Shown here piece by piece: positions 1 to 64,000 of a stretch of DNA of 64,000 bases (position 1 is its first letter; the number at the start of each line of letters is the position of its first letter). The stretch is from Fimbriiglobus ruber (GTDB taxonomy: Bacteria; Planctomycetota; Planctomycetia; Gemmatales; Gemmataceae). The DNA lies in assembly GCF_002197845.1 (NCBI RefSeq), contig NZ_NIDE01000019.1, forward strand, positions 248,001 to 312,000, given 5' to 3'. The notes below the pieces were generated by a model. The model did not search any database and was not told where the DNA came from. It saw nothing but the letters and a program-made list of their open reading frames with translations. Both the position numbers and the translations under genes were made by a program.

Positions 1-10
1 AGTTGAGGAG

Positions 11-265
11 ATGCGGGCGGAAGCGGACCAAGCCGCCCTCAACCCCAACGCCAAACCCACCGGCCCGGCGGAGCTGAAGGTGGGGGACGCTTCGGGCGGT
101 GTGAAAACGACCACGCGGTCCGACGGCACCGGGCTCACGACGGGTGGCTCGGGGCCTGGAATCGCCCCGCCCGGCTACTCGGACCCGCAGAAAAAATTCG
201 CCGAGGCCGCGTCTCGGTCCGAGAGCCGCAAGGGGCACGACAAGGCGACTGAAGGAAACAAGTAA
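11..265 (+). CDS. C-terminal part or small hypothetical protein (edge of window)
   Basis: The frame is open to the left edge, so the ATG at 11 may be internal and this may be only the 3' end of a longer gene; a gaggag string directly before the ATG could also be a ribosome site, but it is too close. The 84 residues are polar, glycine/proline-rich and lysine-rich at the end, with no recognisable domain or membrane segment. It ends at a TAA about 50 bases before a strong hairpin that separates it from a convergent gene. Function unknown. Confidence 0.4.
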   Translation: MRAEADQAALNPNAKPTGPAELKVGDASGGVKTTTRSDGTGLTTGGSGPGIAPPGYSDPQKKFAEAASRSESRKGHDKATEGNK

Positions 266-313
266 CGAAGTGATGTGGCCGGCAGCTTATCGCTCGCCGG
301 CCACGACCGAAAA

Positions 314-358
314 GAGACGACCCCGGCGAAGGTCTTAGACCTTCGCCGGGGTCGTCTC
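314..358. terminator. Perfect 21-bp inverted repeat, bidirectional terminator
   Basis: Arms 314-334 and 338-358 are perfectly complementary with a 3-base loop. It sits between two convergent genes (ending at 265 and 380), so it probably terminates both. There is only a short T-rich run (caagtttatttag) downstream on the plus strand. Confidence 0.75.
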
Positions 359-379
359 GCTTTGCGCAACCAAGTTTAT

Positions 380-691
380 TTAGTTGTGCGGGATTTCGAT
401 GCGGCACCAGCCCAGGTCGAGGAAGGTCGCCTTGGCGGTTTCGTTCGAGAAGTGTTTCGGGTGCAAGGAGTATTCGACGAACCGGCCGTGCTTCTCGTCC
501 TGGACCAGGCCCGCCTGGCGCAGGACGCCCAGGTGATGAGAAACGTTGACGATTTCAACATTCAGGAGCTTGGCCAGCTCGGTCACATTCTTCTTGCCCG
601 TTCGAAGCGCGTCGATGATGCGGATGCGGTTGGGTTCCGCGATCGCTTGGAGCAGTTCGGCACACTGTTTGGCTTGCTTGGGATCGGTCAT
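380..691 (-). CDS. ArsR/SmtB-family winged-helix transcriptional regulator
   Basis: This is a 103-residue single-domain DNA-binding protein, the usual length for ArsR/SmtB repressors. The N-terminal segment (AELLQAIAEPNRIRIIDAL) matches the family's first helices, and residues about 35-60 (VTELAKLLN...VSHHLGVLRQAGLV) form the helix-turn-helix, followed by the beta-hairpin wing (KHGRFVEYSL). The metal-binding ELCVCD-type cysteine motif is absent, so it is probably not a classic arsenic or zinc sensor; what it senses cannot be read from the sequence. It stands alone, with its 3' end at the hairpin at 314-358. Confidence 0.88.
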   Translation of the reverse strand: MTDPKQAKQCAELLQAIAEPNRIRIIDALRTGKKNVTELAKLLNVEIVNVSHHLGVLRQAGLVQDEKHGRFVEYSLHPKHFSNETAKATFLDLGWCRIEIPHN

Positions 692-935
692 TTCTTGCGT
701 GTCCTATGGCACTGAACAATGGTTCACGGACGGCCAACCTGGTCGGGGGGGCCGCAACCGGGGAAACAAATTCCGCGTCGCGGGCATTCGAGCGGAAACG
801 ACATGCACTCCGACTAATATCATTATATCAGCAGGCCGTATTTGGCAAGACCATTTTATCGTTCTTGTTTCAGTTTAGGAAGAAAAGTAGGCAGGGGTGG
901 GGACGAAACGGGCGGTAATGTCGGGGAAAAATGCG

Positions 936-1226
936 TCAATCGGCCGCGGGACCGCGCCCGCACCATGCGGCCCCGCACGGCGGGCCGTCGCCCCGGCAGT
1001 TGGTCCGAGGAAGTGGCGCGGACGTCTGTGCGGTCGTTTTCGCGGGCACACCAAACCCGCGGGTGACATTTTCACTCTGGCATTCGGGACATTCGGCTCG
1101 CGGGCTGGTCGTGGGGCGGGCGACGAGAGATTCAAAGGCCGTTCCGCAGGCGTTGCATGTAAAAGGATAGATAGGCACGGAGGGCGTCTCTGTACAACTG
1201 AGATTCAGAAAAAACACCGATATCAT
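936..1226 (-). CDS. FmdB-type zinc-ribbon protein
   Basis: The core PIYPFTCNACGTAFESLV followed by ECPECQSENV is the FmdB-family zinc ribbon, with paired CxxC motifs that should bind one zinc. Family members typically begin M-P-x-Y-x-Y-x-C, so the true start may be the in-frame GTG at 1178, which gives V-P-I-Y-P-F-T-C. I kept the ATG at 1226 because it overlaps the stop of the upstream rhomboid-like gene as TAATG, an arrangement that favours translational re-initiation. The C-terminal tail is low-complexity with a few extra cysteines. Role probably regulatory or structural; unproven in this family. Confidence 0.7.
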   Translation of the reverse strand: MISVFFLNLSCTETPSVPIYPFTCNACGTAFESLVARPTTSPRAECPECQSENVTRGFGVPAKTTAQTSAPLPRTNCRGDGPPCGAAWCGRGPAAD

Positions 1227-2173
1227 TAACTACCGCGACGGCGCTTGTATATTTCACTCGCTTTTAGCAACAGCTCATGTTCGTCCGGGGAGAGGCTCTC
1301 GCGGCCGAATCGAGCGACCTTTTCCAAAACCTGGTCGACCTTGGCTTCGAGGTGTTCGTCTAGCGTGCTGCCGTCGCGCTCCGCGGCCGCCCCGCGGCCG
1401 CCCCGGTTCGGCGGGGTCGCGCGCACGGGATCGCGGTCGTCGTCGACCGGCGGCACGAACAGCCGGGGGGGCGGCGCGCGGCGCGCCCTGGCAGTGAAAG
1501 AAACAGCTAGCAACGAGGAGAGCCGCAGTGAAGACCGGAAGTAGAGGTACGCGAACAACCCGCCGATCAAATACGTGGTCAAACCAATTCCGGGTCGTCC
1601 CGACCCGAGCGCCCCCATGAAGCCAATGACGAGCGTGCCGAGGGCCAGAGCCCAAACGGGTACCGGCAGAATGAAAAAGAGCAAAATTTTCCGGTAAGGA
1701 TAGTGACATGCGTACAGGAGAAATGTCGTCGTGACCGGGCCGCCCGATCCGATCTGGTGGTGTTCCGGATCGATGAGTTCGGTCGCCGCAAGAACGAGCG
1801 AGCCGAGGGAAATGAGGAGGGCGGAAAACAGGTAAAAGCAAAGGAACTCGCGCGAGCCGTAAATCCCTTCGATCTCACGACCCGCCCAATACAAGATCAA
1901 CATGTTGAACGCGAGGCGGAGAAAATTGGACGTGTCGTCCAGGAAGTAAGCGGTCAGCAGTCGCCAGACCTGCCCGTGGAAAATAGCGGGGGGATAAAAA
2001 TCGCCCCAGAGCATAAACAAATCGGACCCGTCTCGGCCGACCCGTGTCATGAGTTGGCCGACGAACACCGCGCACGAAACGACTATCAAACCGACCGTCG
2101 CCGGACGGGAACCGAGAAATCCCCACCAATCGGTGGACGATTCCCGGTAGTAATCGCGGTCGTAAATGCCCAT
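1226..2173 (-). CDS. Rhomboid-like membrane protein, probably catalytically inactive
   Basis: The start MGIYDRDYYR at 2173 was chosen over an upstream ATG at 2317 because the preceding residues are compositionally unlike the protein. The protein is about 315 residues with about six membrane segments between residues 25 and 213, in the order of a rhomboid intramembrane protease, then a charged cytoplasmic tail ending in a short helical region (DEHLEAKVDQVLEKV). The catalytic GxSG motif reads G-S-G-G (about 142-145), and the expected histidine in the last helix appears as tyrosine (TYLIGG, about 200-205). Both catalytic residues therefore look lost, suggesting a pseudoprotease that binds or retains membrane clients. 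It is coupled to the FmdB-type gene by a TAATG overlap. Confidence 0.75.
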   Translation of the reverse strand: MGIYDRDYYRESSTDWWGFLGSRPATVGLIVVSCAVFVGQLMTRVGRDGSDLFMLWGDFYPPAIFHGQVWRLLTAYFLDDTSNFLRLAFNMLILYWAGREIEGIYGSREFLCFYLFSALLISLGSLVLAATELIDPEHHQIGSGGPVTTTFLLYACHYPYRKILLFFILPVPVWALALGTLVIGFMGALGSGRPGIGLTTYLIGGLFAYLYFRSSLRLSSLLAVSFTARARRAPPPRLFVPPVDDDRDPVRATPPNRGGRGAAAERDGSTLDEHLEAKVDQVLEKVARFGRESLSPDEHELLLKASEIYKRRRGS

Positions 2174-2548
2174 GAACCCACCCCGCCCAACTCGTCGGGT
2201 GAACCTCAATAAAAAGTCTATCAGGGTTTCTCCAGATAGGGGATCCAATCTCGTATTTCCCGCCGGCGCCCGAGAGGGTAAAACCCGATCCGGAGCTAAT
2301 CGCCGCTTCGCCCCCAAAAGCGGGCGCGGTTTTCCGACACCGAAGCGAATTCGCCCCGGCTTGATTTTTCAACCTGTTACAGATTCGGAAGATACGACAA
2401 CGTGACGGGCCGGCGGGTGGTCCGTGCTTGGCCGGGCCTGCCGGTTCGCGTAAAACAGAATTGGGTTCACGGACGTCGAGGCCGCGCCGCGCGGCACCCG
2501 ATACCCGCAACGGACGATCGCGGGGCTCTAGACGGAGGGTGCGTGGGT

Positions 2549-3643
2549 ATGGCGCGTCGAAGCGCCGAATCGCTCGCGAAGGGGACGATCGGGTACGCCC
2601 GGCTCCGTCCGTCCGACCGGTTCTTGGGTGGCTTGCGGGCGGCGGATCGAGTCGTGTTCGTGTCCCACGTACACCCCGACCCCGATAGCTTGGGCAGCAT
2701 GTTCGCGTTGGCCCACCTGGTCGAGTCCAAACTCGACAAGCCGACCTTGATGACCCGCGACGGCCCGATCAGCCGGGCGGAAAATCGGGCGATGGTCGAT
2801 ATTTTGCACCTCGACCTGTGCCCGATCGAAGCGGTCGAGTGGGCGGCCGGCGACGCCGTCGTCATGGTCGACAGTCAACCCCGGACCGGACGACACACCC
2901 TCCCGGAAACCGTTCCCATCTACGCCGTCATCGACCACCACGACACGCCCGGCCACCTCGGTCGCGTCGCGTTCGTGGACGTCCGGCCCGAATTCGGGGC
3001 CACGTGTACGATGGTGACGCAATACCTCACGGAACAACAAGTCGCGTTTCCGGACAAGGTCGCGACGGCTCTGCTCTACGGCATCGAGACGGAAGTCACC
3101 GGGTATCCCCGGGAGGGGGGCCGGCAGGACGACGAGGCGCTGATCCGGGTCTACCCGCTCGCCGACAAGGACACGCTCGCCCGCATCCACAACGCCCGCC
3201 TCCCGATCAGCCACTTCGGGTGTCTGCTCCACGCCCTCCAGAGTTCGTTCATTTACGACCGCCTGGTGATGTCGTGGATCAACCCGCTGCCCCGGCCCGA
3301 ACACGTGGCCGAAGTCGTCGACCTCATGATCCGCTTCGAGGAGGTGGAGTGGGCGGTGTGCGGTGGGGTTCACGGCGACCAATTGATTTTGTCCCTCCGG
3401 TCTTCAAAACCGAACGCGAAATCCGGTGAAATCTTGCGCAAGGTTGTCGGCGATCTCGGGAAAGCGGGCGGGCACGACCGCCGGGCCGGCGGCTGCATCC
3501 CGCTCGCGAGTACGGCCCCGGCCGCGATCGAAGATCTCCAACGGGAATTACGGCGGCGGTTTTTGAAAGTGTTAAAAATCGACGACGCACGCGGCCGCCG
3601 TCTCGTGGCCCTGAAAGACATGCTGCAAAATCTTCAGTCCTGA
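2549..3643 (+). CDS. DHH-family phosphoesterase (NrnA/RecJ-like)
   Basis: The ATG at 2549 is preceded by ggaggg (2534-2539), and the protein then runs 364 residues. Motif I is SHVHPDPDSLGS (about 39-50), motif II is VVMVDSQ (about 104-110) and the family-defining DHH is in VIDHHDT (about 128-133). These aspartates and histidines bind two metal ions for hydrolysis of short oligonucleotides or nucleotide phosphates. The C-terminal part (350s) has the DHHA1-like glycine stretch (KAGGHDRRAGG). Members of this type degrade nanoRNA, pAp or cyclic dinucleotide products; which one cannot be decided here. It is divergent from the rhomboid-like gene. Confidence 0.85.
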   Translation: MARRSAESLAKGTIGYARLRPSDRFLGGLRAADRVVFVSHVHPDPDSLGSMFALAHLVESKLDKPTLMTRDGPISRAENRAMVDILHLDLCPIEAVEWAAGDAVVMVDSQPRTGRHTLPETVPIYAVIDHHDTPGHLGRVAFVDVRPEFGATCTMVTQYLTEQQVAFPDKVATALLYGIETEVTGYPREGGRQDDEALIRVYPLADKDTLARIHNARLPISHFGCLLHALQSSFIYDRLVMSWINPLPRPEHVAEVVDLMIRFEEVEWAVCGGVHGDQLILSLRSSKPNAKSGEILRKVVGDLGKAGGHDRRAGGCIPLASTAPAAIEDLQRELRRRFLKVLKIDDARGRRLVALKDMLQNLQS

Positions 3644-4484
3644 CGAGAATGAGTTACTGAAGCGATGGGATTCCCGCCATACAACACGTAGGTTTTCAAT
3701 CTGGTTATCAGTGCTGGTGAATGGTTCTTATTTTCTATCAATCCCTGTGTTCTTGCCGGGAGCAAGGTATACGGATCGGGACGTTTGCGGACCCGCACAG
3801 ATCAGTGCCATGCGTGCGGGTGACGATTGCGGAACGGGCTCGTCATTTCGACTTCAGTCACCAAGGATGACTCGAGGGATCACATCCCGATTCCGGGAGT
3901 GGAAGACCTGTCGGGAACATTCTTCGGCCTCGCCTTTCGGGAACGTCTCGTTCGATCGATCCGAGCGCGCGACCGCGCAAAAACCCGCCCGGCCGGCGCG
4001 TGCAAGTCGATGCTCGGCGACGGAACGCGGTCCACTGAACTGACATTTTTCCCGGCAGTGATATCGTTGTCCGTTCACTGTCAGAAAACACGCTGCAAGG
4101 TGCGAAAAGCGCAAAAACCCCCCTCGGGCCAGGTTTCGAGGCCCCGCCGGTCCCCTCCTCCCCGTCACGACGGGCGGTCGGCCCCGGATCCTCCCACCGG
4201 TGTCCGGGGTTAGTCTGAGGTCGCAGGGGCGGTTCGATCCGTTCGGGATCCGCGGTTCCGGACCGCGTCGGCCGGTCACGGCCCCGTTCCGGGCGGGAGA
4301 GAACGATCCCGAATGTTCTCCGACCGCGATTTCCGGGAACTTATCTTTCGGCCGATCCTAACGTTGTCACAACATGAAATCGCCTCTTATCTTGGAGGCT
4401 ATCCGAGGCTATCCGCCATCGCGGGCAGGGCATTTGCATCTCGACCTGTCGCCCGTTGGCACTTGATGAGGGAGTTGAAATCTA
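3644..4484. other. Long intergenic region with no supported gene
   Basis: About 840 bases lie between the DHH gene and the hairpin at 4485. Open frames exist on both strands (for example 3854-4279 minus) but are arginine/proline-rich and lack family motifs, as expected of chance frames in GC-rich DNA. A duplicated gaggctatccg (near 4395-4415) is the only local structure seen. Confidence 0.5.
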
Positions 4485-4533
4485 CCGATTCGCCAGAGAG
4501 ACAGACGTGATGCCTGTCTCTCTGGCGAATCGG
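4485..4533 (-). terminator. Perfect 20-bp inverted repeat downstream of the lipoprotein gene
   Basis: Arms 4485-4504 and 4514-4533 are perfectly complementary with a 9-base loop. It lies about 50 bases after the stop of the minus-strand lipoprotein gene, the position expected of its terminator, although no T-tract follows. Confidence 0.6.
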
Positions 4534-4585
4534 CAGCTGCACTCGCGACAAATCGCCCGATGGACTGCCGGAACGAACCAGTTTG

Positions 4586-5227
4586 TCACCGGGGGGTCGT
4601 AGCCGCCCCCGGGCCGAAAATCGGGTTGAAGGGGCTCGGCATTACCGGCGCTGGCGAGGGTGTGCTGCCCGTTCCGGAGTCGCCCGGCTGAGGCAGTGCA
4701 GCGGCCGGCGAAATCGGCATGTTGCTCGGCAGAATGCCGGGCACGGAGCCGGGTGGCGGGCCCGGAGGTGTTTGGACCGGGCGCGTCTGGTTCGGCAGCA
4801 CCTCGTCCTTGACCAGCGAGTCCGGCAGCGCCAGGCCCCGGGCCCGGAGACCGTCGGCGTTGTTGTTCAAAGTCGACTGGTTGACCGGCTGGTACGGCTC
4901 CAAACAGAGCTTGACTCGCTCGACGTGTTCGATCCGGAACGGCCACAGCACCTCGGCGAACAGGTCGAACGGGGGGTATTCGTACCACTTGGCTTTGAAG
5001 CGAACCTTCTTCGTCAGCGGTTGATACCCCGGGGCGACGGCCATGATCTCGTAATACCCGGCGTACTCCCACCGTCCGTCGGCCGGGCTCGGGCCGATCA
5101 GTTTGCCGTCGACGGAGATCTGCGCACCGTAGGCGTTCGTTTCGACCACGTACCGGCGGTCGACGCACCCGGTCAGAAGTCCGACTGCGCCGGCCAGCAC
5201 GATCAGTCCGCTTCGCCCGATCGTCAT
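4586..5227 (-). CDS. Lipoprotein with PEGA-like domain
   Basis: The start at 5227 gives a clean lipoprotein signal peptide: a short basic N-terminus, a hydrophobic stretch and the lipobox LLTGC with Cys at residue 21. An earlier ATG at 5269 is possible but less signal-like. Residues about 25-60 (RRYVVETNAYGAQISVDG) resemble a PEGA domain, a small beta-sandwich common in envelope proteins of planctomycetes. The C-terminal third is proline/glycine-rich and probably disordered. The protein should be anchored in a cell-envelope membrane. No obvious operon partner; the PP2C phosphatase gene diverges from it. Confidence 0.75.
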   Translation of the reverse strand: MTIGRSGLIVLAGAVGLLTGCVDRRYVVETNAYGAQISVDGKLIGPSPADGRWEYAGYYEIMAVAPGYQPLTKKVRFKAKWYEYPPFDLFAEVLWPFRIEHVERVKLCLEPYQPVNQSTLNNNADGLRARGLALPDSLVKDEVLPNQTRPVQTPPGPPPGSVPGILPSNMPISPAAALPQPGDSGTGSTPSPAPVMPSPFNPIFGPGAATTPR

Positions 5228-5472
5228 TCCGCCCCCCACCTGCGCCGTGTAGGTGCTATGTTGGTTCATCGGTCCGCGGCCATACCTTCGGGCCGCCGGG
5301 TGGTCAAGGCGGGTTCGACGGGACGGTCGCGGCGGCCCAGTTAATCGCGTTCGGGGGTAAAGTTGTTGGGCGCGACGACCGATCGGGATCAAGATAGTGG
5401 AGAAAACCGTTCTCCCGTGTCGCCCGCCCGCGGCTAGAATACAGTGACTCTCCGAGTCTTTCCGGGACACAC

Positions 5473-6816
5473 TTGGTATCGCCTCTCGTGAACATCCGGT
5501 ACGCCAGCCTGACCGACGTCGGGGTCCGGCGGAGCCATAACCAGGACGCCTGTGCGACGCAGCCCGCGTCGGATGCGTCCGTCTTCCGAACCCAAGGGCA
5601 CGTTTTTATCGTGGCCGACGGGATGGGCGGCCACGCGGTCGGCGAGAAGGCCAGCGCCAAGGCGGTCCGGGACATTCCGCTCACATATCTCAAGCACGTC
5701 GTCCACGAAGGGCCCGCGGCGGCCATCCGCCGGGCGTTCCGCGAGGCGAACGAGGCGATTTACGGGATCGGGCAGAATAACCCGGAATTTAAAGGACTGG
5801 GCACCACCGGCACGGCCCTGTTTCTCCGCTCCGAAGGGGCTTGGCTCGGACACGTCGGTGACAGCCGGGCCTATCGGATTCGTGGAAATCGGATTCAGCA
5901 GCTCACCTTCGACCACTCGTGGGTTTGGGAGGTGGCCCGCCGGCAGGGGATCGATCCCGACGAACTCGGCGACTTTAAGAAAAACGTCATTATCCGGTCG
6001 CTCGGGCCGGACGCCGAGGTCGAAGCCGATCTCGAAGGCCCGCACCCCCTCGAACCCGGCGACCGGTTCTTACTCTGTAGCGATGGTCTGAGTAACGTCG
6101 TGCCCGCGGACGAACTCGCCGCTGTCGCGTCCACGTTCCCGCCGGACGAGGCGTGTCGTTACCTCGTCGCGCTCGCCAACCTGCGGGGCGGGCCGGACAA
6201 CATCACCTGTCTCATCGTCCAGGCGCCCGGTGGACCGGGCGACGGTTCCGAATCGACCCGCCGGAGAGGCGTGTTCGGGCTGATCCGGCGGGCGGCGGTG
6301 GGGTGGAACCGGTTCGTGCCGTGGGCGTTTACCACACTGGGTGCCGGGGTGCTGGCGGCCGGGGTGTCGGTCTGGCTTCGGGCCGAGGGAATTCCCGGGG
6401 CGGTCGGGGCATTCGGTGCCGCCGCTATCCTGATTTTGACCGGCCTCGTGGGGCTTTACCTCCACTTACGGCTCCGCGCCGAACAGACGAGCGACGACCC
6501 GGGGTACGTGCCGCAGGAACTTCGCCTCTATCGCGATTACGCGTTCGAGATTGGGAAACCGTTGGTGGACCGGTTCGTCGACATGGACAGCAGCCTGATC
6601 GAAGTACTCAAAGATCAAGACATCGGCGAGGTACGAGAAACCCACGTGAAGTACTCGGCGGAAGCGGCGGAAGCGACCGGACGAGGCGACTGGGCAGCCG
6701 CTTTCCGCGCACAATTCCAAGCCCTCCAGGTTCTCGCCGCGGTCTACCACCAGCACCGGCACAAGGACGAAGTCTTTCAACCCAACTGGGTCACAAAGAC
6801 ACGGGCGGCACAATAG
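5473..6816 (+). CDS. PP2C-type Ser/Thr protein phosphatase with C-terminal membrane segment
   Basis: The first about 240 residues are a PPM/PP2C phosphatase: DVGVRRSHNQD, VADGMGGH, GHVGDSRAYR, LLCSDGLSN and GGPDNIT supply the aspartates that hold the two catalytic metal ions. After the catalytic domain come two hydrophobic segments (about residues 280-300 and 305-330), then a soluble tail of about 110 residues. It is therefore probably membrane-anchored and reverses phosphorylation by Hanks-type kinases, which are abundant in planctomycetes. The start is TTG at 5473; a GTG at 5488 is an alternative. It is divergent from the lipoprotein gene. Confidence 0.9.
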   Translation: MVSPLVNIRYASLTDVGVRRSHNQDACATQPASDASVFRTQGHVFIVADGMGGHAVGEKASAKAVRDIPLTYLKHVVHEGPAAAIRRAFREANEAIYGIGQNNPEFKGLGTTGTALFLRSEGAWLGHVGDSRAYRIRGNRIQQLTFDHSWVWEVARRQGIDPDELGDFKKNVIIRSLGPDAEVEADLEGPHPLEPGDRFLLCSDGLSNVVPADELAAVASTFPPDEACRYLVALANLRGGPDNITCLIVQAPGGPGDGSESTRRRGVFGLIRRAAVGWNRFVPWAFTTLGAGVLAAGVSVWLRAEGIPGAVGAFGAAAILILTGLVGLYLHLRLRAEQTSDDPGYVPQELRLYRDYAFEIGKPLVDRFVDMDSSLIEVLKDQDIGEVRETHVKYSAEAAEATGRGDWAAAFRAQFQALQVLAAVYHQHRHKDEVFQPNWVTKTRAAQ

Positions 6817-6938
6817 TTGGAATCCCAGCTTTAGCCGGTTCCAACCGCACCCAGAGAAAGGGTCAAATCCTAGTGTTGGTGTTGGAGTGCCGGCTTCAGC
6901 CGGTTTGCGATTGGACCGGCTGAAACCGGGACTCCAAC
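6816..6938. repeat. Intergenic inverted/direct repeat element
   Basis: The arms 6881-6904 and 6915-6938 form a 24-bp inverted repeat with two mismatches and a 10-base loop; a third, diverged direct copy of the arm lies at 6816-6839. The shared core reads roughly gttggagtcccggnttcag. It fills the gap between two convergent genes and may serve as terminator; the extra copy suggests a dispersed repeat family. Confidence 0.65.
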
Positions 6939-6957
6939 GGTAAGACATTTCCGGAAG

Positions 6958-9129
6958 TCATTTCTTTTTCGTTGGAGCTGGTGCCGACGGCGGTTCCGCG
7001 GGTCCGTTCTTGAGGTCTTCGATCTTCTTTTTCCACGCCTTAACGACCTTATCCCGTACCTCGACGGGCCCCTCGGCGTCGTACCCCAAAAGGGAGCGGC
7101 TGGTCGGGTCTTTGGGGTCGATCAGCGAGGCGAGGTTGTGGAACGAGAGTTCGCGAACGGGCAGGGCCTGGGATGCCAGCCCGTCGACGAGACGGTTCAG
7201 GGTGTCCGGGTCGTTCCGCTCGCGGTCCGTCAAGCCGCGAAGAAGGCGGAGTACTTGATCGGCCTGGTCGTCAGAAAGGCGCGATTTTTCGATCAGGAAC
7301 TTGCGGAAATCTTCCACCGTCTTGGGGTCGGCCGCGAGGGCCGAGCGGAGCCCGTCGACGGCCGTTTCTCGGATGAGCGGCCGGTTCGGGTCGTTCAGGG
7401 CGTCGGTCAGGCCGGACAGGTCGCCCAGGGCCGCGAACATGAACACCGCCGCGCGGGCCGCGAGAACGATCTGTTGGGTCGGCGTGTCGGTCGAATCTTG
7501 CAGTGCCTCATCGAACGTCGCGCGAACGCGCATGGGTTCCGAGATCTTGCGGGCGAAGTCGTCGAGTACGGTCAAAACCGCTTTCGCCCGTTGGGGGTCC
7601 GGGTAGACCGGAAATTTGGCCAGATAAGCGGTCCGCAACGGGGAGGGATCGGGCTTGATGAGGACGTCCGTTTTACCCGTTCGGCTATCCCATCGGGCTT
7701 CGCCGCCGGTAGGAAGTTCGCCCGCGTCCATCCCCCGGCCCTTAAGTCCCACCCGGCCGGACTGGACCGCCACGCCGGCAAAAGCCCGCGGCGCTTCGGT
7801 CGCCGCGCCCGGCGCGAGGATGTTGGTGAGTTCGAACACGACTTCGCTCTTCTCGTCCGCCAGCGTCAGATCCCAGACTTCGGACCGGAAGCGCAGCCGG
7901 ATCTTGGCGCCGGCCTGCCGCTTGGTTCCCAGGTAAATGCGTCCACTTTCGATCGTGAGGTCCGCATCGAACCCGGGGCCGGGGACGCTCGGGACGACAC
8001 ACGATTGCAGGAGAAGCGGCGCGGGGAGTAAATCCGGCAGGTTTCCCCACAACTCCACGAGTACGTCCGAATCCAACCGGAGTTGGGATTTATACCCGGG
8101 TAGGCTCATCAACCGATCCGCACTAATGACTTCCGGCTGGTCTGGCATCACGCGGGTCCAGGCGCCCGGTCCCGCCTGCTTTCGCACGACCACGCCCGTG
8201 ATCTTTTCCAATTTTCCGATTTGCGCCCGGTCGGCGGACGGCGGCGGGATCGCCGCTTCGATCTTTTCGTCCTTCTTGGGGGCGACGGCTTTCGGCGGCT
8301 CGTCCTTCTTGGGCTCGTCTTTCTTGGGGTTTTCGTCCGGTTTTAGCGGTTCGTCCTTCTTGGGCTCGTCCTTTTTCGCGTCCGTTTTCGTTTTCAGTCC
8401 TGTATCGGGCGCGGCACCCTTATCCGAGGACTTGGTCGACGGAGCGGGTTCGGATTTCGGGGTCGTGACGGTCGCGGGAAGTGAAGCGTAGTCGCGCGGG
8501 GCTTCTGTCCGGGTCCGGTGTGCGGCCGGGACCGCAAACCAAACGGCTACGGCAAAGAGGGCGAGAAGGGCCGCCACGGCGGCCAGCCGGAGCCCCAGTC
8601 GACTCCAGGAATCGGACCGCGAGTAAGCGGACATCCCGAGCAGGTACGCCGCGTCGGCGTCGTCCGATTCGTTCGGCTTCTTGTCTTCGAGCGCCCCTCC
8701 GACGGCAGCCGCCAAACCCGGTTCCCGGTCGGGAACGGATTCCCGCCCTTTGACGAGCTGGTACATCCTGCGCCGGGCCGGTGGGGGGACGTGCATTTGC
8801 TCGGTCAGTACGAGGGTCAGAATCTGGTGGCACGCCGCGACTTCGGCGAGACTCACGTCGGCTTCCAGGCACGCGGCCTCGAACTGGGCCACGATGTCGC
8901 CATGTAAGGCGTCGCTCAAATATTCCGCGACTTTGTTCGGGTCCGCCATCCCGCCCTCGGCCCCGGACGTGGGTGTCGACAGCGTCCGGGTCCGCGTTAC
9001 CCGCCGGATGCGATCGACCAGCTCCTGAGCTGGCGGGTTTTCGGCTAGTTTCTGACCGATCTCTTTGGATTCCTGGGCGTCCAGGGTGTCGTCGAGATAA
9101 GCGAGCAAGGTGCGCAAGGTCAAACGCAT
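6958..9129 (-). CDS. Anti-sigma-factor/FecR-like transmembrane protein
   Basis: The ATG at 9129 is preceded by a ggaggg ribosome site, giving 723 residues. The cytoplasmic N-terminus (1-125) is helical and resembles planctomycete anti-sigma/RsgI-type regulators (TLLAYLDDTLDAQE; then a second helical repeat PNKVAEYLSDALHGDIV), without a zinc HxxxCxxC motif. A single membrane helix lies at about 180-202. Next come a lysine/aspartate/proline low-complexity linker with repeated KKDEP units (about 245-300), a beta-rich region with FecR-like GRIYLGTKR, and a helical HEAT-like C-terminus. It probably passes an envelope signal to an ECF-type sigma factor, but no sigma gene lies next to it. Confidence 0.65.
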   Translation of the reverse strand: MRLTLRTLLAYLDDTLDAQESKEIGQKLAENPPAQELVDRIRRVTRTRTLSTPTSGAEGGMADPNKVAEYLSDALHGDIVAQFEAACLEADVSLAEVAACHQILTLVLTEQMHVPPPARRRMYQLVKGRESVPDREPGLAAAVGGALEDKKPNESDDADAAYLLGMSAYSRSDSWSRLGLRLAAVAALLALFAVAVWFAVPAAHRTRTEAPRDYASLPATVTTPKSEPAPSTKSSDKGAAPDTGLKTKTDAKKDEPKKDEPLKPDENPKKDEPKKDEPPKAVAPKKDEKIEAAIPPPSADRAQIGKLEKITGVVVRKQAGPGAWTRVMPDQPEVISADRLMSLPGYKSQLRLDSDVLVELWGNLPDLLPAPLLLQSCVVPSVPGPGFDADLTIESGRIYLGTKRQAGAKIRLRFRSEVWDLTLADEKSEVVFELTNILAPGAATEAPRAFAGVAVQSGRVGLKGRGMDAGELPTGGEARWDSRTGKTDVLIKPDPSPLRTAYLAKFPVYPDPQRAKAVLTVLDDFARKISEPMRVRATFDEALQDSTDTPTQQIVLAARAAVFMFAALGDLSGLTDALNDPNRPLIRETAVDGLRSALAADPKTVEDFRKFLIEKSRLSDDQADQVLRLLRGLTDRERNDPDTLNRLVDGLASQALPVRELSFHNLASLIDPKDPTSRSLLGYDAEGPVEVRDKVVKAWKKKIEDLKNGPAEPPSAPAPTKKK

Positions 9130-9271
9130 TGGACGCCCTCCATCAGTCGTAACTGACTGCGTGTGCGTATCGCCCCTGCGACCACACATCAGTAATAGTG
9201 GCGGGATCGAGCGCCGTTCGTGCAAAAAATTGATGGCGAGTTTCCCGACAAGAGAAAGGCAGGTCGCGTCC

Positions 9272-10099
9272 ATGTCCGATTTCTCGTGGGTGGAGTCGGC
9301 CGGGTGTCGGATCGCGTACAAGGTGCGCGGCGACGGTCCGCCGGTGATTTTCATTCAGGGCGTGGGCGTCCACGGCGACGGGTGGAGCCCCCAGGTCGAC
9401 ACCCTATCGTCGCGGTATCGCTGCCTGACGTTTGATAACCGCGGCCTCGGGCAAAGCCAATCTGCCGTCGGCGCCCTCTCTATCGAACAGATGGCTTCTG
9501 ATGCCCTGGCTATCCTCGACGCGCTGGAATGGAAGACGGCCCACGTCGTCGGTCACTCGATGGGCGGTGCGATCGCGTTGCAGCTGGCACTTGCCGCACG
9601 CGCTCGCGTGCGCAGCCTCTCGCTCCTCTGTACCTTCGCCAACGGCCGGGATGCGACACGCTTGAGCCTGGGCATGATCTGGACGGGACTACGAACCCGT
9701 ATCGGCACACGGCGGATGCGCCGCCGGGCATTCCTCGAAATCATCATGCCGCCCGCCGCACTCGCGGGCGTCGACCGCGACGCCTTGGCGGAACGCATGG
9801 TCCCGTATTTCGGCCGCGACCTGGCCGATCAACCGCCGATCGTAATGAAACAACTCGGGGCTCTCAGCCGGTTCGACGCGACACCACGTCTGGGGGAATT
9901 GGAAGGCCTGCCCACTCTCATCGTCAGCGCCGCACATGACAGAATCTCGCCGCCCGTGATCGGGCGGCGATTCTACACTGCGATCCCCGGCGCTCGTTTT
10001 GTCGAAATGGCCGACGCCGCCCACGGCGTACCGATCCACGACGCGGACCGGATTAATGCGTTACTTCTCGATCATTTCCAGCGTGCGGACGGCGTTTGA
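9272..10099 (+). CDS. Alpha/beta hydrolase
   Basis: The ATG at 9272 follows an aggcagg ribosome site. The 275-residue protein has the complete alpha/beta-hydrolase layout: oxyanion region (IFIQGVGVHGDGW, about 26-38), strand and turn DNRGLGQS, the nucleophile elbow GHSMGG with Ser96, an acid in SAAHDRIS and the catalytic His in DAAHGVP near the C-terminus. No signal peptide, so cytoplasmic. The substrate cannot be inferred; the family includes esterases, lactonases and C-C hydrolases. It is divergent from the anti-sigma-like gene, with starts about 140 bases apart. Confidence 0.88.
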   Translation: MSDFSWVESAGCRIAYKVRGDGPPVIFIQGVGVHGDGWSPQVDTLSSRYRCLTFDNRGLGQSQSAVGALSIEQMASDALAILDALEWKTAHVVGHSMGGAIALQLALAARARVRSLSLLCTFANGRDATRLSLGMIWTGLRTRIGTRRMRRRAFLEIIMPPAALAGVDRDALAERMVPYFGRDLADQPPIVMKQLGALSRFDATPRLGELEGLPTLIVSAAHDRISPPVIGRRFYTAIPGARFVEMADAAHGVPIHDADRINALLLDHFQRADGV

Positions 10100-10452
10100 A
10101 AAAGTGACGGCATTCTTTTCAATGAAGTCCGGGATTTTTTACCGGGTGACTTTGCCCTTTTTTGCAAACTTGGCCAGGAGTGCGGCGAAGTTGTAAGACT
10201 GGGCGGCCCCGATTTGTCTATTTGCACAACCGGCGTCGAGCTTGCGGTGCGCGTCGGAGCGTTCGACTTGTTTAGTTTGCATCTTTGCCCCCCAATCTTT
10301 CAAAACACCCGAGCCGCGATCCCCCGCTGCTCGACGTAGGGAGAAAAGAGCAACCGCCGTGCCGCAATGTCGGTTGCCCGCCGAACGAGGCTTTTCTTTG
10401 CCGGCGATATTCCCCTGCATTCGGCGTGGGTCGGCGGGTCAACCGGATCGCT
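10100..10452. other. Intergenic region; weak 47-codon frame only
   Basis: Between the hydrolase and the RidA gene, the only candidate is a 47-codon minus-strand frame (10139-10282), lysine/arginine-rich, with no recognised motif and a poor ribosome site. I do not call it as a gene. Confidence 0.4.
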
Positions 10453-10920
10453 TTATTCCACCTCGAACACGCATTCCACTTCGACCGCGATCCCGCCCGG
10501 TAGGGTATGCGCGGAGACGGCACTGCGGGAGCCGATCCCGGCGTCGTCGCCGAACACGTCTTTCATCAGTTCCGAGAAGCCGTTGATGACCTTCGGCTGG
10601 TCGATGAAGTCCGCCGTGCAGTTGACCCAGCCGAGCGTCTTGACGAGCCGCTTCACCTTGTCCAGCGACCCGAGTTGGTCGCGGACGGTGGCGAGGACGG
10701 CGAGCCCGACTTGCCGGGCGGCGTCTTTGCCTTGTTCGAGCGTCATGTCCTGCCCGATGCGGCCGAGGATCAGCGTCTTGTCCGCCTTTAACGGGCCGTG
10801 CCCGGAGACGAACAACAGCGAGCCGACTTTCACGGCCGTCTTGTAGACCGCGACTGGCTTCGGCGCCGGGGGAAGGGTGAGGTGCAATTCCTGAATTCGC
10901 GTTTCGGGCTTGCTGGACAT
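10453..10920 (-). CDS. RidA/YjgF-family protein
   Basis: The ATG at 10920 is preceded by taggag. The 155-residue protein matches the RidA fold: VGSLLFVSGHGPL near residues 32-44, and the C-terminal segment GIGSRSAVSAHTLPGG with the conserved Arg132, which in active members binds the carboxylate of the enamine/imine. RidA proteins hydrolyse reactive 2-aminoacrylate-type enamines formed by PLP enzymes. The length is that of the longer RidA subgroups rather than the 128-residue archetype. It is followed downstream only by intergenic DNA and preceded by the enolase-superfamily gene on the same strand. Confidence 0.88.
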   Translation of the reverse strand: MSSKPETRIQELHLTLPPAPKPVAVYKTAVKVGSLLFVSGHGPLKADKTLILGRIGQDMTLEQGKDAARQVGLAVLATVRDQLGSLDKVKRLVKTLGWVNCTADFIDQPKVINGFSELMKDVFGDDAGIGSRSAVSAHTLPGGIAVEVECVFEVE

Positions 10921-11011
10921 GGCGGCTCCTACGTGAGAATTTTCGCGGGCGGGGATAGCAAACGTGATAACGGGAACCCGTGGTCTCGGCAACGCTCCAC
11001 TTCGCCCAAAC

Positions 11012-12118
11012 TTACACGCGAAGTTTTGCCACGGCCTCCGCGTTCACCGTGAGGCCCAATCCGGGTTCGGTGGGCGGCACCAGCTTCCCGTTTTCCACTT
11101 TGGGGCCGCCGTTAAAGACCTCGTGGAACCACGACACCGAATCGGCGTGTGGGGCGGCCGTGAGGGCGCACGCGAGGTGGACGCCGATCTCCGGCGTCCG
11201 GACCGGCGAGACCGCGACGTGGTAAGCCTCGGCCGCGGCGGCGATCTTGAGGACCGGGGTGATACCGCCGAGACGACACGGATCGGGCCGGACGACGCGG
11301 GCGAGACCGTCCCGGATCACGCGGTAAAAGTCTTCCCGGCGGTCAAACGTCGCGCCGACGGCGAGGAGGACTTCGAGCCGGTCGGCGATCCGGGCGTAGC
11401 CGGAGAAGTCGGCCGCGGGGATCGGGTCTTCGAACCAGTCGATGCCCTGGTCGTCGAAAAAGTGGGCGAGCGCGAGGGCGGTGTTCAGGTCATACCGGCC
11501 GCCGGCGGAGACGCCGAGCCACGCCTCGTCGCCGAGCGCGTCGTGCAGTTCGCGGACCTGCTCGGCGTCGGCGTTCACGTCGCCGCCGCCGATCTCGACG
11601 CGGACGCCCATCGCCCCTTGCTTGATCGCGGGCTTCACGCCTTTGACCACGTCGCCGGCGTCCCACGTGGTCCCCGCGCCGTCCGAAATAAAGTACGGCG
11701 TCGCCGCCCGCGCGCCGCCGAGGAGTTGGTAAAGCGGCACGCCCGCCGACCTGGCTTTCAAATCCCAGAGGGCGATGTCGATCGCGCTGTACGCGCGGGC
11801 CGGGAGCCCGGCGAAGCCGGCGGCGCGGAAATGGGCCTCTGCTTTCCCGAGCAGCCGGTCAGTGTCGTGCGGGTTTTCGCCGGTCATGAGCGGCGCGAGT
11901 TCCGTTTCCAGTAACGCGCGAACGACCGCCGACCCCGGCCCGAGCAGGTACGTGAAGCCGAGCCCCGTAGTGCCGGTGTCCGTTTCGATCCGGGCAAGGA
12001 TCAGGTCGACGAATTCTGGCCCGCCACTTGTGCGCGGTTGGGCGGAGATCAGGGAGATCTTGCCGCGCTTCGGGAGGGGAACGCGCAGATGGTCGGTCGT
12101 GATCGTGGTGATTCGCAT
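11012..12118 (-). CDS. Enolase-superfamily (mandelate racemase/muconate lactonizing-type) protein with degraded metal site
   Basis: The 368-residue protein has the two-domain MR/MLE architecture: capping domain with AIDIALWDLKARSAGVPLYQ, then a (beta/alpha)-barrel. The barrel strands can be followed, but the KxK base motif reads GVRVEIGGG, the first metal ligand (usually DaN) reads GVSAGG and the third (usually DE or GE) reads AVGATFD. Only the second ligand (WFEDP) and the D in RPDPCRLGGIT remain. If the alignment is right, two of three magnesium ligands and the catalytic lysines are missing, so the usual proton-abstraction chemistry is unlikely. The start at 12118 separates it from the upstream MBL gene by only about 23 bases, so the two are probably co-transcribed. 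Confidence 0.82.
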   Translation of the reverse strand: MRITTITTDHLRVPLPKRGKISLISAQPRTSGGPEFVDLILARIETDTGTTGLGFTYLLGPGSAVVRALLETELAPLMTGENPHDTDRLLGKAEAHFRAAGFAGLPARAYSAIDIALWDLKARSAGVPLYQLLGGARAATPYFISDGAGTTWDAGDVVKGVKPAIKQGAMGVRVEIGGGDVNADAEQVRELHDALGDEAWLGVSAGGRYDLNTALALAHFFDDQGIDWFEDPIPAADFSGYARIADRLEVLLAVGATFDRREDFYRVIRDGLARVVRPDPCRLGGITPVLKIAAAAEAYHVAVSPVRTPEIGVHLACALTAAPHADSVSWFHEVFNGGPKVENGKLVPPTEPGLGLTVNAEAVAKLRV

Positions 12119-12141
12119 GGGGCTTAGTGTAGAAATCACGC

Positions 12142-12993
12142 TCACACCCACAAGCGCATCCGCTCCTGAAGCGTCGGCGGCAGCTTCTTCTCCAGTAAGC
12201 GGTAGATCTCCGTGGGGTGATACCGGGTGCTGAAGTGGGCGGCCACAATCAGTTCGTTCTTGAACCGGTCCGCGCGCTCCAGGAAGTCGTCCAGGTGCAT
12301 GTGCCCGAACTTGTGGATCTTGTCCCGGCGGTGGCTGGCCCGGATGAAACTCAGTTCCGTGATCAGGATCTTCGCCTCGTACACCGGCGGGTAGTTGTCC
12401 AACCCGGCCGGGCTGGTGTCGCCGGTGTAGCACACGAGCGGCAACCGGACCTCGCGGGTGACCGGGGTGCCGGACAGCCGCAAGTCGCGGATGCGCTCGC
12501 CGGGGAGCCCCTGATACTCCTCCTTCAACTTGTTCCGCCGCTCCCAAACCAGTAACCCGCACGACGGGATCGTGTGCGTGGTGGCGAACACGGTCGCCAC
12601 GTGGTCGCGGGAGAGTTCGATCTCCTGGCCCGGCTCGACGGGGACGAGGTCGCACGTCTGCCGGCCGCGGTCCAGCCGCTGGAGGATCAGCAGGAACTTC
12701 TTCACGTCCTCGTAGCTCTCGGCCGGGACGAACACCCGCGGCGGTTCCATCTTCATCATCCGCCGGCGGGCGACGTACACCGGCAGGGCCGCGATGTGGT
12801 CGAGGTGGGTGTGCGAGATGAACCAGTTCGGGGTGCCCATGAAGTCCCACGGCTGGGCCCCCAGGTCGAACCCGATCTTGAGTTCCGGCACCCGCCAGTA
12901 GCTCTGCACGGCCGCCCGGCTGTACCCCTCGACGGTCAGCCCGGCGTGGGTCAGGCTCTGGTACGGGGCGTTGTCGACGGGTCGCTCGGTCAT
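12142..12993 (-). CDS. Metallo-beta-lactamase-fold hydrolase, RNase Z-like
   Basis: The 283-residue protein carries the zinc motif HTHLDH (61-66), a second region [10 protein letters not shown] with the bridging aspartate, and a final histidine in [10 protein letters not shown]. The spacing and the Phe/Ser preceding HTHLDH resemble tRNase Z-like and related phosphodiesterases rather than beta-lactamases. No signal peptide. It would hydrolyse phosphodiesters such as tRNA 3' trailers, though the exact role is not certain because planctomycetes often have several paralogues. It lies immediately upstream of the enolase-superfamily gene in an apparent two-gene operon. Confidence 0.8.
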
Positions 12994-13338
12994 GGGGCCG
13001 TTACCGCCAGGAACTCTGTGCCAGGGCCGTACTCGAGGCCCGAAACTCTTTGAATATGAGATTTCATTTCACTCGCGGGTTCGCGAATGTCGCCCGACCC
13101 ATTTTGCCGATACAAGCGATAGTCTCCGCAACAGTGCCGAGATGACCGGATTTTCCGTACCCGCAAGTTATGGGGTCATCGTCGTTCGTAGGGGCGAGGT
13201 CGTCAACCCGGCGCCGGTTCTCATCGGCGCGGAGCGCGATCGAAGGTCGAAGCCGGGCTAGAGTGGAAGATGGGTTGACAGGATCGTGCGGTTCGGACAT
13301 GTTTCCGGGCACTCGGACCTGTTTGAGGACTGACACAC
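12994..13338. other. Intergenic region between divergent genes
   Basis: About 345 bases separate the MBL-fold gene (minus) from the glycine-zipper lipoprotein gene (plus). It should hold both promoters, but I see no convincing -35/-10 pair or palindrome and no supported coding frame. Confidence 0.4.
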
Positions 13339-13968
13339 ATGACCGGTAAATTTTACAAACGGCTGATCGTACTCGCGACATTGGTCGGGACCGGCCTGGG
13401 TGCCGGCTGTTCGACCATGAACAACACGGAGAAGGACGCAACCATCGGCGGCGCCCTCGGGGCGGCGACCGGGTTGGCGATCGGCGCGGTCACGCACAAC
13501 CCGAAGACCGGCGCCGTCGTCGGCGGGTTGGCCGGGGCCGGTGTCGGCGGTCTCATCGGCAACGAACAGGACAAGAAAGAGAAGCAACAAGCGGACGACG
13601 CCCGGTTGGTAGCCGCTCAGCAGGCCCAGGCCGCCATGATGACCATCGCGGACGTGATCGCGATGACTCAACAGGGCCAGAGCGATGCAACAATTATCAA
13701 CCGGATTCGAGCCACTGGTTCGATCTTCAATCCTTCGACCGAGGACTTCGCGGCTCTGAAGCAATACAATGTAACCGAGCCCGTCATCCAAGAGATCGCG
13801 ACCTCGCGGATGCGTGCGGGAGTCCCGCAGCCGCGGACGGTCATCGTCCAGCAGGCTCCGCCGGGTTACGGGCCGCCGGTCGTGTATACCGCTCCGCCGC
13901 CGCCGGTCGTGGTCGGAGTTGGTGGTCCGGTCTATTATGGTGGCTATGGCTATCGGCGGGGATGGTAG
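13339..13968 (+). CDS. Glycine-zipper lipoprotein with C-terminal repeat domain
   Basis: The N-terminus is a lipoprotein signal (LGAGC lipobox, Cys about residue 24). Residues about 35-75 are a glycine zipper with alternating small residues (GGALGAATGLAIGAV, then GAVVGGLAGAGVGG), typical of outer-membrane or surface anchors of the Rickettsia 17-kDa type. A Q/A-rich helix follows, then a domain at about 100-155 (ADVIAMTQQGQSDATIINRI ... SRMRAG), which is closely repeated in the next gene. The tail is Pro/Tyr/Gly-rich, ending YGYRRGW. An envelope-structural role is likely. Confidence 0.8.
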   Translation: MTGKFYKRLIVLATLVGTGLGAGCSTMNNTEKDATIGGALGAATGLAIGAVTHNPKTGAVVGGLAGAGVGGLIGNEQDKKEKQQADDARLVAAQQAQAAMMTIADVIAMTQQGQSDATIINRIRATGSIFNPSTEDFAALKQYNVTEPVIQEIATSRMRAGVPQPRTVIVQQAPPGYGPPVVYTAPPPPVVVGVGGPVYYGGYGYRRGW

Positions 13969-13996
13969 TACGCAATCCAATCCCAGGAATGATTTG

Positions 13997-14018
13997 ACGG
14001 GGACCATCTGGTCCCCGT
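13997..14018 (+). terminator. Rho-independent terminator
   Basis: A 9-bp stem (acggggacc / ggtccccgt) with a 4-base loop is followed by tcgcttttt. It lies 30 bases after the glycine-zipper lipoprotein stop codon. Confidence 0.8.
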
Positions 14019-14159
14019 TCGCTTTTTGGTTTCTCTGCCAGCCCTTCTACGAGGCCACTTCCGCCACTCCTTTGAGCTTGAGCCCGTCACCTCGCCCGGG
14101 TATTCGCGACGCGGCACGCGGTAACGACCGCCAGATCTCTGCTCGCGGAGGAACCTACG

Positions 14160-14717
14160 ATGCTCCCGATCACCGCCGTCTTGGCCGCGGCCAGTCTTGC
14201 CCTGTCGCCAGGAATCAAACCTGCTGCGCGAGTGATCGTGATCGAGCCTGTTCAAGAGTCGCTGGGGGCCGTGCCGCGCTTGAAGATCGTTGTCTCTTAC
14301 GATTTCGATTCCTCGGTCGGTTTCAAGTACAAGACCAGCGGCAAGACACTTGGTACGGAGATGGATGTGCCAGTCGGCGCGGTTAATACACCGTATAGCC
14401 TTCCAGGAAAAGAGCCGGTCGGCGCCTGTGTTGGGGGAACGCTCCAGGTCAATAATGACATGTTGACCATGGTGGATGTGGTTTTGATGAGTCAGCAAGG
14501 TTTGAGCGACGAGAAGATTATCAACCAGATTCGGGCCACCCGCGCGGTCTTCCAACCCTCTGTCCGAGATCTTGTCACTCTGAAAGACCGCCGAGTCTCG
14601 GACGCTGTGATCAACGAAGTTGTGACCTCGCGGATGCGCGCTGCATCCACACAGCCGCCGCCGGTCGTGGTGCCGGGACTGGGCTTTTCGGGCTACTACC
14701 GATACCGCGGATGGTGA
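14160..14717 (+). CDS. Secreted protein sharing the C-terminal repeat domain of its neighbour
   Basis: The 185-residue protein begins with a hydrophobic leader (MLPITAVLAAASLALS) and lacks the glycine zipper. Residues about 100-160 (MVDVVLMSQQGLSDEKIINQ ... TSRMRA) match the domain in the upstream lipoprotein almost motif for motif (DxxxMxQQGxSDxxIINxIRATxxxF). Both end in a Pro-rich stretch and a YR-G-W terminus (RRGW and YRGW). This looks like an old tandem duplication with N-terminal replacement. Function unknown; an envelope or export location is inferred from the leader. Confidence 0.7.
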   Translation: MLPITAVLAAASLALSPGIKPAARVIVIEPVQESLGAVPRLKIVVSYDFDSSVGFKYKTSGKTLGTEMDVPVGAVNTPYSLPGKEPVGACVGGTLQVNNDMLTMVDVVLMSQQGLSDEKIINQIRATRAVFQPSVRDLVTLKDRRVSDAVINEVVTSRMRAASTQPPPVVVPGLGFSGYYRYRGW

Positions 14718-14748
14718 CATACTGGATAAACGATTCGAGCATGAAACG

Positions 14749-14764
14749 GGGGCCACTTGGCCCC
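14749..14764 (+). terminator. Short terminator-like hairpin
   Basis: ggggcc / ggcccc with a 4-base loop is followed by tctcgcgtttt; it lies about 30 bases after the stop of the preceding gene. The stem is short and the T-run poor. Confidence 0.4.
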
Positions 14765-14915
14765 TCTCGCGTTTTCCGGGCTTCCGCCCCAACCGTTCGC
14801 CGCGTGTTCGCGCTTGCAGACCCAATTAGCTTCTTTAAACTAATGACAGAGTAGTCCCCGCCTGCGCCGCCAACCGTTCACCCCGCCAATTCCCTTTCCC
14901 GTGGAGAAGTGACCG

Positions 14916-16202
14916 ATGATCCCGATCGCTGCAGCCTTGGCTGCGCTCGGCTTTGCGCCGGCCCCCGAAATCAAACCCGTTCCGGGCGACTGGCCGCAGT
15001 TCCGCGGGCCGGACCGGAACGCCGTCTCGACCGAAAAGGGCCTTCTCCAGCAGTGGCCGACGGAAGGGCCGAAGAAACTCTGGACCGTAAGCGGGTGCGG
15101 CGGCGGGTACAGCACCGTGAGCGTCGTGGGCGGTTGGATCTTCGGGACGGGCAAGAAAGATTCAAAGGAATACGTCTGGGCCCGGGATGAAGCCACGGGC
15201 GAGGAAAAGTGGGCGACGCCGTTCACCGAAGCCAAGGGCGTCGGTTACGGCGAGGGCACGCGGAGTACACCCACGTTTTCCAACGGCAAGGTCTATGCGG
15301 TCGGGATGAACGGCGAACTGGTTTGTTGCGAGGCTACGACCGGGAAGATTCTTTGGCACAAGAACTACGCCAAGGACTTTGGCGGCGTCCCCCCCGGCTG
15401 GGGCTACTGCGAATCGGTCCTCGTGGACGAGGGCAAGGTCATCGGTACGCCCTGTTCGGCCAAGGCCGCGATGGTCGCGCTCGACGCGAACACCGGCGAA
15501 ACGATTTGGCAAACGGCGGTCGAGAAGCCGGGCGGCGCGGGCGGGTATGCGTCTCCGATCAAGGCCGAGGTCGGCGGCGTCCCGATGTATATCAACCTGC
15601 TCGGCAAAACCGGTGGGGTGATCGCGGTCCACGCGAAGACCGGCAAAACACTGTGGCAGTACGACAAAATGATGAACGGCACCGCGAACATTCCGAGCCC
15701 GGTGGTCAAGGGCGACATGGTGTTTTGTTCCACCGGTTACGGGGCCGGCTCGGCGCTGCTCCAGATGGAGACCGACAAGTCGGGCGGGGTGAGCGTCAAA
15801 GAAATCCGGTTTTACAAGGGCGACGAACTGCAAAATCACCACGGCGGCATGATTCCCGTCGGCGACTATGTGTACTTCGGCAACCAGCACGGCAACGGCA
15901 ACCCGGTCTGCGTCGACCTCAAGTCCGGCGACATCAAGTGGAAGGAAAAGAAGAACGTGGGCGGCGGCGGCGGCTCGGCCGCGATCGCTTACGCGGACGG
16001 CATGCTCTACTTCCGCTACGAAAACGGCACGATCGTGCTCATCAAAGCCGACCCGGAACACTTCAAACTGGTGTCGTCGTTCAAGATCCCGGAGCCGAGC
16101 GGCAAGGCGAGCTGGCCGCACCCGACGATCGCCAACGGCCGCCTCTTCATCCGCGACCAGGACAAGCTGCACTGCTTTAACCTCAAGGACAGCACGAACT
16201 GA
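14916..16202 (+). CDS. PQQ-like beta-propeller protein (exported)
   Basis: The 428-residue protein has a short hydrophobic leader (MIPIAAALAALGFAPAP), then WPQFRGPDRNAVSTEKGLL, the hallmark opening of planctomycete PQQ-like propeller proteins. Repeated blades contain A/C-x-D/E-x-x-T-G-K/E-x-x-W motifs (for example EATTGKILWHK, DANTGETIWQT, HAKTGKTLWQY), characteristic of BamB and quinoprotein dehydrogenase propellers. There is no cytochrome domain or evident dehydrogenase catalytic motif, so it is probably a periplasmic binding or scaffold protein rather than an enzyme. It precedes two other exported proteins across a repeat element. Confidence 0.88.
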   Translation: MIPIAAALAALGFAPAPEIKPVPGDWPQFRGPDRNAVSTEKGLLQQWPTEGPKKLWTVSGCGGGYSTVSVVGGWIFGTGKKDSKEYVWARDEATGEEKWATPFTEAKGVGYGEGTRSTPTFSNGKVYAVGMNGELVCCEATTGKILWHKNYAKDFGGVPPGWGYCESVLVDEGKVIGTPCSAKAAMVALDANTGETIWQTAVEKPGGAGGYASPIKAEVGGVPMYINLLGKTGGVIAVHAKTGKTLWQYDKMMNGTANIPSPVVKGDMVFCSTGYGAGSALLQMETDKSGGVSVKEIRFYKGDELQNHHGGMIPVGDYVYFGNQHGNGNPVCVDLKSGDIKWKEKKNVGGGGGSAAIAYADGMLYFRYENGTIVLIKADPEHFKLVSSFKIPEPSGKASWPHPTIANGRLFIRDQDKLHCFNLKDSTN

Positions 16203-16258
16203 GTCGCGATCCGGATGCCTCGCTGTTCGGGGCAGACGGTTCTCCCGCTCCGTATCAG

Positions 16259-16402
16259 TCGCGACCTCACCCCCGGCCCCTCTCCGACGCGGAGAGGGGA
16301 GCAAGTGGGTTGGCATCGCAGGGCGTGTGGGACGACGGCCGCCCACGCCAGGACCAGTCCCCCACTCCGCGTCGGAGAGGGGGTTAGCGGGCGAGGTCGC
16401 GA
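16259..16402. repeat. MITE-like intergenic element with long imperfect terminal inverted repeats
   Basis: The two ends are inverted copies over about 45 bases: each begins tcgcgacctc and contains cctctccgacgcggag. The left copy itself folds into a 10-bp hairpin (16277-16286/16290-16299). The element is about 144 bp, non-coding, and gives rise to a spurious frame rich in TPGPSP-like residues, a known false-protein signature of such GC-rich repeats. It fills the gap between two exported-protein genes. Confidence 0.7.
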
Positions 16403-16495
16403 CCTCAACCGCCCGACCGCTACGCACGTATTCCCCCCACATCTACCCCCGCCGCATAAAACACCACTCCCACAGTCTTGCTTGAGGTGTTCTCC

Positions 16496-17437
16496 GTGAC
16501 GAGTCTCCGCTGTTATTTCCCCGCGTTGGCCATACTTGCCAGCCTCGCGACTCCGGTCCTCGCCGCTGACCCGTTCGAGTTCAAGGACGGCGATCGCGTC
16601 GTCCTGCTCGGCAGCACGCTCATCGAGCGCGAGCAGAAATATGGCTACTGGGAACTGCTCCTCACCCTCCACAATGCGGACAAGAACGTCACCTTTCGCA
16701 ACCTCGGCTGGAGCGGCGATACGGTGTTCGGCGAAGCCCGCAACGGGTTCGACTCGTCGCCGAAAGGCTTCGAGCGCCTCGTGACGCTCACCAAGGAACT
16801 CAAGCCGACGGTCATCGTCGTTTGCTACGGTCACAACGAGTCGTTCGAGGGACAGAAAGGCATCTCGACATTCGCCGCCGGCTTGAACAAACTCCTCGAT
16901 TCCCTCGCGGCCACGAAAGCGCGGATCGTTCTCGTGTCGCCCACGCCGTTCGAAAAAGCCGGACCCGTCACCGACCCGACCGCCCGGGACAAATCGCTCG
17001 ACCTCTACCGGCAAGTCCTCGCCGAAACGGCTGCAAAGCGACAGTTGCCGTTCGTGGACCTGTTCGACCGCATTCGCGGCGCTTCGAACGCCTCACACTT
17101 GACCTACAACGGCCTGCACATGACCCCGGCCGGGTATGCCGCGACCGCACCGCTGTTGCTCGCCGAGTCGTCGACCGGCGCCCAGCGCGACAAGTGGTTG
17201 GCGGAACTCGAAAGCCCCGCTGCGGAAAAAGTCCGGGCGAAGATCGTCGAGAAGAACCAACTCTTCTTCTACCGCTGGCGGCCGCAAAACGAGACCTACC
17301 TGTTCGGTTTCCGCAAACACGAGCAGGGGCAGAACGCGAAAGAAGTCGCCCAGTTCGACCCACTCGTGGACGGGGTTGAGAAGGAAATCGCCGAACTCAA
17401 GAAGGCCGTTCGCGTCGAGGCTGCGCCGGCCAAGTAA
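16496..17437 (+). CDS. Exported SGNH/GDSL-type hydrolase
   Basis: The GTG at 16496 follows a gagg ribosome site; a TTG at 16478 is the alternative. After a signal peptide (ALAILASLATPVLA) the protein has SGNH blocks: block I DGDRVVLLGSTLIE with the putative Ser, block II glycine in LGWSGDT, block III VVCYGHNESF with Gly-x-Asn and block V NGLHMTPAGY with the catalytic His. About 25 residues of charged helix close the protein. The family deacetylates or de-esterifies carbohydrates and lipids; the planctomycete versions probably act on sulfated or acetylated polysaccharides. It sits 42 bases upstream of the heme protein gene, so the two are probably co-transcribed. Confidence 0.82.
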   Translation: MTSLRCYFPALAILASLATPVLAADPFEFKDGDRVVLLGSTLIEREQKYGYWELLLTLHNADKNVTFRNLGWSGDTVFGEARNGFDSSPKGFERLVTLTKELKPTVIVVCYGHNESFEGQKGISTFAAGLNKLLDSLAATKARIVLVSPTPFEKAGPVTDPTARDKSLDLYRQVLAETAAKRQLPFVDLFDRIRGASNASHLTYNGLHMTPAGYAATAPLLLAESSTGAQRDKWLAELESPAAEKVRAKIVEKNQLFFYRWRPQNETYLFGFRKHEQGQNAKEVAQFDPLVDGVEKEIAELKKAVRVEAAPAK

Positions 17438-17479
17438 CAAGAATTTCCCACCTACTCTCGCACCCATCCAGGTTACCCG

Positions 17480-20400
17480 ATGCGATACCTCTCGGTCCTT
17501 GCCTTGCTGTTGGCCGTCGTGCCGCTTCCGGTCTTTGCTCAGCGGGACGCTAAAATCCCGGACCCCGATCCCGAACTCGAGCGCAAGACGTTCATCGTCC
17601 CGGACGGCTTCGAGGTCAGCCTGTACGCGGCCGACCCATTGCTCGCCAAGCCGATCCAGATGAACTTCGACCCGCAAGGGCGACTCTGGGTCGCGTCCAG
17701 CGAGGTTTACCCGCAGATCAAGCCGGGCGAGAAGGCCCGCGACCGCATCGTCATCCTCGAAGACACCAACGGCGACGGGAAAGCGGACAAGACCACCGTC
17801 TTCGCCGACGGCCTGCTCATCCCCACCGGCGTCGCCCCCGGAGACGGCGGCGCCTACGTCGCGGACAGCACCGACCTGGTTCACTTCTCCGACCCCGACC
17901 CCGCGACCGGGAAGGCCCGGAAGAAGTCGATCGTCCTCTCCGGCTTCGGCACCGAGGACACGCACCACATCGTCCACACGTTCCGGTGGGGGCCGGACGG
18001 GATGCTGTACTTTAACCAGTCGGTTTACATCCACAGCCACCTCGAAACGCCCAACGGCGTCCGCCGGCTGAACGCGGGCGGGATCTGGCAGTTCCGCCCG
18101 GAAACACTCGATTTGAACGTGATCGCCAAGGGGTTTGTGAACCCGTGGGGGACGCAGTTCGACCACTGGGGGCAGACGTTCGCCACCGACGGTGCTTACG
18201 GCGAAGGAATCAACATCCTCATGCCCGGCGCCTTTTACTTCTGGAACGGCTACGGCGTCGGTCGGCTGCTCCAAGGGCTGAACCCCGGTAGCCCGAAGCA
18301 CTGCGGGCTGGCCGTCCTCAGTGGCCGGCATTTGCCCGAGGAATACCGCGGCAACATGATCACGAACGACTTCCGCGGCCACCGCGTCTGCCGGTTCGTG
18401 TTGAAGGAAGACGGTTCAGGCTACGCCTCTCAGGAAAAGCAGGAACTCATCAAGAGTACGCACCCGGCCTTCCGCCCGATCGACGTGGCAATGGGTCCGG
18501 ACGGCGCGGTTTACGTCGCCGACTGGTACAACCCGATCATCCAGCACGGTGAAGTCGACTTCCGCGACCCGCGCCGCGACCACACGCACGGCCGCATCTG
18601 GCGGATCACCGCCAAGGGCCGCCCGCTCGTCGAAAAGCCGAAGCTCGTCGGGGTGTCGGTGGCCGAACTGCTTGAGCAGTTGAAGGCCCCCGAAGACTGG
18701 ACCTGCCTCATGGCCAAGCGCGTCCTCAAGGAACGCGGGGCGAAAGAGGTGCTGCCCGAACTGGCCGCGTGGGTGTCGAAGCTCGACCCCGCGCAGCCCG
18801 ATTTCGATCACCACCGCCTCGAAGCCCTCTGGACCTACCAGTCGCTCAACGTGGTCGAACCGAAACTGTTGGACGCGGTGCTGAACTCCAAGGACCACCA
18901 CGCCCGTTCGGCCGCCTGTCGCGTGGTCGCCGCGTGGGCGGATCGGCTCCCGAACCCGCTCGAACTCCTCGCCCCGCGGGTGGCCGATGACCACCCGCAA
19001 GTCCGGCTCGAAGCGGTCCGCGCGCTCGGCCACGTCCCGACGGCGCGGGCGGCCGTGGTCGCGGCCCAGGCGCTCGACAAGCCGGTCGACAAGTGGCTCG
19101 ATTACGGCCTCTGGCTGACCATGCGCGACCTCGCCCCACAGTGGCTCGACCAGGTCCGCGCCGGCACCCTCGACTTCAACGGCAACCCCCGCCACCTCGT
19201 CTTCGCGCTCGAAGCTGCGGCGTCGGGCGATGTGGTGAAGCCGCTCATGGCGCTGCTGAATTCCGGCAAACTAGCCAAGGATCGCGAGCCGGACGTGTGG
19301 CTGGTACTCGCCCGCCTCGGCGGCCCGGCGGAACTGGGCTATGTCCTCGGTAAAGCGAATCAGGCGCCGGAAGCCTGGAAGGGCCGGTTGCTCACGGCGA
19401 TCGAAGAAACGGTCCGCACGCGGAAGGTCGGCGCTCCGGCGAATACCGATCTGCTCCACTCGTTCGCGGACACGGAAGCCGGGCTCCCCCGCCAGGCGGC
19501 CGCCCACCTGATCGGTCTCTGGAAGCTCGAAGCCTTCCGCGCGACTCTGCAAAACCTCGCCAAGAACGAGGCGTCCAAAACGACCGTGACCCAGCAGGCC
19601 GACCCGCAGGTTCCCGTGGCCGACCGCCGAGCCGCGTTCGAGGGATTGGCCCTCCTGGGCGGTGACGCGACCCGGAAGTTTCTGGACCAGATGGCCGCCC
19701 CGGATCGGGCGCCGCTCACCCGGCAACTGGCGGTGACGGCGCTCGCGAGTGTCGACATGACCGCGGCCGCCCGGAAGGCGGTCGAGGTGCTGGCGGCCGG
19801 ACCGGCGACGGACGATCTGGTCGACGTGTTCGCGGCAATCGTCCAGCGGAAGAACGGACCGGCCGCCCTCACGACCGCATTGGCCGGGAAAAAGTTGCCC
19901 GCGGACGTGGCCAAGATCGGCATCCGGGCCGCCCAGGCGACCGGCCAGCCGGACGCGAAACTCGTGGCCGCGCTGACGACGGCCGGCAGCCTGACCGAAA
20001 CCAAGCTGAAGCTGGCCGGCAAGGAACTCGACCAGTTCGTGGACGACGTCCGCAAGTCGGGCGATCCCGCCCGCGGCGAGGCGGTGTTTCGCCGGGCGAC
20101 GATGGTCTGCCTCAAGTGCCACGCGATCGCCGGGGCGGGCGGGCAGGTCGGCCCGGACATGTCGAGCATCGGGGCGAGTGCCCAGGTCGACTACCTGATC
20201 GACTCGCTGCTCAACCCGAGCGCGAAGATCAAGGAGGGCTACAACTCGCTGATCGTGACGACCGTGGACGACCGCGTGTACACGGGCATTAAGGTTCGCG
20301 AGACCAAGACCGAACTCGTCCTGCGGGACGCCGAGGACAAAGAAACGGTCATCCCGGTCGGCGACGTGGCCGTGCGGAAGGACGGCAAATCGCTGATGCC

Positions 20401-20944
20401 GGAAGGACTGGTTGATTCCCTCACGCGGCAAGAACTCCTCGACCTGACGCGGTTCCTGTCCGAACTCGGCAAGGGGTCTTACTCCGCGGCGCCGGGCCGG
20501 GTCGTCCGCCGCTGGCAGGTGGTCCAGCCGACGAACGACCTGTTCACCGTCATCTTCCGCGACCGGCTCGCCGGGGTCGCTTCCCCGACCGCGACGACCG
20601 TCAGTTGGCTGCCCGCGTACAGCCTCGTCTCCGGCGACCTACCGCTCGAAACCGCCCCGAAGTTCAAGGCCGGCTTCGGCGAGACGATGACCCGGATGGC
20701 CCGGTTCCAGGTCGAGGTCACGTCGCCCGGGAAGGCGAAATTCCTGGTCAACGACCCGACCGGCCTGACCCTCTGGATCGACGGAAACCCGACGGACGCC
20801 GCGAAGGAAATCGTGGTCGACCTCCCGCAAGGAGTTCACGCGCTGACCTTCGCGATCGACAGCAGCCGAACGAAGCCGCTCCGCGTGGAGTTAGACGAGG
20901 TGGCCGGGTCGTCGGCCCGTGTCCGAGTGTTGGGCGGGAAGTAA
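17480..20944 (+). CDS. PVC-type heme-binding CxxCH protein with membrane-dehydrogenase-like propeller
   Basis: A 1154-residue exported protein (signal peptide MRYLSVLALLLAVVPLPVFA). Residues about 35-380 form the beta-propeller of the planctomycete membrane-bound dehydrogenase family (LEDTNGDGKADKTTVFADGL; MLYFNQSVYIHSH). Residues about 400-840 are alpha-helical and HEAT-like. A single c-type heme motif, CLKCH (877-881), lies in GEAVFRRATMVCLKCH, followed by GPDMSSIG. The C-terminus (about 1000-1154) is a beta-sandwich (PA14/LamG-like in appearance). Proteins of this type are very numerous in planctomycetes and are thought to pass electrons from carbohydrate or alcohol oxidation; the substrate is unknown. 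Confidence 0.9.
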   Translation: MRYLSVLALLLAVVPLPVFAQRDAKIPDPDPELERKTFIVPDGFEVSLYAADPLLAKPIQMNFDPQGRLWVASSEVYPQIKPGEKARDRIVILEDTNGDGKADKTTVFADGLLIPTGVAPGDGGAYVADSTDLVHFSDPDPATGKARKKSIVLSGFGTEDTHHIVHTFRWGPDGMLYFNQSVYIHSHLETPNGVRRLNAGGIWQFRPETLDLNVIAKGFVNPWGTQFDHWGQTFATDGAYGEGINILMPGAFYFWNGYGVGRLLQGLNPGSPKHCGLAVLSGRHLPEEYRGNMITNDFRGHRVCRFVLKEDGSGYASQEKQELIKSTHPAFRPIDVAMGPDGAVYVADWYNPIIQHGEVDFRDPRRDHTHGRIWRITAKGRPLVEKPKLVGVSVAELLEQLKAPEDWTCLMAKRVLKERGAKEVLPELAAWVSKLDPAQPDFDHHRLEALWTYQSLNVVEPKLLDAVLNSKDHHARSAACRVVAAWADRLPNPLELLAPRVADDHPQVRLEAVRALGHVPTARAAVVAAQALDKPVDKWLDYGLWLTMRDLAPQWLDQVRAGTLDFNGNPRHLVFALEAAASGDVVKPLMALLNSGKLAKDREPDVWLVLARLGGPAELGYVLGKANQAPEAWKGRLLTAIEETVRTRKVGAPANTDLLHSFADTEAGLPRQAAAHLIGLWKLEAFRATLQNLAKNEASKTTVTQQADPQVPVADRRAAFEGLALLGGDATRKFLDQMAAPDRAPLTRQLAVTALASVDMTAAARKAVEVLAAGPATDDLVDVFAAIVQRKNGPAALTTALAGKKLPADVAKIGIRAAQATGQPDAKLVAALTTAGSLTETKLKLAGKELDQFVDDVRKSGDPARGEAVFRRATMVCLKCHAIAGAGGQVGPDMSSIGASAQVDYLIDSLLNPSAKIKEGYNSLIVTTVDDRVYTGIKVRETKTELVLRDAEDKETVIPVGDVAVRKDGKSLMPEGLVDSLTRQELLDLTRFLSELGKGSYSAAPGRVVRRWQVVQPTNDLFTVIFRDRLAGVASPTATTVSWLPAYSLVSGDLPLETAPKFKAGFGETMTRMARFQVEVTSPGKAKFLVNDPTGLTLWIDGNPTDAAKEIVVDLPQGVHALTFAIDSSRTKPLRVELDEVAGSSARVRVLGGK

Positions 20945-20960
20945 ACTCTGACGGTTATTG

Positions 20961-21014
20961 GGGCGTGGTGGCGGTTCGAGTCAAACAGAATCGACTCGAA
21001 CCGCCACCACGCCC
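20961..21014 (+). terminator. Perfect 22-bp inverted repeat after the heme-protein gene
   Basis: Arms 20961-20982 and 20993-21014 are perfectly complementary with a 10-base loop, 17 bases after the stop codon. No T-tract follows, but the stem is long and GC-rich. Confidence 0.7.
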
Positions 21015-21248
21015 TAACGATTTCCCTGAAATTCAGCCACTGCTGCACTTCTCTCATCCGGCGGCCACAGCCACTCAACGCCGGGACAAACAATACTCAC
21101 GTCCGGCGCGTTATGTTTATACGCGAGAAATGCCCGCCCGATTGCGGATCACAAGATGAGGTACGCTTGGTCAGGTCTTCCAACACATGCGGTTTCTGCC
21201 GAATAGTCTATCGGGGAAGGATTTGTGGGCTTTGAGGAGGTAGCAGGG

Positions 21249-22612
21249 ATGCTTCTGAATCGTGTGATCGACCGGTTCCTCGCTCGTACTCCGATGGCCG
21301 TGGCGATTCGGGGCACGTTGGAGTACGCCTTCGCCCCGGAACCGCTCGATGCGATCTTCGAGGCGATTGTCGGCGACCGCGACGACCGGCAACTGCTGTT
21401 CTCGACGTGTGCGGACTTGATGGGCACGGTGGTCACCCGGGTGAACCGTTCGATGAGTGCCGCGTACCGGGCCGCCGAGGACATGCCGGTGTCCCTGTCC
21501 GCCGTGTACCAACGCCTGCCGCGGATGCCGCTCGCGGCGGGCCGCGAGTTGGTCCGACACACGGCCGAACGGCTCGAACCGGTGGTTCGGGCCATGAACG
21601 GGGCGGCGGCCGATCCGTTACCCGGGTACCGGACCAAAGTTCTCGACGGGAACCATCTGGCCCACACCCCGCGACGGCTCAAGATCCTGCGGGATGTCGC
21701 GGCCGGCCCCCTGCCCGGTCAATCCCTGGTGGTCCTGGACCCGGCTCTGGGATTGGCCCGGGATGTGATTCCGTGCGCCGACGGTCATGCCCAAGAGCGG
21801 TCCCTGCTGGAGGCCGTCATCGAAACGATTCGAACGAAGGATCTGGTGATCGCGGACCGGAACTTCTGCACCACCCGGTTCGTGTTCGGGATCGCGGCTC
21901 GGGGCGGGTCGTTCGTCATCCGTCGGCATGCCGCCACCTTGTCGTGGGAGAAGGAATCCGCCTGGGAATCCCGGGGTCGAACCGACACCGGGGCGTGGAG
22001 GAACAGACGATTGAGTTGATCGGCCCGGGTGACACCACATTGACCGTCCGTCGCATTCGGCTGACCCTGGATCAGCCGACACGAGATGGTGACCAGGTGA
22101 TCGAATGGCTAACGAATCGGCCGGCCCGTGCCGCAACCGCGGCCGTGGTGGCCAAACTCTACCAGGGTCGATGGACGGTGGAGGCCCTGTTCCACCGTCT
22201 GACGATGGTCCTGGGATGCGAGGTCGATACACGGGGCTACCCGCCGGCCGCATTGTTCGGGTTCTGTGTGGCGTTGGCGGCGAGCAATGCGTATGCGACG
22301 ATTCGGGCCGCCGTGCGGGGTGAGCACGGGCATGAGACCGCCGAGACGTTGTCGGACTTCTACGTGGCGGCCGAGTTGGAGCGGACCGTCGAGGGGATGA
22401 ACGTGGCGGTGCCCGACGAGGCGTGGGAGCCGATCCCCGGGTGGACGGCGGAGGAAATGGGGGCGTGGCTGCGGTCGATCATGCGACAGGCCCGCTTGGA
22501 ACGATACGAGAAAGCGAAACGGGGGCCGAAGAAACCCAAGCCGCGACGCACCCGGTTCGCGGCCAAAAAACACGTCGCCACCTCACGTTTGATCAGTGGT
22601 GAACAAACATAA
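21249..22612 (+). pseudogene. IS4-type transposase, frameshifted
   Basis: The ATG at 21249 is preceded by aggaggtag. The first part encodes the N-terminal region and two DDE aspartates (KVLDGNHLAH; LVIADRNFCT). Near 21994 the frame is lost: the sequence reads TDTGAWRNRR to a stop at 22019, whereas the -1 frame continues with VEEQTIELIGPGD and reaches the catalytic glutamate in YQGRWTVEALFHRL, ending with a basic tail. The best explanation is a one-base deletion in an IS4-family transposase; no slippery heptamer supports programmed frameshifting. I could not identify convincing terminal inverted repeats, so the element ends are not given. Confidence 0.8.
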
Positions 22613-22776
22613 ACTGTTGAAAGGGCTGGGTGGCGGTGGGCATCCCAGGTGCGGCGGTCCGGGATGCCGGGTCGAAGGTGGCCGAGGTCGCCAAGCCGAC
22701 GAGCGAGGAGTCGGGCGGCAAGACGTCGTTAAAAATCAAAAGAGGAAATCCGCGGACATTCGTCTTCCGCTTGTCG

Positions 22777-24534
22777 TCACCGTGGCAGGCCGGTCAGATC
22801 CGTCACGCGATACCCCCTGGGCACGACCTCCTGGGCCAGTTTGACGCACCGGGCCGCCGCCTCGGCGGGCGTTTTGCCGGCCGCCGGGGCGGCGGTGATG
22901 ACGACCGCCTGGTATCCGTTGACGCGGACCACCGAGGGAGATGCGAGAGCCTTCCGGACCTTGAGAATTTTTCCGAACGTGACCAAATCGCCGGTCGCGG
23001 AGCGAACCCTGAGATCTGTCAGATCATCAATCTCACGGGAGAACTCCGGTGAACCCTGGACGATCACCCGATACGTCTGGTTGAACTTATAGAAGTCGGT
23101 CGCATAGACTCCGCCGAGGGTCGCCTGAAGCGTGGTGAAGACGTCGTCCAGTTCCACTCCCGCTATGGCGCACCGATCGCGGTCGACGTTGACGGCGAAG
23201 TGCGGCAAGTCCGGCCCCGGGAACGCGGCCGGGCTCACCAGGCCCGGCTCTTTCTTTAACCTCGCGACGACGCGGTCCGCGACTTCGCGGTTCGACTCCT
23301 CGTCCGAAAAACCCAGGTTTGTTAGGGCAACCCGTACCGGAAACGCCTCTTTCCCCGGCGGCGCGCTGCCGACGCGGAACGCGGCCGCCGGGATCGCGGC
23401 GAGCGCGCGTTCGACGTCCGCCACGGTCGGTCCGCCCTCCGCGGGAACTTTGACGAGGATCTTGGCCGCGTTCGGCGTGCGCTCCTCCGCGAAGGCCGCA
23501 ACCGTCGGTTTCCCGGGAAGCCCGCGGACCAACTCCGCGGCCCGCGCGACGACCTTCTCGGTTTGCTCCGGCAAGGCCGTGCCCGGTACCCGCACATCGA
23601 CCTCCAGCAGGTGGTCCGCAGTTCGATCGGCGAAGACGTCGAACCGGATGCCCGGAGGCAGGTCGGCGTATTCCTCGACCTTGCGGAATTGGTCCGCGGT
23701 CAACCGTCCGGGCCACGCCGTAACAGCGACCAGCGCCGCCGGCTTTCCATTGAGGATGGCGAATCCGCCCGACACGAACCTAAATTCAACTCGGGCGACA
23801 TCCCTCAATCGGAGGATTTCTCCGGTCGCATTGGCTTTGAGGATTATGGACGAGAACTGATTGATGTCCGTGAGCCGGCCGGACGCGGTGACGGCATGCT
23901 GGAGCGCCGGACCGCGGATGATCCCGCCGGCCGCGATCGGTGTGTTCTGCCGCCGCAGCGCGTCGACCACGGTACCGACCGTCTGGCTGTAGGCGGTCAG
24001 TCTGGCCATGTTCAACTCGACCCGAACGAAGGGCTCATCGACACCAGCGATCCGAACGTCGACCACACCGGGGACGCGGACGAGTCCGAATTTGAGGCGG
24101 GGTGCAACGGATCCCGCCAGGAATTGTGCGTCGTGTGTGGCGTCCTCGCTGGTGAGGGCGAACCAGTACGTCGGCGGCCCGGCCGACAGTTTCCGGACCG
24201 GCATCCCGAATTGACGGCAGGGGGACGGGACCACGGGCAGAGCCAGATTCACCCGATTCTGCACCACGACCTGGGCGATATTCAGATCAGTCTTCGGGTC
24301 GAAAAACAGAGTGACCGTACCGGTACCGTCGGCGCGTGCCTCGGACTCGATCCGGGTTATTCCCTCGACGCCGGAAATCTGCTTGAACAGCGGAACTAGG
24401 ACCGTCTCGTCAACGGTCCGGGCGTCCGCCCCGGGGTAAGTCGCGCTGACCCGTATGACGTGGGCCGAGGGGTCGACGGCCGCGGCCGGGAGCGCACATG
24501 CCAATAGTAAAACGGCGGTGATCGCGAGTCGCAT
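22777..24534 (-). CDS. RND-efflux porter-domain protein lacking all membrane helices
   Basis: The start at 24534 gives a signal peptide (MRLAITAVLLLACALPAAAV), after which the sequence follows the first periplasmic loop of AcrB/MexB-type pumps (VSATYPGADARTVDETV; DLNIAQVVVQNRVNLALP; LTAYSQTVGTVVDALR; LRLRDVARVEF). It then passes directly, with no hydrophobic segment, into the second periplasmic loop (VDVRVPGTALPEQTEKVVAR; LPHFAVNVDRDR; VRVNGYQAVVITAAPAAGKT) and stops just where TM8 would begin. At 585 residues it is about half an RND pump, and none of the 12 helices is present. It cannot use the proton gradient as a canonical pump does. The upstream gene encodes the matching membrane-fusion protein. 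Confidence 0.82.
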   Translation of the reverse strand: MRLAITAVLLLACALPAAAVDPSAHVIRVSATYPGADARTVDETVLVPLFKQISGVEGITRIESEARADGTGTVTLFFDPKTDLNIAQVVVQNRVNLALPVVPSPCRQFGMPVRKLSAGPPTYWFALTSEDATHDAQFLAGSVAPRLKFGLVRVPGVVDVRIAGVDEPFVRVELNMARLTAYSQTVGTVVDALRRQNTPIAAGGIIRGPALQHAVTASGRLTDINQFSSIILKANATGEILRLRDVARVEFRFVSGGFAILNGKPAALVAVTAWPGRLTADQFRKVEEYADLPPGIRFDVFADRTADHLLEVDVRVPGTALPEQTEKVVARAAELVRGLPGKPTVAAFAEERTPNAAKILVKVPAEGGPTVADVERALAAIPAAAFRVGSAPPGKEAFPVRVALTNLGFSDEESNREVADRVVARLKKEPGLVSPAAFPGPDLPHFAVNVDRDRCAIAGVELDDVFTTLQATLGGVYATDFYKFNQTYRVIVQGSPEFSREIDDLTDLRVRSATGDLVTFGKILKVRKALASPSVVRVNGYQAVVITAAPAAGKTPAEAAARCVKLAQEVVPRGYRVTDLTGLPR

Positions 24535-24644
24535 GGTCGGTTCCTGAGAGGAGGCTAGCCGGTGAATACGAAACGACTTCACGCGGTCGGGCACGGGCAC
24601 CGTTTCGCACAACCGCCGCGTTGCACGGCGCGATTACTTGGTGG

Positions 24645-25790
24645 TCACTTCTCTCGACCGGTTTTCGGGCGACGCGCGGCCTCTTCCGGCTTCCGAAATT
24701 CAACTTCCACCCGGTCTCCATCGCTGATCAGTTGGATTCCCTCAAGAACGATCTTGTCGTTCACATCGAGTCCCTTATTGACGACAAAAAGATCATCGAC
24801 TTCGTGTTGGACGACGATCTTGCGCGGATGGACCTCATTATCCTTGCCGACGACGTACACATACCGCCCGTCGAGAATTTCAAACGTGACTCGCTGGGGA
24901 ATGACGGTGGCGTTCTTGACCGTCCGGCAGAACAGCACGGTGCCCGTCTGGCCGTGACGCAGCAGGCGGTCGGGGTTCGGGAAATCCGCGCGAAAGGGGA
25001 TGTTACCGGTTCCGTTGTTGAACCTGCCTTCGACGGTAACGGCCTTACTGGCGGCATATTTGAATTTGCTGTCGTTCGCCAGCACGAGTTCGGTTCGCTG
25101 GTCCTCGTGACGCTGGTCCATGTTGCCCATGTAATCGAGGTAGCGGGCTTCGGGGACGTTGAAATAAACCCACATCACGCTGTTATCCGACAGGGTCGTG
25201 AGAACATCTTTCCTTTCGACAAGGCTGCCCTCATGGATCATGAGGCGATCGAGTAACCCGTCAAAGGGTGCCCTGACAGTCGTAAAGTCCAGTTCGGCTG
25301 CCGCCAGGTCCGCCTTGGCCTGGGCTTTGGCCAGTTTGGCTTCGGAGAGTGCCACCTCGCGCTGTGAGACCACGGGCGGGTCGGTCGCGGCCAGCTTTTT
25401 GAGGTTGTCAAACTCGAGCCTGGCGACCCGGACCTCGGCCAATTCGGTGTCCAGCCTGGCCTTGTAAAGTATTGGTGAGACTCTGAACAGCACATCGCCC
25501 CTTTTCACCGCCTGGCCCTCCTTGACCGGAATCGGCTCGAGCTGCCCGTCCTGCAGGGCGCGGACTTCGATGTGCCGCTGGGCGAGGATCTGGCCGGCGT
25601 AACGATGCGTGACGACGACATCCGTGACCCTGGGGCTGGTGACCACGACCTTCGGCCGGAGGGGATCGGTACCAGCAGCCCCTGGCTTGACGCCCGGTTC
25701 CGCCGGGGCTTGGCCCCGGGCATCCGGGGACGCACCCCCGCCCCCGACGGCCAACCCGAAAACCCAGACGATCCGATGCGTCCGCATCAT
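24645..25790 (-). CDS. RND-type membrane-fusion (periplasmic adaptor) protein
   Basis: The start at 25790 (MMRTHRIVWVFGLAV) leaves a plausible export signal; upstream in-frame ATGs exist but give unlikely leaders. Its 381 residues have the HlyD/MexA order: lipoyl half 1 (HIEVRALQDGQLEPIPVKEG with GDVLFRV), helical hairpin (about 125-175, coiled-coil), lipoyl half 2 (DFTTVRAPFDGLLDR, the classic signature), beta-barrel and membrane-proximal domains (GRYVYVVGKDNEV, FVVNKGLDVNDKIVLEG). It would link an inner-membrane pump to an outer-membrane channel. Here its only visible partner, 110 bases downstream, is the helix-free RND protein. Confidence 0.88.
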   Translation of the reverse strand: MMRTHRIVWVFGLAVGGGGASPDARGQAPAEPGVKPGAAGTDPLRPKVVVTSPRVTDVVVTHRYAGQILAQRHIEVRALQDGQLEPIPVKEGQAVKRGDVLFRVSPILYKARLDTELAEVRVARLEFDNLKKLAATDPPVVSQREVALSEAKLAKAQAKADLAAAELDFTTVRAPFDGLLDRLMIHEGSLVERKDVLTTLSDNSVMWVYFNVPEARYLDYMGNMDQRHEDQRTELVLANDSKFKYAASKAVTVEGRFNNGTGNIPFRADFPNPDRLLRHGQTGTVLFCRTVKNATVIPQRVTFEILDGRYVYVVGKDNEVHPRKIVVQHEVDDLFVVNKGLDVNDKIVLEGIQLISDGDRVEVEFRKPEEAARRPKTGREK

Positions 25791-26241
25791 GGTGTCGAGC
25801 CCCAGCAGGGGGAAAGGGAAAAGTCGACAGCGCATCGCACTTCGCACACGCGAGGCGCAACCCGTCAGCCGCGACACCGGAAGCCAAGCCGCCCGCGTGC
25901 TCGTTCCGGCGAGATCGGCATTTGACAGCGTCTCGGCGGTCGCTGCAATCAGATTCCATTCTGGACGCTCGTGCCGAATGGATCCACTCCACCGTTCCTC
26001 ATTTGGGTTCCCAGTTGGCGCGCACGAAGCACGTCGGCGGTGCAAGAGATGCAAAAAATTCGTCCGCTTGGCTGGCCGCGGTCCCTCGCTCGGCCCCGGA
26101 ACCTTATTCCTGACTGGAGAGGGAATGTCCGCACCACTCGCACCCGGGAAATCGTAATCCGTCCTCCCGACTTCGGGATTTCTTCGCCGCGGGTTACTGG
26201 TATAGTGCGGCGGGGAAGAGTGCCGACCGGCGGGGAGGGCC
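25791..26241. other. Intergenic region between divergent operons
   Basis: About 450 bases separate the adaptor gene (minus) from the response-regulator gene (plus). Open frames here are arginine/proline-rich and unsupported; no clear promoter was seen. Confidence 0.4.
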
Positions 26242-27465
26242 ATGAGTGAATCCGTCCTGATCGTGGACGACGAAGACGGTGTCCGGCGAACGTTCCGCGA
26301 GTGGCTGACGACCGGCGGGCTGAACGTTAAGGTGTACGCGGCCGCGGACTCGGAGGCCGCCCTCCTCGTCGCCAACGAACACCCGATCGACCTCGCCGTC
26401 CTCGACTGGAACCTCGGGTCCGGGAGCGACGGGCTCCAACTTCTCGAAGACCTCGTCGAGTTCCACCCGGACGTGGTCGCGATCCTGGTCACCGGGTTCG
26501 CCAGTCAGGCGACGCCGCTGGAAGCCCTCCGGATGGGTGTTCGCGACTACCTGGACAAAAACCAGGATCTGAACAAGGAGACGTTCCTGGCCGCGATCCG
26601 CCGGCAGCTCGACAAGATTCGCCCGGCCAAGCGGCAGCGCGAGTTGAACATCAGTCTAGCCGCGTTCCGGGGTTCGGTCGAGAAGGTGCTGCCGCTCGTC
26701 CGGTCGGCGGCCGCCCTGAACGACCCGGTCCCGCTCCCGGAGGCGATCCACGCGCTCTTCCGTTTCCTACTCCGGGCGACCGGCGCGAAAGACGGGGCGT
26801 TGCTCGTCCGCAACATCGGCGCCGATGGCGTGGATACCGCGGCCGCCTACGGGATCGACGGCAAGTCGCTTCCCGCGCCGGCGGTTCCGTTCAATAAATC
26901 GCTGGCGGCGAGCGTGGTCAGTTTGCAAGACCCGTGCGTCATGAATGAGTTCGACCCCGCGGCGGCCGGGGCGGTCGAACTGATGCCGTTCGAGCGGGGG
27001 CGGAAGTCGATCCTGGCGGCCCCCCTCCGCGTCGGAGCGGGCATCCATGTTGTGTTGGAGCTGTTCGACAAACCGGTATTCACGGACGACGATCGCAAGC
27101 TGGTGGCCGCGGGAGCCGACATCGGGGCGGAGTTGCTCCGTCAGGCGCTCGCCGAGCGGCAAACACACCGGTTGTTGTTCGACGCCGTGGCTGCCGCCCT
27201 GAAGGCGAGCGACGACGTCAGCCGGACGCTCAGCTCTCCCCCGACCGGCGGGTCCGAAGCCCGGCCGTCGGACGCCGTGCTCGAACACCTGAAGAAAGGC
27301 ATGGCCGCCGACAGCAACGCGGTCGCCGACGCGGACACCGCCATAAAATTAGTCGAAGCCGTTCGCGTCCTGGCCGTTCGGCACGGACCGGCCGCCGTGA
27401 AGCATTGCATCCGCGTGGTCGAGAGCCTGCGCGGGACACTCGACGAGATTACCGGAACGGAGTAA
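26242..27465 (+). CDS. Response regulator with REC and GAF-like domains
   Basis: The ATG at 26242 follows ggggaggg. The REC domain (1-125) has the acidic pair D9/D10, phosphoacceptor D55 in LAVLDWNLG, T/S in LVTGFAS and K in YLDKNQ. A linker leads to a GAF-like domain (about 150-300: ALFRFLLRATGAKDGALLVR; SILAAPLRVGAGIHVVLELF), then a helical C-terminus. There is no HTH or catalytic output domain, so it probably acts by protein-protein interaction. It lies 64 bases upstream of the S8 peptidase gene, suggesting that the peptidase is its partner or output; no kinase is adjacent. Confidence 0.85.
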   Translation: MSESVLIVDDEDGVRRTFREWLTTGGLNVKVYAAADSEAALLVANEHPIDLAVLDWNLGSGSDGLQLLEDLVEFHPDVVAILVTGFASQATPLEALRMGVRDYLDKNQDLNKETFLAAIRRQLDKIRPAKRQRELNISLAAFRGSVEKVLPLVRSAAALNDPVPLPEAIHALFRFLLRATGAKDGALLVRNIGADGVDTAAAYGIDGKSLPAPAVPFNKSLAASVVSLQDPCVMNEFDPAAAGAVELMPFERGRKSILAAPLRVGAGIHVVLELFDKPVFTDDDRKLVAAGADIGAELLRQALAERQTHRLLFDAVAAALKASDDVSRTLSSPPTGGSEARPSDAVLEHLKKGMAADSNAVADADTAIKLVEAVRVLAVRHGPAAVKHCIRVVESLRGTLDEITGTE

Positions 27466-27529
27466 CGGCGGGCGGTCGGGGGCGTCCGGCGCCGGCGCTC
27501 CGCCCACACGCCCACCCTATTTTGAGACG

Positions 27530-28348
27530 ATGAACGACCCCGGACCTACCGTGTTCGAAGAGATATTCGCGATTCTCTCCCCGGACCGCATCCTCCGAGA
27601 TCCCCGGGCGACGGGGGACGGGGTCTCCGTTGCCGTGATCGACTCGGGGGTGGAGCGGGCGGTCCTGGAAGAAAAGTTTCTCAAGCAAAAGGTGGAGATT
27701 CGGCCGATCGAGGGGGCGGTCTTCCGCCCGGAGGACACTACCCCCCGGCCCTACGACGGCCACCAGTCGTCCCCGCACGGAACGACGGTCGCGGACATCA
27801 TCCTGACGATCGCGCCGCGGGCGAAGCTGTACTCGGCCGACGTGTTCGGGCCGCAGGGGACGTGCGAGGTCGAGACCGTCATCGCCGCCCTCCGCCACGC
27901 GATCGAGGTCTGGAAGGTCAAGGTCATCAACCTGTCGCTCGGCGTGCCGGAACACCGCCTCCAACAGCTCCCGCGGCGGCAGCAACTCTTGAAGGCCATT
28001 GAGGAGGCCTATTTCAAGGACGTCCTCGTGTTCGCGGCCGCGCACAACGAACACCCACTGACGCGGAGTTACCCCGCCGTCTTCGCCCCGCCACTCATCT
28101 CGGTAGACAAGGCTCTCTTCGACGACCCGTTGCAGTTCGCGTACAAACTCCGCGAGTCGATCGAATTCCAGGCCCACGCCCGCGGGTATCTCGGCCCGTT
28201 CGCGCGTGAACCGGCCACGAGCTGGGCGACCCCGCACCTGGCGGGCATCGCCGCCCGCATCCTGTCGCTGAAGCCGGACCTGAAGCCGTTCGAGATCAAA
28301 ACCATCCTCTACTGGATGTTCCGGGCCGCGGGTGAAAACGGCGCGTAA
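27530..28348 (+). CDS. Cytoplasmic S8 (subtilisin-family) serine peptidase
   Basis: The catalytic triad is complete: Asp38 in VAVIDSGVE, His83 in SSPHGTTVADI and Ser231 in ATSWATPHLAG; the oxyanion Asn173 lies in FAAAHNEHP. At 272 residues it is a minimal subtilase core with no signal or propeptide, so it is expected to act in the cytoplasm, as do intracellular subtilases and those found in regulatory and conflict operons. The active-site motif has tryptophan where GTSMA is usual. It lies directly downstream of the REC-GAF regulator and is probably co-transcribed with it. Confidence 0.85.
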   Translation: MNDPGPTVFEEIFAILSPDRILRDPRATGDGVSVAVIDSGVERAVLEEKFLKQKVEIRPIEGAVFRPEDTTPRPYDGHQSSPHGTTVADIILTIAPRAKLYSADVFGPQGTCEVETVIAALRHAIEVWKVKVINLSLGVPEHRLQQLPRRQQLLKAIEEAYFKDVLVFAAAHNEHPLTRSYPAVFAPPLISVDKALFDDPLQFAYKLRESIEFQAHARGYLGPFAREPATSWATPHLAGIAARILSLKPDLKPFEIKTILYWMFRAAGENGA

Positions 28349-28551
28349 CCCACTCACTTCGACCGTGACCGAAATCCGGGATCGTGGCAGGGGCGTTCCT
28401 GGTAAACTATTTCCGCCCGGAGCCAGGCGGTGAACGCGGCGAGTCGACGACGGCTTGCCGCGTCTTCACACACTCTTCACCTCGCGACGGGCGCGGTTTC
28501 CTATCCCAATCAGCAATCGCTTCGCGCTCTCCCGCCAGACCGGAGTTGCTC

Positions 28552-29928
28552 GTGTCCGCTACCGCCGCGCCCGCGCCCGTCGACCCGCAGGTTGGCGCTT
28601 CGACTCCCGCTGTACCCGTACTCGACGAGGCTCGGGCTGCCGCACGTCTACGGAGGTGGCGGACGATCACCCTCGTGACACTTCTGACGGGGTATGCCGG
28701 GTATTACATCTGCCGGTCGAACTGGGCGGTGGCCAAGCCGCTCATGCTGGAGGCGTTCAAGGACCAGGGGATCACGAAGGCCGAACTCGGCGACGTGGAA
28801 TCGGTCGCGCTACTGGCGTATGCGGGCGGGAAACTCCTGAGCGGCGTGGTGACCGACTTCCTCGGCGGGCGCGGCGTGTTCCTCTTCGGCATGATCGCGT
28901 CGGCCGTGTGTACCGTGATGTTCGGGTTCGCCGGTGGGCTGACCGCCCTCTTCGTCGTCGCCGCAGCCAACCGGTTCGTCCAGTCGATGGGGTGGGGCGG
29001 GCTCGTCCAGGTGACGGGGCGGTGGTTTCCGGCTGGTACGCACGGGACCGTTCTCGGCATCCTTTCGATGAGCTACTTGCTCGGCGACGCGATCGCCAAG
29101 GTCTATCTCGGGCTGTTCGCGCGGACGGACAACTGGCAGGACATCTTCTTCATCTCGGCCGCGACACTCGCGGTCGTAACCGTCGGGTGCTACATATTCC
29201 TGAAGAGTAGCCCTACCGCGATCGGTGCCGTCGAACCTCCGCCGAACCCGGCGAACGTGTTCGGCGATGCCGCCGACGGGCCGCCGCCGTCTGTCCGGGC
29301 ACTGGTCGTACCACTCCTGACCAGTACGACCTTCTGGCTCGTCTGCTTCATGAATGGCGGTCTGACCCTCATTCGTGAAACCTTCCGAAGCTGGACCCCG
29401 ACTTACCTCAAAGAAGTTCAGTCCCTGTCGCCGGAAGACGCGAGTCTGTACGCTTCTCTCCTATCATTTGCGGGAGCGGCGGCGGCGTTCGGGACCGGGT
29501 GTGTCACCGACCTCTTCCGCGGTCGGTTCGGCGTCGTGATGGCGCCGATGCTCGCGATCACGTCGCTGGGACTGGCGTGGCTGGCGATGCGGCCGGGCGG
29601 CGGCTCGCTCGGTGGGTTGATGGTCTTGCTGTGTACAATCTCGTTTTTTGTTCTCGGTCCGTACACTCTCTGTTCGGGCGTTTTGGCCCTCGGTTTGGGC
29701 GGCAAGCGGGGCGGCGCGACGGCGGCCGGCGTGATCGACACGGCCGGCTACCTGGCGGGGACTCTGGCCGGGTCCGGAATCGGCCGGCTCGCGGAGGCCC
29801 ACGGGTGGTCGACCGCGTTCGCGGCATTGGCGGGCGTGGCGGCCGGGACGTTCGTGATTACGGTCGTTTACGCCCTCCACGAGCGCAGCCGACGCCCACT
29901 GGTCCGCGTTCCGGTGGAAACGACATGA
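28552..29928 (+). CDS. MFS transporter, organophosphate:phosphate antiporter (OPA)-like
   Basis: The GTG at 28552 follows a cggag ribosome site; an earlier in-frame start at 28384 would add a non-conserved leader. After about 35 residues come 12 predicted membrane helices. The opening (LLTGYAGYYICRSNWAVAKPL) is the characteristic OPA/GlpT-UhpT signature, including the arginine that binds substrate phosphate. Family members exchange organophosphates (glycerol-3-phosphate, hexose-phosphates) or phosphonates for phosphate. The stop overlaps the start of the next gene (ATGA), so the dehydrogenase probably acts on the imported compound or its product. Confidence 0.85.
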   Translation: MSATAAPAPVDPQVGASTPAVPVLDEARAAARLRRWRTITLVTLLTGYAGYYICRSNWAVAKPLMLEAFKDQGITKAELGDVESVALLAYAGGKLLSGVVTDFLGGRGVFLFGMIASAVCTVMFGFAGGLTALFVVAAANRFVQSMGWGGLVQVTGRWFPAGTHGTVLGILSMSYLLGDAIAKVYLGLFARTDNWQDIFFISAATLAVVTVGCYIFLKSSPTAIGAVEPPPNPANVFGDAADGPPPSVRALVVPLLTSTTFWLVCFMNGGLTLIRETFRSWTPTYLKEVQSLSPEDASLYASLLSFAGAAAAFGTGCVTDLFRGRFGVVMAPMLAITSLGLAWLAMRPGGGSLGGLMVLLCTISFFVLGPYTLCSGVLALGLGGKRGGATAAGVIDTAGYLAGTLAGSGIGRLAEAHGWSTAFAALAGVAAGTFVITVVYALHERSRRPLVRVPVETT

Positions 29929-31007
29929 TCTCCGCGATGGTCTTCGACGGCCCCGACCGCCCACTCCGTTCGAGTACGTTCTCGCGCCCGGTACTGGGCT
30001 CCGGCGCCGCACTTGTGCGCAATCACCTCTGTACCCTTTGCGGCAGCGACCTTCACACGTTCTTCGGCCGCCGCCGCGAGCCCGTGCCGACAGTTCTCGG
30101 CCACGAGGCCGTCGGCGTCATCGAGGAACTCGGACCGGGCGGACTAGTCGACGTGGACGGCGCGAGGGTCGAGATCGGCGACCGGGTCGTGTGGGCTGTG
30201 GCCGGGTCGTGCGGGACGTGCTTCTTTTGCACCCACGACTTGCCCCAAAAATGCGAGTCGCTGTTCAAGTACGGGCATCAGGTCGTCACTCCGGACCGAG
30301 GGCCGCTCGGCGGCTTGGCCACTCACTGTCACCTGCTGCCCGGAACCGCGGTCGTCAAAGTCCCGGACGCAGTCCCGGACGAACTGGCCGCCCCAGCCGC
30401 CTGTGCGACGGCGACGGTGGCCGCGGCAATGCGGGCGGGTGGTGACGTGCGCGACGGGGTCGTCCTCGTCCTCGGTGCGGGTTTGCTCGGACTGACCACG
30501 TGCGCGATGGCGCGGGCGAACGGGGCAGGGGAGGTGGTCGCTGCCGACACCGATTCCCGCCGCCTCGAACTCGCCAGTCAGTTCGGCGCGACCCGCACCG
30601 TTCTCCTGTCTCTTGATCGTGAGGAACTCGTCGATCGCCTCGCAAGCTTGACGGCGGGCCGCGGCGCGGACGTGGTCTTCGAAATGACTGGAGCGCCACC
30701 GGCGGTCGAACTCGGGCTCGCCCGCGCGCGGGTCGGCGGAACGGTTGTTCTCGTCGGCAGCGTCTCGCCCGTTGGGTCCATCGAAGTTCATCCCGACCAG
30801 ATCGTGCGGCGGTGTTTGCGGATCGTCGGCGTCCACAACTACGCGCCGCCCGACCTGTCGGCCGCAGTCCGGTTCCTCGCCGCCAACGCGAGCCGGTTCC
30901 CGTTCGCCGATCTCGTGACCCGGCGGTTCTCGCTAGCCGACGCGGAGGCCGGGTTTCATTTCGCCGAGACCGAGCGGCCGGTGCGGGTGGCCGTCGTGAC
31001 AAATTGA
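29925..31007 (+). CDS. Zinc-dependent alcohol dehydrogenase (MDR family), possibly phosphonate-linked clade
   Basis: The ATG at 29925 overlaps the transporter stop by four bases. The 360-residue protein has catalytic-zinc residues in LCTLCGSDLH and GHEAVG, structural-zinc cysteines in SCGTCFFCTHDLPQKC, and the nucleotide-binding motif VLGAGLLGL. The stretch CTHDLPQKCESLFKYGH resembles the clade of dehydrogenases repeatedly seen next to phosphonate-catabolism genes (from memory of the family). The translational coupling to an OPA-type transporter supports a phosphorylated or phosphonate substrate, but this is inference. No C-P lyase or phosphonatase gene is nearby. Confidence 0.85.
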   Translation: MISAMVFDGPDRPLRSSTFSRPVLGSGAALVRNHLCTLCGSDLHTFFGRRREPVPTVLGHEAVGVIEELGPGGLVDVDGARVEIGDRVVWAVAGSCGTCFFCTHDLPQKCESLFKYGHQVVTPDRGPLGGLATHCHLLPGTAVVKVPDAVPDELAAPAACATATVAAAMRAGGDVRDGVVLVLGAGLLGLTTCAMARANGAGEVVAADTDSRRLELASQFGATRTVLLSLDREELVDRLASLTAGRGADVVFEMTGAPPAVELGLARARVGGTVVLVGSVSPVGSIEVHPDQIVRRCLRIVGVHNYAPPDLSAAVRFLAANASRFPFADLVTRRFSLADAEAGFHFAETERPVRVAVVTN

Positions 31008-31109
31008 CAGACGCCAAGTAATCCCTTTGTTTGAGACGACCGCGGCCGTAATATTGAATACCCTACTCCCGATCGGGCCCGCCGGTCGATCGAACGCCAA
31101 GGGGGATTC

Positions 31110-32894
31110 ATGGCTCGCCCTGTCCACAACCGCTTTCTGTGCGTGGTTCTGTTCGCGGCAACGAGTGTTACTCTGGCTGCCCGAGGCGCCGACACGCCCA
31201 AGACGGCCGAGGCGCCCGCCGACCCGGACAAGGCCCTCGTCGCCGCCCTCGCCGGCGACAAGCCTCTTCAGAAGGGTGAACACAAGACGGTCCGGGCCGC
31301 TTTCGTGAAGCACTTCGAGGCGAAACACGCCGACCTCATTAAGGTCGGGTTCGGCGACGACTTCGACAAAATCACGAAGTGGCTCGACGCGAACGCCGAG
31401 ATCAAGGAGATGCTGTACACGGCCATCGACCCCGACGCGGACAACATCGCGGGCGCGTTAGAGATCCTCCGCAGCCTCTACGCCCTCGGGCCGGACAAAC
31501 TGAAGCTCTACGCGAACGCGGCCATTGCCCTGGCCGTCACCTGGGACAACCCGCAGGCCGTTTACGACTACCGAGGCCACCAGGTCCGGACACACAGCAT
31601 CATGCCGCAGGGGGTCGATAAGGTCGGCGTGGTCGAGAACTACGAATATCTGACCAAAGCCGATGGACCGATCAAGGCCGCGGCCCAGGGGTTCCCGTGG
31701 GAATTCCTGGTTCACGTGGTCAACCACCACACGCCGACGAACGAGCGGGCGTGGGCCGTCAAGAACTACGGCAAGCGACGGGCGGGCATCGGCAGCAGCT
31801 ACAAGGACATCGTCTACGACATGGAGATGCTCCTCACCGATTCGAAGTTGTGCAAGCTCAACAACCAGCCGTATACGTTGGAGAGCATCAAGAAGCACGG
31901 CGGCGTCTGCGCCATGCAGGCGGATTTCGCGGCCCGGGTGGCCAAGAGCCTCGCGGTGCCGGCCGAATACGTCGGCGGGGAGTCAAACTCGGGCGGCCTG
32001 CACGCGTGGGTGATGTGGGTCGAGGTCCGGGCCGTCCAGAAGGACAAGATCGATTTCGTCCTCGCCTCCGAGGGCCGGTACCTGGGCGACCAGTATTACA
32101 TCGGCACCCTCCTCGACCCGAAGACCGGCAAGGAGATGACCGACCGCGACATGGAGCGGCGGCTCACCTTCGTCGGTCTGAACCCGCAAACGTCGCGGCA
32201 AGCCGACCTACTCATGCGGGCGTACCCGGCCGTCCGCGACGCCAAGGACATGACCGCCAGCCAGCAGGCCGCGTACCTCGGCAAAATCCTCGACCTCTTC
32301 CCCGGCTCCGAGCGGGCGTGGCTCGCGCTGGCGGAGCTGTACAAGGAGGGGAAGTTGACCGACCCGGCAGCCGCCCGCCAACTGGCCGAGCGGGCGTTTA
32401 CGACCTTCGCCAAGTTCCCGGACTTCACCTGGAAGGTTATCGACGACCTGTTGACGCCGGTGCGGGACAAGGCGGTCCGCACGCGGTTGTTCGAGCGGCT
32501 GGTGGCGTCGTTCGAGGGGTTGGGCCGCCCGGACCTGGCGTGCGAGGCCCGGCTGAAGCTGACCGAGTATCAGGGCGACGCGAAGGACTGGAAGAAGGCG
32601 GCCGAGGGGCTGGCGTTCACGATCCGCAAGTTCCCGTCCGAGGGTCGGTACGTGCCCAAGATGATGACCCGGCTGCAGGAGGTGTGCAAGGAGTACAAGG
32701 GCGGCACCGACCTGCTCGGCAAGTTCTACCTGGACCTCCTCCCGCAGATCCCGAAGAAGCGGGGCGACGAGGTGAGCAAGTACTGCGTGAAGATGCACGA
32801 GCAGGCGCTCGACTTCTACAAAACCAACAACAAAACCCGGGAAGCCGCCCTGATCGAACAGCAACTCGCCGCCCTGGGGCGGGGCGGAAATTGA
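31110..32894 (+). CDS. Exported transglutaminase-like protein with helical repeats
   Basis: A 594-residue protein with a signal peptide (about 1-27). Residues about 255-315 hold a papain/transglutaminase-like core: GGVCAMQADFAARVAKSLAV with Cys267, then SGGLHAWVMWVEV with His298; the third residue is probably the acid soon after (YLGDQYY region). The C-terminal half is helical with TPR-like repeats (LGKILDLFPGSERAWLALAE). Planctomycete relatives are of unknown substrate; possible roles include proteolysis or cross-linking in the envelope. The ISAs1 element begins about 50 bases downstream. Confidence 0.75.
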   Translation: MARPVHNRFLCVVLFAATSVTLAARGADTPKTAEAPADPDKALVAALAGDKPLQKGEHKTVRAAFVKHFEAKHADLIKVGFGDDFDKITKWLDANAEIKEMLYTAIDPDADNIAGALEILRSLYALGPDKLKLYANAAIALAVTWDNPQAVYDYRGHQVRTHSIMPQGVDKVGVVENYEYLTKADGPIKAAAQGFPWEFLVHVVNHHTPTNERAWAVKNYGKRRAGIGSSYKDIVYDMEMLLTDSKLCKLNNQPYTLESIKKHGGVCAMQADFAARVAKSLAVPAEYVGGESNSGGLHAWVMWVEVRAVQKDKIDFVLASEGRYLGDQYYIGTLLDPKTGKEMTDRDMERRLTFVGLNPQTSRQADLLMRAYPAVRDAKDMTASQQAAYLGKILDLFPGSERAWLALAELYKEGKLTDPAAARQLAERAFTTFAKFPDFTWKVIDDLLTPVRDKAVRTRLFERLVASFEGLGRPDLACEARLKLTEYQGDAKDWKKAAEGLAFTIRKFPSEGRYVPKMMTRLQEVCKEYKGGTDLLGKFYLDLLPQIPKKRGDEVSKYCVKMHEQALDFYKTNNKTREAALIEQQLAALGRGGN

Positions 32895-34005
32895 CGCCGG
32901 GCGGAGCGGGGCACGGGGAAATTTTGTCGTGCGTCCCGGCGGCAGGGCTACTCACCGGTTGAGTTTGGAGGAACCGAGTGAGTTGGGTATACGGTGACCT
33001 CCCGCAAACGGAGGCTCCAATGCCCACCCCGTCGCTGATCGATCGACTCGCCGAACTGACCGATCCCCGAGACCCCAAAGGTCGCATCTACCCGCTCGTC
33101 CCGCTTCTGACGCTCGTTCTCGTCGGCACACTGGCCGGGCACACGTCGGTCGCCGCCATCGCCCACTTCGGACGGCTCCGCGGCCAACGGCTCGGACACG
33201 CCCTCGGGTTCCGCAACGGCAAGATGCCGTGCGCGAACACGATCACCAACCTCCTGGCGGCTCTCGACCCCGACCACCTCGACCGCATCCTCGGGGACTG
33301 GCTGAACGACCGACACGCGGCCGGATGGGACCACATCGCGTTGGACGGCAAGACCCTCCGCGGAACCCGGGACGGGGATCAACCGGCCGTCCACCTGTTG
33401 GCCGCGTATGCCCCTCAGGCGGCGGCCGTCATCGGCCAGATGCGGGTCGCGGCCACCACGAACGAACATAAGGCCGCCCTCCGGTTGCTCGGCGTCCTCC
33501 CGCTGGTGGGGACGATGGTGACGGCCGACGCCATCTTCACCCACGCCGACACGTGCGACGCAATCCTCACACGCGGCGGGGATTACATCCTGTACGCGAA
33601 GGACAACCCGCCCACCCTCCGGGCCGACCTCGAAGACCTGTTCACCGCCGCCGAATCCGGCGGCTTTCCCCCCCGGTGCCCCATCCGACTGGCACGCGGA
33701 CGCGCAGACGGCCACCTCGTCGGGTAAGCAGCACGGTCGCCGGGAGCGCCGGACGATCACGACGAGCACCTGGCTCAACGAGTACCTGACCGACTGGCCG
33801 GGTGTTCGTCAGGTGTTCCGCGTGGTGCGGGAGCGGACCTCGAAAGGGGAGACGACGGTCGAGGTCGTGTACGGGATCACCAGTCGGTTGCGGATGGAGG
33901 CCTCGGCGGCGGAGTTATTGGCGTGGAATCGCGCCCACTGGGGCATCGAGAACCCCCAGCCAGACGACTGGCGAAGCAACAACTTGTGCGAGGTCGGGGG
34001 GACCG

Positions 34006-34263
34006 GTTACGATCGCACTCGAGGCCCTTCTGGCGCTGGCCGCGTGGTGCGACCAGCGCCCCGGCCACGGAGGCACCCCATGTCCGACAACGACCCCGTC
34101 CTCGGTCCCCCCGTCGCTAGCCCCTCCGGCGGCGATCTGGGCGCAACTCCCGCCCGAGCGCCGGCGGCAACTCCAGCGACTCCTCGCCGACCTACTCGCC
34201 CGGCCAATTCTGACCGATGTGCCCCCACTACGGGAGGCGCGTCATGACCGCCACCCCGCGTGA
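34006..34263 (+). CDS. Small protein preceding the serine recombinase
   Basis: In this frame a plausible helical protein ends IWAQLPPERRRQLQRLLADL followed by LARPILTDVPPLREARHDRHPA. The stop overlaps the recombinase start by 20 bases, the usual arrangement in such elements. The start is unresolved (no ATG in frame inside the element), so the left coordinate is approximate. Possibly an accessory protein or directionality factor; that is only inferred from position. Confidence 0.45.
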   Translation, partial: VTIALEALLALAAWCDQRPGHGGTPCPTTTPSSVPPSLAPPAAIWAQLPPERRRQLQRLLADLLARPILTDVPPLREARHDRHPA

Positions 34264-36382
34264 TCTCTCGCCTTCCCCCAAGGTCCGACCGTGGCACCTC
34301 GACCGCGGGGCGATCGTCTACGTCCGGCAATCCACCCCGCAACAGGTCGCCGACCACCAGGAATCGACGGCCCGACAGTATGCCCTCACCGATCGTGCGA
34401 GCGCGCTCGGTTGGACCCGTGAGCGGGTGACCGTCATCGACGACGACCTGGGCAAGAGCGGCCAGTCGATCGAGGGGCGGCCGGGGTTCCAGCGCTTGTT
34501 GGCCGAGGTCGCCCTCGATCGCATCGGCCTGATCCTCGGGCTCGAGATGAGTCGACGGGCCCGGTCGTGCAAGGACGGGCACCAACTGCTGGAGTTGTGC
34601 GCCCGGTTCCGCGTTCTGCTGGCCGACGCCGACGGCGTGTTCGATCCGACCGACCATTCGGATCGCCTCCTGCTCGGGTTGCACGGGATGATGAATGAGG
34701 CCGAACTGCACGTCCTCAAACAGCGGATGCACCAGGGGAAGTTGAATAAAGCCCGCCGGGGTGAGTTGATCGTGTCCGTCCCGGTCGGTTACCTCAAGCA
34801 CCCGTCCGGGCAGGTCACCCTCGATCCCGACGAGCAGGCCCAGGGCGTCGTCCGGTTGATCTTTGACGAGTTCGACCGGCAGGGCACCGTCCACGGAATC
34901 CTTCGCCACCTGATCGCCCACGGGATCCGACTCCCGGTGCGCTCGACCGCCGGCGGGAGCGGCGGACCGTTGCAATGGCGGCCACCGGGCCGGGAGACGA
35001 TCCGCCAGATCCTCCGCCACCCGATCTACGCGGGGGCGTACCGGTACGGGCACCGGCCGACCGACCCGCGGAGGCAGACGGCGGGACATCCCAAGAGTGG
35101 TCGGAACTCCGGCCTGGCGGCGGATGAGTGCCTCGTGTTCCTCAGGGATCGATTCCCGGCGTACATCAGTTGGGAGCGGTTCGAGGCGAACCAACTGCGG
35201 CTCGCGGCGAACCGATCGCGGGCGGGGTCGCCCGGGGCGATTCGGAACGGGACCGCCCTCCTGGCCGGGGTGGTACGGTGCGGGCGGTGCGGCAAGCGAA
35301 TGTACGTCCGGTATACCCGGACGGGGCGACCGTCGTACGTGTGCAGCACCCTGCGGTCCGACTACGGGCTGCCCCTGTGCCAATCGACTCCGGCCGCGGA
35401 CATCGAGACGTGGGTGGCCGAGCAGGTGCTGTCGGCGTTGCAACCGGCCGCCCTGGATGCGAGTCTGACGGCCGCGGCCGCCGTCGAGGAGCAACGCCGG
35501 CAACTGGTCCGGCACTGGGAGCAACGGATCGAGCGGGCGCGGTACGAGGCGGATCGGGCGGGACGCCAGTACCACGCCTGTGAGCCGGAGAACCGGCTGG
35601 TGGCCCGCACCCTGGAGCAGCGGTGGGACGAGTTACTCCGGGAGGTCGCGCGGCTGGAAGCGGAGTTCGATCGCGTCCGCCGAACCCAACCGCGCGTCCT
35701 GGGGGAGGCCGACCGGGACCGCGTCCGGCAGTTGGCCGAACATGTGCCGGCGGTGTGGCGGGCGTCGACCACGACACCGGCGGACCGGCGGCAGATCGTT
35801 CGACTCCTGATCGACACGGTCGTGGTGACGGTCGACCCGACCGGCGACCGGGCCGCGATTCGCGTCGAGTGGTCCGGTGGGGCCGTCCAGCAGCAGACGG
35901 TCCACCGCCCGGTGCAAGGATACCGGCAACAGCGGGATTGGCCGCAGTTGTCCGCCCGGTTGATCGCGCTCCACGAACAGAATCGGACGCCGGCCGAGAT
36001 CGCCACCATTCTCCAGGAGGCCGGGTTCCGACCCCCGAAACGGGCGACCGGGTTTACGGCCGGAATGGTGCGGCGGTTAGTGGACGATCTGGGGGTGCGG
36101 CCGCGGGTGTCGCGAGTCCCCGACGAGGCAGGTCCGCTGACAGAAGGCGAGTGGTGGTTGCACGAGTTGGCTCGCCACCTGGGCGTGTCGCCGTACACCT
36201 TGCACGGGTGGCGGACGAAGGGATGGTTGCATGCCCGCCAAGTCGGCGGGCGGGGCGGCCCGTGGGCCGTGTGGGCGGGTGGCACGGAGGTCGACCGGTT
36301 GCGTGCGCTCAAGGAATGCCCGCGGGTCTGGGCCAATCGGGATCGGCTGGCGGCGTTGCGCGTGCCGACGGTACGTGCGTAA
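34244..36382 (+). CDS. Large serine recombinase
   Basis: The ATG at 34244 is preceded by gggaggcg. The 712-residue protein has a resolvase N-terminal domain (AIVYVRQSTPQQ with nucleophile Ser30; GKSGQSIEGRPGFQRLL; EMSRRARS), a recombinase domain (about 165-290), a zinc ribbon (VRCGRCGKRM ... CSTL ... C, about 340-380), a coiled-coil (about 400-480) and a C-terminal helix-turn-helix-like region (WWLHELARHLGVSPYTLHGW). This is the full architecture of a transposon-type large serine recombinase that cuts and rejoins DNA at short att sites without a long target duplication. Confidence 0.93.
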   Translation: MTATPRDLSPSPKVRPWHLDRGAIVYVRQSTPQQVADHQESTARQYALTDRASALGWTRERVTVIDDDLGKSGQSIEGRPGFQRLLAEVALDRIGLILGLEMSRRARSCKDGHQLLELCARFRVLLADADGVFDPTDHSDRLLLGLHGMMNEAELHVLKQRMHQGKLNKARRGELIVSVPVGYLKHPSGQVTLDPDEQAQGVVRLIFDEFDRQGTVHGILRHLIAHGIRLPVRSTAGGSGGPLQWRPPGRETIRQILRHPIYAGAYRYGHRPTDPRRQTAGHPKSGRNSGLAADECLVFLRDRFPAYISWERFEANQLRLAANRSRAGSPGAIRNGTALLAGVVRCGRCGKRMYVRYTRTGRPSYVCSTLRSDYGLPLCQSTPAADIETWVAEQVLSALQPAALDASLTAAAAVEEQRRQLVRHWEQRIERARYEADRAGRQYHACEPENRLVARTLEQRWDELLREVARLEAEFDRVRRTQPRVLGEADRDRVRQLAEHVPAVWRASTTTPADRRQIVRLLIDTVVVTVDPTGDRAAIRVEWSGGAVQQQTVHRPVQGYRQQRDWPQLSARLIALHEQNRTPAEIATILQEAGFRPPKRATGFTAGMVRRLVDDLGVRPRVSRVPDEAGPLTEGEWWLHELARHLGVSPYTLHGWRTKGWLHARQVGGRGGPWAVWAGGTEVDRLRALKECPRVWANRDRLAALRVPTVRA

Positions 36383-36711
36383 TGGCTTGGCGGGGTCCGG
36401 TCATCGTCACGGTGTCGATGACCGGACCCCGCACAACTTGTAACTTGGAGGTCAGTGTGACAGGCCAATCGAGAATGGGTTGCACTACACCCGGGACGAA
36501 ACCTTGGGGAGGATCGCTGCCGGGTGCGGCGCGGGGAGTCGGGGCGGGTGATGGCGTCGTTGCGGAACGCGGTCGTGTATCTGCTCAAGGGGAGCGGTCA
36601 TGGCGGGGTGGCGTCCGGAACCCGCGTGATGGCCGCCGATCCCCGGCGAGCCCTCGACTTGCTCACCGCTACATCTTCAATCTCTGAGTAGCCCTGCGGC
36701 GGCGATTAGGC

Positions 36712-36739
36712 TTGACTGGCGCCGGAAATCGCGTATTAA
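36712..36739 (+). promoter_or_regulatory. Sigma-70-type promoter of tRNA-Val
   Basis: ttgact (36712-36717) and tattaa (36734-36739) are separated by 16 bases; the -10 ends 15 bases before the mature tRNA 5' end. The ISAs1 right end lies only 15 bases upstream of the -35, so the insertion spared the promoter. Confidence 0.6.
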
Positions 36740-36754
36740 AAAAGGGGTAGAGAC

Positions 36755-36828
36755 GGGCGCTTAGCTCAGCTGGCTAGAGTACTACATTGACATTGTAGGG
36801 GTCACAGGTTCAAGTCCTGTAGCGCCCA
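36755..36828 (+). tRNA. tRNA-Val (anticodon GAC)
   Basis: Acceptor stem GGGCGCT/AGCGCCC (36755-36761/36821-36827), D-arm with AGCTCAGCTGGCTAGAG, anticodon stem CTACA/TGTAG around loop TTGACAT with anticodon GAC at 36789-36791, and a T-arm with GGTTCAAGTCC. The discriminator base is A; CCA is not encoded. It marks the left edge of an accessory island, as tRNA genes commonly do. Confidence 0.95.
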
Positions 36829-36837
36829 CTGAGCAAG

Positions 36838-36890
36838 AACCCGCCGCAAAGCCTTAGTAAATAAGGTTTTGCGGCGGGTTTCTTTTTTTG
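36838..36890 (+). terminator. Strong rho-independent terminator after tRNA-Val
   Basis: A 19-bp stem (36838-36856/36862-36880, one G-T pair) with a 5-base loop is followed by tcttttttt. Confidence 0.9.
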
Positions 36891-37074
36891 CTTTGGAATG
36901 ACGGTTTTGGGAGCCACTCTCCTGTTTGTCACCTGGTTTGTCACCAATTTCGTCCTCGGTTGATTGTCACCTGGGGAAGAAGCCGCGATCTTGATTCGAC
37001 GCGAATCCTGCCCCCTTTTCTGGTCCGCACCTGTGAGACGTTGCGGACCAAGTTCACAGGAAAGCTCGTCGCCC

Positions 37075-37852
37075 ATGACGATAGATCAACTCGCGACCTG
37101 CGACCGCACAACCCTCGACCGTTATGTTCGTGCCGGGAAGCCCTTCCTAGTGCCCGGATTTGCCCACCAATGGCCCGCATGCGAGCGGTGGACACCGGAA
37201 TACCTCGCCGCCGCGGGCGGGGACACGCTCATATACGGTGAGTCACTACCCCGACGGTGTCACTCTGGCGGGGAAGGTCGCGATGACTGTGGGCGACTAC
37301 CTCGCTGCCATCTCGGCCACGCCGAAGAGTTGGCAGCATCACTACATGGAATCGGTCGAGTTGGCGGAACTTGCGGAAGCGTTGTGCCAGGACGCCCCGA
37401 TCCCGGCCGACCTTGATGGTCTGCCCGGGGTTTCGGACACTGTTTTCTTTGGCCTGAACACCGGAAGTTGCTGCCACATTCACGCCCACGAGGAAGCAGT
37501 CGTCTTCCAGTTCGTGGGGACCAAGGTCTTCACCCTTTACCCGCCGGAAGACGTCCGACACCTCTACTTCGAGCCGATCACCAAGGACTACCGCCGCAGC
37601 CGAGTCGTGTTCCCGGAAGTGAACTATCGTCGGTTCCCCCTCACCCGTCGTTTGAACAGGATCGACGTGGGTCTGAAATCGGGAGACGTTCTTTACATCC
37701 CCGTTCACTGGGCCCATTGGACGACCGCCGAGGGGTTCACATTCACACTGACGCGGTTCTTTCAGGCCCGGCTACGCCAATACCGCTTCCCTTCCCCGGC
37801 CTTCCGGTGCATCCTTGGCCGAGTAATCCAACTGATTCGCGACCGGAAGTGA
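37075..37852 (+). pseudogene. JmjC/cupin-8-like protein, frameshifted
   Basis: The ATG at 37075 opens MTIDQLATCDRTTLDRYV with KPFLVPGFAHQWPACERWTP, typical of cupin-8/JmjC oxygenases. After GDTLIY (about 37235) one extra base shifts the frame; the continuation is SHYPDGVTLAGKVAMTVGDY, iron-site-like CCHIHAHEEAVVFQFVGTK, and YIPVHWAHWTT with the final histidine. If the extra G is real, the gene is inactive. The intact form would be an about 255-residue 2-oxoglutarate/Fe(II) hydroxylase. It is the first gene after tRNA-Val. Confidence 0.75.
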
Positions 37853-38135
37853 ACTTCCAGAAAAGAGTGGTGAGAAGGTGGTGCAGATTCTCAATCGAGC
37901 GCCAGAGATCCTCGACCGTCCAATTTTGCCGCATGGCTCGATCCAAACACACTCGTTGTCGAGTAGCGCTTCACCCTAGCTTTCTCGGCACCTCAGAGTA
38001 AAATCGGCGACAGAACGAAATTACCACCACCGTAAACTCTGGCCTGTTCGATGGGCGAGTGTCCTTTCGACGCCGGAGAAATACGAGAAAAAACTACCTA
38101 AACGACTCCTACCGACATTCAAACGGGGTACGCCC

Positions 38136-38474
38136 ATGACCAAAATCATCGAGTTCTTGAATGAGGACGGCACTACGGTTCTGATCGAAGTAAAAGAGCC
38201 GGAGGATGCTCAGCGAGGTACAGGAAGGGCAAGCCGATCAGAAACGGTCCATAAGTTGGGCCAGAAGGCGTTTGAAGCTGGGCTTGCGCATCTTCGCCCG
38301 ATTGCGCAGGCAGTGATGAAGACAGCAACAGAGTTGAACAATCCGAGTGAAGTCGCCATTGAATTCGGAATCAAGGTCAGTGTCGAATCCGGGGTCATAG
38401 TGGCGTCTGCTGAGGCGGAGGCGAATTTTAAGGTTTCGCTGAAATGGAAGAACTCCAAAACCGAGGGTCAATAG
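38136..38474 (+). CDS. Trypsin-co-occurring domain (Trypco1-like) small protein
   Basis: The 112-residue protein begins with a beta-rich N-terminus (IIEFLNEDGTTVLIEVKEP) and continues with a helical middle and a second beta part (EVAIEFGIKVSVESGVIVAS, then EANFKVSLKW). The strand patterns GIKVSVESGVIVAS and ANFKVSLKW are those of small proteins found next to trypsin-like peptidases in conflict operons (Trypco1 type, from memory). It has no export signal. It lies 60 bases upstream of the trypsin-like gene and heads the operon; a regulatory or substrate-like role for the peptidase is inferred. Confidence 0.7.
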   Translation: MTKIIEFLNEDGTTVLIEVKEPEDAQRGTGRASRSETVHKLGQKAFEAGLAHLRPIAQAVMKTATELNNPSEVAIEFGIKVSVESGVIVASAEAEANFKVSLKWKNSKTEGQ

Positions 38475-38534
38475 AAAATGCGGGCAGCATAAGGCGATCG
38501 ATGCATTGGCACGGAACCGAACAACGGGGATGTC

Positions 38535-40331
38535 TTGAATCAGCTCATTCATTGCGCGGCTCGCCTCTTGGACAAGAAGCAGAAAGCAGTCGGCGGAGGC
38601 GTGCTAATCTCGAACAATCGAGTTCTGACATGCGCGCATGTCGTGAATACCGCACTCGATTTGGATGCCAACAACACTTTAATGCCCAATGGCTCGATTT
38701 TGGTCGATTTCCCGTTGTTAGCTCAAGGCGGCAGGCATTATTCGAGGGTGGTCTTCTTCCACTTCGACCCTGCGAACCAAGCCGAGGATGTCGCTGTCCT
38801 TGAACTACAAACGAAGCCAAAAGGTTGCACCCCAGCAACCTTCTGTTCGGATGTGGATTTATATGGCTTCAAATTTGAAGCCTATGGGTATGCGGACGGC
38901 TATGAGACAGGTGCGTGGTCCGAAGGTAAGCTGGGACGAATCGACGCGCTCGGCTTGCTTCAACTCACAAACACTGAGATCACAGGGTACGCTGTAGAGC
39001 CTGGCTTCAGCGGAACCCCCGTTTGGGTCGGTCAATTAAGTGCGGTCGCGGGCATCGTTGTGTCAAGCGACAAGGACCCTAATACACGAGTATCATTCCT
39101 GATCCCCACCGCAAAACTGGCGTCACGGTATCCCGATCTGTCTGGGTTAGTTCGGTCGAAAAGCCATTCACGCTTGATCGAAGAAGAATTGGCTTCGGTG
39201 GCGGGTGTTGGGAAACATCAGATTCGGATTTCTGAGGCCGCTCACGGAAAATTTAGATGGCGGGGCGGAATTGCCCCGGTGCAGTTCGGTCTTCTCTGGA
39301 AAGGACGAACAGATTTTCTGATCGCATACGAGCCCGCACAGACGCGCTGTCGCGATGTGTCAGATGCGCTACTGAGAGCAGCAATCCACGGTTCCGGCGG
39401 AACTCTGTTTGTCGCCGAGCCGGATAGATGGAAAGAACGGTCAACGGAGATCGTGAACAAGTGCCTTGGAACTAACTGGGACCGTTCAAGCCCGTCACTG
39501 GCAGCAGCCACAGCAAGAACGTGGGGATTGCAACCACTCACTGAGTACGAAGACGCGGAATATTTGGTCGAGAAAGAGTATTCGCCCACTGAACTCAGCA
39601 GCATCCTAAACACTGTAATGGACCTGGTGCTGCTGGAGAGGCTATCAGAGTTTGCCAGTGAAATGCTCGTGGACGGGAAGTCTGGTGAATTAGCGATGAC
39701 TATTGAATCGGAATTGGCAACCGAGATGTGGGTGGTTTGGCAGGAGTGGGAAGCGACGTTGCGAGATCAACCGGAATTGCTGTCGCACTTCTTCCGAGTC
39801 ATGATGTCAAAGGCGGACGTGAAGCAATTGCAATTCGCCCAGGCGAGGGTGGGCCTTCACACGCTCGTCCCATGCTTGCTTCGTAGCGTGATTTTTGCCC
39901 TTGCCATCCGAGTCTGTCTGCCGTGGGACTTTAGACCGGTCATGGATGAACGGCACGCGAACATCGTTGCAAGGCACGGGTACGCGCACCTATGCGGTCT
40001 ACAATTGATCGAGGCAGTGATGATCGTGCAAAAAGTGCAGAGCCTGATGTGGGAAACGGATTATGTTATCCTTCCCCATTTTACGGACCCGGGCGAGGAT
40101 ATACCTTCTTTATCGAAAAGCTTTATGAATGGGGAAAGCAAATTTTCTCGCTTGGACAAGCCGACGGCTGGGTCGCCGCTTTTCTTGACAGGTGACGGTG
40201 CGTTCCTACGAGCGATATTGGCAGGAAAGCATGATTTACAGGCTCATCTCCAGGGCGTTGTCGCCAAGTGGATAACTCGGCAAGAGAAGGAAATAGATCA
40301 AGCCGTCGAAGGAGCTGCCCATGCCAGTTGA
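38535..40331 (+). CDS. Trypsin-like peptidase fused to a helical domain (ABC-3C-type effector)
   Basis: TTG start at 38535. Residues 1-210 are a cytoplasmic trypsin/HtrA-type serine peptidase with His35 (LTCAHVV), Asp85 (AEDVAVLEL) and Ser159 (EPGFSGTPVW). The remaining about 390 residues are mostly helical, with an IAPVQFGLLWKG region, and are unrelated to PDZ domains; they presumably attach the peptidase to the rest of the complex. No signal peptide. The stop overlaps the next gene's start by 11 bases. In ABC-three-component systems the first gene encodes a toxic effector; here the warhead would be a protease that cuts host or invader proteins when released. Confidence 0.82.
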   Translation: MNQLIHCAARLLDKKQKAVGGGVLISNNRVLTCAHVVNTALDLDANNTLMPNGSILVDFPLLAQGGRHYSRVVFFHFDPANQAEDVAVLELQTKPKGCTPATFCSDVDLYGFKFEAYGYADGYETGAWSEGKLGRIDALGLLQLTNTEITGYAVEPGFSGTPVWVGQLSAVAGIVVSSDKDPNTRVSFLIPTAKLASRYPDLSGLVRSKSHSRLIEEELASVAGVGKHQIRISEAAHGKFRWRGGIAPVQFGLLWKGRTDFLIAYEPAQTRCRDVSDALLRAAIHGSGGTLFVAEPDRWKERSTEIVNKCLGTNWDRSSPSLAAATARTWGLQPLTEYEDAEYLVEKEYSPTELSSILNTVMDLVLLERLSEFASEMLVDGKSGELAMTIESELATEMWVVWQEWEATLRDQPELLSHFFRVMMSKADVKQLQFAQARVGLHTLVPCLLRSVIFALAIRVCLPWDFRPVMDERHANIVARHGYAHLCGLQLIEAVMIVQKVQSLMWETDYVILPHFTDPGEDIPSLSKSFMNGESKFSRLDKPTAGSPLFLTGDGAFLRAILAGKHDLQAHLQGVVAKWITRQEKEIDQAVEGAAHAS

Positions 40332-41049
40332 GCCTACTGAAACGCCCGCAGTTGCCCTCGTGCAAATCCTAGAAGAGATTGCGACATCCCTGAGCATGCG
40401 ATGCGAACGCAATCCAAACGCTCTTACGCGCACGGCATCAAAAGCGTCTGATATGGCAAAAGAAGCGGGGATGGATACTACAGCTTTCACATCTGTGGCC
40501 AGTGAAGATCGTTGCGCGGGACTTTTCGTGGACTACCACGCGATCCTCATATCCGATCTTCCGGCTCCTAAGACTGGAGCCGACCTTGTCGTGGAAGAAC
40601 TTCACACGAAGTTGGCGAGCCAGCAGCGCCGCGCCGCTATCGCCATGACCTGGCTGCCCCCCTCAATGCGAAGTGATCTGAATCTATTCATCGTGGCCCC
40701 TCCCGGTTCATCTGATTCGCTGGAGTGGTCTGAATTCGCCGCGCAGACTGAAAGAAACGAACAGGTCTGCCGGAAGTTGGTTTGGCTTCCCCCTGCTGAC
40801 AAGCAATCGTGGAGGGGCAGCGCGAAGAGTTTCTGTGAGCGGACATTCTTGGCGCGCCCCTGGACTGCTCAGAACCTGCCGTCCGGATCGGCCCAACTCG
40901 ACCCGCTTGCTGGCATCTTGCAAGGCGATCACCGGATGGCGCGATGGCTCGCCGTTATGGAAAAGGATACTGAAGAGGATTCCGAACTCGCGGACGCGCT
41001 AATGAGAGCCCTGGAATCATCACCTGGGGAGGGCGCATATGTTCCTTAG
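40321..41049 (+). CDS. ABC-three-component middle component (MC1-like)
   Basis: The ATG at 40321 overlaps the peptidase gene by 11 bases, and the stop overlaps the ABC gene by 11 bases. The 242-residue protein has the pattern I associate with ABC-3C middle components: TWLPPSMRSDLNLFIVAPPG ... SLEWSEFAAQTERNEQVCRK ... LVWLPP, followed by a small C-terminal domain. Middle components are thought to connect the effector to the ABC ATPase. No catalytic motif. The assignment rests on this pattern plus the gene order effector-MC-ABC and is fairly secure. Confidence 0.78.
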   Translation: MPVEPTETPAVALVQILEEIATSLSMRCERNPNALTRTASKASDMAKEAGMDTTAFTSVASEDRCAGLFVDYHAILISDLPAPKTGADLVVEELHTKLASQQRRAAIAMTWLPPSMRSDLNLFIVAPPGSSDSLEWSEFAAQTERNEQVCRKLVWLPPADKQSWRGSAKSFCERTFLARPWTAQNLPSGSAQLDPLAGILQGDHRMARWLAVMEKDTEEDSELADALMRALESSPGEGAYVP

Positions 41050-44000
41050 CCGTGTGGCTATCTCGGATTTTCGCACGTTCCCGATAGATTTTTCGCTGGA
41101 GTTAACACCTGGGCCGGGAGTTACACTAATCGTTGGCCAGAATGGTCTCGGCAAAAGCACGTTTTTTGAGGCTTTAGAGTGGTGTTTGACGGGACAGGTT
41201 AAGAGGTTGAGCGATCTCCCCACGGAAGGCTCTAAGAAGGCAGATTTTCTTGCGCGGCGCTTGCCCGATGGGAAGGAAGCTGCGAAATACGGCGTTGAAT
41301 TAACCTTTCAACCGCAGGCGGCGGTCAAGTTTGCACGTTGGAGGGAAAAGGATGGAACCGCATTTAAAGCGACAATCGACCCCAGCGAAAGCGATCTGAT
41401 ATCGGCGCTCAAGGCTCCGACTTGGAAAGAGCCCATTTTAGCGCTCGGATCGTATCTGCGCTTAACACATTTTCTCAGCCAAGCTGGCGAACAGCGGTTC
41501 GCCGTTCAAGACTCGAAGGATCGGTGGTCCGCCCTAGAAGCACCCGCAGGAACTGAGCGTCTGAATCGCCTGCGCGAACGCCTCGGTAACAGAGGAGTTA
41601 CTTCAGCGTTCAATCGCCGCGCGAAGGAAGCACAGGATGCTATTAATAATGCAGAGCAAGCCGTCAAGAATTGGGACGAACTGATCGAGCGAAGGAATCA
41701 TGCTCGCCGCATTGCTGAGTCAGGCGGAGCGGTCTCGCAGGCCGAGTTGCTACCGCAATTAGAAATGCTTCGCGTCGATATTGCAGGGCATTTCGGTGAT
41801 TTCCAATTTACTGAGCCGTCATCGCCGGAAGCTTGCATCCGACAGATTGCCACTCGCCTGGATGGGTTGAGGCCGTCTCTGGCCGGAAGAGTGGAAGCGG
41901 CCAAATCGCTTGAGCCGGCTCCTCGACAATGGCGACAGGCGATGGATGACATTGCGAAGGGCAATGCGGTCCAATCCGCAAGACAAACGCAAGTCGTTGA
42001 TGCAACAATGACTATCGATCGGCTGCAATTCCAAATTGCTGAGGAAGATGGGCACCTGAAGCAGGTTGATGCTTCGCTAGAGGAGATTGCCCGCGGCCGG
42101 AGCCGACTGACCCGCATTGCGACAGCCCGATCCTCTCTTGAAGAACTTCTGATAAGGGAGAGGGCGTTGGCCGAGCGGATCAGCCTAGCCGAAGTGGAAC
42201 TTGCAAGAGTTTCCGCCACCGCCCGTAACTTGTTTACACTTGCCGACGATCAGCGACGGCTCGAACGCGAATATGCCTCAGCAACGGATCGATCTGAGGC
42301 TGTCCGGGAGTTGCAAAACCTGTACACTCGATTTCTGCGTGCAGAAGGAGACGCGAAGGACGCCGATAGCAAACTCTCCGATATCAGGTTGCAGACACAA
42401 GGAATAGATAAGGAAGTTCAGGAAATCGAGCGCGACCGTCTTCGCCACACTCAAAGCTTGCATGATTGCGACCAACGACTTCAACGGTTGAGGTTTCAGG
42501 CCACCACCATTGAAAGCTGCGTAGCGTCACTTGCGTCTGTGATTACGGAGGAGGATACTCATTGCCCATTATGCTCGACTGAGTTCGCGGCTGGCGAACT
42601 TAAGAAGCTGGTAAATGCTGCCGCTAGCACGAGCAATGACGGTTTGTCTGCTGCCGAGGCGGCTATCGAAAACGTACGAGAAGCCATCCGACTGGTTGAA
42701 GAGAGAGCCGCAATTGTTGCTTCAAAGCAGTTGCAACGTGATCGCGCGTCCAAGAACGCGGCCGCTGCCCGCGCGACAGCTGATGCTCTACAGGCCACTT
42801 TGCGACTTCATCAGTTCATCGCCAGCTCCCCTGCTGGAATAGCGATTGAGAACCGTGTCGCTACACTTCAGGCTGCGGCCAAGATGCGCCTGGATGAGCT
42901 GACCAGCTCCCTGCGAGGCTCAATCAGTGCAGCAGAGAGGGATAAGACAGCGACTGATGCCGAGGTCAACAAACGGTCCGCCGAATCCACGCTTCATGAG
43001 TTGAAAGAGGAACTGGCAGCGCTGCGGATATCAAGGCAGGAGTATGAAGCAATTCTGGAGCCTGCGTCGCAAATCGGTGATGATACGGCTCGATTATCCT
43101 CAGAATTGGCCAAACTTGCCGAATCTGAAGGAAGCCTACTAACCACACAGGAAGCAAGGAGCAAAAAACTTGCGGCGCTATCGGTCCAGCTACGGGCGGC
43201 AGTCACCACTCGACAGTCTCTAGAATCCGAGTTGCTATCTGCATCACATCACGCATCTGAATTGCAGCGATTGTTGGATATATTACGAATATCATGGAAT
43301 AAATCCGGATTCAAAGGCGACCCATCGGCTGAGGCACTTCAACTCGGACTGGATGAAATCGCCGAAAGGCAAAAACGACTGGCTGAATTCGAGGCAAGGA
43401 ATCGCACACTGCTTGAAGGTCACTCCTCATGGTCAAAGGCCGAGGAGTTTGGAAATCTTCAGAAGCAAATCACCGAGACCGTGCAGCACTTGGAATGTTC
43501 GTCGGAGGAAGGGGCAAGGCCCGCATTAGATCGAGCCTTAGGAGCCGCTCGCGCTCAGGCTCAACAGGCCACGGACGCACGATTATTCCGCGACCAGATG
43601 ATCGATAAACTCGGAGCAGAGGCGCGCCAATACGCTAACAAAGTCTTGGCTCCGCTCAATTCGCTGAACGAGAGCTTTCTAAGGGTTTTTTCGTGTTTTT
43701 CTAATCTTTCGGTCTCGATGGGGGCGAAGACACAGCAAACATCAGTAAAGCTGGAATTTGTTCTTCGATGGTTAGCAGGTTCGGCTGAGTCCGGGACTGC
43801 CGCTTCAATACGGCACTTTTTGAGCGAAGGCCAATTGTCGGCGCTCTCTGTGAGTCTCCTGCTGAGCATGAGTACCGCCTACAGATGGTCGCAATGGCGG
43901 GCTTTGATCCTGGACGATCCTCTCCAACATAACGACGTTATTCACGCCACTTCATTCATTGAAGTTCTGCGGAATCTGGTTCGCTACCAAGGCTACCAAG

Positions 44001-44131
44001 TCCTGCTTTCAACTCACGACCTCGAACTTGCGGATTTCATCCGTCGGAAAATGGAGGCGGCAGAAGTCGACTGCAAAACATGCCAATTCCTTGGCACCCG
44101 GCAAACTGGTGTTAAGTATAAGGTGACGTGA
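41039..44131 (+). CDS. SMC/Rad50-like ABC ATPase of the ABC-three-component operon
   Basis: The 1030-residue protein has Walker A at the N-terminus (IVGQNGLGKST, 31-41), about 700 residues of coiled-coil with one CPLC zinc-hook motif (509-512) in the centre, and at the C-terminus the ABC signature (FLSEGQLSALSVSL), Walker B (ALILDDPLQ) and the switch histidine (LLSTHD). This Rad50/SMC architecture implies a dimer that clamps or senses DNA ends or structures. In ABC-3C systems the ATPase is the presumed sensor that activates the effector. It is the last and largest gene of the operon and translationally coupled to the middle component. Confidence 0.92.
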   Translation: MFLSRVAISDFRTFPIDFSLELTPGPGVTLIVGQNGLGKSTFFEALEWCLTGQVKRLSDLPTEGSKKADFLARRLPDGKEAAKYGVELTFQPQAAVKFARWREKDGTAFKATIDPSESDLISALKAPTWKEPILALGSYLRLTHFLSQAGEQRFAVQDSKDRWSALEAPAGTERLNRLRERLGNRGVTSAFNRRAKEAQDAINNAEQAVKNWDELIERRNHARRIAESGGAVSQAELLPQLEMLRVDIAGHFGDFQFTEPSSPEACIRQIATRLDGLRPSLAGRVEAAKSLEPAPRQWRQAMDDIAKGNAVQSARQTQVVDATMTIDRLQFQIAEEDGHLKQVDASLEEIARGRSRLTRIATARSSLEELLIRERALAERISLAEVELARVSATARNLFTLADDQRRLEREYASATDRSEAVRELQNLYTRFLRAEGDAKDADSKLSDIRLQTQGIDKEVQEIERDRLRHTQSLHDCDQRLQRLRFQATTIESCVASLASVITEEDTHCPLCSTEFAAGELKKLVNAAASTSNDGLSAAEAAIENVREAIRLVEERAAIVASKQLQRDRASKNAAAARATADALQATLRLHQFIASSPAGIAIENRVATLQAAAKMRLDELTSSLRGSISAAERDKTATDAEVNKRSAESTLHELKEELAALRISRQEYEAILEPASQIGDDTARLSSELAKLAESEGSLLTTQEARSKKLAALSVQLRAAVTTRQSLESELLSASHHASELQRLLDILRISWNKSGFKGDPSAEALQLGLDEIAERQKRLAEFEARNRTLLEGHSSWSKAEEFGNLQKQITETVQHLECSSEEGARPALDRALGAARAQAQQATDARLFRDQMIDKLGAEARQYANKVLAPLNSLNESFLRVFSCFSNLSVSMGAKTQQTSVKLEFVLRWLAGSAESGTAASIRHFLSEGQLSALSVSLLLSMSTAYRWSQWRALILDDPLQHNDVIHATSFIEVLRNLVRYQGYQVLLSTHDLELADFIRRKMEAAEVDCKTCQFLGTRQTGVKYKVT

Positions 44132-44307
44132 TGTTTAGTATCAATTAATTTGCCATGCCGCTTTGTGTCCGGGAGCAGTTTTGGAATACGACCCAATACA
44201 TATTGCATCTGGTTGAAACCGTAGATACTACATCCGGTCATATTAATAAGCACATTGCATTCTAGATTCCAGACAATTGATAGTGCCTCTTAGATGGTTG
44301 TGCTGGA

Positions 44308-44487
44308 TTATCCACGTACACTTGGTCGCGCCCTAAAAGTTGTCCACGTACACTTAGTCGCGCCTCCACGTACACTTGGTCGCGTTCGACGATGGATTTC
44401 CGCGGAGTCTTAACGTACACTTGGTCGCTCAAACCTATATATACCTATAACTAAACCTGTAGTATATCGCTGAAATTCTGTGGATTA
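44308..44487. other. Putative replication origin (oriV)
   Basis: Four iterons are framed by DnaA-box-like nonamers: ttatccacg (44308-44316) at the left and tgtggatta (44479-44487) at the right, each 8/9 matches to the consensus. Between the last iteron and the right box lies an AT-rich stretch (about 44430-44468, caaacctatatatacct...) suitable for duplex opening. The parA-rep operon is transcribed toward it. This is the layout of an iteron-regulated plasmid origin. Confidence 0.75.
44314..44428 (+). repeat. Four iterons (16 bp)
   Basis: Core acgtacacttggtcgc at 44314-44329, 44346-44361 (one mismatch), 44368-44383 and 44413-44428. Start-to-start spacings are 32, 22 and 45 bases, i.e. close to whole helical turns (3, 2 and about 4). 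They lie on one face of the helix, the pattern expected of Rep binding sites. Confidence 0.85.
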
Positions 44488-44696
44488 CGGGGATAACATC
44501 GGAGCCTGGGGATAACCCCTCTGCGAGATGGCATTCAGGAGCGAAGGGGGGAAGTTTGCGAATCACACCTTCGTAAAGCCACACAAAGGCGTCTTTCAGG
44601 CGATAAGCGGGTGCGTCAGCTACCAACCTACCTGCCCACTCCATTTCGAGCGTGATTATCCTATTTACCTGCGTTTTCAAATTCGACTTCCCGAAT

Positions 44697-45623
44697 TCAT
44701 CCCGTCACCATCAGCGAATTGGTTTTCCCCGTGATCGGAGGGGGGCTGTTTTCCAACGTCAATCCCCGATCGTCCGCCGAAAGACGCGCCTGCGGGTAAA
44801 CGGCATGCACTTGTTGAAGCGTCGACAGGAACCGCTTCCGGAAATCCCTCACCCGGTCGTATCCCTGCCCGAATTGCTCATACACCCCGGACCATGGGAT
44901 GAATTGCGGCTGCCCGACCGAAACCCGGTGTAGCCGCTGGGCCAGCCACGTGTAAACGTCCAGAGCCAGGGCCGATCCGGCCAGGGCGCCGACGGCCCGG
45001 CGGTCGAGCGGGACGGCATGCCGCTGCAAGCTGGCGTAGTATTCGGCACTGAGTTTGACGGTCGAGGGCCATAACATACGCTGACCCGGCTCGGCCGGAT
45101 ACCAGAGGTCGAAGGCGCTCACGATCTGCGTGTTGACCTGCACGGCACGCCCCCCCTCCACCATCCCCATGCGGACGGTGGCGGATGCCAAACGCGAAAG
45201 CTGATCTTTCAGATGACGCAGATGCGGGCCGGTGATGGCGATCCCAAGCGAGCGGGCGAACGCGGTCATCGAATCTTCGACATCGATCACCGGCGAGCGC
45301 GTGCGAATGGCTTCGGTGGCGAGGTGGATCAGGACGAGCCGGGGTTTTTCGCCATAGGGCAGCCCCATCTGAACGAATTGGCCGGTAGCGGGATCATAGG
45401 CGGAACCGGCCTCGATCCGAAGTGTCGCCATTCCCTGCCGTCGCTCCCATTCGCGCACGGCATCACCGGGATTGCCGTAGGGGATGCCGCACTGACACTG
45501 AACGGTGTGCAAAAAATCGATCCGGTCGGGCGGCGTGGATCGGATATCGGTGGCGGCGTCCAGCCGCTTTCGTTGCGTCGGACTGAGCAATTTCTGCGGA
45601 GGCTGGGTCATGGCCCGGCTCAC
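44697..45623 (-). CDS. Plasmid replication initiator (RepA-like)
   Basis: The 308-residue protein contains the RepA_C-type signature LPYGEKPRLVLIHLATEAIR followed by VIDVEDSMTAFARSLG, and a winged-helix-like region (AEYYASLQRHAVPLDRRAVG) in which the Rep binds iterons. The start at 45623 overlaps the stop of the upstream small gene as ATGA, implying coupled translation. Its 3' end is about 200 bases from the iteron array. It should open the origin at 44308-44487 and recruit host replication proteins. Whether it is active in the integrated state is unknown. Confidence 0.82.
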   Translation of the reverse strand: MSRAMTQPPQKLLSPTQRKRLDAATDIRSTPPDRIDFLHTVQCQCGIPYGNPGDAVREWERRQGMATLRIEAGSAYDPATGQFVQMGLPYGEKPRLVLIHLATEAIRTRSPVIDVEDSMTAFARSLGIAITGPHLRHLKDQLSRLASATVRMGMVEGGRAVQVNTQIVSAFDLWYPAEPGQRMLWPSTVKLSAEYYASLQRHAVPLDRRAVGALAGSALALDVYTWLAQRLHRVSVGQPQFIPWSGVYEQFGQGYDRVRDFRKRFLSTLQQVHAVYPQARLSADDRGLTLENSPPPITGKTNSLMVTG

Positions 45624-45925
45624 GACAGATAGCCGCGGGTTTTGAGCCAGGGCTCCAATGCGTCTTCCAAAATATCGAGGATGGCGCTCGGTTCGAGCCC
45701 GTGGAGTTGCCGCTCTAACGACGCGCGTTTGAGCGCTGCCGCGTAATCGGAGCGAATCCGCGTGGTGAGTGGGACGCGGCTGATGGCCGGCTTTTTTTTC
45801 TCCGATGGGTTCGGCACGAACTCAGGCGCGGTCGCGGTTTCATTTTCGGCGGGCGGCGTGTTGGCGTACACGAATTGCTTTTCGGCCGGGGTAATGCCCG
45901 AAACCAGTGACCTGCGCTCTCCCAT
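45620..45925 (-). CDS. Small protein between ParA and Rep (candidate partition/copy-control protein)
   Basis: A 101-residue protein with a disordered, lysine-rich centre and a helical C-terminus (YAAALKRASLERQLHGLEPS). No confident family. Its position between ParA (20 bases upstream) and Rep (ATGA overlap downstream) is where small ParB/CopG-type DNA-binding partition proteins occur, so a role as ParA partner is plausible but not shown by motif. Confidence 0.65.
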   Translation of the reverse strand: MGERRSLVSGITPAEKQFVYANTPPAENETATAPEFVPNPSEKKKPAISRVPLTTRIRSDYAAALKRASLERQLHGLEPSAILDILEDALEPWLKTRGYLS

Positions 45926-45945
45926 GACGGTTACTCCTTACTGTT

Positions 45946-46620
45946 TTAATCTGTTGCCTGTTTCTTGGAACGTACCGCGGAACCCGTCTTTTTCGCTTCG
46001 GGTAGGGCCTCTTGGAATAAGGCGCGAATCTCTTGTGCGGCTTCTTTGCCCCGTGCGCCCATCTGCCAGACGACGGCCCCCTGCCCAGGGGCGTCGGCGT
46101 AGATCTGCTTGAGCGTGAGGGCCGTCTTGGCCATCGTCAGCCCGAGATGTGCGGCGGCGTCTTTCATGTCTTGGGTCAGCCGGTAATTCTTCCCGACCAT
46201 ACTGAGGACGATCATCGCTCGCGGGCTTCCGCTGCGGATCTCCTGGGCGTGCTTGAGGGCTTTCGTGGCTTGCGCCAGGGCACGGATTTCGAGCATGCTG
46301 GCCTTGCACGGGACGAGGGCCAGATCGGCGCGGAGAAGCAACGCTCGGCTGATCTCGGTGTTGCTGCCGGGGCCGTCGGCGACCACGTAATCGACTTCCT
46401 GTGCGAGTTGGGGTAAGCGGTCGATAATATCTTCCGGATTGGCGAGGAGGATGGTTTTGACGGCCGGCACCGCTTCGGCGGACCATTCGGAAGAGGAATG
46501 CTGCATGTCGCAGTCAGCCAGGGTTACGGAATGCCCCTGCTCGGACAGCCAGGCGGCGAGGTGAACGGCCAGCGTCGATTTGCCGACGCCTCCTTTGGAA
46601 TTTGCGATTACGATAATCAT
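45946..46620 (-). CDS. parA: ParA-family partition ATPase
   Basis: The protein starts MIIVIANSKGGVGKSTLAVH with the deviant Walker A motif (9-16) of ParA/MinD ATPases, a Walker A' (LADCDMQHS) and ADGPGS as the switch. At 224 residues it is of the small ParA type (type Ib). It would move or position plasmid copies at division by ATP-dependent binding to nucleoid DNA, together with a small DNA-binding protein. Possible centromere repeats lie just upstream (46645-46806). It is the first gene of the parA-small protein-rep operon. Confidence 0.93.
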   Translation of the reverse strand: MIIVIANSKGGVGKSTLAVHLAAWLSEQGHSVTLADCDMQHSSSEWSAEAVPAVKTILLANPEDIIDRLPQLAQEVDYVVADGPGSNTEISRALLLRADLALVPCKASMLEIRALAQATKALKHAQEIRSGSPRAMIVLSMVGKNYRLTQDMKDAAAHLGLTMAKTALTLKQIYADAPGQGAVVWQMGARGKEAAQEIRALFQEALPEAKKTGSAVRSKKQATD

Positions 46621-46644
46621 CGGGCGGACATTACCGCATTCTCA

Positions 46645-46806
46645 TTCATGATGGCAAGCAATATGTGCGGCATGCCCTCCATCCGCCCTGCAAGCCGTGC
46701 GGCATGATTGCCCGCCGTCAAAGCGTCTGGATCTACGGCCGGCACGACGCAATGCCGTCCGCCTTTCATGCCGTCATGACATCATGCTTTCATGACGGCA
46801 AGCAAT
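46645..46806. repeat. Candidate parS/centromere or operator repeats upstream of ParA
   Basis: ttcatgayggcaagcaat occurs at 46645-46662 and 46789-46806 (17/18 identical); an inverted copy tgccgtcatga (46769-46779) pairs with tcatgacggca (46790-46800) around a 10-base centre. The first copy overlaps the likely promoter region of ParA. Clustered direct plus inverted copies in front of a partition operon are typical of centromere sites that also repress the operon. Confidence 0.6.
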
Positions 46807-47228
46807 CACGACGAAAGGCTGCCCATCCGTCTGGAAGGGTTTCATGCTGGGTGGCTGGACTTGCAGCCGTACTGATTCCCGTCTGGCAAGACGGCCAACC
46901 GGCTGGGCTGCTGACCGTCCGGCCAGTCAGCCCCCTGGCTGATTTTCGGAATTGCAACGTGCAATTCGTCCGGTGCTTTGCAGCGGGAAGACGCCTGATT
47001 ACTTAACTCCACTTCCACCACTTCAAAATCTGCGAGGGCCATCCCATAAGCACAAGCCGCCAGGGGCGAATTTCGGCCGTCGTAAGCCGGCCAGCTTCGT
47101 TGTAAACGTGCGGACATGGCCGAGACCAAGCAAGCCCAGGAAAGCGACCTATGTACGAGGGCAAAAAGAAGCCCGCTCGGGTTCACCGGCGGGCTGATAG
47201 ATGCTGTGACTGTAGGATTGGATGGAAA
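46807..47228. other. Intergenic region
   Basis: About 420 bases between the repeat cluster and the next gene; no coding frame or RNA structure is supported. The sequence resembles plasmid backbone spacer. Confidence 0.35.
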
Positions 47229-47771
47229 TCAATCGGCTCCCTCGGCTTCACCTGCGGTTTCCACTTCGTAGTGATCGAGTGCCCGCAGACTCGCCGCCTC
47301 GAAGTCGTAGTTATTGCGATCGGCCCAATGTCTTAGATCACCGAGGAGATCGCTCAGGACATCCTCGTCATCGGTCCGGGTTGCCTTCTGAAAAGCCGTG
47401 ACGGCAATCCCGGCCCAAGCGGCCCGCTTGTCGTTCATGCCTTCGGGATCGGGCTGCACAGTACGGCTACCTGTCGCCTCGGCGATAACGGCCCTCGCCT
47501 TGGCTCCCGCGTCCTCCTCGCCCTCGCTCAACGTGATACCGTACTTCTGGTCCTGATCCACGGTCTGCTCCAGCAAGTAGCTCAACGCATCCGTCAGTTT
47601 CTCGTGCAGATTCAGCCGGTGGACAATCAACCGGGCCGTCGCTTCGGCAAACTCCGCTTCGTCCCAGAAATGAACGCTGGCCATGAGTTCGCCATCCAGG
47701 CCGTGGATGTCGAAAGTCTCATCGGTCCCGTCGCTTTCCTGGCGGTAAGTGTAGGTCTGGTGCGTGGTCAT
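47229..47771 (-). CDS. Conserved-looking acidic hypothetical protein
   Basis: A strong ribosome site (aaggagacacc) precedes the ATG at 47771. The 180-residue protein is very acidic, with an N-terminal beta-like part (FDIHGLDGELMASVHFWDEA) resembling small conserved domains on planctomycete plasmids, then helical segments (LLEQTVDQDQKYGITLSEGE; DVLSDLLGDLRHWADRNNYD). No signal peptide, metal motif or known family. It is followed by a gap up to ParA and preceded by a broken gene, so its role is unknown; anti-restriction or DNA-mimic activity would fit the charge but is speculative. Confidence 0.6.
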   Translation of the reverse strand: MTTHQTYTYRQESDGTDETFDIHGLDGELMASVHFWDEAEFAEATARLIVHRLNLHEKLTDALSYLLEQTVDQDQKYGITLSEGEEDAGAKARAVIAEATGSRTVQPDPEGMNDKRAAWAGIAVTAFQKATRTDDEDVLSDLLGDLRHWADRNNYDFEAASLRALDHYEVETAGEAEGAD

Positions 47772-48059
47772 CGTGGTGTCTCCTTGATCGTGGTTACGGA
47801 AGGTTTGGATCGCTCTACGCGAGCCATACCTTCTGCCACGTGGCGAACGCGGGGGTGAGCCGGAAAGCCCTGAGCGGCGGGAGGGGGATCACCCATGCTG
47901 GCAGGGAGCGAAGCGAACGAAGCATGGGGATACCCGCCGCGAACCGTAGGCGAGCGAAGCGAGGGGCTTGTAGGTGAGGGGGCAGCGCCCCATACTTCTT
48001 ACGTCAGGGATCGCAGCGGCGTGGTCCGTCGGTCGCGCGATCGGGCGGTTCGGGGCGTG

Positions 48060-48445
48060 TCAGACGCCGCACATCCCGTGGCACTCACCGACCATCGGGT
48101 CGAGTGGTTCCGGGGCCAGGGCGTCGAAGTCGATCCCGATCAGCGGCCGGCACGACCGGTGCAGGTTGAGCGGTTGCCGGAACCCCCGGTGACACGCCGA
48201 GCCGTCTAACCGTAGGGCCTCGTCAATTGCGATCGCTTGCGCCCACCCGTCCGGGTCCGTGTTCCGCAGGATCCGCCCGCGGCGTTGTCGTGGAACGGGC
48301 AGAACACGCACGCCGACCGGGGGACCGGGTGCGGGGTCCGGCCGTCGAGCCAGTCCCGGCAATCCCGCCGGGTCCAACCGAGGTCGAGCAGCGGGTAGGC
48401 CGGCACCGTCCATTGCTTTCCGGCGAACCGCTTGCGGGCACGCAC
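48060..48445 (-). pseudogene. PAPS-reductase/adenine-nucleotide-hydrolase-like C-terminal fragment, frameshifted
   Basis: Two overlapping minus-strand frames give consecutive parts of one protein: PAYPLLDLGWTRRDCRDWL and PRSACVFCPFHDN in one frame, then ILRNTDPDGWAQAIAIDEAL and the terminal ECHGMCGV in the other. This is the C-terminal half of the phage/plasmid-type PAPS reductase-like family (cysteine pair CVFC, tail ...GMCGV). The N-terminal ATP-pyrophosphatase half is absent and a frameshift lies near 48285. The gene is a non-functional remnant. Confidence 0.75.
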
Positions 48446-48590
48446 CGCTTGGTGTCACCGAGGGTGAACTGAACGCACCCCGCTTCGCCTCAGTCTGAGG
48501 AATACGGAGGCTCTGCTACCCTACTGCAGCCGTAGGCCAGGATGGCATTTTTGACGAAATCGAACTTGCCCCTGCCAGAGAACTCAGGCC

Positions 48591-50102
48591 GTGAAGAAGT
48601 ACGCCATCCTGATCGCTGTCGAGGAGTACCTCGATAAGGCGATTGACCAAGTCGACTATGCAGCGAACGACGCAATCGCGTTTTCGAACGCGCTGGCCGA
48701 GCATGGGTTCGACAAGGCAGACCAGGTCGTCCTTATCAACAACCAAGCCACGAGGGGAGTGATCGAGTCGCAGGTCCGACGGGTCACCAAGCGGTTGCGG
48801 AAGGGTGACATTCTTTACTTCTACTACGCGGGACACGGATTCTCGAAGGGCGCAAAAAACTTCCTGACCTGCCACGACACGCTAGACGCCGACTGGGACG
48901 GGACCAGCGTCGCACTCGCCCCGATCTTCGGAGAATTGCAAGCCTCCGACTGCGAGCGCATCGTTCTGTTCCTCGACTGCTGCGAGAGTGGGGTAAAGGC
49001 CACTTCAGGCAGGCGCGGCATCTACGACAATCTGAAGGGGTACGAACTAGAAGCATTCCTGGACGATGCGAAGCACTGCTTTTGCTTTGCTGCTTGCCGA
49101 TCCGACGAGAGTTCCTGGTCGAGCCCAAAGCTCAAACACGGCATCTGGACCCACCACGTCATCGAGGCGTTCAAAGGCGATGCGCCGCTGGCCCTTGAAC
49201 GCAATCGATACCTAACTGCGAACTCGCTGCAGAACTACTTGAAGAGCGAGGTCCCTAGGACATTGCGCAAGACCCACACCACAAAGGAGGACCAGACGCC
49301 CTGGACCTATGGTGCTTCGAGCGGCGACTTCAAACTCGCCGACCTCGGACCCATTCTCGAAGAGCGTCGTGAGAAGGCAAACAAGGGTGTCACCCTCATC
49401 ACCGAACTGTCGTTCACGGCCGAAGAGACGGAGTCGCTAAAAAGTCTTTCGGGCTGGAAGAAGCATTACCGCATCCCGAGTTACCACAACCACTCTGCGG
49501 AGGAGTTTGCCGCAAGCTGTGCCTTTGAAGAATTGAAGGAGGATTTAGACACGGTCTTCAATGGTCTAAAGAAGGCGTTCGGCTTTGTCCGTCGAGACCT
49601 TGAAGCACCTGACCCGGAACGCAGTTCAGGCGGCATTATTACGCCCTACTTCGACTACTCCGTCTCGGTGTCGCTCAACCCAGACGACCTGAGCGAGGTG
49701 ATCTGGACCAGAACAGTCGACACCATCAAGAATCCCGAGCAAGTTACGTCCGATGCCTTCGCCCAGGTCTTCAACGGGGTGTTCGACACACTCAAGTTCT
49801 CGCTCCCGACGATGATCAAGATCGATGATTTCATCGACGCCGTCGAGGCGGCCAAGATTCCGGAACTGGAGATCGAGCACGACCGAGGTGCCAAATACTG
49901 CACACTCGAACTGGACGGAGCCGTCGGCAAAATCACTCTGACCACGACCAGCTTGTCGATCACCCACAGTCAAGCCCAGAACCCCAAGCAACTCATCGCC
50001 TCGTTCACCACTCTGCGGAAGTTGGCCCAAAGGCACAACGTGCCGCTTCTCTCCTTCACCTCGTCGCAGAAGCAGTTGCCGCCCGGGAAGCCTACTCCAT
50101 GA
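48591..50102 (+). CDS. Metacaspase / C14-family caspase-like protein
   Basis: GTG start at 48591. Residues 1-200 are a caspase-fold peptidase: the catalytic His82 in YFYYAGHGFS and Cys131 (or Cys130) in VLFLDCCESG, with a recognisable first strand (YAILIAVEEY). The remaining about 300 residues carry no family that I recognise and may be a sensing or binding domain. No signal peptide. Bacterial caspase-like proteins are often proteolytic effectors of anti-phage or stress systems. A PIN-domain gene follows about 105 bases downstream in the same direction, suggesting a functional pair. Confidence 0.88.
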   Translation: MKKYAILIAVEEYLDKAIDQVDYAANDAIAFSNALAEHGFDKADQVVLINNQATRGVIESQVRRVTKRLRKGDILYFYYAGHGFSKGAKNFLTCHDTLDADWDGTSVALAPIFGELQASDCERIVLFLDCCESGVKATSGRRGIYDNLKGYELEAFLDDAKHCFCFAACRSDESSWSSPKLKHGIWTHHVIEAFKGDAPLALERNRYLTANSLQNYLKSEVPRTLRKTHTTKEDQTPWTYGASSGDFKLADLGPILEERREKANKGVTLITELSFTAEETESLKSLSGWKKHYRIPSYHNHSAEEFAASCAFEELKEDLDTVFNGLKKAFGFVRRDLEAPDPERSSGGIITPYFDYSVSVSLNPDDLSEVIWTRTVDTIKNPEQVTSDAFAQVFNGVFDTLKFSLPTMIKIDDFIDAVEAAKIPELEIEHDRGAKYCTLELDGAVGKITLTTTSLSITHSQAQNPKQLIASFTTLRKLAQRHNVPLLSFTSSQKQLPPGKPTP

Positions 50103-50207
50103 CCGTCGCGCGCTCGACTCGCTGGAGTAAGGTTGCCGTGGAATTCGCGAAGCAGAACCCGATCGTGTAGGACACCAAAACGCATTGAGAAGTGAGAGGG
50201 CATCCCG

Positions 50208-51314
50208 ATGGCCGACAGCGTAGTGACTCCGAACGTCTTCCTGGACACGGAAGTGTTTGACGCGCACCATCTCGACTTCGACTCGCCAAACATCGAGCGA
50301 CTTGCCCGCTTCGCTGCCAACGGGACGGTCTGTTTGCTGCTGACCACCGTGACCAAGCGCGAGGTGCTTGACCACCTGGAGAAGCAAGCAGCGGAGACGT
50401 TCCGAACTCTCAAGGATTTCCGCAAGCACTCGCGGGTGATGCGGAAGGTCCTACCTGGCGAGACGATGGACGCGTTGGACGCGGCTAAGCGAGAAGCAAT
50501 GGCGGAAACGCTTGTCGCCAGGTTCGAGGAGTTCCTCTCCATCACATCGGCGACCGTCTTGCCAGTGGACGGAGTGCCGGCAGAGGCCGTGCTGACCAAG
50601 TACTTCGAAAAGCAGCCCCCGTTTGGAGAGGGGAAGAAGAAGTGCGAGTTCCCAGACGCCTTCGCGTTCTGTGCGCTACAGGCTTGGAGCGAGCAAAATG
50701 GCGACAAGGAGGTGTATGTGGTCAGTAACGACGGCGATTGGAAGAAGGCATGCGCCGGGCATCCGAGACTGATCCACGTCGAGAGACTCGACGAGTTACT
50801 CCAACTGTACGCGGACTCGGTCCTGGTCACCGCCCTGCTCGAAGCACTCGAAGCGAACAGTGAGGAGGTCTCGAACGAAATCAAAGTGCAGGTTGGCGAG
50901 GTCGGCGTTTACCCCGGTTCCAACCTCATCGACGGTGAGGTCGACGACCCGAACGGCAAGCACGTCGACATTGAGAATACTCGGATCGTGGAGGCGAAGG
51001 ACGGAACCGCGTCGGCGAGCGTGCGATGCACTCTGACGATCGAAGCTTACGTGCAGGCCGACGACCCGAACTCGGCAGTCTACGACTCAGATGTCAAGGG
51101 CTACGTTCACGTTGGCCGCATTGGCGGATGGATTGAGCGCGAGTTCGAACGCGACGTCGAGGTCACGCTGAATTACGACCCAAAGCATCCGGAGAAGGCA
51201 AGTATTGTTGCCGCGCGATTCTACGACCAAGAGTTCGACCTCGACGTTGAGGAAGAGGAACTGTCCCGCGACGACACAGATCACGATGGCGGGACCGAAG
51301 ACGAGCTTGATTAG
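50208..51314 (+). CDS. PIN-domain ribonuclease with C-terminal beta domain
   Basis: Residues 1-210 are a PIN nuclease of the DUF4935 type: FLDTEVF with the first acidic residue (D13), LLTTVTKREVLDH, CEFPDAFAF and VVSNDGDWKKAC with the remaining acidic metal ligands. Residues about 225-368 are beta-rich and end in a highly acidic tail, perhaps a regulatory domain. It would cleave RNA. It is one gene downstream of the metacaspase and has no visible antitoxin of the VapB type, so control by the metacaspase (for example proteolytic activation) is conceivable but speculative. Confidence 0.82.
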   Translation: MADSVVTPNVFLDTEVFDAHHLDFDSPNIERLARFAANGTVCLLLTTVTKREVLDHLEKQAAETFRTLKDFRKHSRVMRKVLPGETMDALDAAKREAMAETLVARFEEFLSITSATVLPVDGVPAEAVLTKYFEKQPPFGEGKKKCEFPDAFAFCALQAWSEQNGDKEVYVVSNDGDWKKACAGHPRLIHVERLDELLQLYADSVLVTALLEALEANSEEVSNEIKVQVGEVGVYPGSNLIDGEVDDPNGKHVDIENTRIVEAKDGTASASVRCTLTIEAYVQADDPNSAVYDSDVKGYVHVGRIGGWIEREFERDVEVTLNYDPKHPEKASIVAARFYDQEFDLDVEEEELSRDDTDHDGGTEDELD

Positions 51315-51348
51315 CGCCTAGTTGCCTTCGCTTACTCGATAAGGCCAC

Positions 51349-52038
51349 TCACCGAGCAGTCTTGCCGCCGACCTCGAAGTTCCATTTGCTCCCCTGGGTC
51401 GGCATCCTCCAGAACTCCAGTTCGTGGTGGCAGCTCTCCCGGAACGCGCGAACACACAACTCCCTACTCGACTTCGGCTCAAGCGGCAGAAGTCGGTCGA
51501 CGAAGGACAGCACTTCACCGGCCAGCGTGGCGTACTCCGCAGACGAGTACGCGTCGATCCACTCCCGGTAGAACCCATCCGCCTTCGCCGTAGCGTTGAT
51601 TCGCTTGCCAAGCTCGACAAAACCCCACAAGCAGGGCAACAGTGCCGAGACGATGACCGCGGGGGTGCCGACCGCGACGTACCGGTGAAGGTGGTTGGTG
51701 TAGTTTGCCGTGGCCGGAAGAACCTTGGAGTAGTCGCCGAGTTCGTGCTCGCAGCGGAAGTGTGCCGCGTAGTCCTTGTGAAGCTTCGAATCCGACTCCA
51801 GGGCTATCACGGCGGCCTTCGAGAACCACGCGACGAGTTCCGGCTCGTGCATCTTTGCAGCGGTGCGGTCGAGCAGTTTGGCCAGCTCGACCAGGTACAG
51901 GTAGTTCTGAACCACCCAGGTCCGGAACTGCTCGCGGTCGAGGCCGCCCGAAATCAACGCCTGAATGAACGGGGTGCCGAGCATCTCGTCCCAAATCGGC
52001 GCAGCCACTTCCCGGAGTTCGTCGCTGAACGGCCGCAT
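51349..52038 (-). CDS. tenA: TenA-type thiaminase II (aminopyrimidine aminohydrolase)
   Basis: The 229-residue protein opens FSDELREVAAPIWDEMLGTPF and carries the TenA pattern YLVELAK ... SALLPCLWGF with the catalytic Cys136 and HHELEFW with the conserved glutamate near residue 206-208. TenA hydrolyses aminopyrimidine breakdown products of thiamine to HMP, allowing salvage, or cleaves thiamine. It is divergent from the thiaminase I gene with about 230 bases between the starts and convergent with the PIN gene, so the two thiamine enzymes form a divergent pair. Confidence 0.92.
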   Translation of the reverse strand: MRPFSDELREVAAPIWDEMLGTPFIQALISGGLDREQFRTWVVQNYLYLVELAKLLDRTAAKMHEPELVAWFSKAAVIALESDSKLHKDYAAHFRCEHELGDYSKVLPATANYTNHLHRYVAVGTPAVIVSALLPCLWGFVELGKRINATAKADGFYREWIDAYSSAEYATLAGEVLSFVDRLLPLEPKSSRELCVRAFRESCHHELEFWRMPTQGSKWNFEVGGKTAR

Positions 52039-52193
52039 CGAGACCTCGCTCCGTGACCGACGCAGAAAAGAGCCAGAAACGCCTTCTAGATAACTTGGTC
52101 AGCAGTCTCAAGTCACGTCCAGCGACAACTAGACGTGACTTCAGACCCACCCGGCGTCACCGATTCTTCGCGCGGGAATTTCCGCACATCTGG

Positions 52194-52235
52194 TACAATC
52201 TAGCGACTCCGCATACCGCCGCACGGCGGTTTTTT
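52194..52235 (+). promoter_or_regulatory. Promoter -10 and leader terminator/attenuator in front of thiaminase I
   Basis: tacaat (52194-52199) fits a -10 box. About 16 bases further, accgcc/ggcggt (52215-52220/52225-52230) forms a compact hairpin followed directly by a run of six Ts (52230-52235). It is a rho-independent terminator inside the leader, 32 bases before the thiaminase ATG, which suggests attenuation or an upstream transcript ending here. No TPP-riboswitch sequence was recognised. Confidence 0.5.
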
Positions 52236-52266
52236 ACACCGTGATTCTCATCTTGGCAGGAGCCCC

Positions 52267-53481
52267 ATGACCCGCACTGTTCTGCTGCTATTCGCCCTCC
52301 TGGGCCTTTCTCTCGGCGTCAGCGCGGTCGGCGGTCAGCAACCGTCACCGGAGGCCAAGCCGGTCGAGAAGACCAAGCTGAAGGTGGCGCTATTCTCGCT
52401 GGTCGATTCGAACCTGATGCAAGAAGTGCTTCGGGCGATGTGGCGGGAGAAGCACCCAACCGTTGAACTCAAGTTCGTTGGTTGGGACAGCTACAAGCAG
52501 GACCCGGCCGAAGGCGTGGACGTGTTCGAGTACGACGCCATTTTCCTCGACTATATGGTGAAGAACGGGCTCGTGGCCAAGCTCGACAAGTCCGAGGTGA
52601 AGGACGCCGAAGACTTCTTCGACTTCGCGGTAGCAGGAAGTAAGGTTGGCGGCGATTTCTATGGCATCCCTCGCATCGCCTGCACGCCGGTCATCTTCTA
52701 CCGGGCCGGAGACGAAGCGATTGAGAAGGCAAAGAGCATCGAGGAACTGCACAAGATTCTCGGCGACCGGCTCGACGCACCTCTCGAACCGAAGGAGAAC
52801 GAGGGGCTTCTCATCAACCTGTCCGGCAGTACGAGCTGTGCCTGCTACTACCTCGACGCGGTATCAGACGGTTCGGGGACGTACAGCCCGATGCCGGCAC
52901 TCCCCGAAGCAACGAAGCTCGACGCTACCGCACTGAAGAACCTGCAGCGGCTCACCCGCATGGGTGGGAGGGAGCAGGTGAAGTTCGAGGACAAGGTGTG
53001 GACGGACGACAAGCGGAGCGAGTGGTTCGCACAGGGCAAGGGACGGGCCATGGTGGGGTGGACGGAGCGGTTGTCGGCGATCCCCGTAGAGCAGCACGCA
53101 AAGCTGAAGTACCGCCCCTTCCCGTTGGCCGAGTCGAACGCGGTCAACCTCCTGTACGTGGACATGCTGTCGGTGAGCCCGAAGCTCGACGAGGGGCGTA
53201 AGAAGCTGGCACTTGAGTTCGCCAATTTCGCCGCATCGAAGGATGCGGTGATGGCGACCTTCCTCGCTCGGAACGCCAAGACCAGCAGCCCGCAGTACCT
53301 CTTGCCGGTTCGGAAGAGCGTCGCCGAGTCGACAGAGTTACGCACCGAAGCTCCATTCTACAACGACCTGGTGTCCATCCTGAACGAGAAACCCCAAGCA
53401 TTCCGCATCGGGGACAGTTCGCGGAAGTGGCTTGCAGACAATCGTAAGGCGATCCAGGCCACCATCGTTGATGTGAAGTGA
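52267..53481 (+). CDS. Thiaminase I (thiamine pyridinylase), exported
   Basis: The ATG at 52267 follows a ggag site. After a signal peptide (about 1-21) the 404-residue protein follows thiaminase I of Bacillus/Clostridium along its length: ELKFVGWDSY, DAIFLDYMV, YGIPRIACT with the nucleophile Cys139, GLLINLSGSTS, WFAQGKGRAMVGWTE with Glu267 as base, LYVDMLSVSPK and PQYLLPVRKSV. The fold is that of periplasmic binding proteins, so it may be mistaken for a solute-binding protein. It cleaves thiamine by exchanging its thiazole for another base or nucleophile, and should act outside the cytoplasm. It pairs divergently with tenA. Confidence 0.93.
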   Translation: MTRTVLLLFALLGLSLGVSAVGGQQPSPEAKPVEKTKLKVALFSLVDSNLMQEVLRAMWREKHPTVELKFVGWDSYKQDPAEGVDVFEYDAIFLDYMVKNGLVAKLDKSEVKDAEDFFDFAVAGSKVGGDFYGIPRIACTPVIFYRAGDEAIEKAKSIEELHKILGDRLDAPLEPKENEGLLINLSGSTSCACYYLDAVSDGSGTYSPMPALPEATKLDATALKNLQRLTRMGGREQVKFEDKVWTDDKRSEWFAQGKGRAMVGWTERLSAIPVEQHAKLKYRPFPLAESNAVNLLYVDMLSVSPKLDEGRKKLALEFANFAASKDAVMATFLARNAKTSSPQYLLPVRKSVAESTELRTEAPFYNDLVSILNEKPQAFRIGDSSRKWLADNRKAIQATIVDVK

Positions 53482-53494
53482 GCCAACTGCCGGG

Positions 53495-53884
53495 ATGGCA
53501 AAGATGCATAGACTCACGGCTGAGCTTGCCGGCGTGGCATGTCAGCCGGGGGTGACAGCGTTCGCCGCCTGCCGCAACAGGCTTACGATCGTTTACTCGC
53601 GTCTTTTCGCCGACAGTTCATACGGTCCCGGTCGCCGTTTCGGCGAGATGAAGAGATGTTCTCCCGTTCGGTTCAGCTTTGAGACGGTGTTCGGCTCTAC
53701 TATTGAGGAGTTTTTGAACGCCGAGCAGCGGGCGAACCTATATCCTTTCGCGATCGTTGAACTCCATAGCTCCAGCGACTGGATAAGCGATGCTCACCTC
53801 ATTCGCACGTACCGGAACGCCCTCCCATCGTGGGTTGCCCGACAGGACGGTCCAGGCAGGCTCCAACTCGGTCGACCCGCTTAG
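53495..53884 (+). CDS. Possible small hypothetical protein
   Basis: A 129-codon frame just downstream of the thiaminase gene; the C-terminal 75 residues (FETVFGSTIEEFLNAEQRAN; YPFAIVELHSS) look more protein-like than a chance frame. A ribosome-site-like ggcgag precedes an internal ATG at 53648. No family recognised and no partner; evidence is weak. Confidence 0.3.
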   Translation: MAKMHRLTAELAGVACQPGVTAFAACRNRLTIVYSRLFADSSYGPGRRFGEMKRCSPVRFSFETVFGSTIEEFLNAEQRANLYPFAIVELHSSSDWISDAHLIRTYRNALPSWVARQDGPGRLQLGRPA

Positions 53885-53984
53885 GTCCGACACACCGAAT
53901 AGGCTTTCACACTTTACACAGGGTTGCTGAACCCCGCGCCGTCTTCCCACGGAATCGCGGACTTAATCCGACACCGCTCCAAAA

Positions 53985-54056
53985 AATGACCGCCGAAAGC
54001 GGCATATAGAAGTGGGGTGAACGAAGTGATTTACCCCAAGTGATACCGGGGTATCA
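53985..54056. other. Candidate oriT with nested inverted repeats
   Basis: Directly upstream of the relaxase gene lie gccg/cggc (53992-53995/54000-54003), tggggt/acccca (54013-54018/54033-54038) and the palindrome tgatacc-gg-ggtatca (54041-54056). Relaxases of the MobF family usually nick beside such inverted repeats close to their own gene, so this is the best place for the nic site. The sites could also be promoter operators. Confidence 0.4.
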
Positions 54057-54062
54057 TGCCGC

Positions 54063-56762
54063 ATGCTTCGCATCACCCAGCAGCAATCCTCCGCGGCAGC
54101 TAAGAGGTACTACGCGACCGCCGACTACTACAGCGAGGGGCAGGAGATCGTCGGCAATTGGGGCGGGGAGGCGGCGCGGATGCTGAATCTCCGTGGGCAG
54201 GTGAACAAGGATGCCTTCGCCCGGCTGTGCGACAACCTTCACCCGGAGGCCGAACAATCGCTGACCGCTCTTACCTTAACTGATCGCACGGTTGGCTACG
54301 ATTTCACCTTCTCGGTGCCCAAATCCGTCTCCCTGCTCTACGCCTTGACGGACGACCCGGCGATCCGCGAGGCATTCCGAGGTGCGGTCGACGAGACCAT
54401 GCGGGCGATCGAAAGCGAGATGAAAACCCGCGTCCGCAAGGGTGGGAAAGACGTCGACCGGGCCACCGGCAACATGGTTTGGGCCGAATTCGTCCACACG
54501 ACCTCACGCCCGGTCGATGGCATCCCCGATCCACAACTCCATGCCCATTGTTTTGCGTTTAACGCCACCTGGGACGCCCATGAGCGGCAATGGAAGGCGG
54601 GACAATTCCGCGACCTCAAGCGGGATGCCCCGTACTTCCAGGCTGCCTTCCGCGTGCGGCTGGCGAACGCGTTGCAGGATCTCGGCTTCGCCATCGAGCG
54701 CAAGCGGGACGATTTTGAAATCGCCGGCGTCCCGCCGGCCATCGTGAAGCGATTTTCCCGGCGGACCGCACAGATCGAGGAGACGGCGGCCGAGCTGGGC
54801 ATTACCGATCCGGACCGCAAAGGCGAACTCGGGGCAGCGACCCGCGAAAAGAAAGGCATCCCTCTGGCCTGGGACGAACTACGCGAGGTTTGGGCCGCTC
54901 GGTTGTCGACGGACGAGCGAGACGGTTTGGCCCGCATCTACGACCGCAAGACGCCGTCCTCGACACCCGCACGGGGCGAGCAAACGGCGGTGGACTACGC
55001 CCTCGACCATTGCTTTACCCGGGACGCGGTGGTTTCCGAGCGAAAATTATTGACCGCGGCGCTGCAACGCGGTCTCGGCTCGGTCACGGTCCAAGATACG
55101 GCCCGCGAGCTGGCGTCTCGGAGCCTGATCCGGGGCGAACACGCCGGGCAGGCGGTGGCCACGACTCCGGAGATGCTCGACGCCGAACGCCGGCTGATCG
55201 ATTTCGCGCGCCAGGGCCGGGGGCGATGCCGCCCGCTGGCGGAGGTGGATCGCCCGCTCGTCCGCGACTGGCTGAATGACGGGCAAAAGGCCGCCGTCCG
55301 CCACGTCCTCGGCTCGCGGGATCGCGTGACCATCGTTCGCGGCGCCGCGGGCACTGGCAAAACGAAGCTCGAAGAGGAGCTGCGAGACGCCTTCCGCGAG
55401 ACCGATCTCCCGGTAGTCGCCCTGGCACAATCGGCCGATGCCAGCCGGGGCGTCCTGCGGGACGAAGCCGGATTCCAAGACGCGGACACGGTCGCCCGCT
55501 TCCTCGTGGACACGCAGATGCAGAAGCGGGTGAGGGGCGGGGTCGTCCTAATCGACGAGGCCAGCCAGCTCGGCACCCGCGATCTCCTCCGGGTGTTCGA
55601 CGTGGCCGACACGATCGGGGCGCGGGTGATCCTGGTCGGGGACCGCCGGCAGCATCGAGCGGTCACGGCCGGCGAGCCGCTGGCGCTGCTGGAAGAGAAA
55701 GCGGGTCTACCGGTCGCCGAAGTGACGGACATCATTCGCCAGTGGGGGGATTATGCCAAAGCGACGACGGCCCTCAGCCGGGGCGACATCGTAGCGGGTT
55801 TCGCCAAACTTGAACGCCTGAAATGGGTCAAGGAAATCTCCGATGACGACCGCGACCGTGTATTGGCCGAGGCGTACTTGGCGGCAGCGGCCGAGCGGAA
55901 GGCCAATGGGGAGTTTAAAACGGCCCTGGTCGTGAGTCCGACCCACGCGGAAGCGGGCCGTGTGACTCAGGAAATCCGCAGCGGTTTGCGAGAGGCGGGC
56001 CGCCTGGGCGAGGAGCGAGCGTTCGCGACCTGGCAGCCGCTTCACCTGACCGACGCCCAGAAGGCCGACCCGACCCAATACGCCAGCGGCGATCTGCTCC
56101 GTTTCCACAAGGCCGCCCCTGGGCACCGTAATGGAGAGAGGTTGGTACTCGCCGAGGGTGACGCGGCGCCGGTCGAGGCCGCCGACCGATTCGAGGTCTA
56201 TCACCCGACGACGCTTTCGATCGCGGTGGGCGATCAGTTGCGGGTGACGGCCGGGGGCAAGACGAAAGACGGTAAGCACCGGCTCGACACCGGGGCGGCG
56301 TACACGGTGAAAGGATTCACCCCCCAGGGCGATCTGATCGACCAGCGGGGCTGGGTCATCGGTCGCGATTTCGGCTATTTGGCGCATGGCTATGCCGTGA
56401 CCAGCCACGCCAGCCAGGGCAGGACCGTCGACAAAGTCTTTATCGCCCAATCGGGGGAATCCTTCGCGGCGACGACGGCACGACAATTCTACGTGTCGGT
56501 CAGCCGGGGGCGGGAGCAAGCGTTGATATTCACGGATGATAAGGATCGTCTCCGATCCGCCGTCCAGCGCGCGGACGCGCCATTATCGGCGACGGCGCTG
56601 GCCGAATCGAAATCACACCGGCCCTCCTTCCGGCAACGGTTGCACGACCACCTTGCGTTTGTCCGTCGGCTTGCTACGTTCAAACGCACGCATGAGTCAC
56701 CCGAGCGAGTTTTCCAACAGGAAAAATCACACCAACGAACGGAGCGGGAATATGAGCGATAA
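54063..56762 (+). CDS. MobF-family conjugative relaxase/helicase (TrwC/TraI-like)
   Basis: The 899-residue protein begins MLRITQQQSSAAAKRYYATA with paired tyrosines (16, 17) followed by more at 22-23, the catalytic tyrosines of TrwC relaxases. The metal-binding HxH (PQLHAHCF) lies near residue 160 and FTFSVPKSVSLLYAL is the classic TrwC segment. The C-terminal half is a RecD-like superfamily-1 helicase with Walker A GAAGTGKT (about 427), Walker B LIDEASQ and VTSHASQGRTVDKV. It would nick at oriT and unwind the transferred strand. No T4SS or coupling protein is in the window, so the element may be mobilizable rather than self-transmissible. Confidence 0.93.
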   Translation: MLRITQQQSSAAAKRYYATADYYSEGQEIVGNWGGEAARMLNLRGQVNKDAFARLCDNLHPEAEQSLTALTLTDRTVGYDFTFSVPKSVSLLYALTDDPAIREAFRGAVDETMRAIESEMKTRVRKGGKDVDRATGNMVWAEFVHTTSRPVDGIPDPQLHAHCFAFNATWDAHERQWKAGQFRDLKRDAPYFQAAFRVRLANALQDLGFAIERKRDDFEIAGVPPAIVKRFSRRTAQIEETAAELGITDPDRKGELGAATREKKGIPLAWDELREVWAARLSTDERDGLARIYDRKTPSSTPARGEQTAVDYALDHCFTRDAVVSERKLLTAALQRGLGSVTVQDTARELASRSLIRGEHAGQAVATTPEMLDAERRLIDFARQGRGRCRPLAEVDRPLVRDWLNDGQKAAVRHVLGSRDRVTIVRGAAGTGKTKLEEELRDAFRETDLPVVALAQSADASRGVLRDEAGFQDADTVARFLVDTQMQKRVRGGVVLIDEASQLGTRDLLRVFDVADTIGARVILVGDRRQHRAVTAGEPLALLEEKAGLPVAEVTDIIRQWGDYAKATTALSRGDIVAGFAKLERLKWVKEISDDDRDRVLAEAYLAAAAERKANGEFKTALVVSPTHAEAGRVTQEIRSGLREAGRLGEERAFATWQPLHLTDAQKADPTQYASGDLLRFHKAAPGHRNGERLVLAEGDAAPVEAADRFEVYHPTTLSIAVGDQLRVTAGGKTKDGKHRLDTGAAYTVKGFTPQGDLIDQRGWVIGRDFGYLAHGYAVTSHASQGRTVDKVFIAQSGESFAATTARQFYVSVSRGREQALIFTDDKDRLRSAVQRADAPLSATALAESKSHRPSFRQRLHDHLAFVRRLATFKRTHESPERVFQQEKSHQRTEREYER

Positions 56763-57261
56763 CCTACCCGATGAACTCACCCGCCGGTTTCCCTACCTCA
56801 AGGCGACCGGGGCAGGCCGGGCAACGTCCGAGGAACCGACCGAGGAAGAGGTCGATGCGTCTCCGGCGTTCGGCTATCTACGGGGAACAAAAGACCGCGC
56901 CCTGGCAGTTGAATTTCGGTTTCGTGATGGCAATAGCGAGGTCTTCCCCTACAGCCATCTGGCAGGATGGCGTTTCGATCCGTCCGTCGGCTTGCTGCTG
57001 AAATTCACCGCCGACATCGTGAGCCTGATCCTGGTGCGAGGAAGCAATCTCGACGCCCCGGTGAATGCAAGTGGGGTCAACCTCCTCGATCGCGGCCTCC
57101 AGCGTCACCGGGTCGTTTGGGTGCGGGAAATGGACCGGGCCGCCGTGAAAGCGGTCGGAGTGCGGGGACCAACGATCGACGCCATCACGGTCGCGGAATG
57201 TGAATCGCAGGACGAGCAGCGGGCATGGGTGGAGAAGACCGCACCGGGATTCCTCCGGTAG
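56752..57261 (+). CDS. Relaxase-coupled hypothetical protein
   Basis: The ATG at 56752 follows ggagcggga and overlaps the relaxase stop by 11 bases, so it is translated from the same message. The 169-residue protein has beta-rich segments (LAVEFRFRDGNSEVFPYSHL; IVSLILVRGSN) but no known family. Position suggests an accessory transfer or replication role. Its stop codon lies inside the left arm of the terminator hairpin. Confidence 0.6.
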   Translation: MSDNLPDELTRRFPYLKATGAGRATSEEPTEEEVDASPAFGYLRGTKDRALAVEFRFRDGNSEVFPYSHLAGWRFDPSVGLLLKFTADIVSLILVRGSNLDAPVNASGVNLLDRGLQRHRVVWVREMDRAAVKAVGVRGPTIDAITVAECESQDEQRAWVEKTAPGFLR

Positions 57262-57333
57262 CTCAGTTTCCCTTGCGGCGTCGCTTCGCAACCCGGGCCA
57301 GCTTCGCTCGCCGCAAGGGAAACTGAGCTACCG
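57256..57333. terminator. Perfect 25-bp inverted repeat between convergent genes
   Basis: Arms 57256-57280 and 57309-57333 are perfectly complementary around a 28-base loop. It separates the relaxase operon from the convergent vapC gene and probably ends both transcripts. Confidence 0.75.
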
Positions 57334-57341
57334 ACGTTCCT

Positions 57342-57719
57342 TTAAGCCGCCAGTATGGGAATTCCGTATCTGGGGATGATGTCGTCGCGCGTAACGAGGG
57401 TCAAGGCTTCGACTTGGCATTGGGCGACCAGCTGCCGGTCGAAAGGGTCTTTATGCAGGAGCGGCAAATCCCGCATCGCCTGGGCATGTTCAACGGTGAT
57501 GGGAAGCGATGAAAACCGGTTCTCTGCGATTAACGGCAGCAGGGGTTCGATGCAGGTCAGCCGGTTTATGGATTTCTTAATGACGATTTCCTGGATGCAC
57601 ACCGCGCTCACGAACACGGCGTTTCGCGGATTGGCGATTTCCACGCGGGCTGTGTCCGAAAGAAGCCCCGGGTCGTCCAGCCACCACAGGAAGGCGTGGG
57701 TGTCGAGAAGCAGCCTCAC
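57342..57719 (-). CDS. vapC: VapC-type PIN-domain toxin
   Basis: The 125-residue protein is a complete VapC: LLLDTHAFLWWLDD with Asp6, EIVIKKS with the Glu, and DPFDRQLVAQC plus TRDDIIPRYG with the C-terminal acidic ligands. It should cleave RNA (often tRNA) unless bound by its antitoxin. Its start overlaps the antitoxin stop as ATGA, the normal order antitoxin-toxin. Confidence 0.93.
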   Translation of the reverse strand: MRLLLDTHAFLWWLDDPGLLSDTARVEIANPRNAVFVSAVCIQEIVIKKSINRLTCIEPLLPLIAENRFSSLPITVEHAQAMRDLPLLHKDPFDRQLVAQCQVEALTLVTRDDIIPRYGIPILAA

Positions 57720-57955
57720 TCCGTCTCGCCGTAGAAGAGGCGTTCCACCTCGCCATCGAACCTGTCGAAATTCTCCGCGATGAGGATTCTGCCTTTCAAC
57801 TGGCCGCCCTGCCGGGGCGTCACGTCCTGCTGAACGGGAATCAGCCGCACCAGCAACTCACCCGCCCTGGCGATCACAACGTCTTCCCCCGCGAGCGCCC
57901 GTTTGATGAGTTGCGAGAGATGGGCTTTGGCGTTATGGATGTTTTCAATATGCAT
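57716..57955 (-). CDS. Phd/YefM-type antitoxin
   Basis: The start at 57955 (MHIENIHNAKAHLSQLIKRA) is preferred to an upstream ATG at 58006 because it matches the prevent-host-death N-terminus and follows an agggagc site. The 79-residue protein has the typical DNA-binding part (AKAHLSQLIKRALAGEDVVI; LVRLIPV) and a disordered, acidic C-terminus that would cover the toxin. It should repress its own operon through the palindromes at 57990-58023. Confidence 0.88.
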   Translation of the reverse strand: MHIENIHNAKAHLSQLIKRALAGEDVVIARAGELLVRLIPVQQDVTPRQGGQLKGRILIAENFDRFDGEVERLFYGETE

Positions 57956-57977
57956 GATTTTGCTCCCTATACAAACT

Positions 57978-58023
57978 ATAATAAACCAACATGGTCCATG
58001 TGTCAACTATCATGGTTAACCAT
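57978..58023 (-). promoter_or_regulatory. Promoter and operators of the TA operon
   Basis: On the minus strand TTGACA (58006-58001) and TATTAT (57983-57978) are separated by 17 bases, nearly a consensus promoter. The palindrome catggtccatg (57990-58000) lies between the two boxes and a second, atggttaaccat (58012-58023), just upstream, likely antitoxin operators. Confidence 0.8.
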
Positions 58024-58159
58024 ATGCATATTAGATATGACGACCGATTGCACCTTGATTGTTGTCGCCATTATGAATCTAATGAAGGTGCGCCTTGCCC
58101 AGCTTCGGCGATACGGTGTAAAACCCTGGCTCATCATCTGCAAAGGAAAGCGGCGTCGG

Positions 58160-58789
58160 GTGACGGAAGCGGTCGAAACATTTATCATCAAACCCATGCT
58201 GACGCTCTACCCCCCGCCTCAGCATTTGCGGAACGATCCCGAAGCTTTTGCCGAGGCGCTGGCCACTTACGTCCGTGTGCTGGCACGATTCGACCGGGGC
58301 ACGCTGGCGCGTGCCTGGGATCAGGTCGTCGCCAGTCAATCTTACTGGTGTTGGCCGAGCCCCGGTATGATCGTGGAGGCGTGCTGCGGTTTAGCCCCTC
58401 CACCTCCGGCCATCGGCGAAAATGAGCAGCGGCATCTTCGCGCACAAGCGTTGGCCGACGCCTACGCCAGCCGCTTTATGAAAACGACGCACTTGGCCCG
58501 CCTCGCTCGGGATGAGGGCTGGTTGCCTGAGCTAGCCGAATATGTCCGCGAGGCCGCGTGGGTCCAGGCTCAGCTCATTGAGGGCATCAAGCAAATCGGC
58601 TTCGCCACTCTCCTGATCCCCGAAGATCAGCGGGTTGAACCTGCTGCAGATTGCTTCGCCACATACCGAGAGACAATCACGGCGTCGATCGAGCGAGGTC
58701 GCATCCGTGTAAGCGTGCCACCCGGTCGCGTTCGAGAGTGGCGGAATGAAGAGCAACGGGAGCAAGCTAAACGGGTTTCCGAACGCTGA
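58160..58789 (+). CDS. Hypothetical island protein
   Basis: The GTG at 58160 with ggaaag about 8 bases upstream gives a 209-residue helical protein; ATG at 58196 is the alternative, and the frame is open further upstream. Segments LATYVRVLARFDRGTLARAW and YWCWPSPGMIVEACC recall small replication-accessory proteins of phages and plasmids, but I recognise no family. It lies about 160 bases upstream of the STAND gene in the same direction. Confidence 0.55.
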   Translation: MTEAVETFIIKPMLTLYPPPQHLRNDPEAFAEALATYVRVLARFDRGTLARAWDQVVASQSYWCWPSPGMIVEACCGLAPPPPAIGENEQRHLRAQALADAYASRFMKTTHLARLARDEGWLPELAEYVREAAWVQAQLIEGIKQIGFATLLIPEDQRVEPAADCFATYRETITASIERGRIRVSVPPGRVREWRNEEQREQAKRVSER

Positions 58790-58947
58790 GGTACTTGCGT
58801 CGAAGCAAACCAAACACTTCGGTGAACCTGAAATCGCGTATCGTCGCGAACTTGACCTCGGCACAGGAACGTCCGAGAATCCCATATGAGCCGGCATTCG
58901 AGTTTCAGAGTCGCGCACGGACGAGGGGAACACCCCACGGAGTTTGC

Positions 58948-61695
58948 ATGCTTTCCACAGTGCATCGGAATTATCTGATCATCGAGCTGATGAAGGGCAT
59001 CGAGGCGATCGGGCTTCATTTCGAGACTTACGGCTACCGTCTCGCTGACCAGCTCGCTGGTCAAAAAATGAGCCATCGCGGGGCAAACCCAGGCGGCAAC
59101 CCTGTTGGCCACATTCTGGACAGCGTTTCGGCAGATGGCACCGTTGCGGCCGAGTACAGTTCCCAGGGCAACTACTTCGATGACCCGTTCAAAAAGCTCA
59201 TCAACGACATCGATCACTGCATAAAGCTCGGGCCGAACGTCAAGAAACTGTTTCTTGTTAGCAGCCGCGAGTGCGGCCCGAAGGCTCTAACAGAGCTGAC
59301 CAAGAGGTTTGCGGATTACAAGAAAAACAAGGATCTCCAGGTTGAATTGTACGATTCGCGGCGACAAGCCGAATTCATCGTCGATACCGTGCTTCTCAAC
59401 GACGATGCCACGGATGAGCTTGCCCAATTCGTGGCACCGCTCGAGAGAGTTCGATCGGAGTACGCGGCGACTCGCACGTTGCCCGCTCAATCGCCCACCT
59501 ACATCGCGCAGAAGGCGATGGAGCTAGTCGTTAAGACGAAGTTGCAAGCGGATAAAGCATGCATTGTCGCGGGGATGAGCGGTTCCGGTAAGTCCGAAAT
59601 AACTGTGGCCGTGGCGCGCTCACTGCGGAGTAGCTTTGACGTGGTGGTATGGGTTCCGGCAAGCAAAACAGCGTCGCTTGACGAGCTGCGGGCAGTAGAG
59701 CTTGAGCGCCGTGGGCATCGCATCAACTTGCAATATTTGTTGCAGCACCGTTCCTGTTTGATGATTCTTGACGATCTGCAACTCGGCACAACTACCCAAG
59801 AACTGCGTAAGCTTTGCGGACCTCGCTCGGCTGTCTTGGCGACGCGCCAACATGCCATAGTTGGTGATGCGAAAATCCAGTTGCTCAACGAAGCGGACGC
59901 AAGGCAATTGTTAGAATTCGAGCTGCCCGCACCATGTCCCAATCATATTTTCAAAGAGGTTTGGCGTGCTACTGGCGGCCACCCGTTTACCCTCCGCCTG
60001 ATGAACGCAGGGGTGAGGAGCAGCTCATGGGATGATCTTGCTGAGGACTGCAAAGCGATCGGCCACTATACCGACGCCGAACGCGCGCAGAAGCTCACGG
60101 ATAAGCTGTTAGGTCGGCAGATCTCACAATTAGATCGCGAGCTTTCGTTGTTCGCTTGGGCAGAAACATCACGTGTGGACCGTGCCTTCGCTCGACAAAC
60201 GTTGTTGCCTGTGGGCCTACGCAAACTTGAGGCAAGTTGTTTCCTTGCACCCGATCGCGGAGACGTGCTCAGGCTGCACGACATCGTGTTTGCTGCCCTC
60301 AAATCTCAGGATTTGCCAGTCGAAAGGCATGCTCCTTATTTTGACGAAATGATGGATAAGTATGTGAATACTCTCGCGTTTACTACTGGCGCGGATTTGC
60401 AGTTTCTCACCTTTCGCGAAGTTCACAAGCCTCTTTTGGTCAGAGAGTTGACGCGTAAGGGAACGCGCAGCGAATGTCTTTTCTGCCTAAGCCAAGCATC
60501 GCGTGAAGACTACAGTATTATCGAATTGATCGGCGATCCAGTTCAGCGAACCAAAGCTCTGCTTGCCGAGAAGAAGATCAGAGACATCGACGCAAGTGCC
60601 ATTTGCGAAGCTATTGAGGCACTATACAGGTGGGCAAAGACGGTTAAAAACATTGATATCGCCCGCGTGGAACTGGCGTCACGGATGGAAGCATTTACTC
60701 TGCTGATCGACTCGAGGTATCTTTCAACCGCCGCGATGAAAACCGTCCTGCATCACAAGGCGAAAGCGCTTCGCAATCTGAAGGATTATGCTGCCGCAAT
60801 CGAAATGTGCGAGCAAATCCTTAACGATTACGATAGAAACAGCGATAGCGAGGCTACAAATCTGCTGCTTGCCCGCTTATTGGCCTCAAGGAGCAAGGAA
60901 GACGCTCTTCGGGCCAAAGACATACTTTTCAAGATTTTGGAAAATGCCTCGCGGGACAGCACCTCAGTTCCGCTCTCAGTCACGATGGCTGCAATCGAAG
61001 TGATTGCCCGCAAAGAGTTGAAGACGTGGCAACGCGAGGCCATTGATCGATTCGGAGATACGGTATCTAAGCTTATCGTTGAAGCTGCAGCACGCGGTTT
61101 CGATCACGCCTTCGTATCGTTTGCCGCATTTGGACGGGATCTCGCCTACAACAATCAAAAACTTTTTGTGGAGGTTTTCAAAAAACTACCACGGCGCGCT
61201 CCTGGCGTAGTTGATGATGACAGGGAGTTATCGGCCTGGGTGAGCATCCTTGCTTCTGCGAGCGACATTCCTTCCCTCAACGAGTCGGGTGAACTGGCCG
61301 CAGAAGCAGAAGAGTTTTTCGATGCAATTAAAAAGCACGAAGATTTTGTGATTCAGCGATTCAGTTCGATGCTAGTCAAACTTGGTCGTAACCAGGAGGC
61401 TGCGGATAAACTGCGACCTCTCGTTGATACCAGCCCGACTCCGTGGTTACGATACTGGCTCTCCAAAGCCGAACTTGCTCTGGGGAACCAGCCTTCTGCG
61501 CTAAAGCTCATCAACGATGCACTTGCACACCCGGACTCGGAAATGTACAAGGCGACTTTTCTTGAGCACCGGGCGGAAGTGCGGAAGGCGGAGTTTGGAG
61601 CATATTTTGAAGACATGCGAGCGGCGGAAGAAGCTTGCAAAAATGAAAAACACAAAAAGTCTATTGCGGACAAAATTGCAAAGTATCAAGGTTAG
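58948..61695 (+). CDS. STAND-family NTPase with nuclease-like N-terminus and TPR-like C-terminus
   Basis: The ATG at 58948 follows acggag and gives 915 residues. The N-terminus (about 1-170) resembles a PDDEXK/restriction-endonuclease-like fold: SVSADGTVAAEYSSQ provides a D...E-x-S motif (Glu near 68). The central NTPase has Walker A VAGMSGSGKSEI (about 208-216) and Walker B CLMILDDLQLG (about 270-280), with STAND-type WH region (IFKEVWRATGGHPFTLRLM). The C-terminus is helical with TPR-like repeats (KALRNLKDYAAAIEMCEQIL). This effector-NTPase-repeat order is that of bacterial NLR-like anti-phage sensors, where repeats bind a trigger and the nuclease is released by oligomerisation. Confidence 0.8.
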   Translation: MLSTVHRNYLIIELMKGIEAIGLHFETYGYRLADQLAGQKMSHRGANPGGNPVGHILDSVSADGTVAAEYSSQGNYFDDPFKKLINDIDHCIKLGPNVKKLFLVSSRECGPKALTELTKRFADYKKNKDLQVELYDSRRQAEFIVDTVLLNDDATDELAQFVAPLERVRSEYAATRTLPAQSPTYIAQKAMELVVKTKLQADKACIVAGMSGSGKSEITVAVARSLRSSFDVVVWVPASKTASLDELRAVELERRGHRINLQYLLQHRSCLMILDDLQLGTTTQELRKLCGPRSAVLATRQHAIVGDAKIQLLNEADARQLLEFELPAPCPNHIFKEVWRATGGHPFTLRLMNAGVRSSSWDDLAEDCKAIGHYTDAERAQKLTDKLLGRQISQLDRELSLFAWAETSRVDRAFARQTLLPVGLRKLEASCFLAPDRGDVLRLHDIVFAALKSQDLPVERHAPYFDEMMDKYVNTLAFTTGADLQFLTFREVHKPLLVRELTRKGTRSECLFCLSQASREDYSIIELIGDPVQRTKALLAEKKIRDIDASAICEAIEALYRWAKTVKNIDIARVELASRMEAFTLLIDSRYLSTAAMKTVLHHKAKALRNLKDYAAAIEMCEQILNDYDRNSDSEATNLLLARLLASRSKEDALRAKDILFKILENASRDSTSVPLSVTMAAIEVIARKELKTWQREAIDRFGDTVSKLIVEAAARGFDHAFVSFAAFGRDLAYNNQKLFVEVFKKLPRRAPGVVDDDRELSAWVSILASASDIPSLNESGELAAEAEEFFDAIKKHEDFVIQRFSSMLVKLGRNQEAADKLRPLVDTSPTPWLRYWLSKAELALGNQPSALKLINDALAHPDSEMYKATFLEHRAEVRKAEFGAYFEDMRAAEEACKNEKHKKSIADKIAKYQG

Positions 61696-61837
61696 CAGTC
61701 GCCCAAAGCCGCTGCCACTACCGTTCTTTAACCGCGAGTTCCATGCTTACTTTCGTAGTCGCCAACCGGAAAGGCACGCAGACCTAGTTCAAGGTCGTCA
61801 CGCTGTCTGCCCAGGAAGGGGGCGCCGGCCCGGAGGA

Positions 61838-61957
61838 TTAATTTCGTTGAAGTAAATAGAGATAGCGGTCGGCCTGGATAGGGTTATCGCGGGAGGTACG
61901 ATACAAATTGTCGAGCAAATCTTCCTGCGCAGCGGGAGGCTTGCTAATCGTGGTCAT
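61838..61957 (-). pseudogene. Truncated ParE-like toxin fragment
   Basis: A 39-residue frame (MTTISKPPAAQEDLLDNLYR ... QADRYLYLLQRN-stop) matches the N-terminus of ParE-type toxins (PAAQEDLLDN...ADRYL) but stops after about 40 of about 100 residues. The start overlaps the upstream gene as ATGA. The rest of the toxin is absent, so it is probably inactive. Confidence 0.6.
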
Positions 61958-62166
61958 GGGGGCGTGCCGTTCACCGCATGCATTCGCTCCCTGCCCAGAC
62001 GCTTGATCTCTTCGAGATCGAGAGGAGTGGCGGGGCCGCTGTCCAAGCCCTTTCGAATTTCTCCGCAAAGCCATTTCAGCTTGACCCGGCTTTCCTGTTC
62101 CCGCTCATCAAGAAGACGCAGGACCGTGCGGGCCAATTCCCTCGTCGATTGGAACATATAAGCCAT
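61954..62166 (-). CDS. ParD-like antitoxin (small RHH-type protein)
   Basis: The ATG at 62166 is two bases after the integrase stop codon. The 70-residue protein (FQSTRELARTVLRLLDEREQ; KLKWLCGEIRKGLDSGPATP) has the ParD C-terminal pattern G-x-x-S-G-P-A-T-P-L-D preceded by a helix. Its stop overlaps the ParE remnant as ATGA. With the toxin truncated it is an orphan antitoxin or a diverged regulator of the integrase operon. Confidence 0.6.
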   Translation of the reverse strand: MAYMFQSTRELARTVLRLLDEREQESRVKLKWLCGEIRKGLDSGPATPLDLEEIKRLGRERMHAVNGTPP

Positions 62167-62168
62167 CG

Positions 62169-63176
62169 TCAGTAACGCAGGACATAGGCGGGCGACTTGC
62201 TGAGCCGGTCGCGGTGGCGAATATAGGTCAGGGTGGTCCTCGGGTCCGCATGCCCGGCGAATTCTTGCAAATCGATAATGTCGCTGCCCCGCTCGCGGGC
62301 AGTGGTCAGAGCCGTCACCCGGAACGAATGCACCGTTACGTTCGGATCGAGCTTTAGACGGCGCACATAGCCTTCCACCAGCAACTGAACCGCGCGGCGG
62401 GTGAGGGCGCGGGGAGCGAACCCGGTACGGCCGTTTCCGTGGGGTGATGCCTGTGGGCGGAACAAGGCACCTCGCGAATCGTCGTGAATGCTTGCGGCGT
62501 CCAGCCATGCTTCCAATCGCTCGACCGCCTCGGGATGCAAAGCGGTTTGCCGTTCCTTCCCGCCCTTGCCCATGATCTCCAAAACGCGATGTGTACCGTT
62601 CTGCCGGTAGCTTCCGACCTTCAACCGCGTGAGTTCACCGACCCGGCACCCGGTATAGGCGAGGACGGCGAATAGTGCCGCGTCCCGTATCCCGGCCGGG
62701 GTGGCCGCAGAGGCATCGAGCAGTCTTCGGCAATCCTCGGGCGACAACCCGACCGTCTTCCCGTCGCGCGGGACCGACGGGGAGGTCACAAAGTCACTAT
62801 GGGCCGGATTCGCCCCGACATACCCATAGATTTGAAGGTAAGAATACAAGGACCGCAGGGCAGACAGCTTCCTCACGATCGAGCTGTTGGTCAGTCCTTG
62901 CTCATGCAGATGGTCCCGCCACGCTGAAACTTGATGGGGCCGAATGGTGAGTAACCCGTCGAATCCGTCGTCGGGAAGGCTCGCATACGCCAGAAATTGC
63001 CGAAGATCCCGGTCGTAATTGCTTCTCGTGTCGCGGGATGGGGATTTGGTCAACCAGGACTGGTAGGCTTCGCTGACACGCGCGCGTAATACCTCCCGTG
63101 GGGATACTTCGCACACGGCCGGTAAGTCAGATAAAGAACCGAAAGGAAGGGGGGCGAGTAAACCGGAATCCGTCAT
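62169..63176 (-). CDS. Tyrosine recombinase/integrase (XerC/D-like)
   Basis: The 335-residue protein has a SAM-like core-binding domain (SNYDRDLRQFLAYASLPDDG to PHQVSAWRDHL) and a catalytic domain with all residues: Arg178 (GCRVGEL), Lys204/207 (GKGGKER), His283-x-x-Arg286 (HSFRVTA), His309 (GHADPRTT) and Tyr318 (TYIRHRD). It probably integrates or resolves the surrounding island. Its start is four bases after the stop of a vapC-like gene and its stop two bases before parD-like, so it is embedded in a five-gene TA-integrase operon. Confidence 0.93.
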   Translation of the reverse strand: MTDSGLLAPLPFGSLSDLPAVCEVSPREVLRARVSEAYQSWLTKSPSRDTRSNYDRDLRQFLAYASLPDDGFDGLLTIRPHQVSAWRDHLHEQGLTNSSIVRKLSALRSLYSYLQIYGYVGANPAHSDFVTSPSVPRDGKTVGLSPEDCRRLLDASAATPAGIRDAALFAVLAYTGCRVGELTRLKVGSYRQNGTHRVLEIMGKGGKERQTALHPEAVERLEAWLDAASIHDDSRGALFRPQASPHGNGRTGFAPRALTRRAVQLLVEGYVRRLKLDPNVTVHSFRVTALTTARERGSDIIDLQEFAGHADPRTTLTYIRHRDRLSKSPAYVLRY

Positions 63177-63180
63177 GAAA

Positions 63181-63564
63181 CTACCTGATGAGAATGATTT
63201 CTAAATCGAGCCCCGCTTGCGTCCAGCTGCGATCGCCCGTGAGTACCGGGAGCTGCCGAGATAGCCCCAAGGCGAGGCAGGAGCGATCTGTGAAGCTCAG
63301 TCCGAGTGATTTGACTTTCGGCCGCAGCGATGCGGCGATAGCTGCGAGTTCCGCATCGTGCGGTACGATCGACAGTTCAAGGCGGCCGATCTCCGCAATT
63401 GTTTCCGTCAACGGTTTCCCCAGGTCGATCGTGCAGGTAAGCACTTCGGAATAATTCACCGCCGAAATGAGCCCGGCGCGCAAATGGGAACTCACGAATT
63501 CGCAGCCTTTTTCCATCAACAGGAAGGCCAGAAGGCTGGAAGCGTCCAAAACGATACTACGCAT
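63181..63564 (-). CDS. PIN-domain toxin (VapC-like)
   Basis: Start MRSIVLDASSLLAFLL at 63564 (a start at 63579 would add five residues). Acidic ligands are in IVLDASS, VNYSEVL, and GLSFTDRSCLALGLS plus LTGDRSW, giving a complete PIN nuclease of about 127 residues. The start overlaps the antitoxin by 8 bases and the stop precedes the integrase start by four, so it is co-transcribed with both. Confidence 0.88.
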   Translation of the reverse strand: MRSIVLDASSLLAFLLMEKGCEFVSSHLRAGLISAVNYSEVLTCTIDLGKPLTETIAEIGRLELSIVPHDAELAAIAASLRPKVKSLGLSFTDRSCLALGLSRQLPVLTGDRSWTQAGLDLEIILIR

Positions 63565-63859
63565 CCGAATCGGTGCCATGCCGGGCTCTCAAAGCGGTAA
63601 TTTCCGCTTCCTCGCGGAACGCTTCGGCTCGGCGTTCCGCGATTAATTCGTCCACTTCGCTTCGTCCGGGAACGTGGTAGGGCGCGAAAGCGGCCTGGAC
63701 TTCTTTAATGACATGGGCGTAACCGGATATTCTCAGGGCGTTGCCGTCTTGTTCGAGAACAACGGTGTCGCCAGGATGTAAACCGAGCTGCTTGCGGAGC
63801 GGGGCCGGAATGATTACCCTACCGTCATCGGCGATGCGGGCATGAAAGGATTTCGTCAT
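63557..63859 (-). CDS. AbrB/MazE-type antitoxin
   Basis: The start at 63859 gives MTKSFHARIADDGRVIIPAP, a swapped-hairpin AbrB DNA-binding domain (VIIPAPLRKQLGLHPGDTVV), followed by a charged C-terminal helix. It should bind its promoter at 63890-63919 and neutralise the PIN toxin, whose gene overlaps its 3' end by eight bases. An upstream in-frame ATG (63919) would add non-conserved residues across the promoter. Confidence 0.88.
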   Translation of the reverse strand: MTKSFHARIADDGRVIIPAPLRKQLGLHPGDTVVLEQDGNALRISGYAHVIKEVQAAFAPYHVPGRSEVDELIAERRAEAFREEAEITALRARHGTDSDA

Positions 63860-63889
63860 TTGGCAAACCAGGACTTTGTTACGGATTTT

Positions 63890-63919
63890 ATAATGACACA
63901 GTTTTGAATAGTCTGTCAA
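63890..63919 (-). promoter_or_regulatory. Promoter of the antitoxin-toxin-integrase operon
   Basis: On the minus strand TTGACA (63919-63914) and CATTAT (63895-63890) are separated by 18 bases, with about 30 bases to the antitoxin ATG. It probably drives antitoxin, toxin, integrase and the ParD-like gene together. Confidence 0.65.
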
Positions 63920-64000
63920 ATGGGTTGTTTTGGGGGATTTGGATTTTCTGACGGGTTTTGAGGAAGTGTCTGAAAGGAATCGCTCGGCGGATGCGTGGCG

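What the first reader, a model, noticed from the sequence alone, without database searches (positions are those of the whole stretch)
22777..25790. RND 'pump' protein with all twelve membrane helices removed, paired with a membrane-fusion protein
The protein starts with a signal peptide, follows the first AcrB-type periplasmic loop up to where TM2 should begin, continues at once with the second loop, and ends where TM8 should begin. Both loops are therefore fused cleanly with no hydrophobic segment, which looks like a selected architecture rather than random decay. It would sit in the periplasm and cannot use the proton gradient, yet the adaptor is adjacent and normal-looking. A passive carrier, binding protein, or partner that assembles on another pump are possibilities.
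Basis: partly seen in the sequence, partly recalled or inferred. Interest (0 to 1): 0.7.

Follow-up and report, generated by a model that had tools for sequence, protein, structure and literature searches.

The report
Helix-free RND pump protein with adaptor
Some planctomycetes carry an exported protein made only of the periplasmic half of an AcrB-type efflux pump, with the membrane helices gone, sometimes paired with or fused to the pump's usual adaptor, so it looks like a pump part turned into a device without its own motor.

Summary
Window 22777-24534(-) encodes 585 aa: a signal peptide, AcrB-type periplasmic loop 1, then loop 2 without linker, and no later hydrophobic segment. An RND-type adaptor gene lies 110 bp upstream (24645-25790).

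It is not a recent deletion. I found 16 such proteins in 13 genomes: 15 in 12 of 95 genomes of the window's family (Gemmataceae) and one in another family of the class. A loops-only tree puts all 16 on one side of a fully supported branch, apart from 37 full pumps. Codon patterns among close relatives indicate purifying selection.

Three members sit behind an adaptor gene. Two others are single proteins of about 965 aa, adaptor fused to helix-free RND. The two adaptor types lie in different clades, so the pairing arose at least twice: good evidence of function with adaptors. The other 11 have no adaptor seen next door.

PN1 and the docking domains are best kept; the proton-relay membrane domain is gone and PC1 is shortened. 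My best reading is a non-energised, adaptor-bound periplasmic binding or docking module, perhaps serving complete pumps encoded elsewhere. Function is inferred; the structure prediction failed. The closest known object is the engineered soluble AcrBper.

The parts
22777..24534 (-). helix-free RND (AcrB/HAE1-type) protein, 585 aa, ATG at 24534
   Evidence: 15 relatives of the same architecture
24475..24534 (-). N-terminal signal peptide (about 20 aa), in place of TM1
   Evidence: sequence; only hydrophobic segment in the hydropathy scan; cleavage site inferred from an A-x-A pattern
23620..24459 (-). periplasmic loop 1 (PN1, PN2, DN), about residues 26-305, ends where TM2 begins in pumps
22789..23619 (-). 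periplasmic loop 2 (PC1, PC2, DC), about residues 306-582, stops where TM8 begins in pumps; PC1 shortened
24645..25790 (-). RND-type periplasmic adaptor (MFP; HlyD_D23, HlyD_3), 381 aa; export signal weak by hydropathy
   Evidence: an adaptor gene lies directly upstream of the helix-free gene also in G070 (L114) and G088 (L115)
24535..24644 (-). 110-bp gap between adaptor and helix-free gene (same strand; operon presumed)
   Evidence: operon inferred

Best explanation
Shown by sequence: this is a member of a conserved natural family of helix-free HAE1-type RND proteins in Planctomycetia, mainly Gemmataceae. The window protein has a signal peptide, so it should be a soluble periplasmic protein. 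It lacks the whole transmembrane domain and with it the proton relay. The family keeps PN1 with its pore-helix sequence and the DN/DC docking domains best; the PC1 switch-loop segment is shorter than in pumps in every member measured. Five of 16 members are next to or fused with an RND-type adaptor. Inferred: helix-free protein and adaptor form a complex without its own energy source that works as a periplasmic ligand-binding and docking module, capturing a ligand passively and handing it to, or assembling with, a complete adaptor-pump-outer-membrane-channel system encoded elsewhere. In the three genomes with the operon such a complete system with the same adaptor subfamily is present.
For: Family and single origin: 15 members in 12 of 95 family genomes, a 16th in G712, one side of a 100/100 branch against 37 pumps. 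Junction: over 38 pumps, loop 1 of the profile ends exactly at position 315 in 34 and loop 2 starts at 315-317 in 33, with 230-421 residues between; the engineered TM-less AcrB constructs match as one stretch (5en5 31-588, 7b8r 30-588). Adaptor partnership: operon in 3 of 16, fusion in 2 of 16; the two adaptor types are split by 100/100 branches, so at least two associations. Constraint: helix-free versus pump identity PN1 0.48, DN 0.37, DC 0.31, PN2 0.29, PC1 0.22, PC2 0.20. Purifying selection. Complete adaptor-pump-OEP operons of the same adaptor subfamily in 3 of 3 operon genomes. Precedent: engineered AcrBper is trimeric in its DARPin crystals and binds drugs (PMC8617272, passages).
Against: No adaptor was seen beside 11 of 16 members (for G097 the gene starts 345 bp from a contig end, so upstream is unseen). 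The DN arm that interlocks AcrB trimers (recalled) has a median of 37 residues against 42 in pumps, and 17 in both fusions, so trimerisation is unproven. PC1 and PC2 are also the least conserved domains among the pumps themselves (0.40 each, against 0.66 for PN1), so the domain gradient is only partly specific to the helix-free family. The shortened switch loop makes an AcrB-like drug pocket unlikely. No ligand, no partner pump and no usable model (pLDDT 46.6, pTM 0.26). Handing ligand to a pump is tested by nothing here.
Confidence: 0.5

Rival explanations
1. Decoy or regulator of assembly: the helix-free protein occupies adaptors of real pumps, alone or with its own adaptor as a swap partner, and so tunes tripartite pumps.
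For: The window adaptor is 69% identical to the adaptor of a complete adaptor-pump-OEP operon in the same genome. It groups with adaptors of pump lineages to which the helix-free RND is not sister. PN1 and the docking domains are kept better than PC1/PC2.
Against: Fusions to a different adaptor type suggest a dedicated complex rather than titration. PC1/PC2 carry family-specific conserved positions of their own, e.g. profile columns 387, 396, 403 and 408, which a mere plug would not need.
Confidence: 0.2
2. Sensor: the adaptor/helix-free pair is a periplasmic receptor whose ligand-bound state is read by another protein.
For: In the same genome a relative of the adaptor (63% identical) is fused to an ECF sigma factor, as in G063, so this adaptor subfamily has been recruited outside pumps. 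A response-regulator receiver protein (26242-27465, +) starts 451 bp from the window adaptor, divergently. A MerR/TipAS-type drug-binding regulator lies about 1.7 kb from the G025 member and two-component genes a few kb from the G066 member.
Against: The regulators are not conserved: the genes upstream of the G070 adaptor are DUF1559 proteins and upstream of the G088 adaptor a GmrSD-like gene is found. The sigma fusion carries no RND domain.
Confidence: 0.15
3. Split pump: a separate membrane protein supplies the missing helices and proton coupling in trans.
For: The window's genome has many other RND genes (32 matching places, often two per pump) that could contribute a membrane domain.
Against: No other RND-like ORF of 200 aa or more was found in the stretches read around 15 members, nor around G712. 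That scan used the loop profile and would miss a helix-only gene; a search for helix-only RND genes was not done.
Confidence: 0.05
4. Decaying or recently deleted pump without function.
For: Patchy distribution, 12 of 95 family genomes, and long branches for some members (G000c, G025, G061).
Against: 16 open frames in 13 genomes on one side of a 100/100 branch, dN/dS 0.28-0.51 among close orthologues, two natural fusions.
Confidence: 0.03

Closest known systems
AcrB/MexB-type (HAE1) RND permease
   Same: Both periplasmic loops (PN1, PN2, DN, PC1, PC2, DC); best profile E-value to a solved pump 8.6e-142; adaptor gene next door in 3 of 16 members
   Different: No transmembrane domain, no proton relay; signal peptide instead of TM1 in the window protein; PC1 switch-loop segment shortened; far under full-length permease cut-offs, e.g. 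275 against 1250 bits
AcrBper, engineered soluble fusion of the two AcrB loops (PDB 5EN5, 7B8R; PMC8617272, passages seen)
   Same: Same architecture, loops 1 and 2 joined with the membrane part removed; the family profile matches it as one stretch (31-588, E 7.4e-113 for 5en5; 30-588, E 4.6e-113 for 7b8r)
   Different: Man-made, crystallised with DARPins, keeps the AcrB sequence and drug pocket, no adaptor. The planctomycete proteins are natural, shortened in PC1, and in some cases fused to an adaptor
RND periplasmic adaptors (TIGR01730; AcrA/MexE type)
   Same: The window adaptor meets the family cut-off; three further adaptors of the same genome are 55-69% identical, two beside full pumps and one in a sigma-factor fusion
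   Different: Partner is a helix-free RND; in two genomes the adaptor is the N-terminal part of one 964-966-aa protein with the RND loops

Membership tests
HAE1/AcrB RND permease | two homologous periplasmic loops (porter and docking domains) | tested here: met
   Pfam ACR_tran 269.8 bits against 28; profile alignment to the loops of MexB and others
HAE1/AcrB RND permease | twelve transmembrane helices | tested here: not met
   none after the N-terminal signal in the window protein; the matching stretches of pumps are absent
HAE1/AcrB RND permease | proton-relay residues in TM4/TM10 (recalled) | tested here: not met
   the helices that carry them are absent
HAE1/AcrB RND permease | score over a full-length permease model (NCBIfam) | tested here: not met
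   best 275.2 bits against cut-off 1250
HAE1/AcrB RND permease | switch loop and hydrophobic drug pocket in the porter domain | tested here: inconclusive
   loop segment 23-27 residues in 15 of 15 helix-free proteins measured against 30-40 in 37 of 37 pumps measured; the pocket itself could not be modelled
HAE1/AcrB RND permease | homotrimer | not testable with these tools
   PN1 pore-helix columns conserved but DN arm shortened; model unusable
RND periplasmic adaptor | RND_mfp model TIGR01730 and barrel-sandwich/lipoyl domains | tested here: met
   188.4 bits against 94.9; HlyD_D23, HlyD_3 and Biotin_lipoyl_2 over cut-offs
Tripartite efflux system | outer-membrane channel gene at the locus | tested here: not met
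   none of the 33 OEP matches in the window's genome lies in C19:248001-312000

The most novel reading that the evidence does not exclude
A natural class of RND machines without a motor: a secreted porter domain that, with its adaptor or as one adaptor-porter chain, forms a proton-independent periplasmic complex. It would bind and relay ligands to tripartite systems, or gate them, and would have arisen once in Planctomycetia and joined with adaptors at least twice.
Probability: 0.45. Interest if true: 0.8.

Novelty: new variant of a known kind. Interest (0 to 1): 0.68.

Why it matters
RND pumps are described as proton-driven membrane proteins. A conserved natural family that keeps only the porter and docking half, and that in part stays tied to adaptors through operons and fusions, separates the periplasmic job (binding, docking, perhaps gating) from energy coupling. 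It gives a natural counterpart of the engineered AcrBper, and the single-chain adaptor-porter fusions offer a fixed 1:1 pair for studying how adaptors and RND porters fit together.

Tried and rejected
The pseudogene or recent-deletion reading was rejected. Simple loss of helices inside one pump operon was rejected for the window pair: its adaptor groups with the adaptors of pumps L070/L071, while the helix-free RND does not group with those pumps. A profile of five members missed one fusion that the profile of 14 found, so absences are soft; only 3-14 candidates per genome were scored in the wide searches. A plasmid search matched 4447 records, 72 with one place covering at least 80% of the query; the 15 rows I saw are two-piece matches over about 2.4-2.5 kb, that is full pumps; the rest were not inspected. 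Type-1 adaptors occur in 8 of 12 genomes with a helix-free gene against 24 of 83 without (counted by eye; Fisher p 0.019); not used as main evidence because genome size and kinship confound it. Paper searches listed no paper whose title or abstract start describes a natural helix-free RND. I saw listings, and passages of PMC8617272, PMC8277102, PMC10942540 and PMC6265476; most subscription journals are not in that library. On re-checking I corrected three things in this report: the junction is not at 315/316 in every pump (my note said always), regulators do lie near some members, and the window adaptor's export signal is weak.

Full report
Observation. The ORF at 22777-24534(-) is intact, 585 aa. 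Pfam finds only ACR_tran, in two stretches, and the full-length permease models score far under their cut-offs. The upstream gene 24645-25790(-) is an RND-type adaptor over its NCBIfam cut-off, 110 bp away on the same strand. Hydropathy finds segments only within residues 1-27 of the RND protein; the adaptor's N-terminus is weakly hydrophobic. Comparison with solved pumps shows loop 1 followed at once by loop 2, the junction equivalent to MexB 331/569 and the end near MexB 860.

A family, not an accident. The window's genome holds three helix-free proteins (the other two 38% and 32% identical to the window's) among 32 matching RND places. A profile of five members finds 14 full-span members in 12 of 95 genomes of the family, the weakest at E 2.5e-111 against 1.5e-102 for the best single pump loop. 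A profile of 14 finds 15. Its first 14 are the profile's own rows; the new one, a fusion in G116, scores 5e-170, and the next match, a pump loop, 1.6e-116. A class sample of 397 genomes gives the same 15 plus G712 of another family at 3e-183. In a phylum sample of 392 genomes the only full-span matches listed are the window genome's three (capped list sorted by E-value). These samples overlap, and only 3-14 candidates per genome were scored, so absences are soft. From memory, a 12.36-Mb genome would fit Fimbriiglobus ruber; not verified.

Architecture and origin. Over 38 full pumps, loop 1 of the helix-free profile ends exactly at position 315 in 34 and loop 2 starts at 315-317 in 33, with 230-421 residues between. 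The engineered TM-less AcrB constructs match as one stretch. In a loops-only tree of 16 helix-free proteins and 37 pumps the helix-free ones lie on one side of a branch with 100/100 support (an earlier tree of 14 agrees). Two subgroups appear. The first has ten members including the window protein, G070, G088 and G712; an N-terminal hydrophobic segment passes the threshold in six of the ten and not in G000b, G000c, G061 and G066, so export of those four is less sure. The second (G012, G025, G080, G097 and the two fusions) is only moderately supported (86/79); G012, G025 and G080 have a long N-terminal hydrophobic segment, possibly an anchor. Past residue 45, 15 of 16 have no segment over the threshold; the RND part of the G077 fusion has one (1.77) at the start of PN2, which I read as a buried strand.

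Adaptor link. Three members sit directly behind an adaptor gene (window, G070, G088). Two more are single proteins of 964-966 aa with an adaptor N-terminal to the helix-free RND (G077, G116). No adaptor was found beside the other 11 within the 9-20 kb read; the G097 gene starts 345 bp from a contig end, so its upstream side is unseen. The operon adaptors and the fused adaptors lie in different clades, so at least two associations are needed. The operon adaptor groups with adaptors of pumps L070/L071, but the RND part does not group with those pumps. In all three genomes with the operon a complete adaptor-pump-OEP operon with the same adaptor subfamily lies elsewhere.

Selection and conserved parts. 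Among the four closest orthologues identity is 48-63%, frames are intact, third codon positions differ most, and NG86 dN/dS is about 0.28-0.51; for the three adaptors 0.26-0.37, for the two fusions 0.50 (rough, because of base composition and saturation). Helix-free versus pump identity is PN1 0.48, DN 0.37, DC 0.31, PN2 0.29, PC1 0.22, PC2 0.20; among pumps it is 0.66, 0.53, 0.48, 0.49, 0.40, 0.40, so PC1/PC2 are the loosest domains there too, and the extra loss in the helix-free family is moderate (subdomain borders recalled from AcrB). The PC1 switch-loop segment is 23-27 residues in 15 of 15 measured against 30-40 in 37 of 37 pumps measured; the DN arm has a median of 37 against 42, and 17 in both fusions (G712 was not measured).

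Mechanism. Without the helices there is no proton relay (established for AcrB), so the protein cannot be a proton-driven pump alone. Retention of PN1 and docking domains and repeated pairing with adaptors point to assembly with adaptors. Engineered AcrBper shows that a helix-free porter can be trimeric in crystals and bind drugs (PMC8617272, passages). I therefore favour a passive, adaptor-bound binding and docking module. A decoy/regulator role and a sensor role are the main rivals. The sensor idea has some support: a sister adaptor fused to an ECF sigma factor in the same genome and in G063, and a receiver-domain gene divergent from the window adaptor; but no regulator is seen upstream of the G070 or G088 adaptors among the genes checked.

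Limits. No usable structure model, no ligand, no partner shown. Other phyla were searched only through plasmids, with partial reading of the output. The paper searches cover open-licence papers only.

Noticed in passing
L163:5902-7884 (G000:C1:808902-810881) and L197:5634-7718 (G063): ECF sigma factor fused to an RND-type periplasmic adaptor in one protein of 660-694 aa; at E <= 1e-60 only these two of 95 family genomes match over both halves.
   Followed up: partly
window 21225-22612 (+): DDE transposase (weak Pfam matches, just under the cut-off) split over two overlapping frames (21225-22019 and 21407-22612), 3' of the helix-free gene; frameshifted or programmed.
   Followed up: partly
window 26242-27465 (+): Receiver-domain (Response_reg) protein divergent from the adaptor, followed by a subtilase-like gene at 27530-28348.
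   Followed up: partly
L188:8488-10227 (G712): Orthologue of the window type, 48-55% identical to the three close relatives, in another family of the class and without an adaptor beside it; possible horizontal transfer.
   Followed up: partly
L063:6508-7293 (G025): MerR regulator with a TipAS antibiotic-recognition domain about 1.7 kb from the G025 helix-free gene.
   Followed up: partly
L012:1147-2271(-) and the L065 ORF starting at 5673(-): One tandem RND pump of the window's genome seems split into a 374-aa frame with the start of loop 1 and an 851-aa frame with the rest; probably frameshifted.
   Followed up: no
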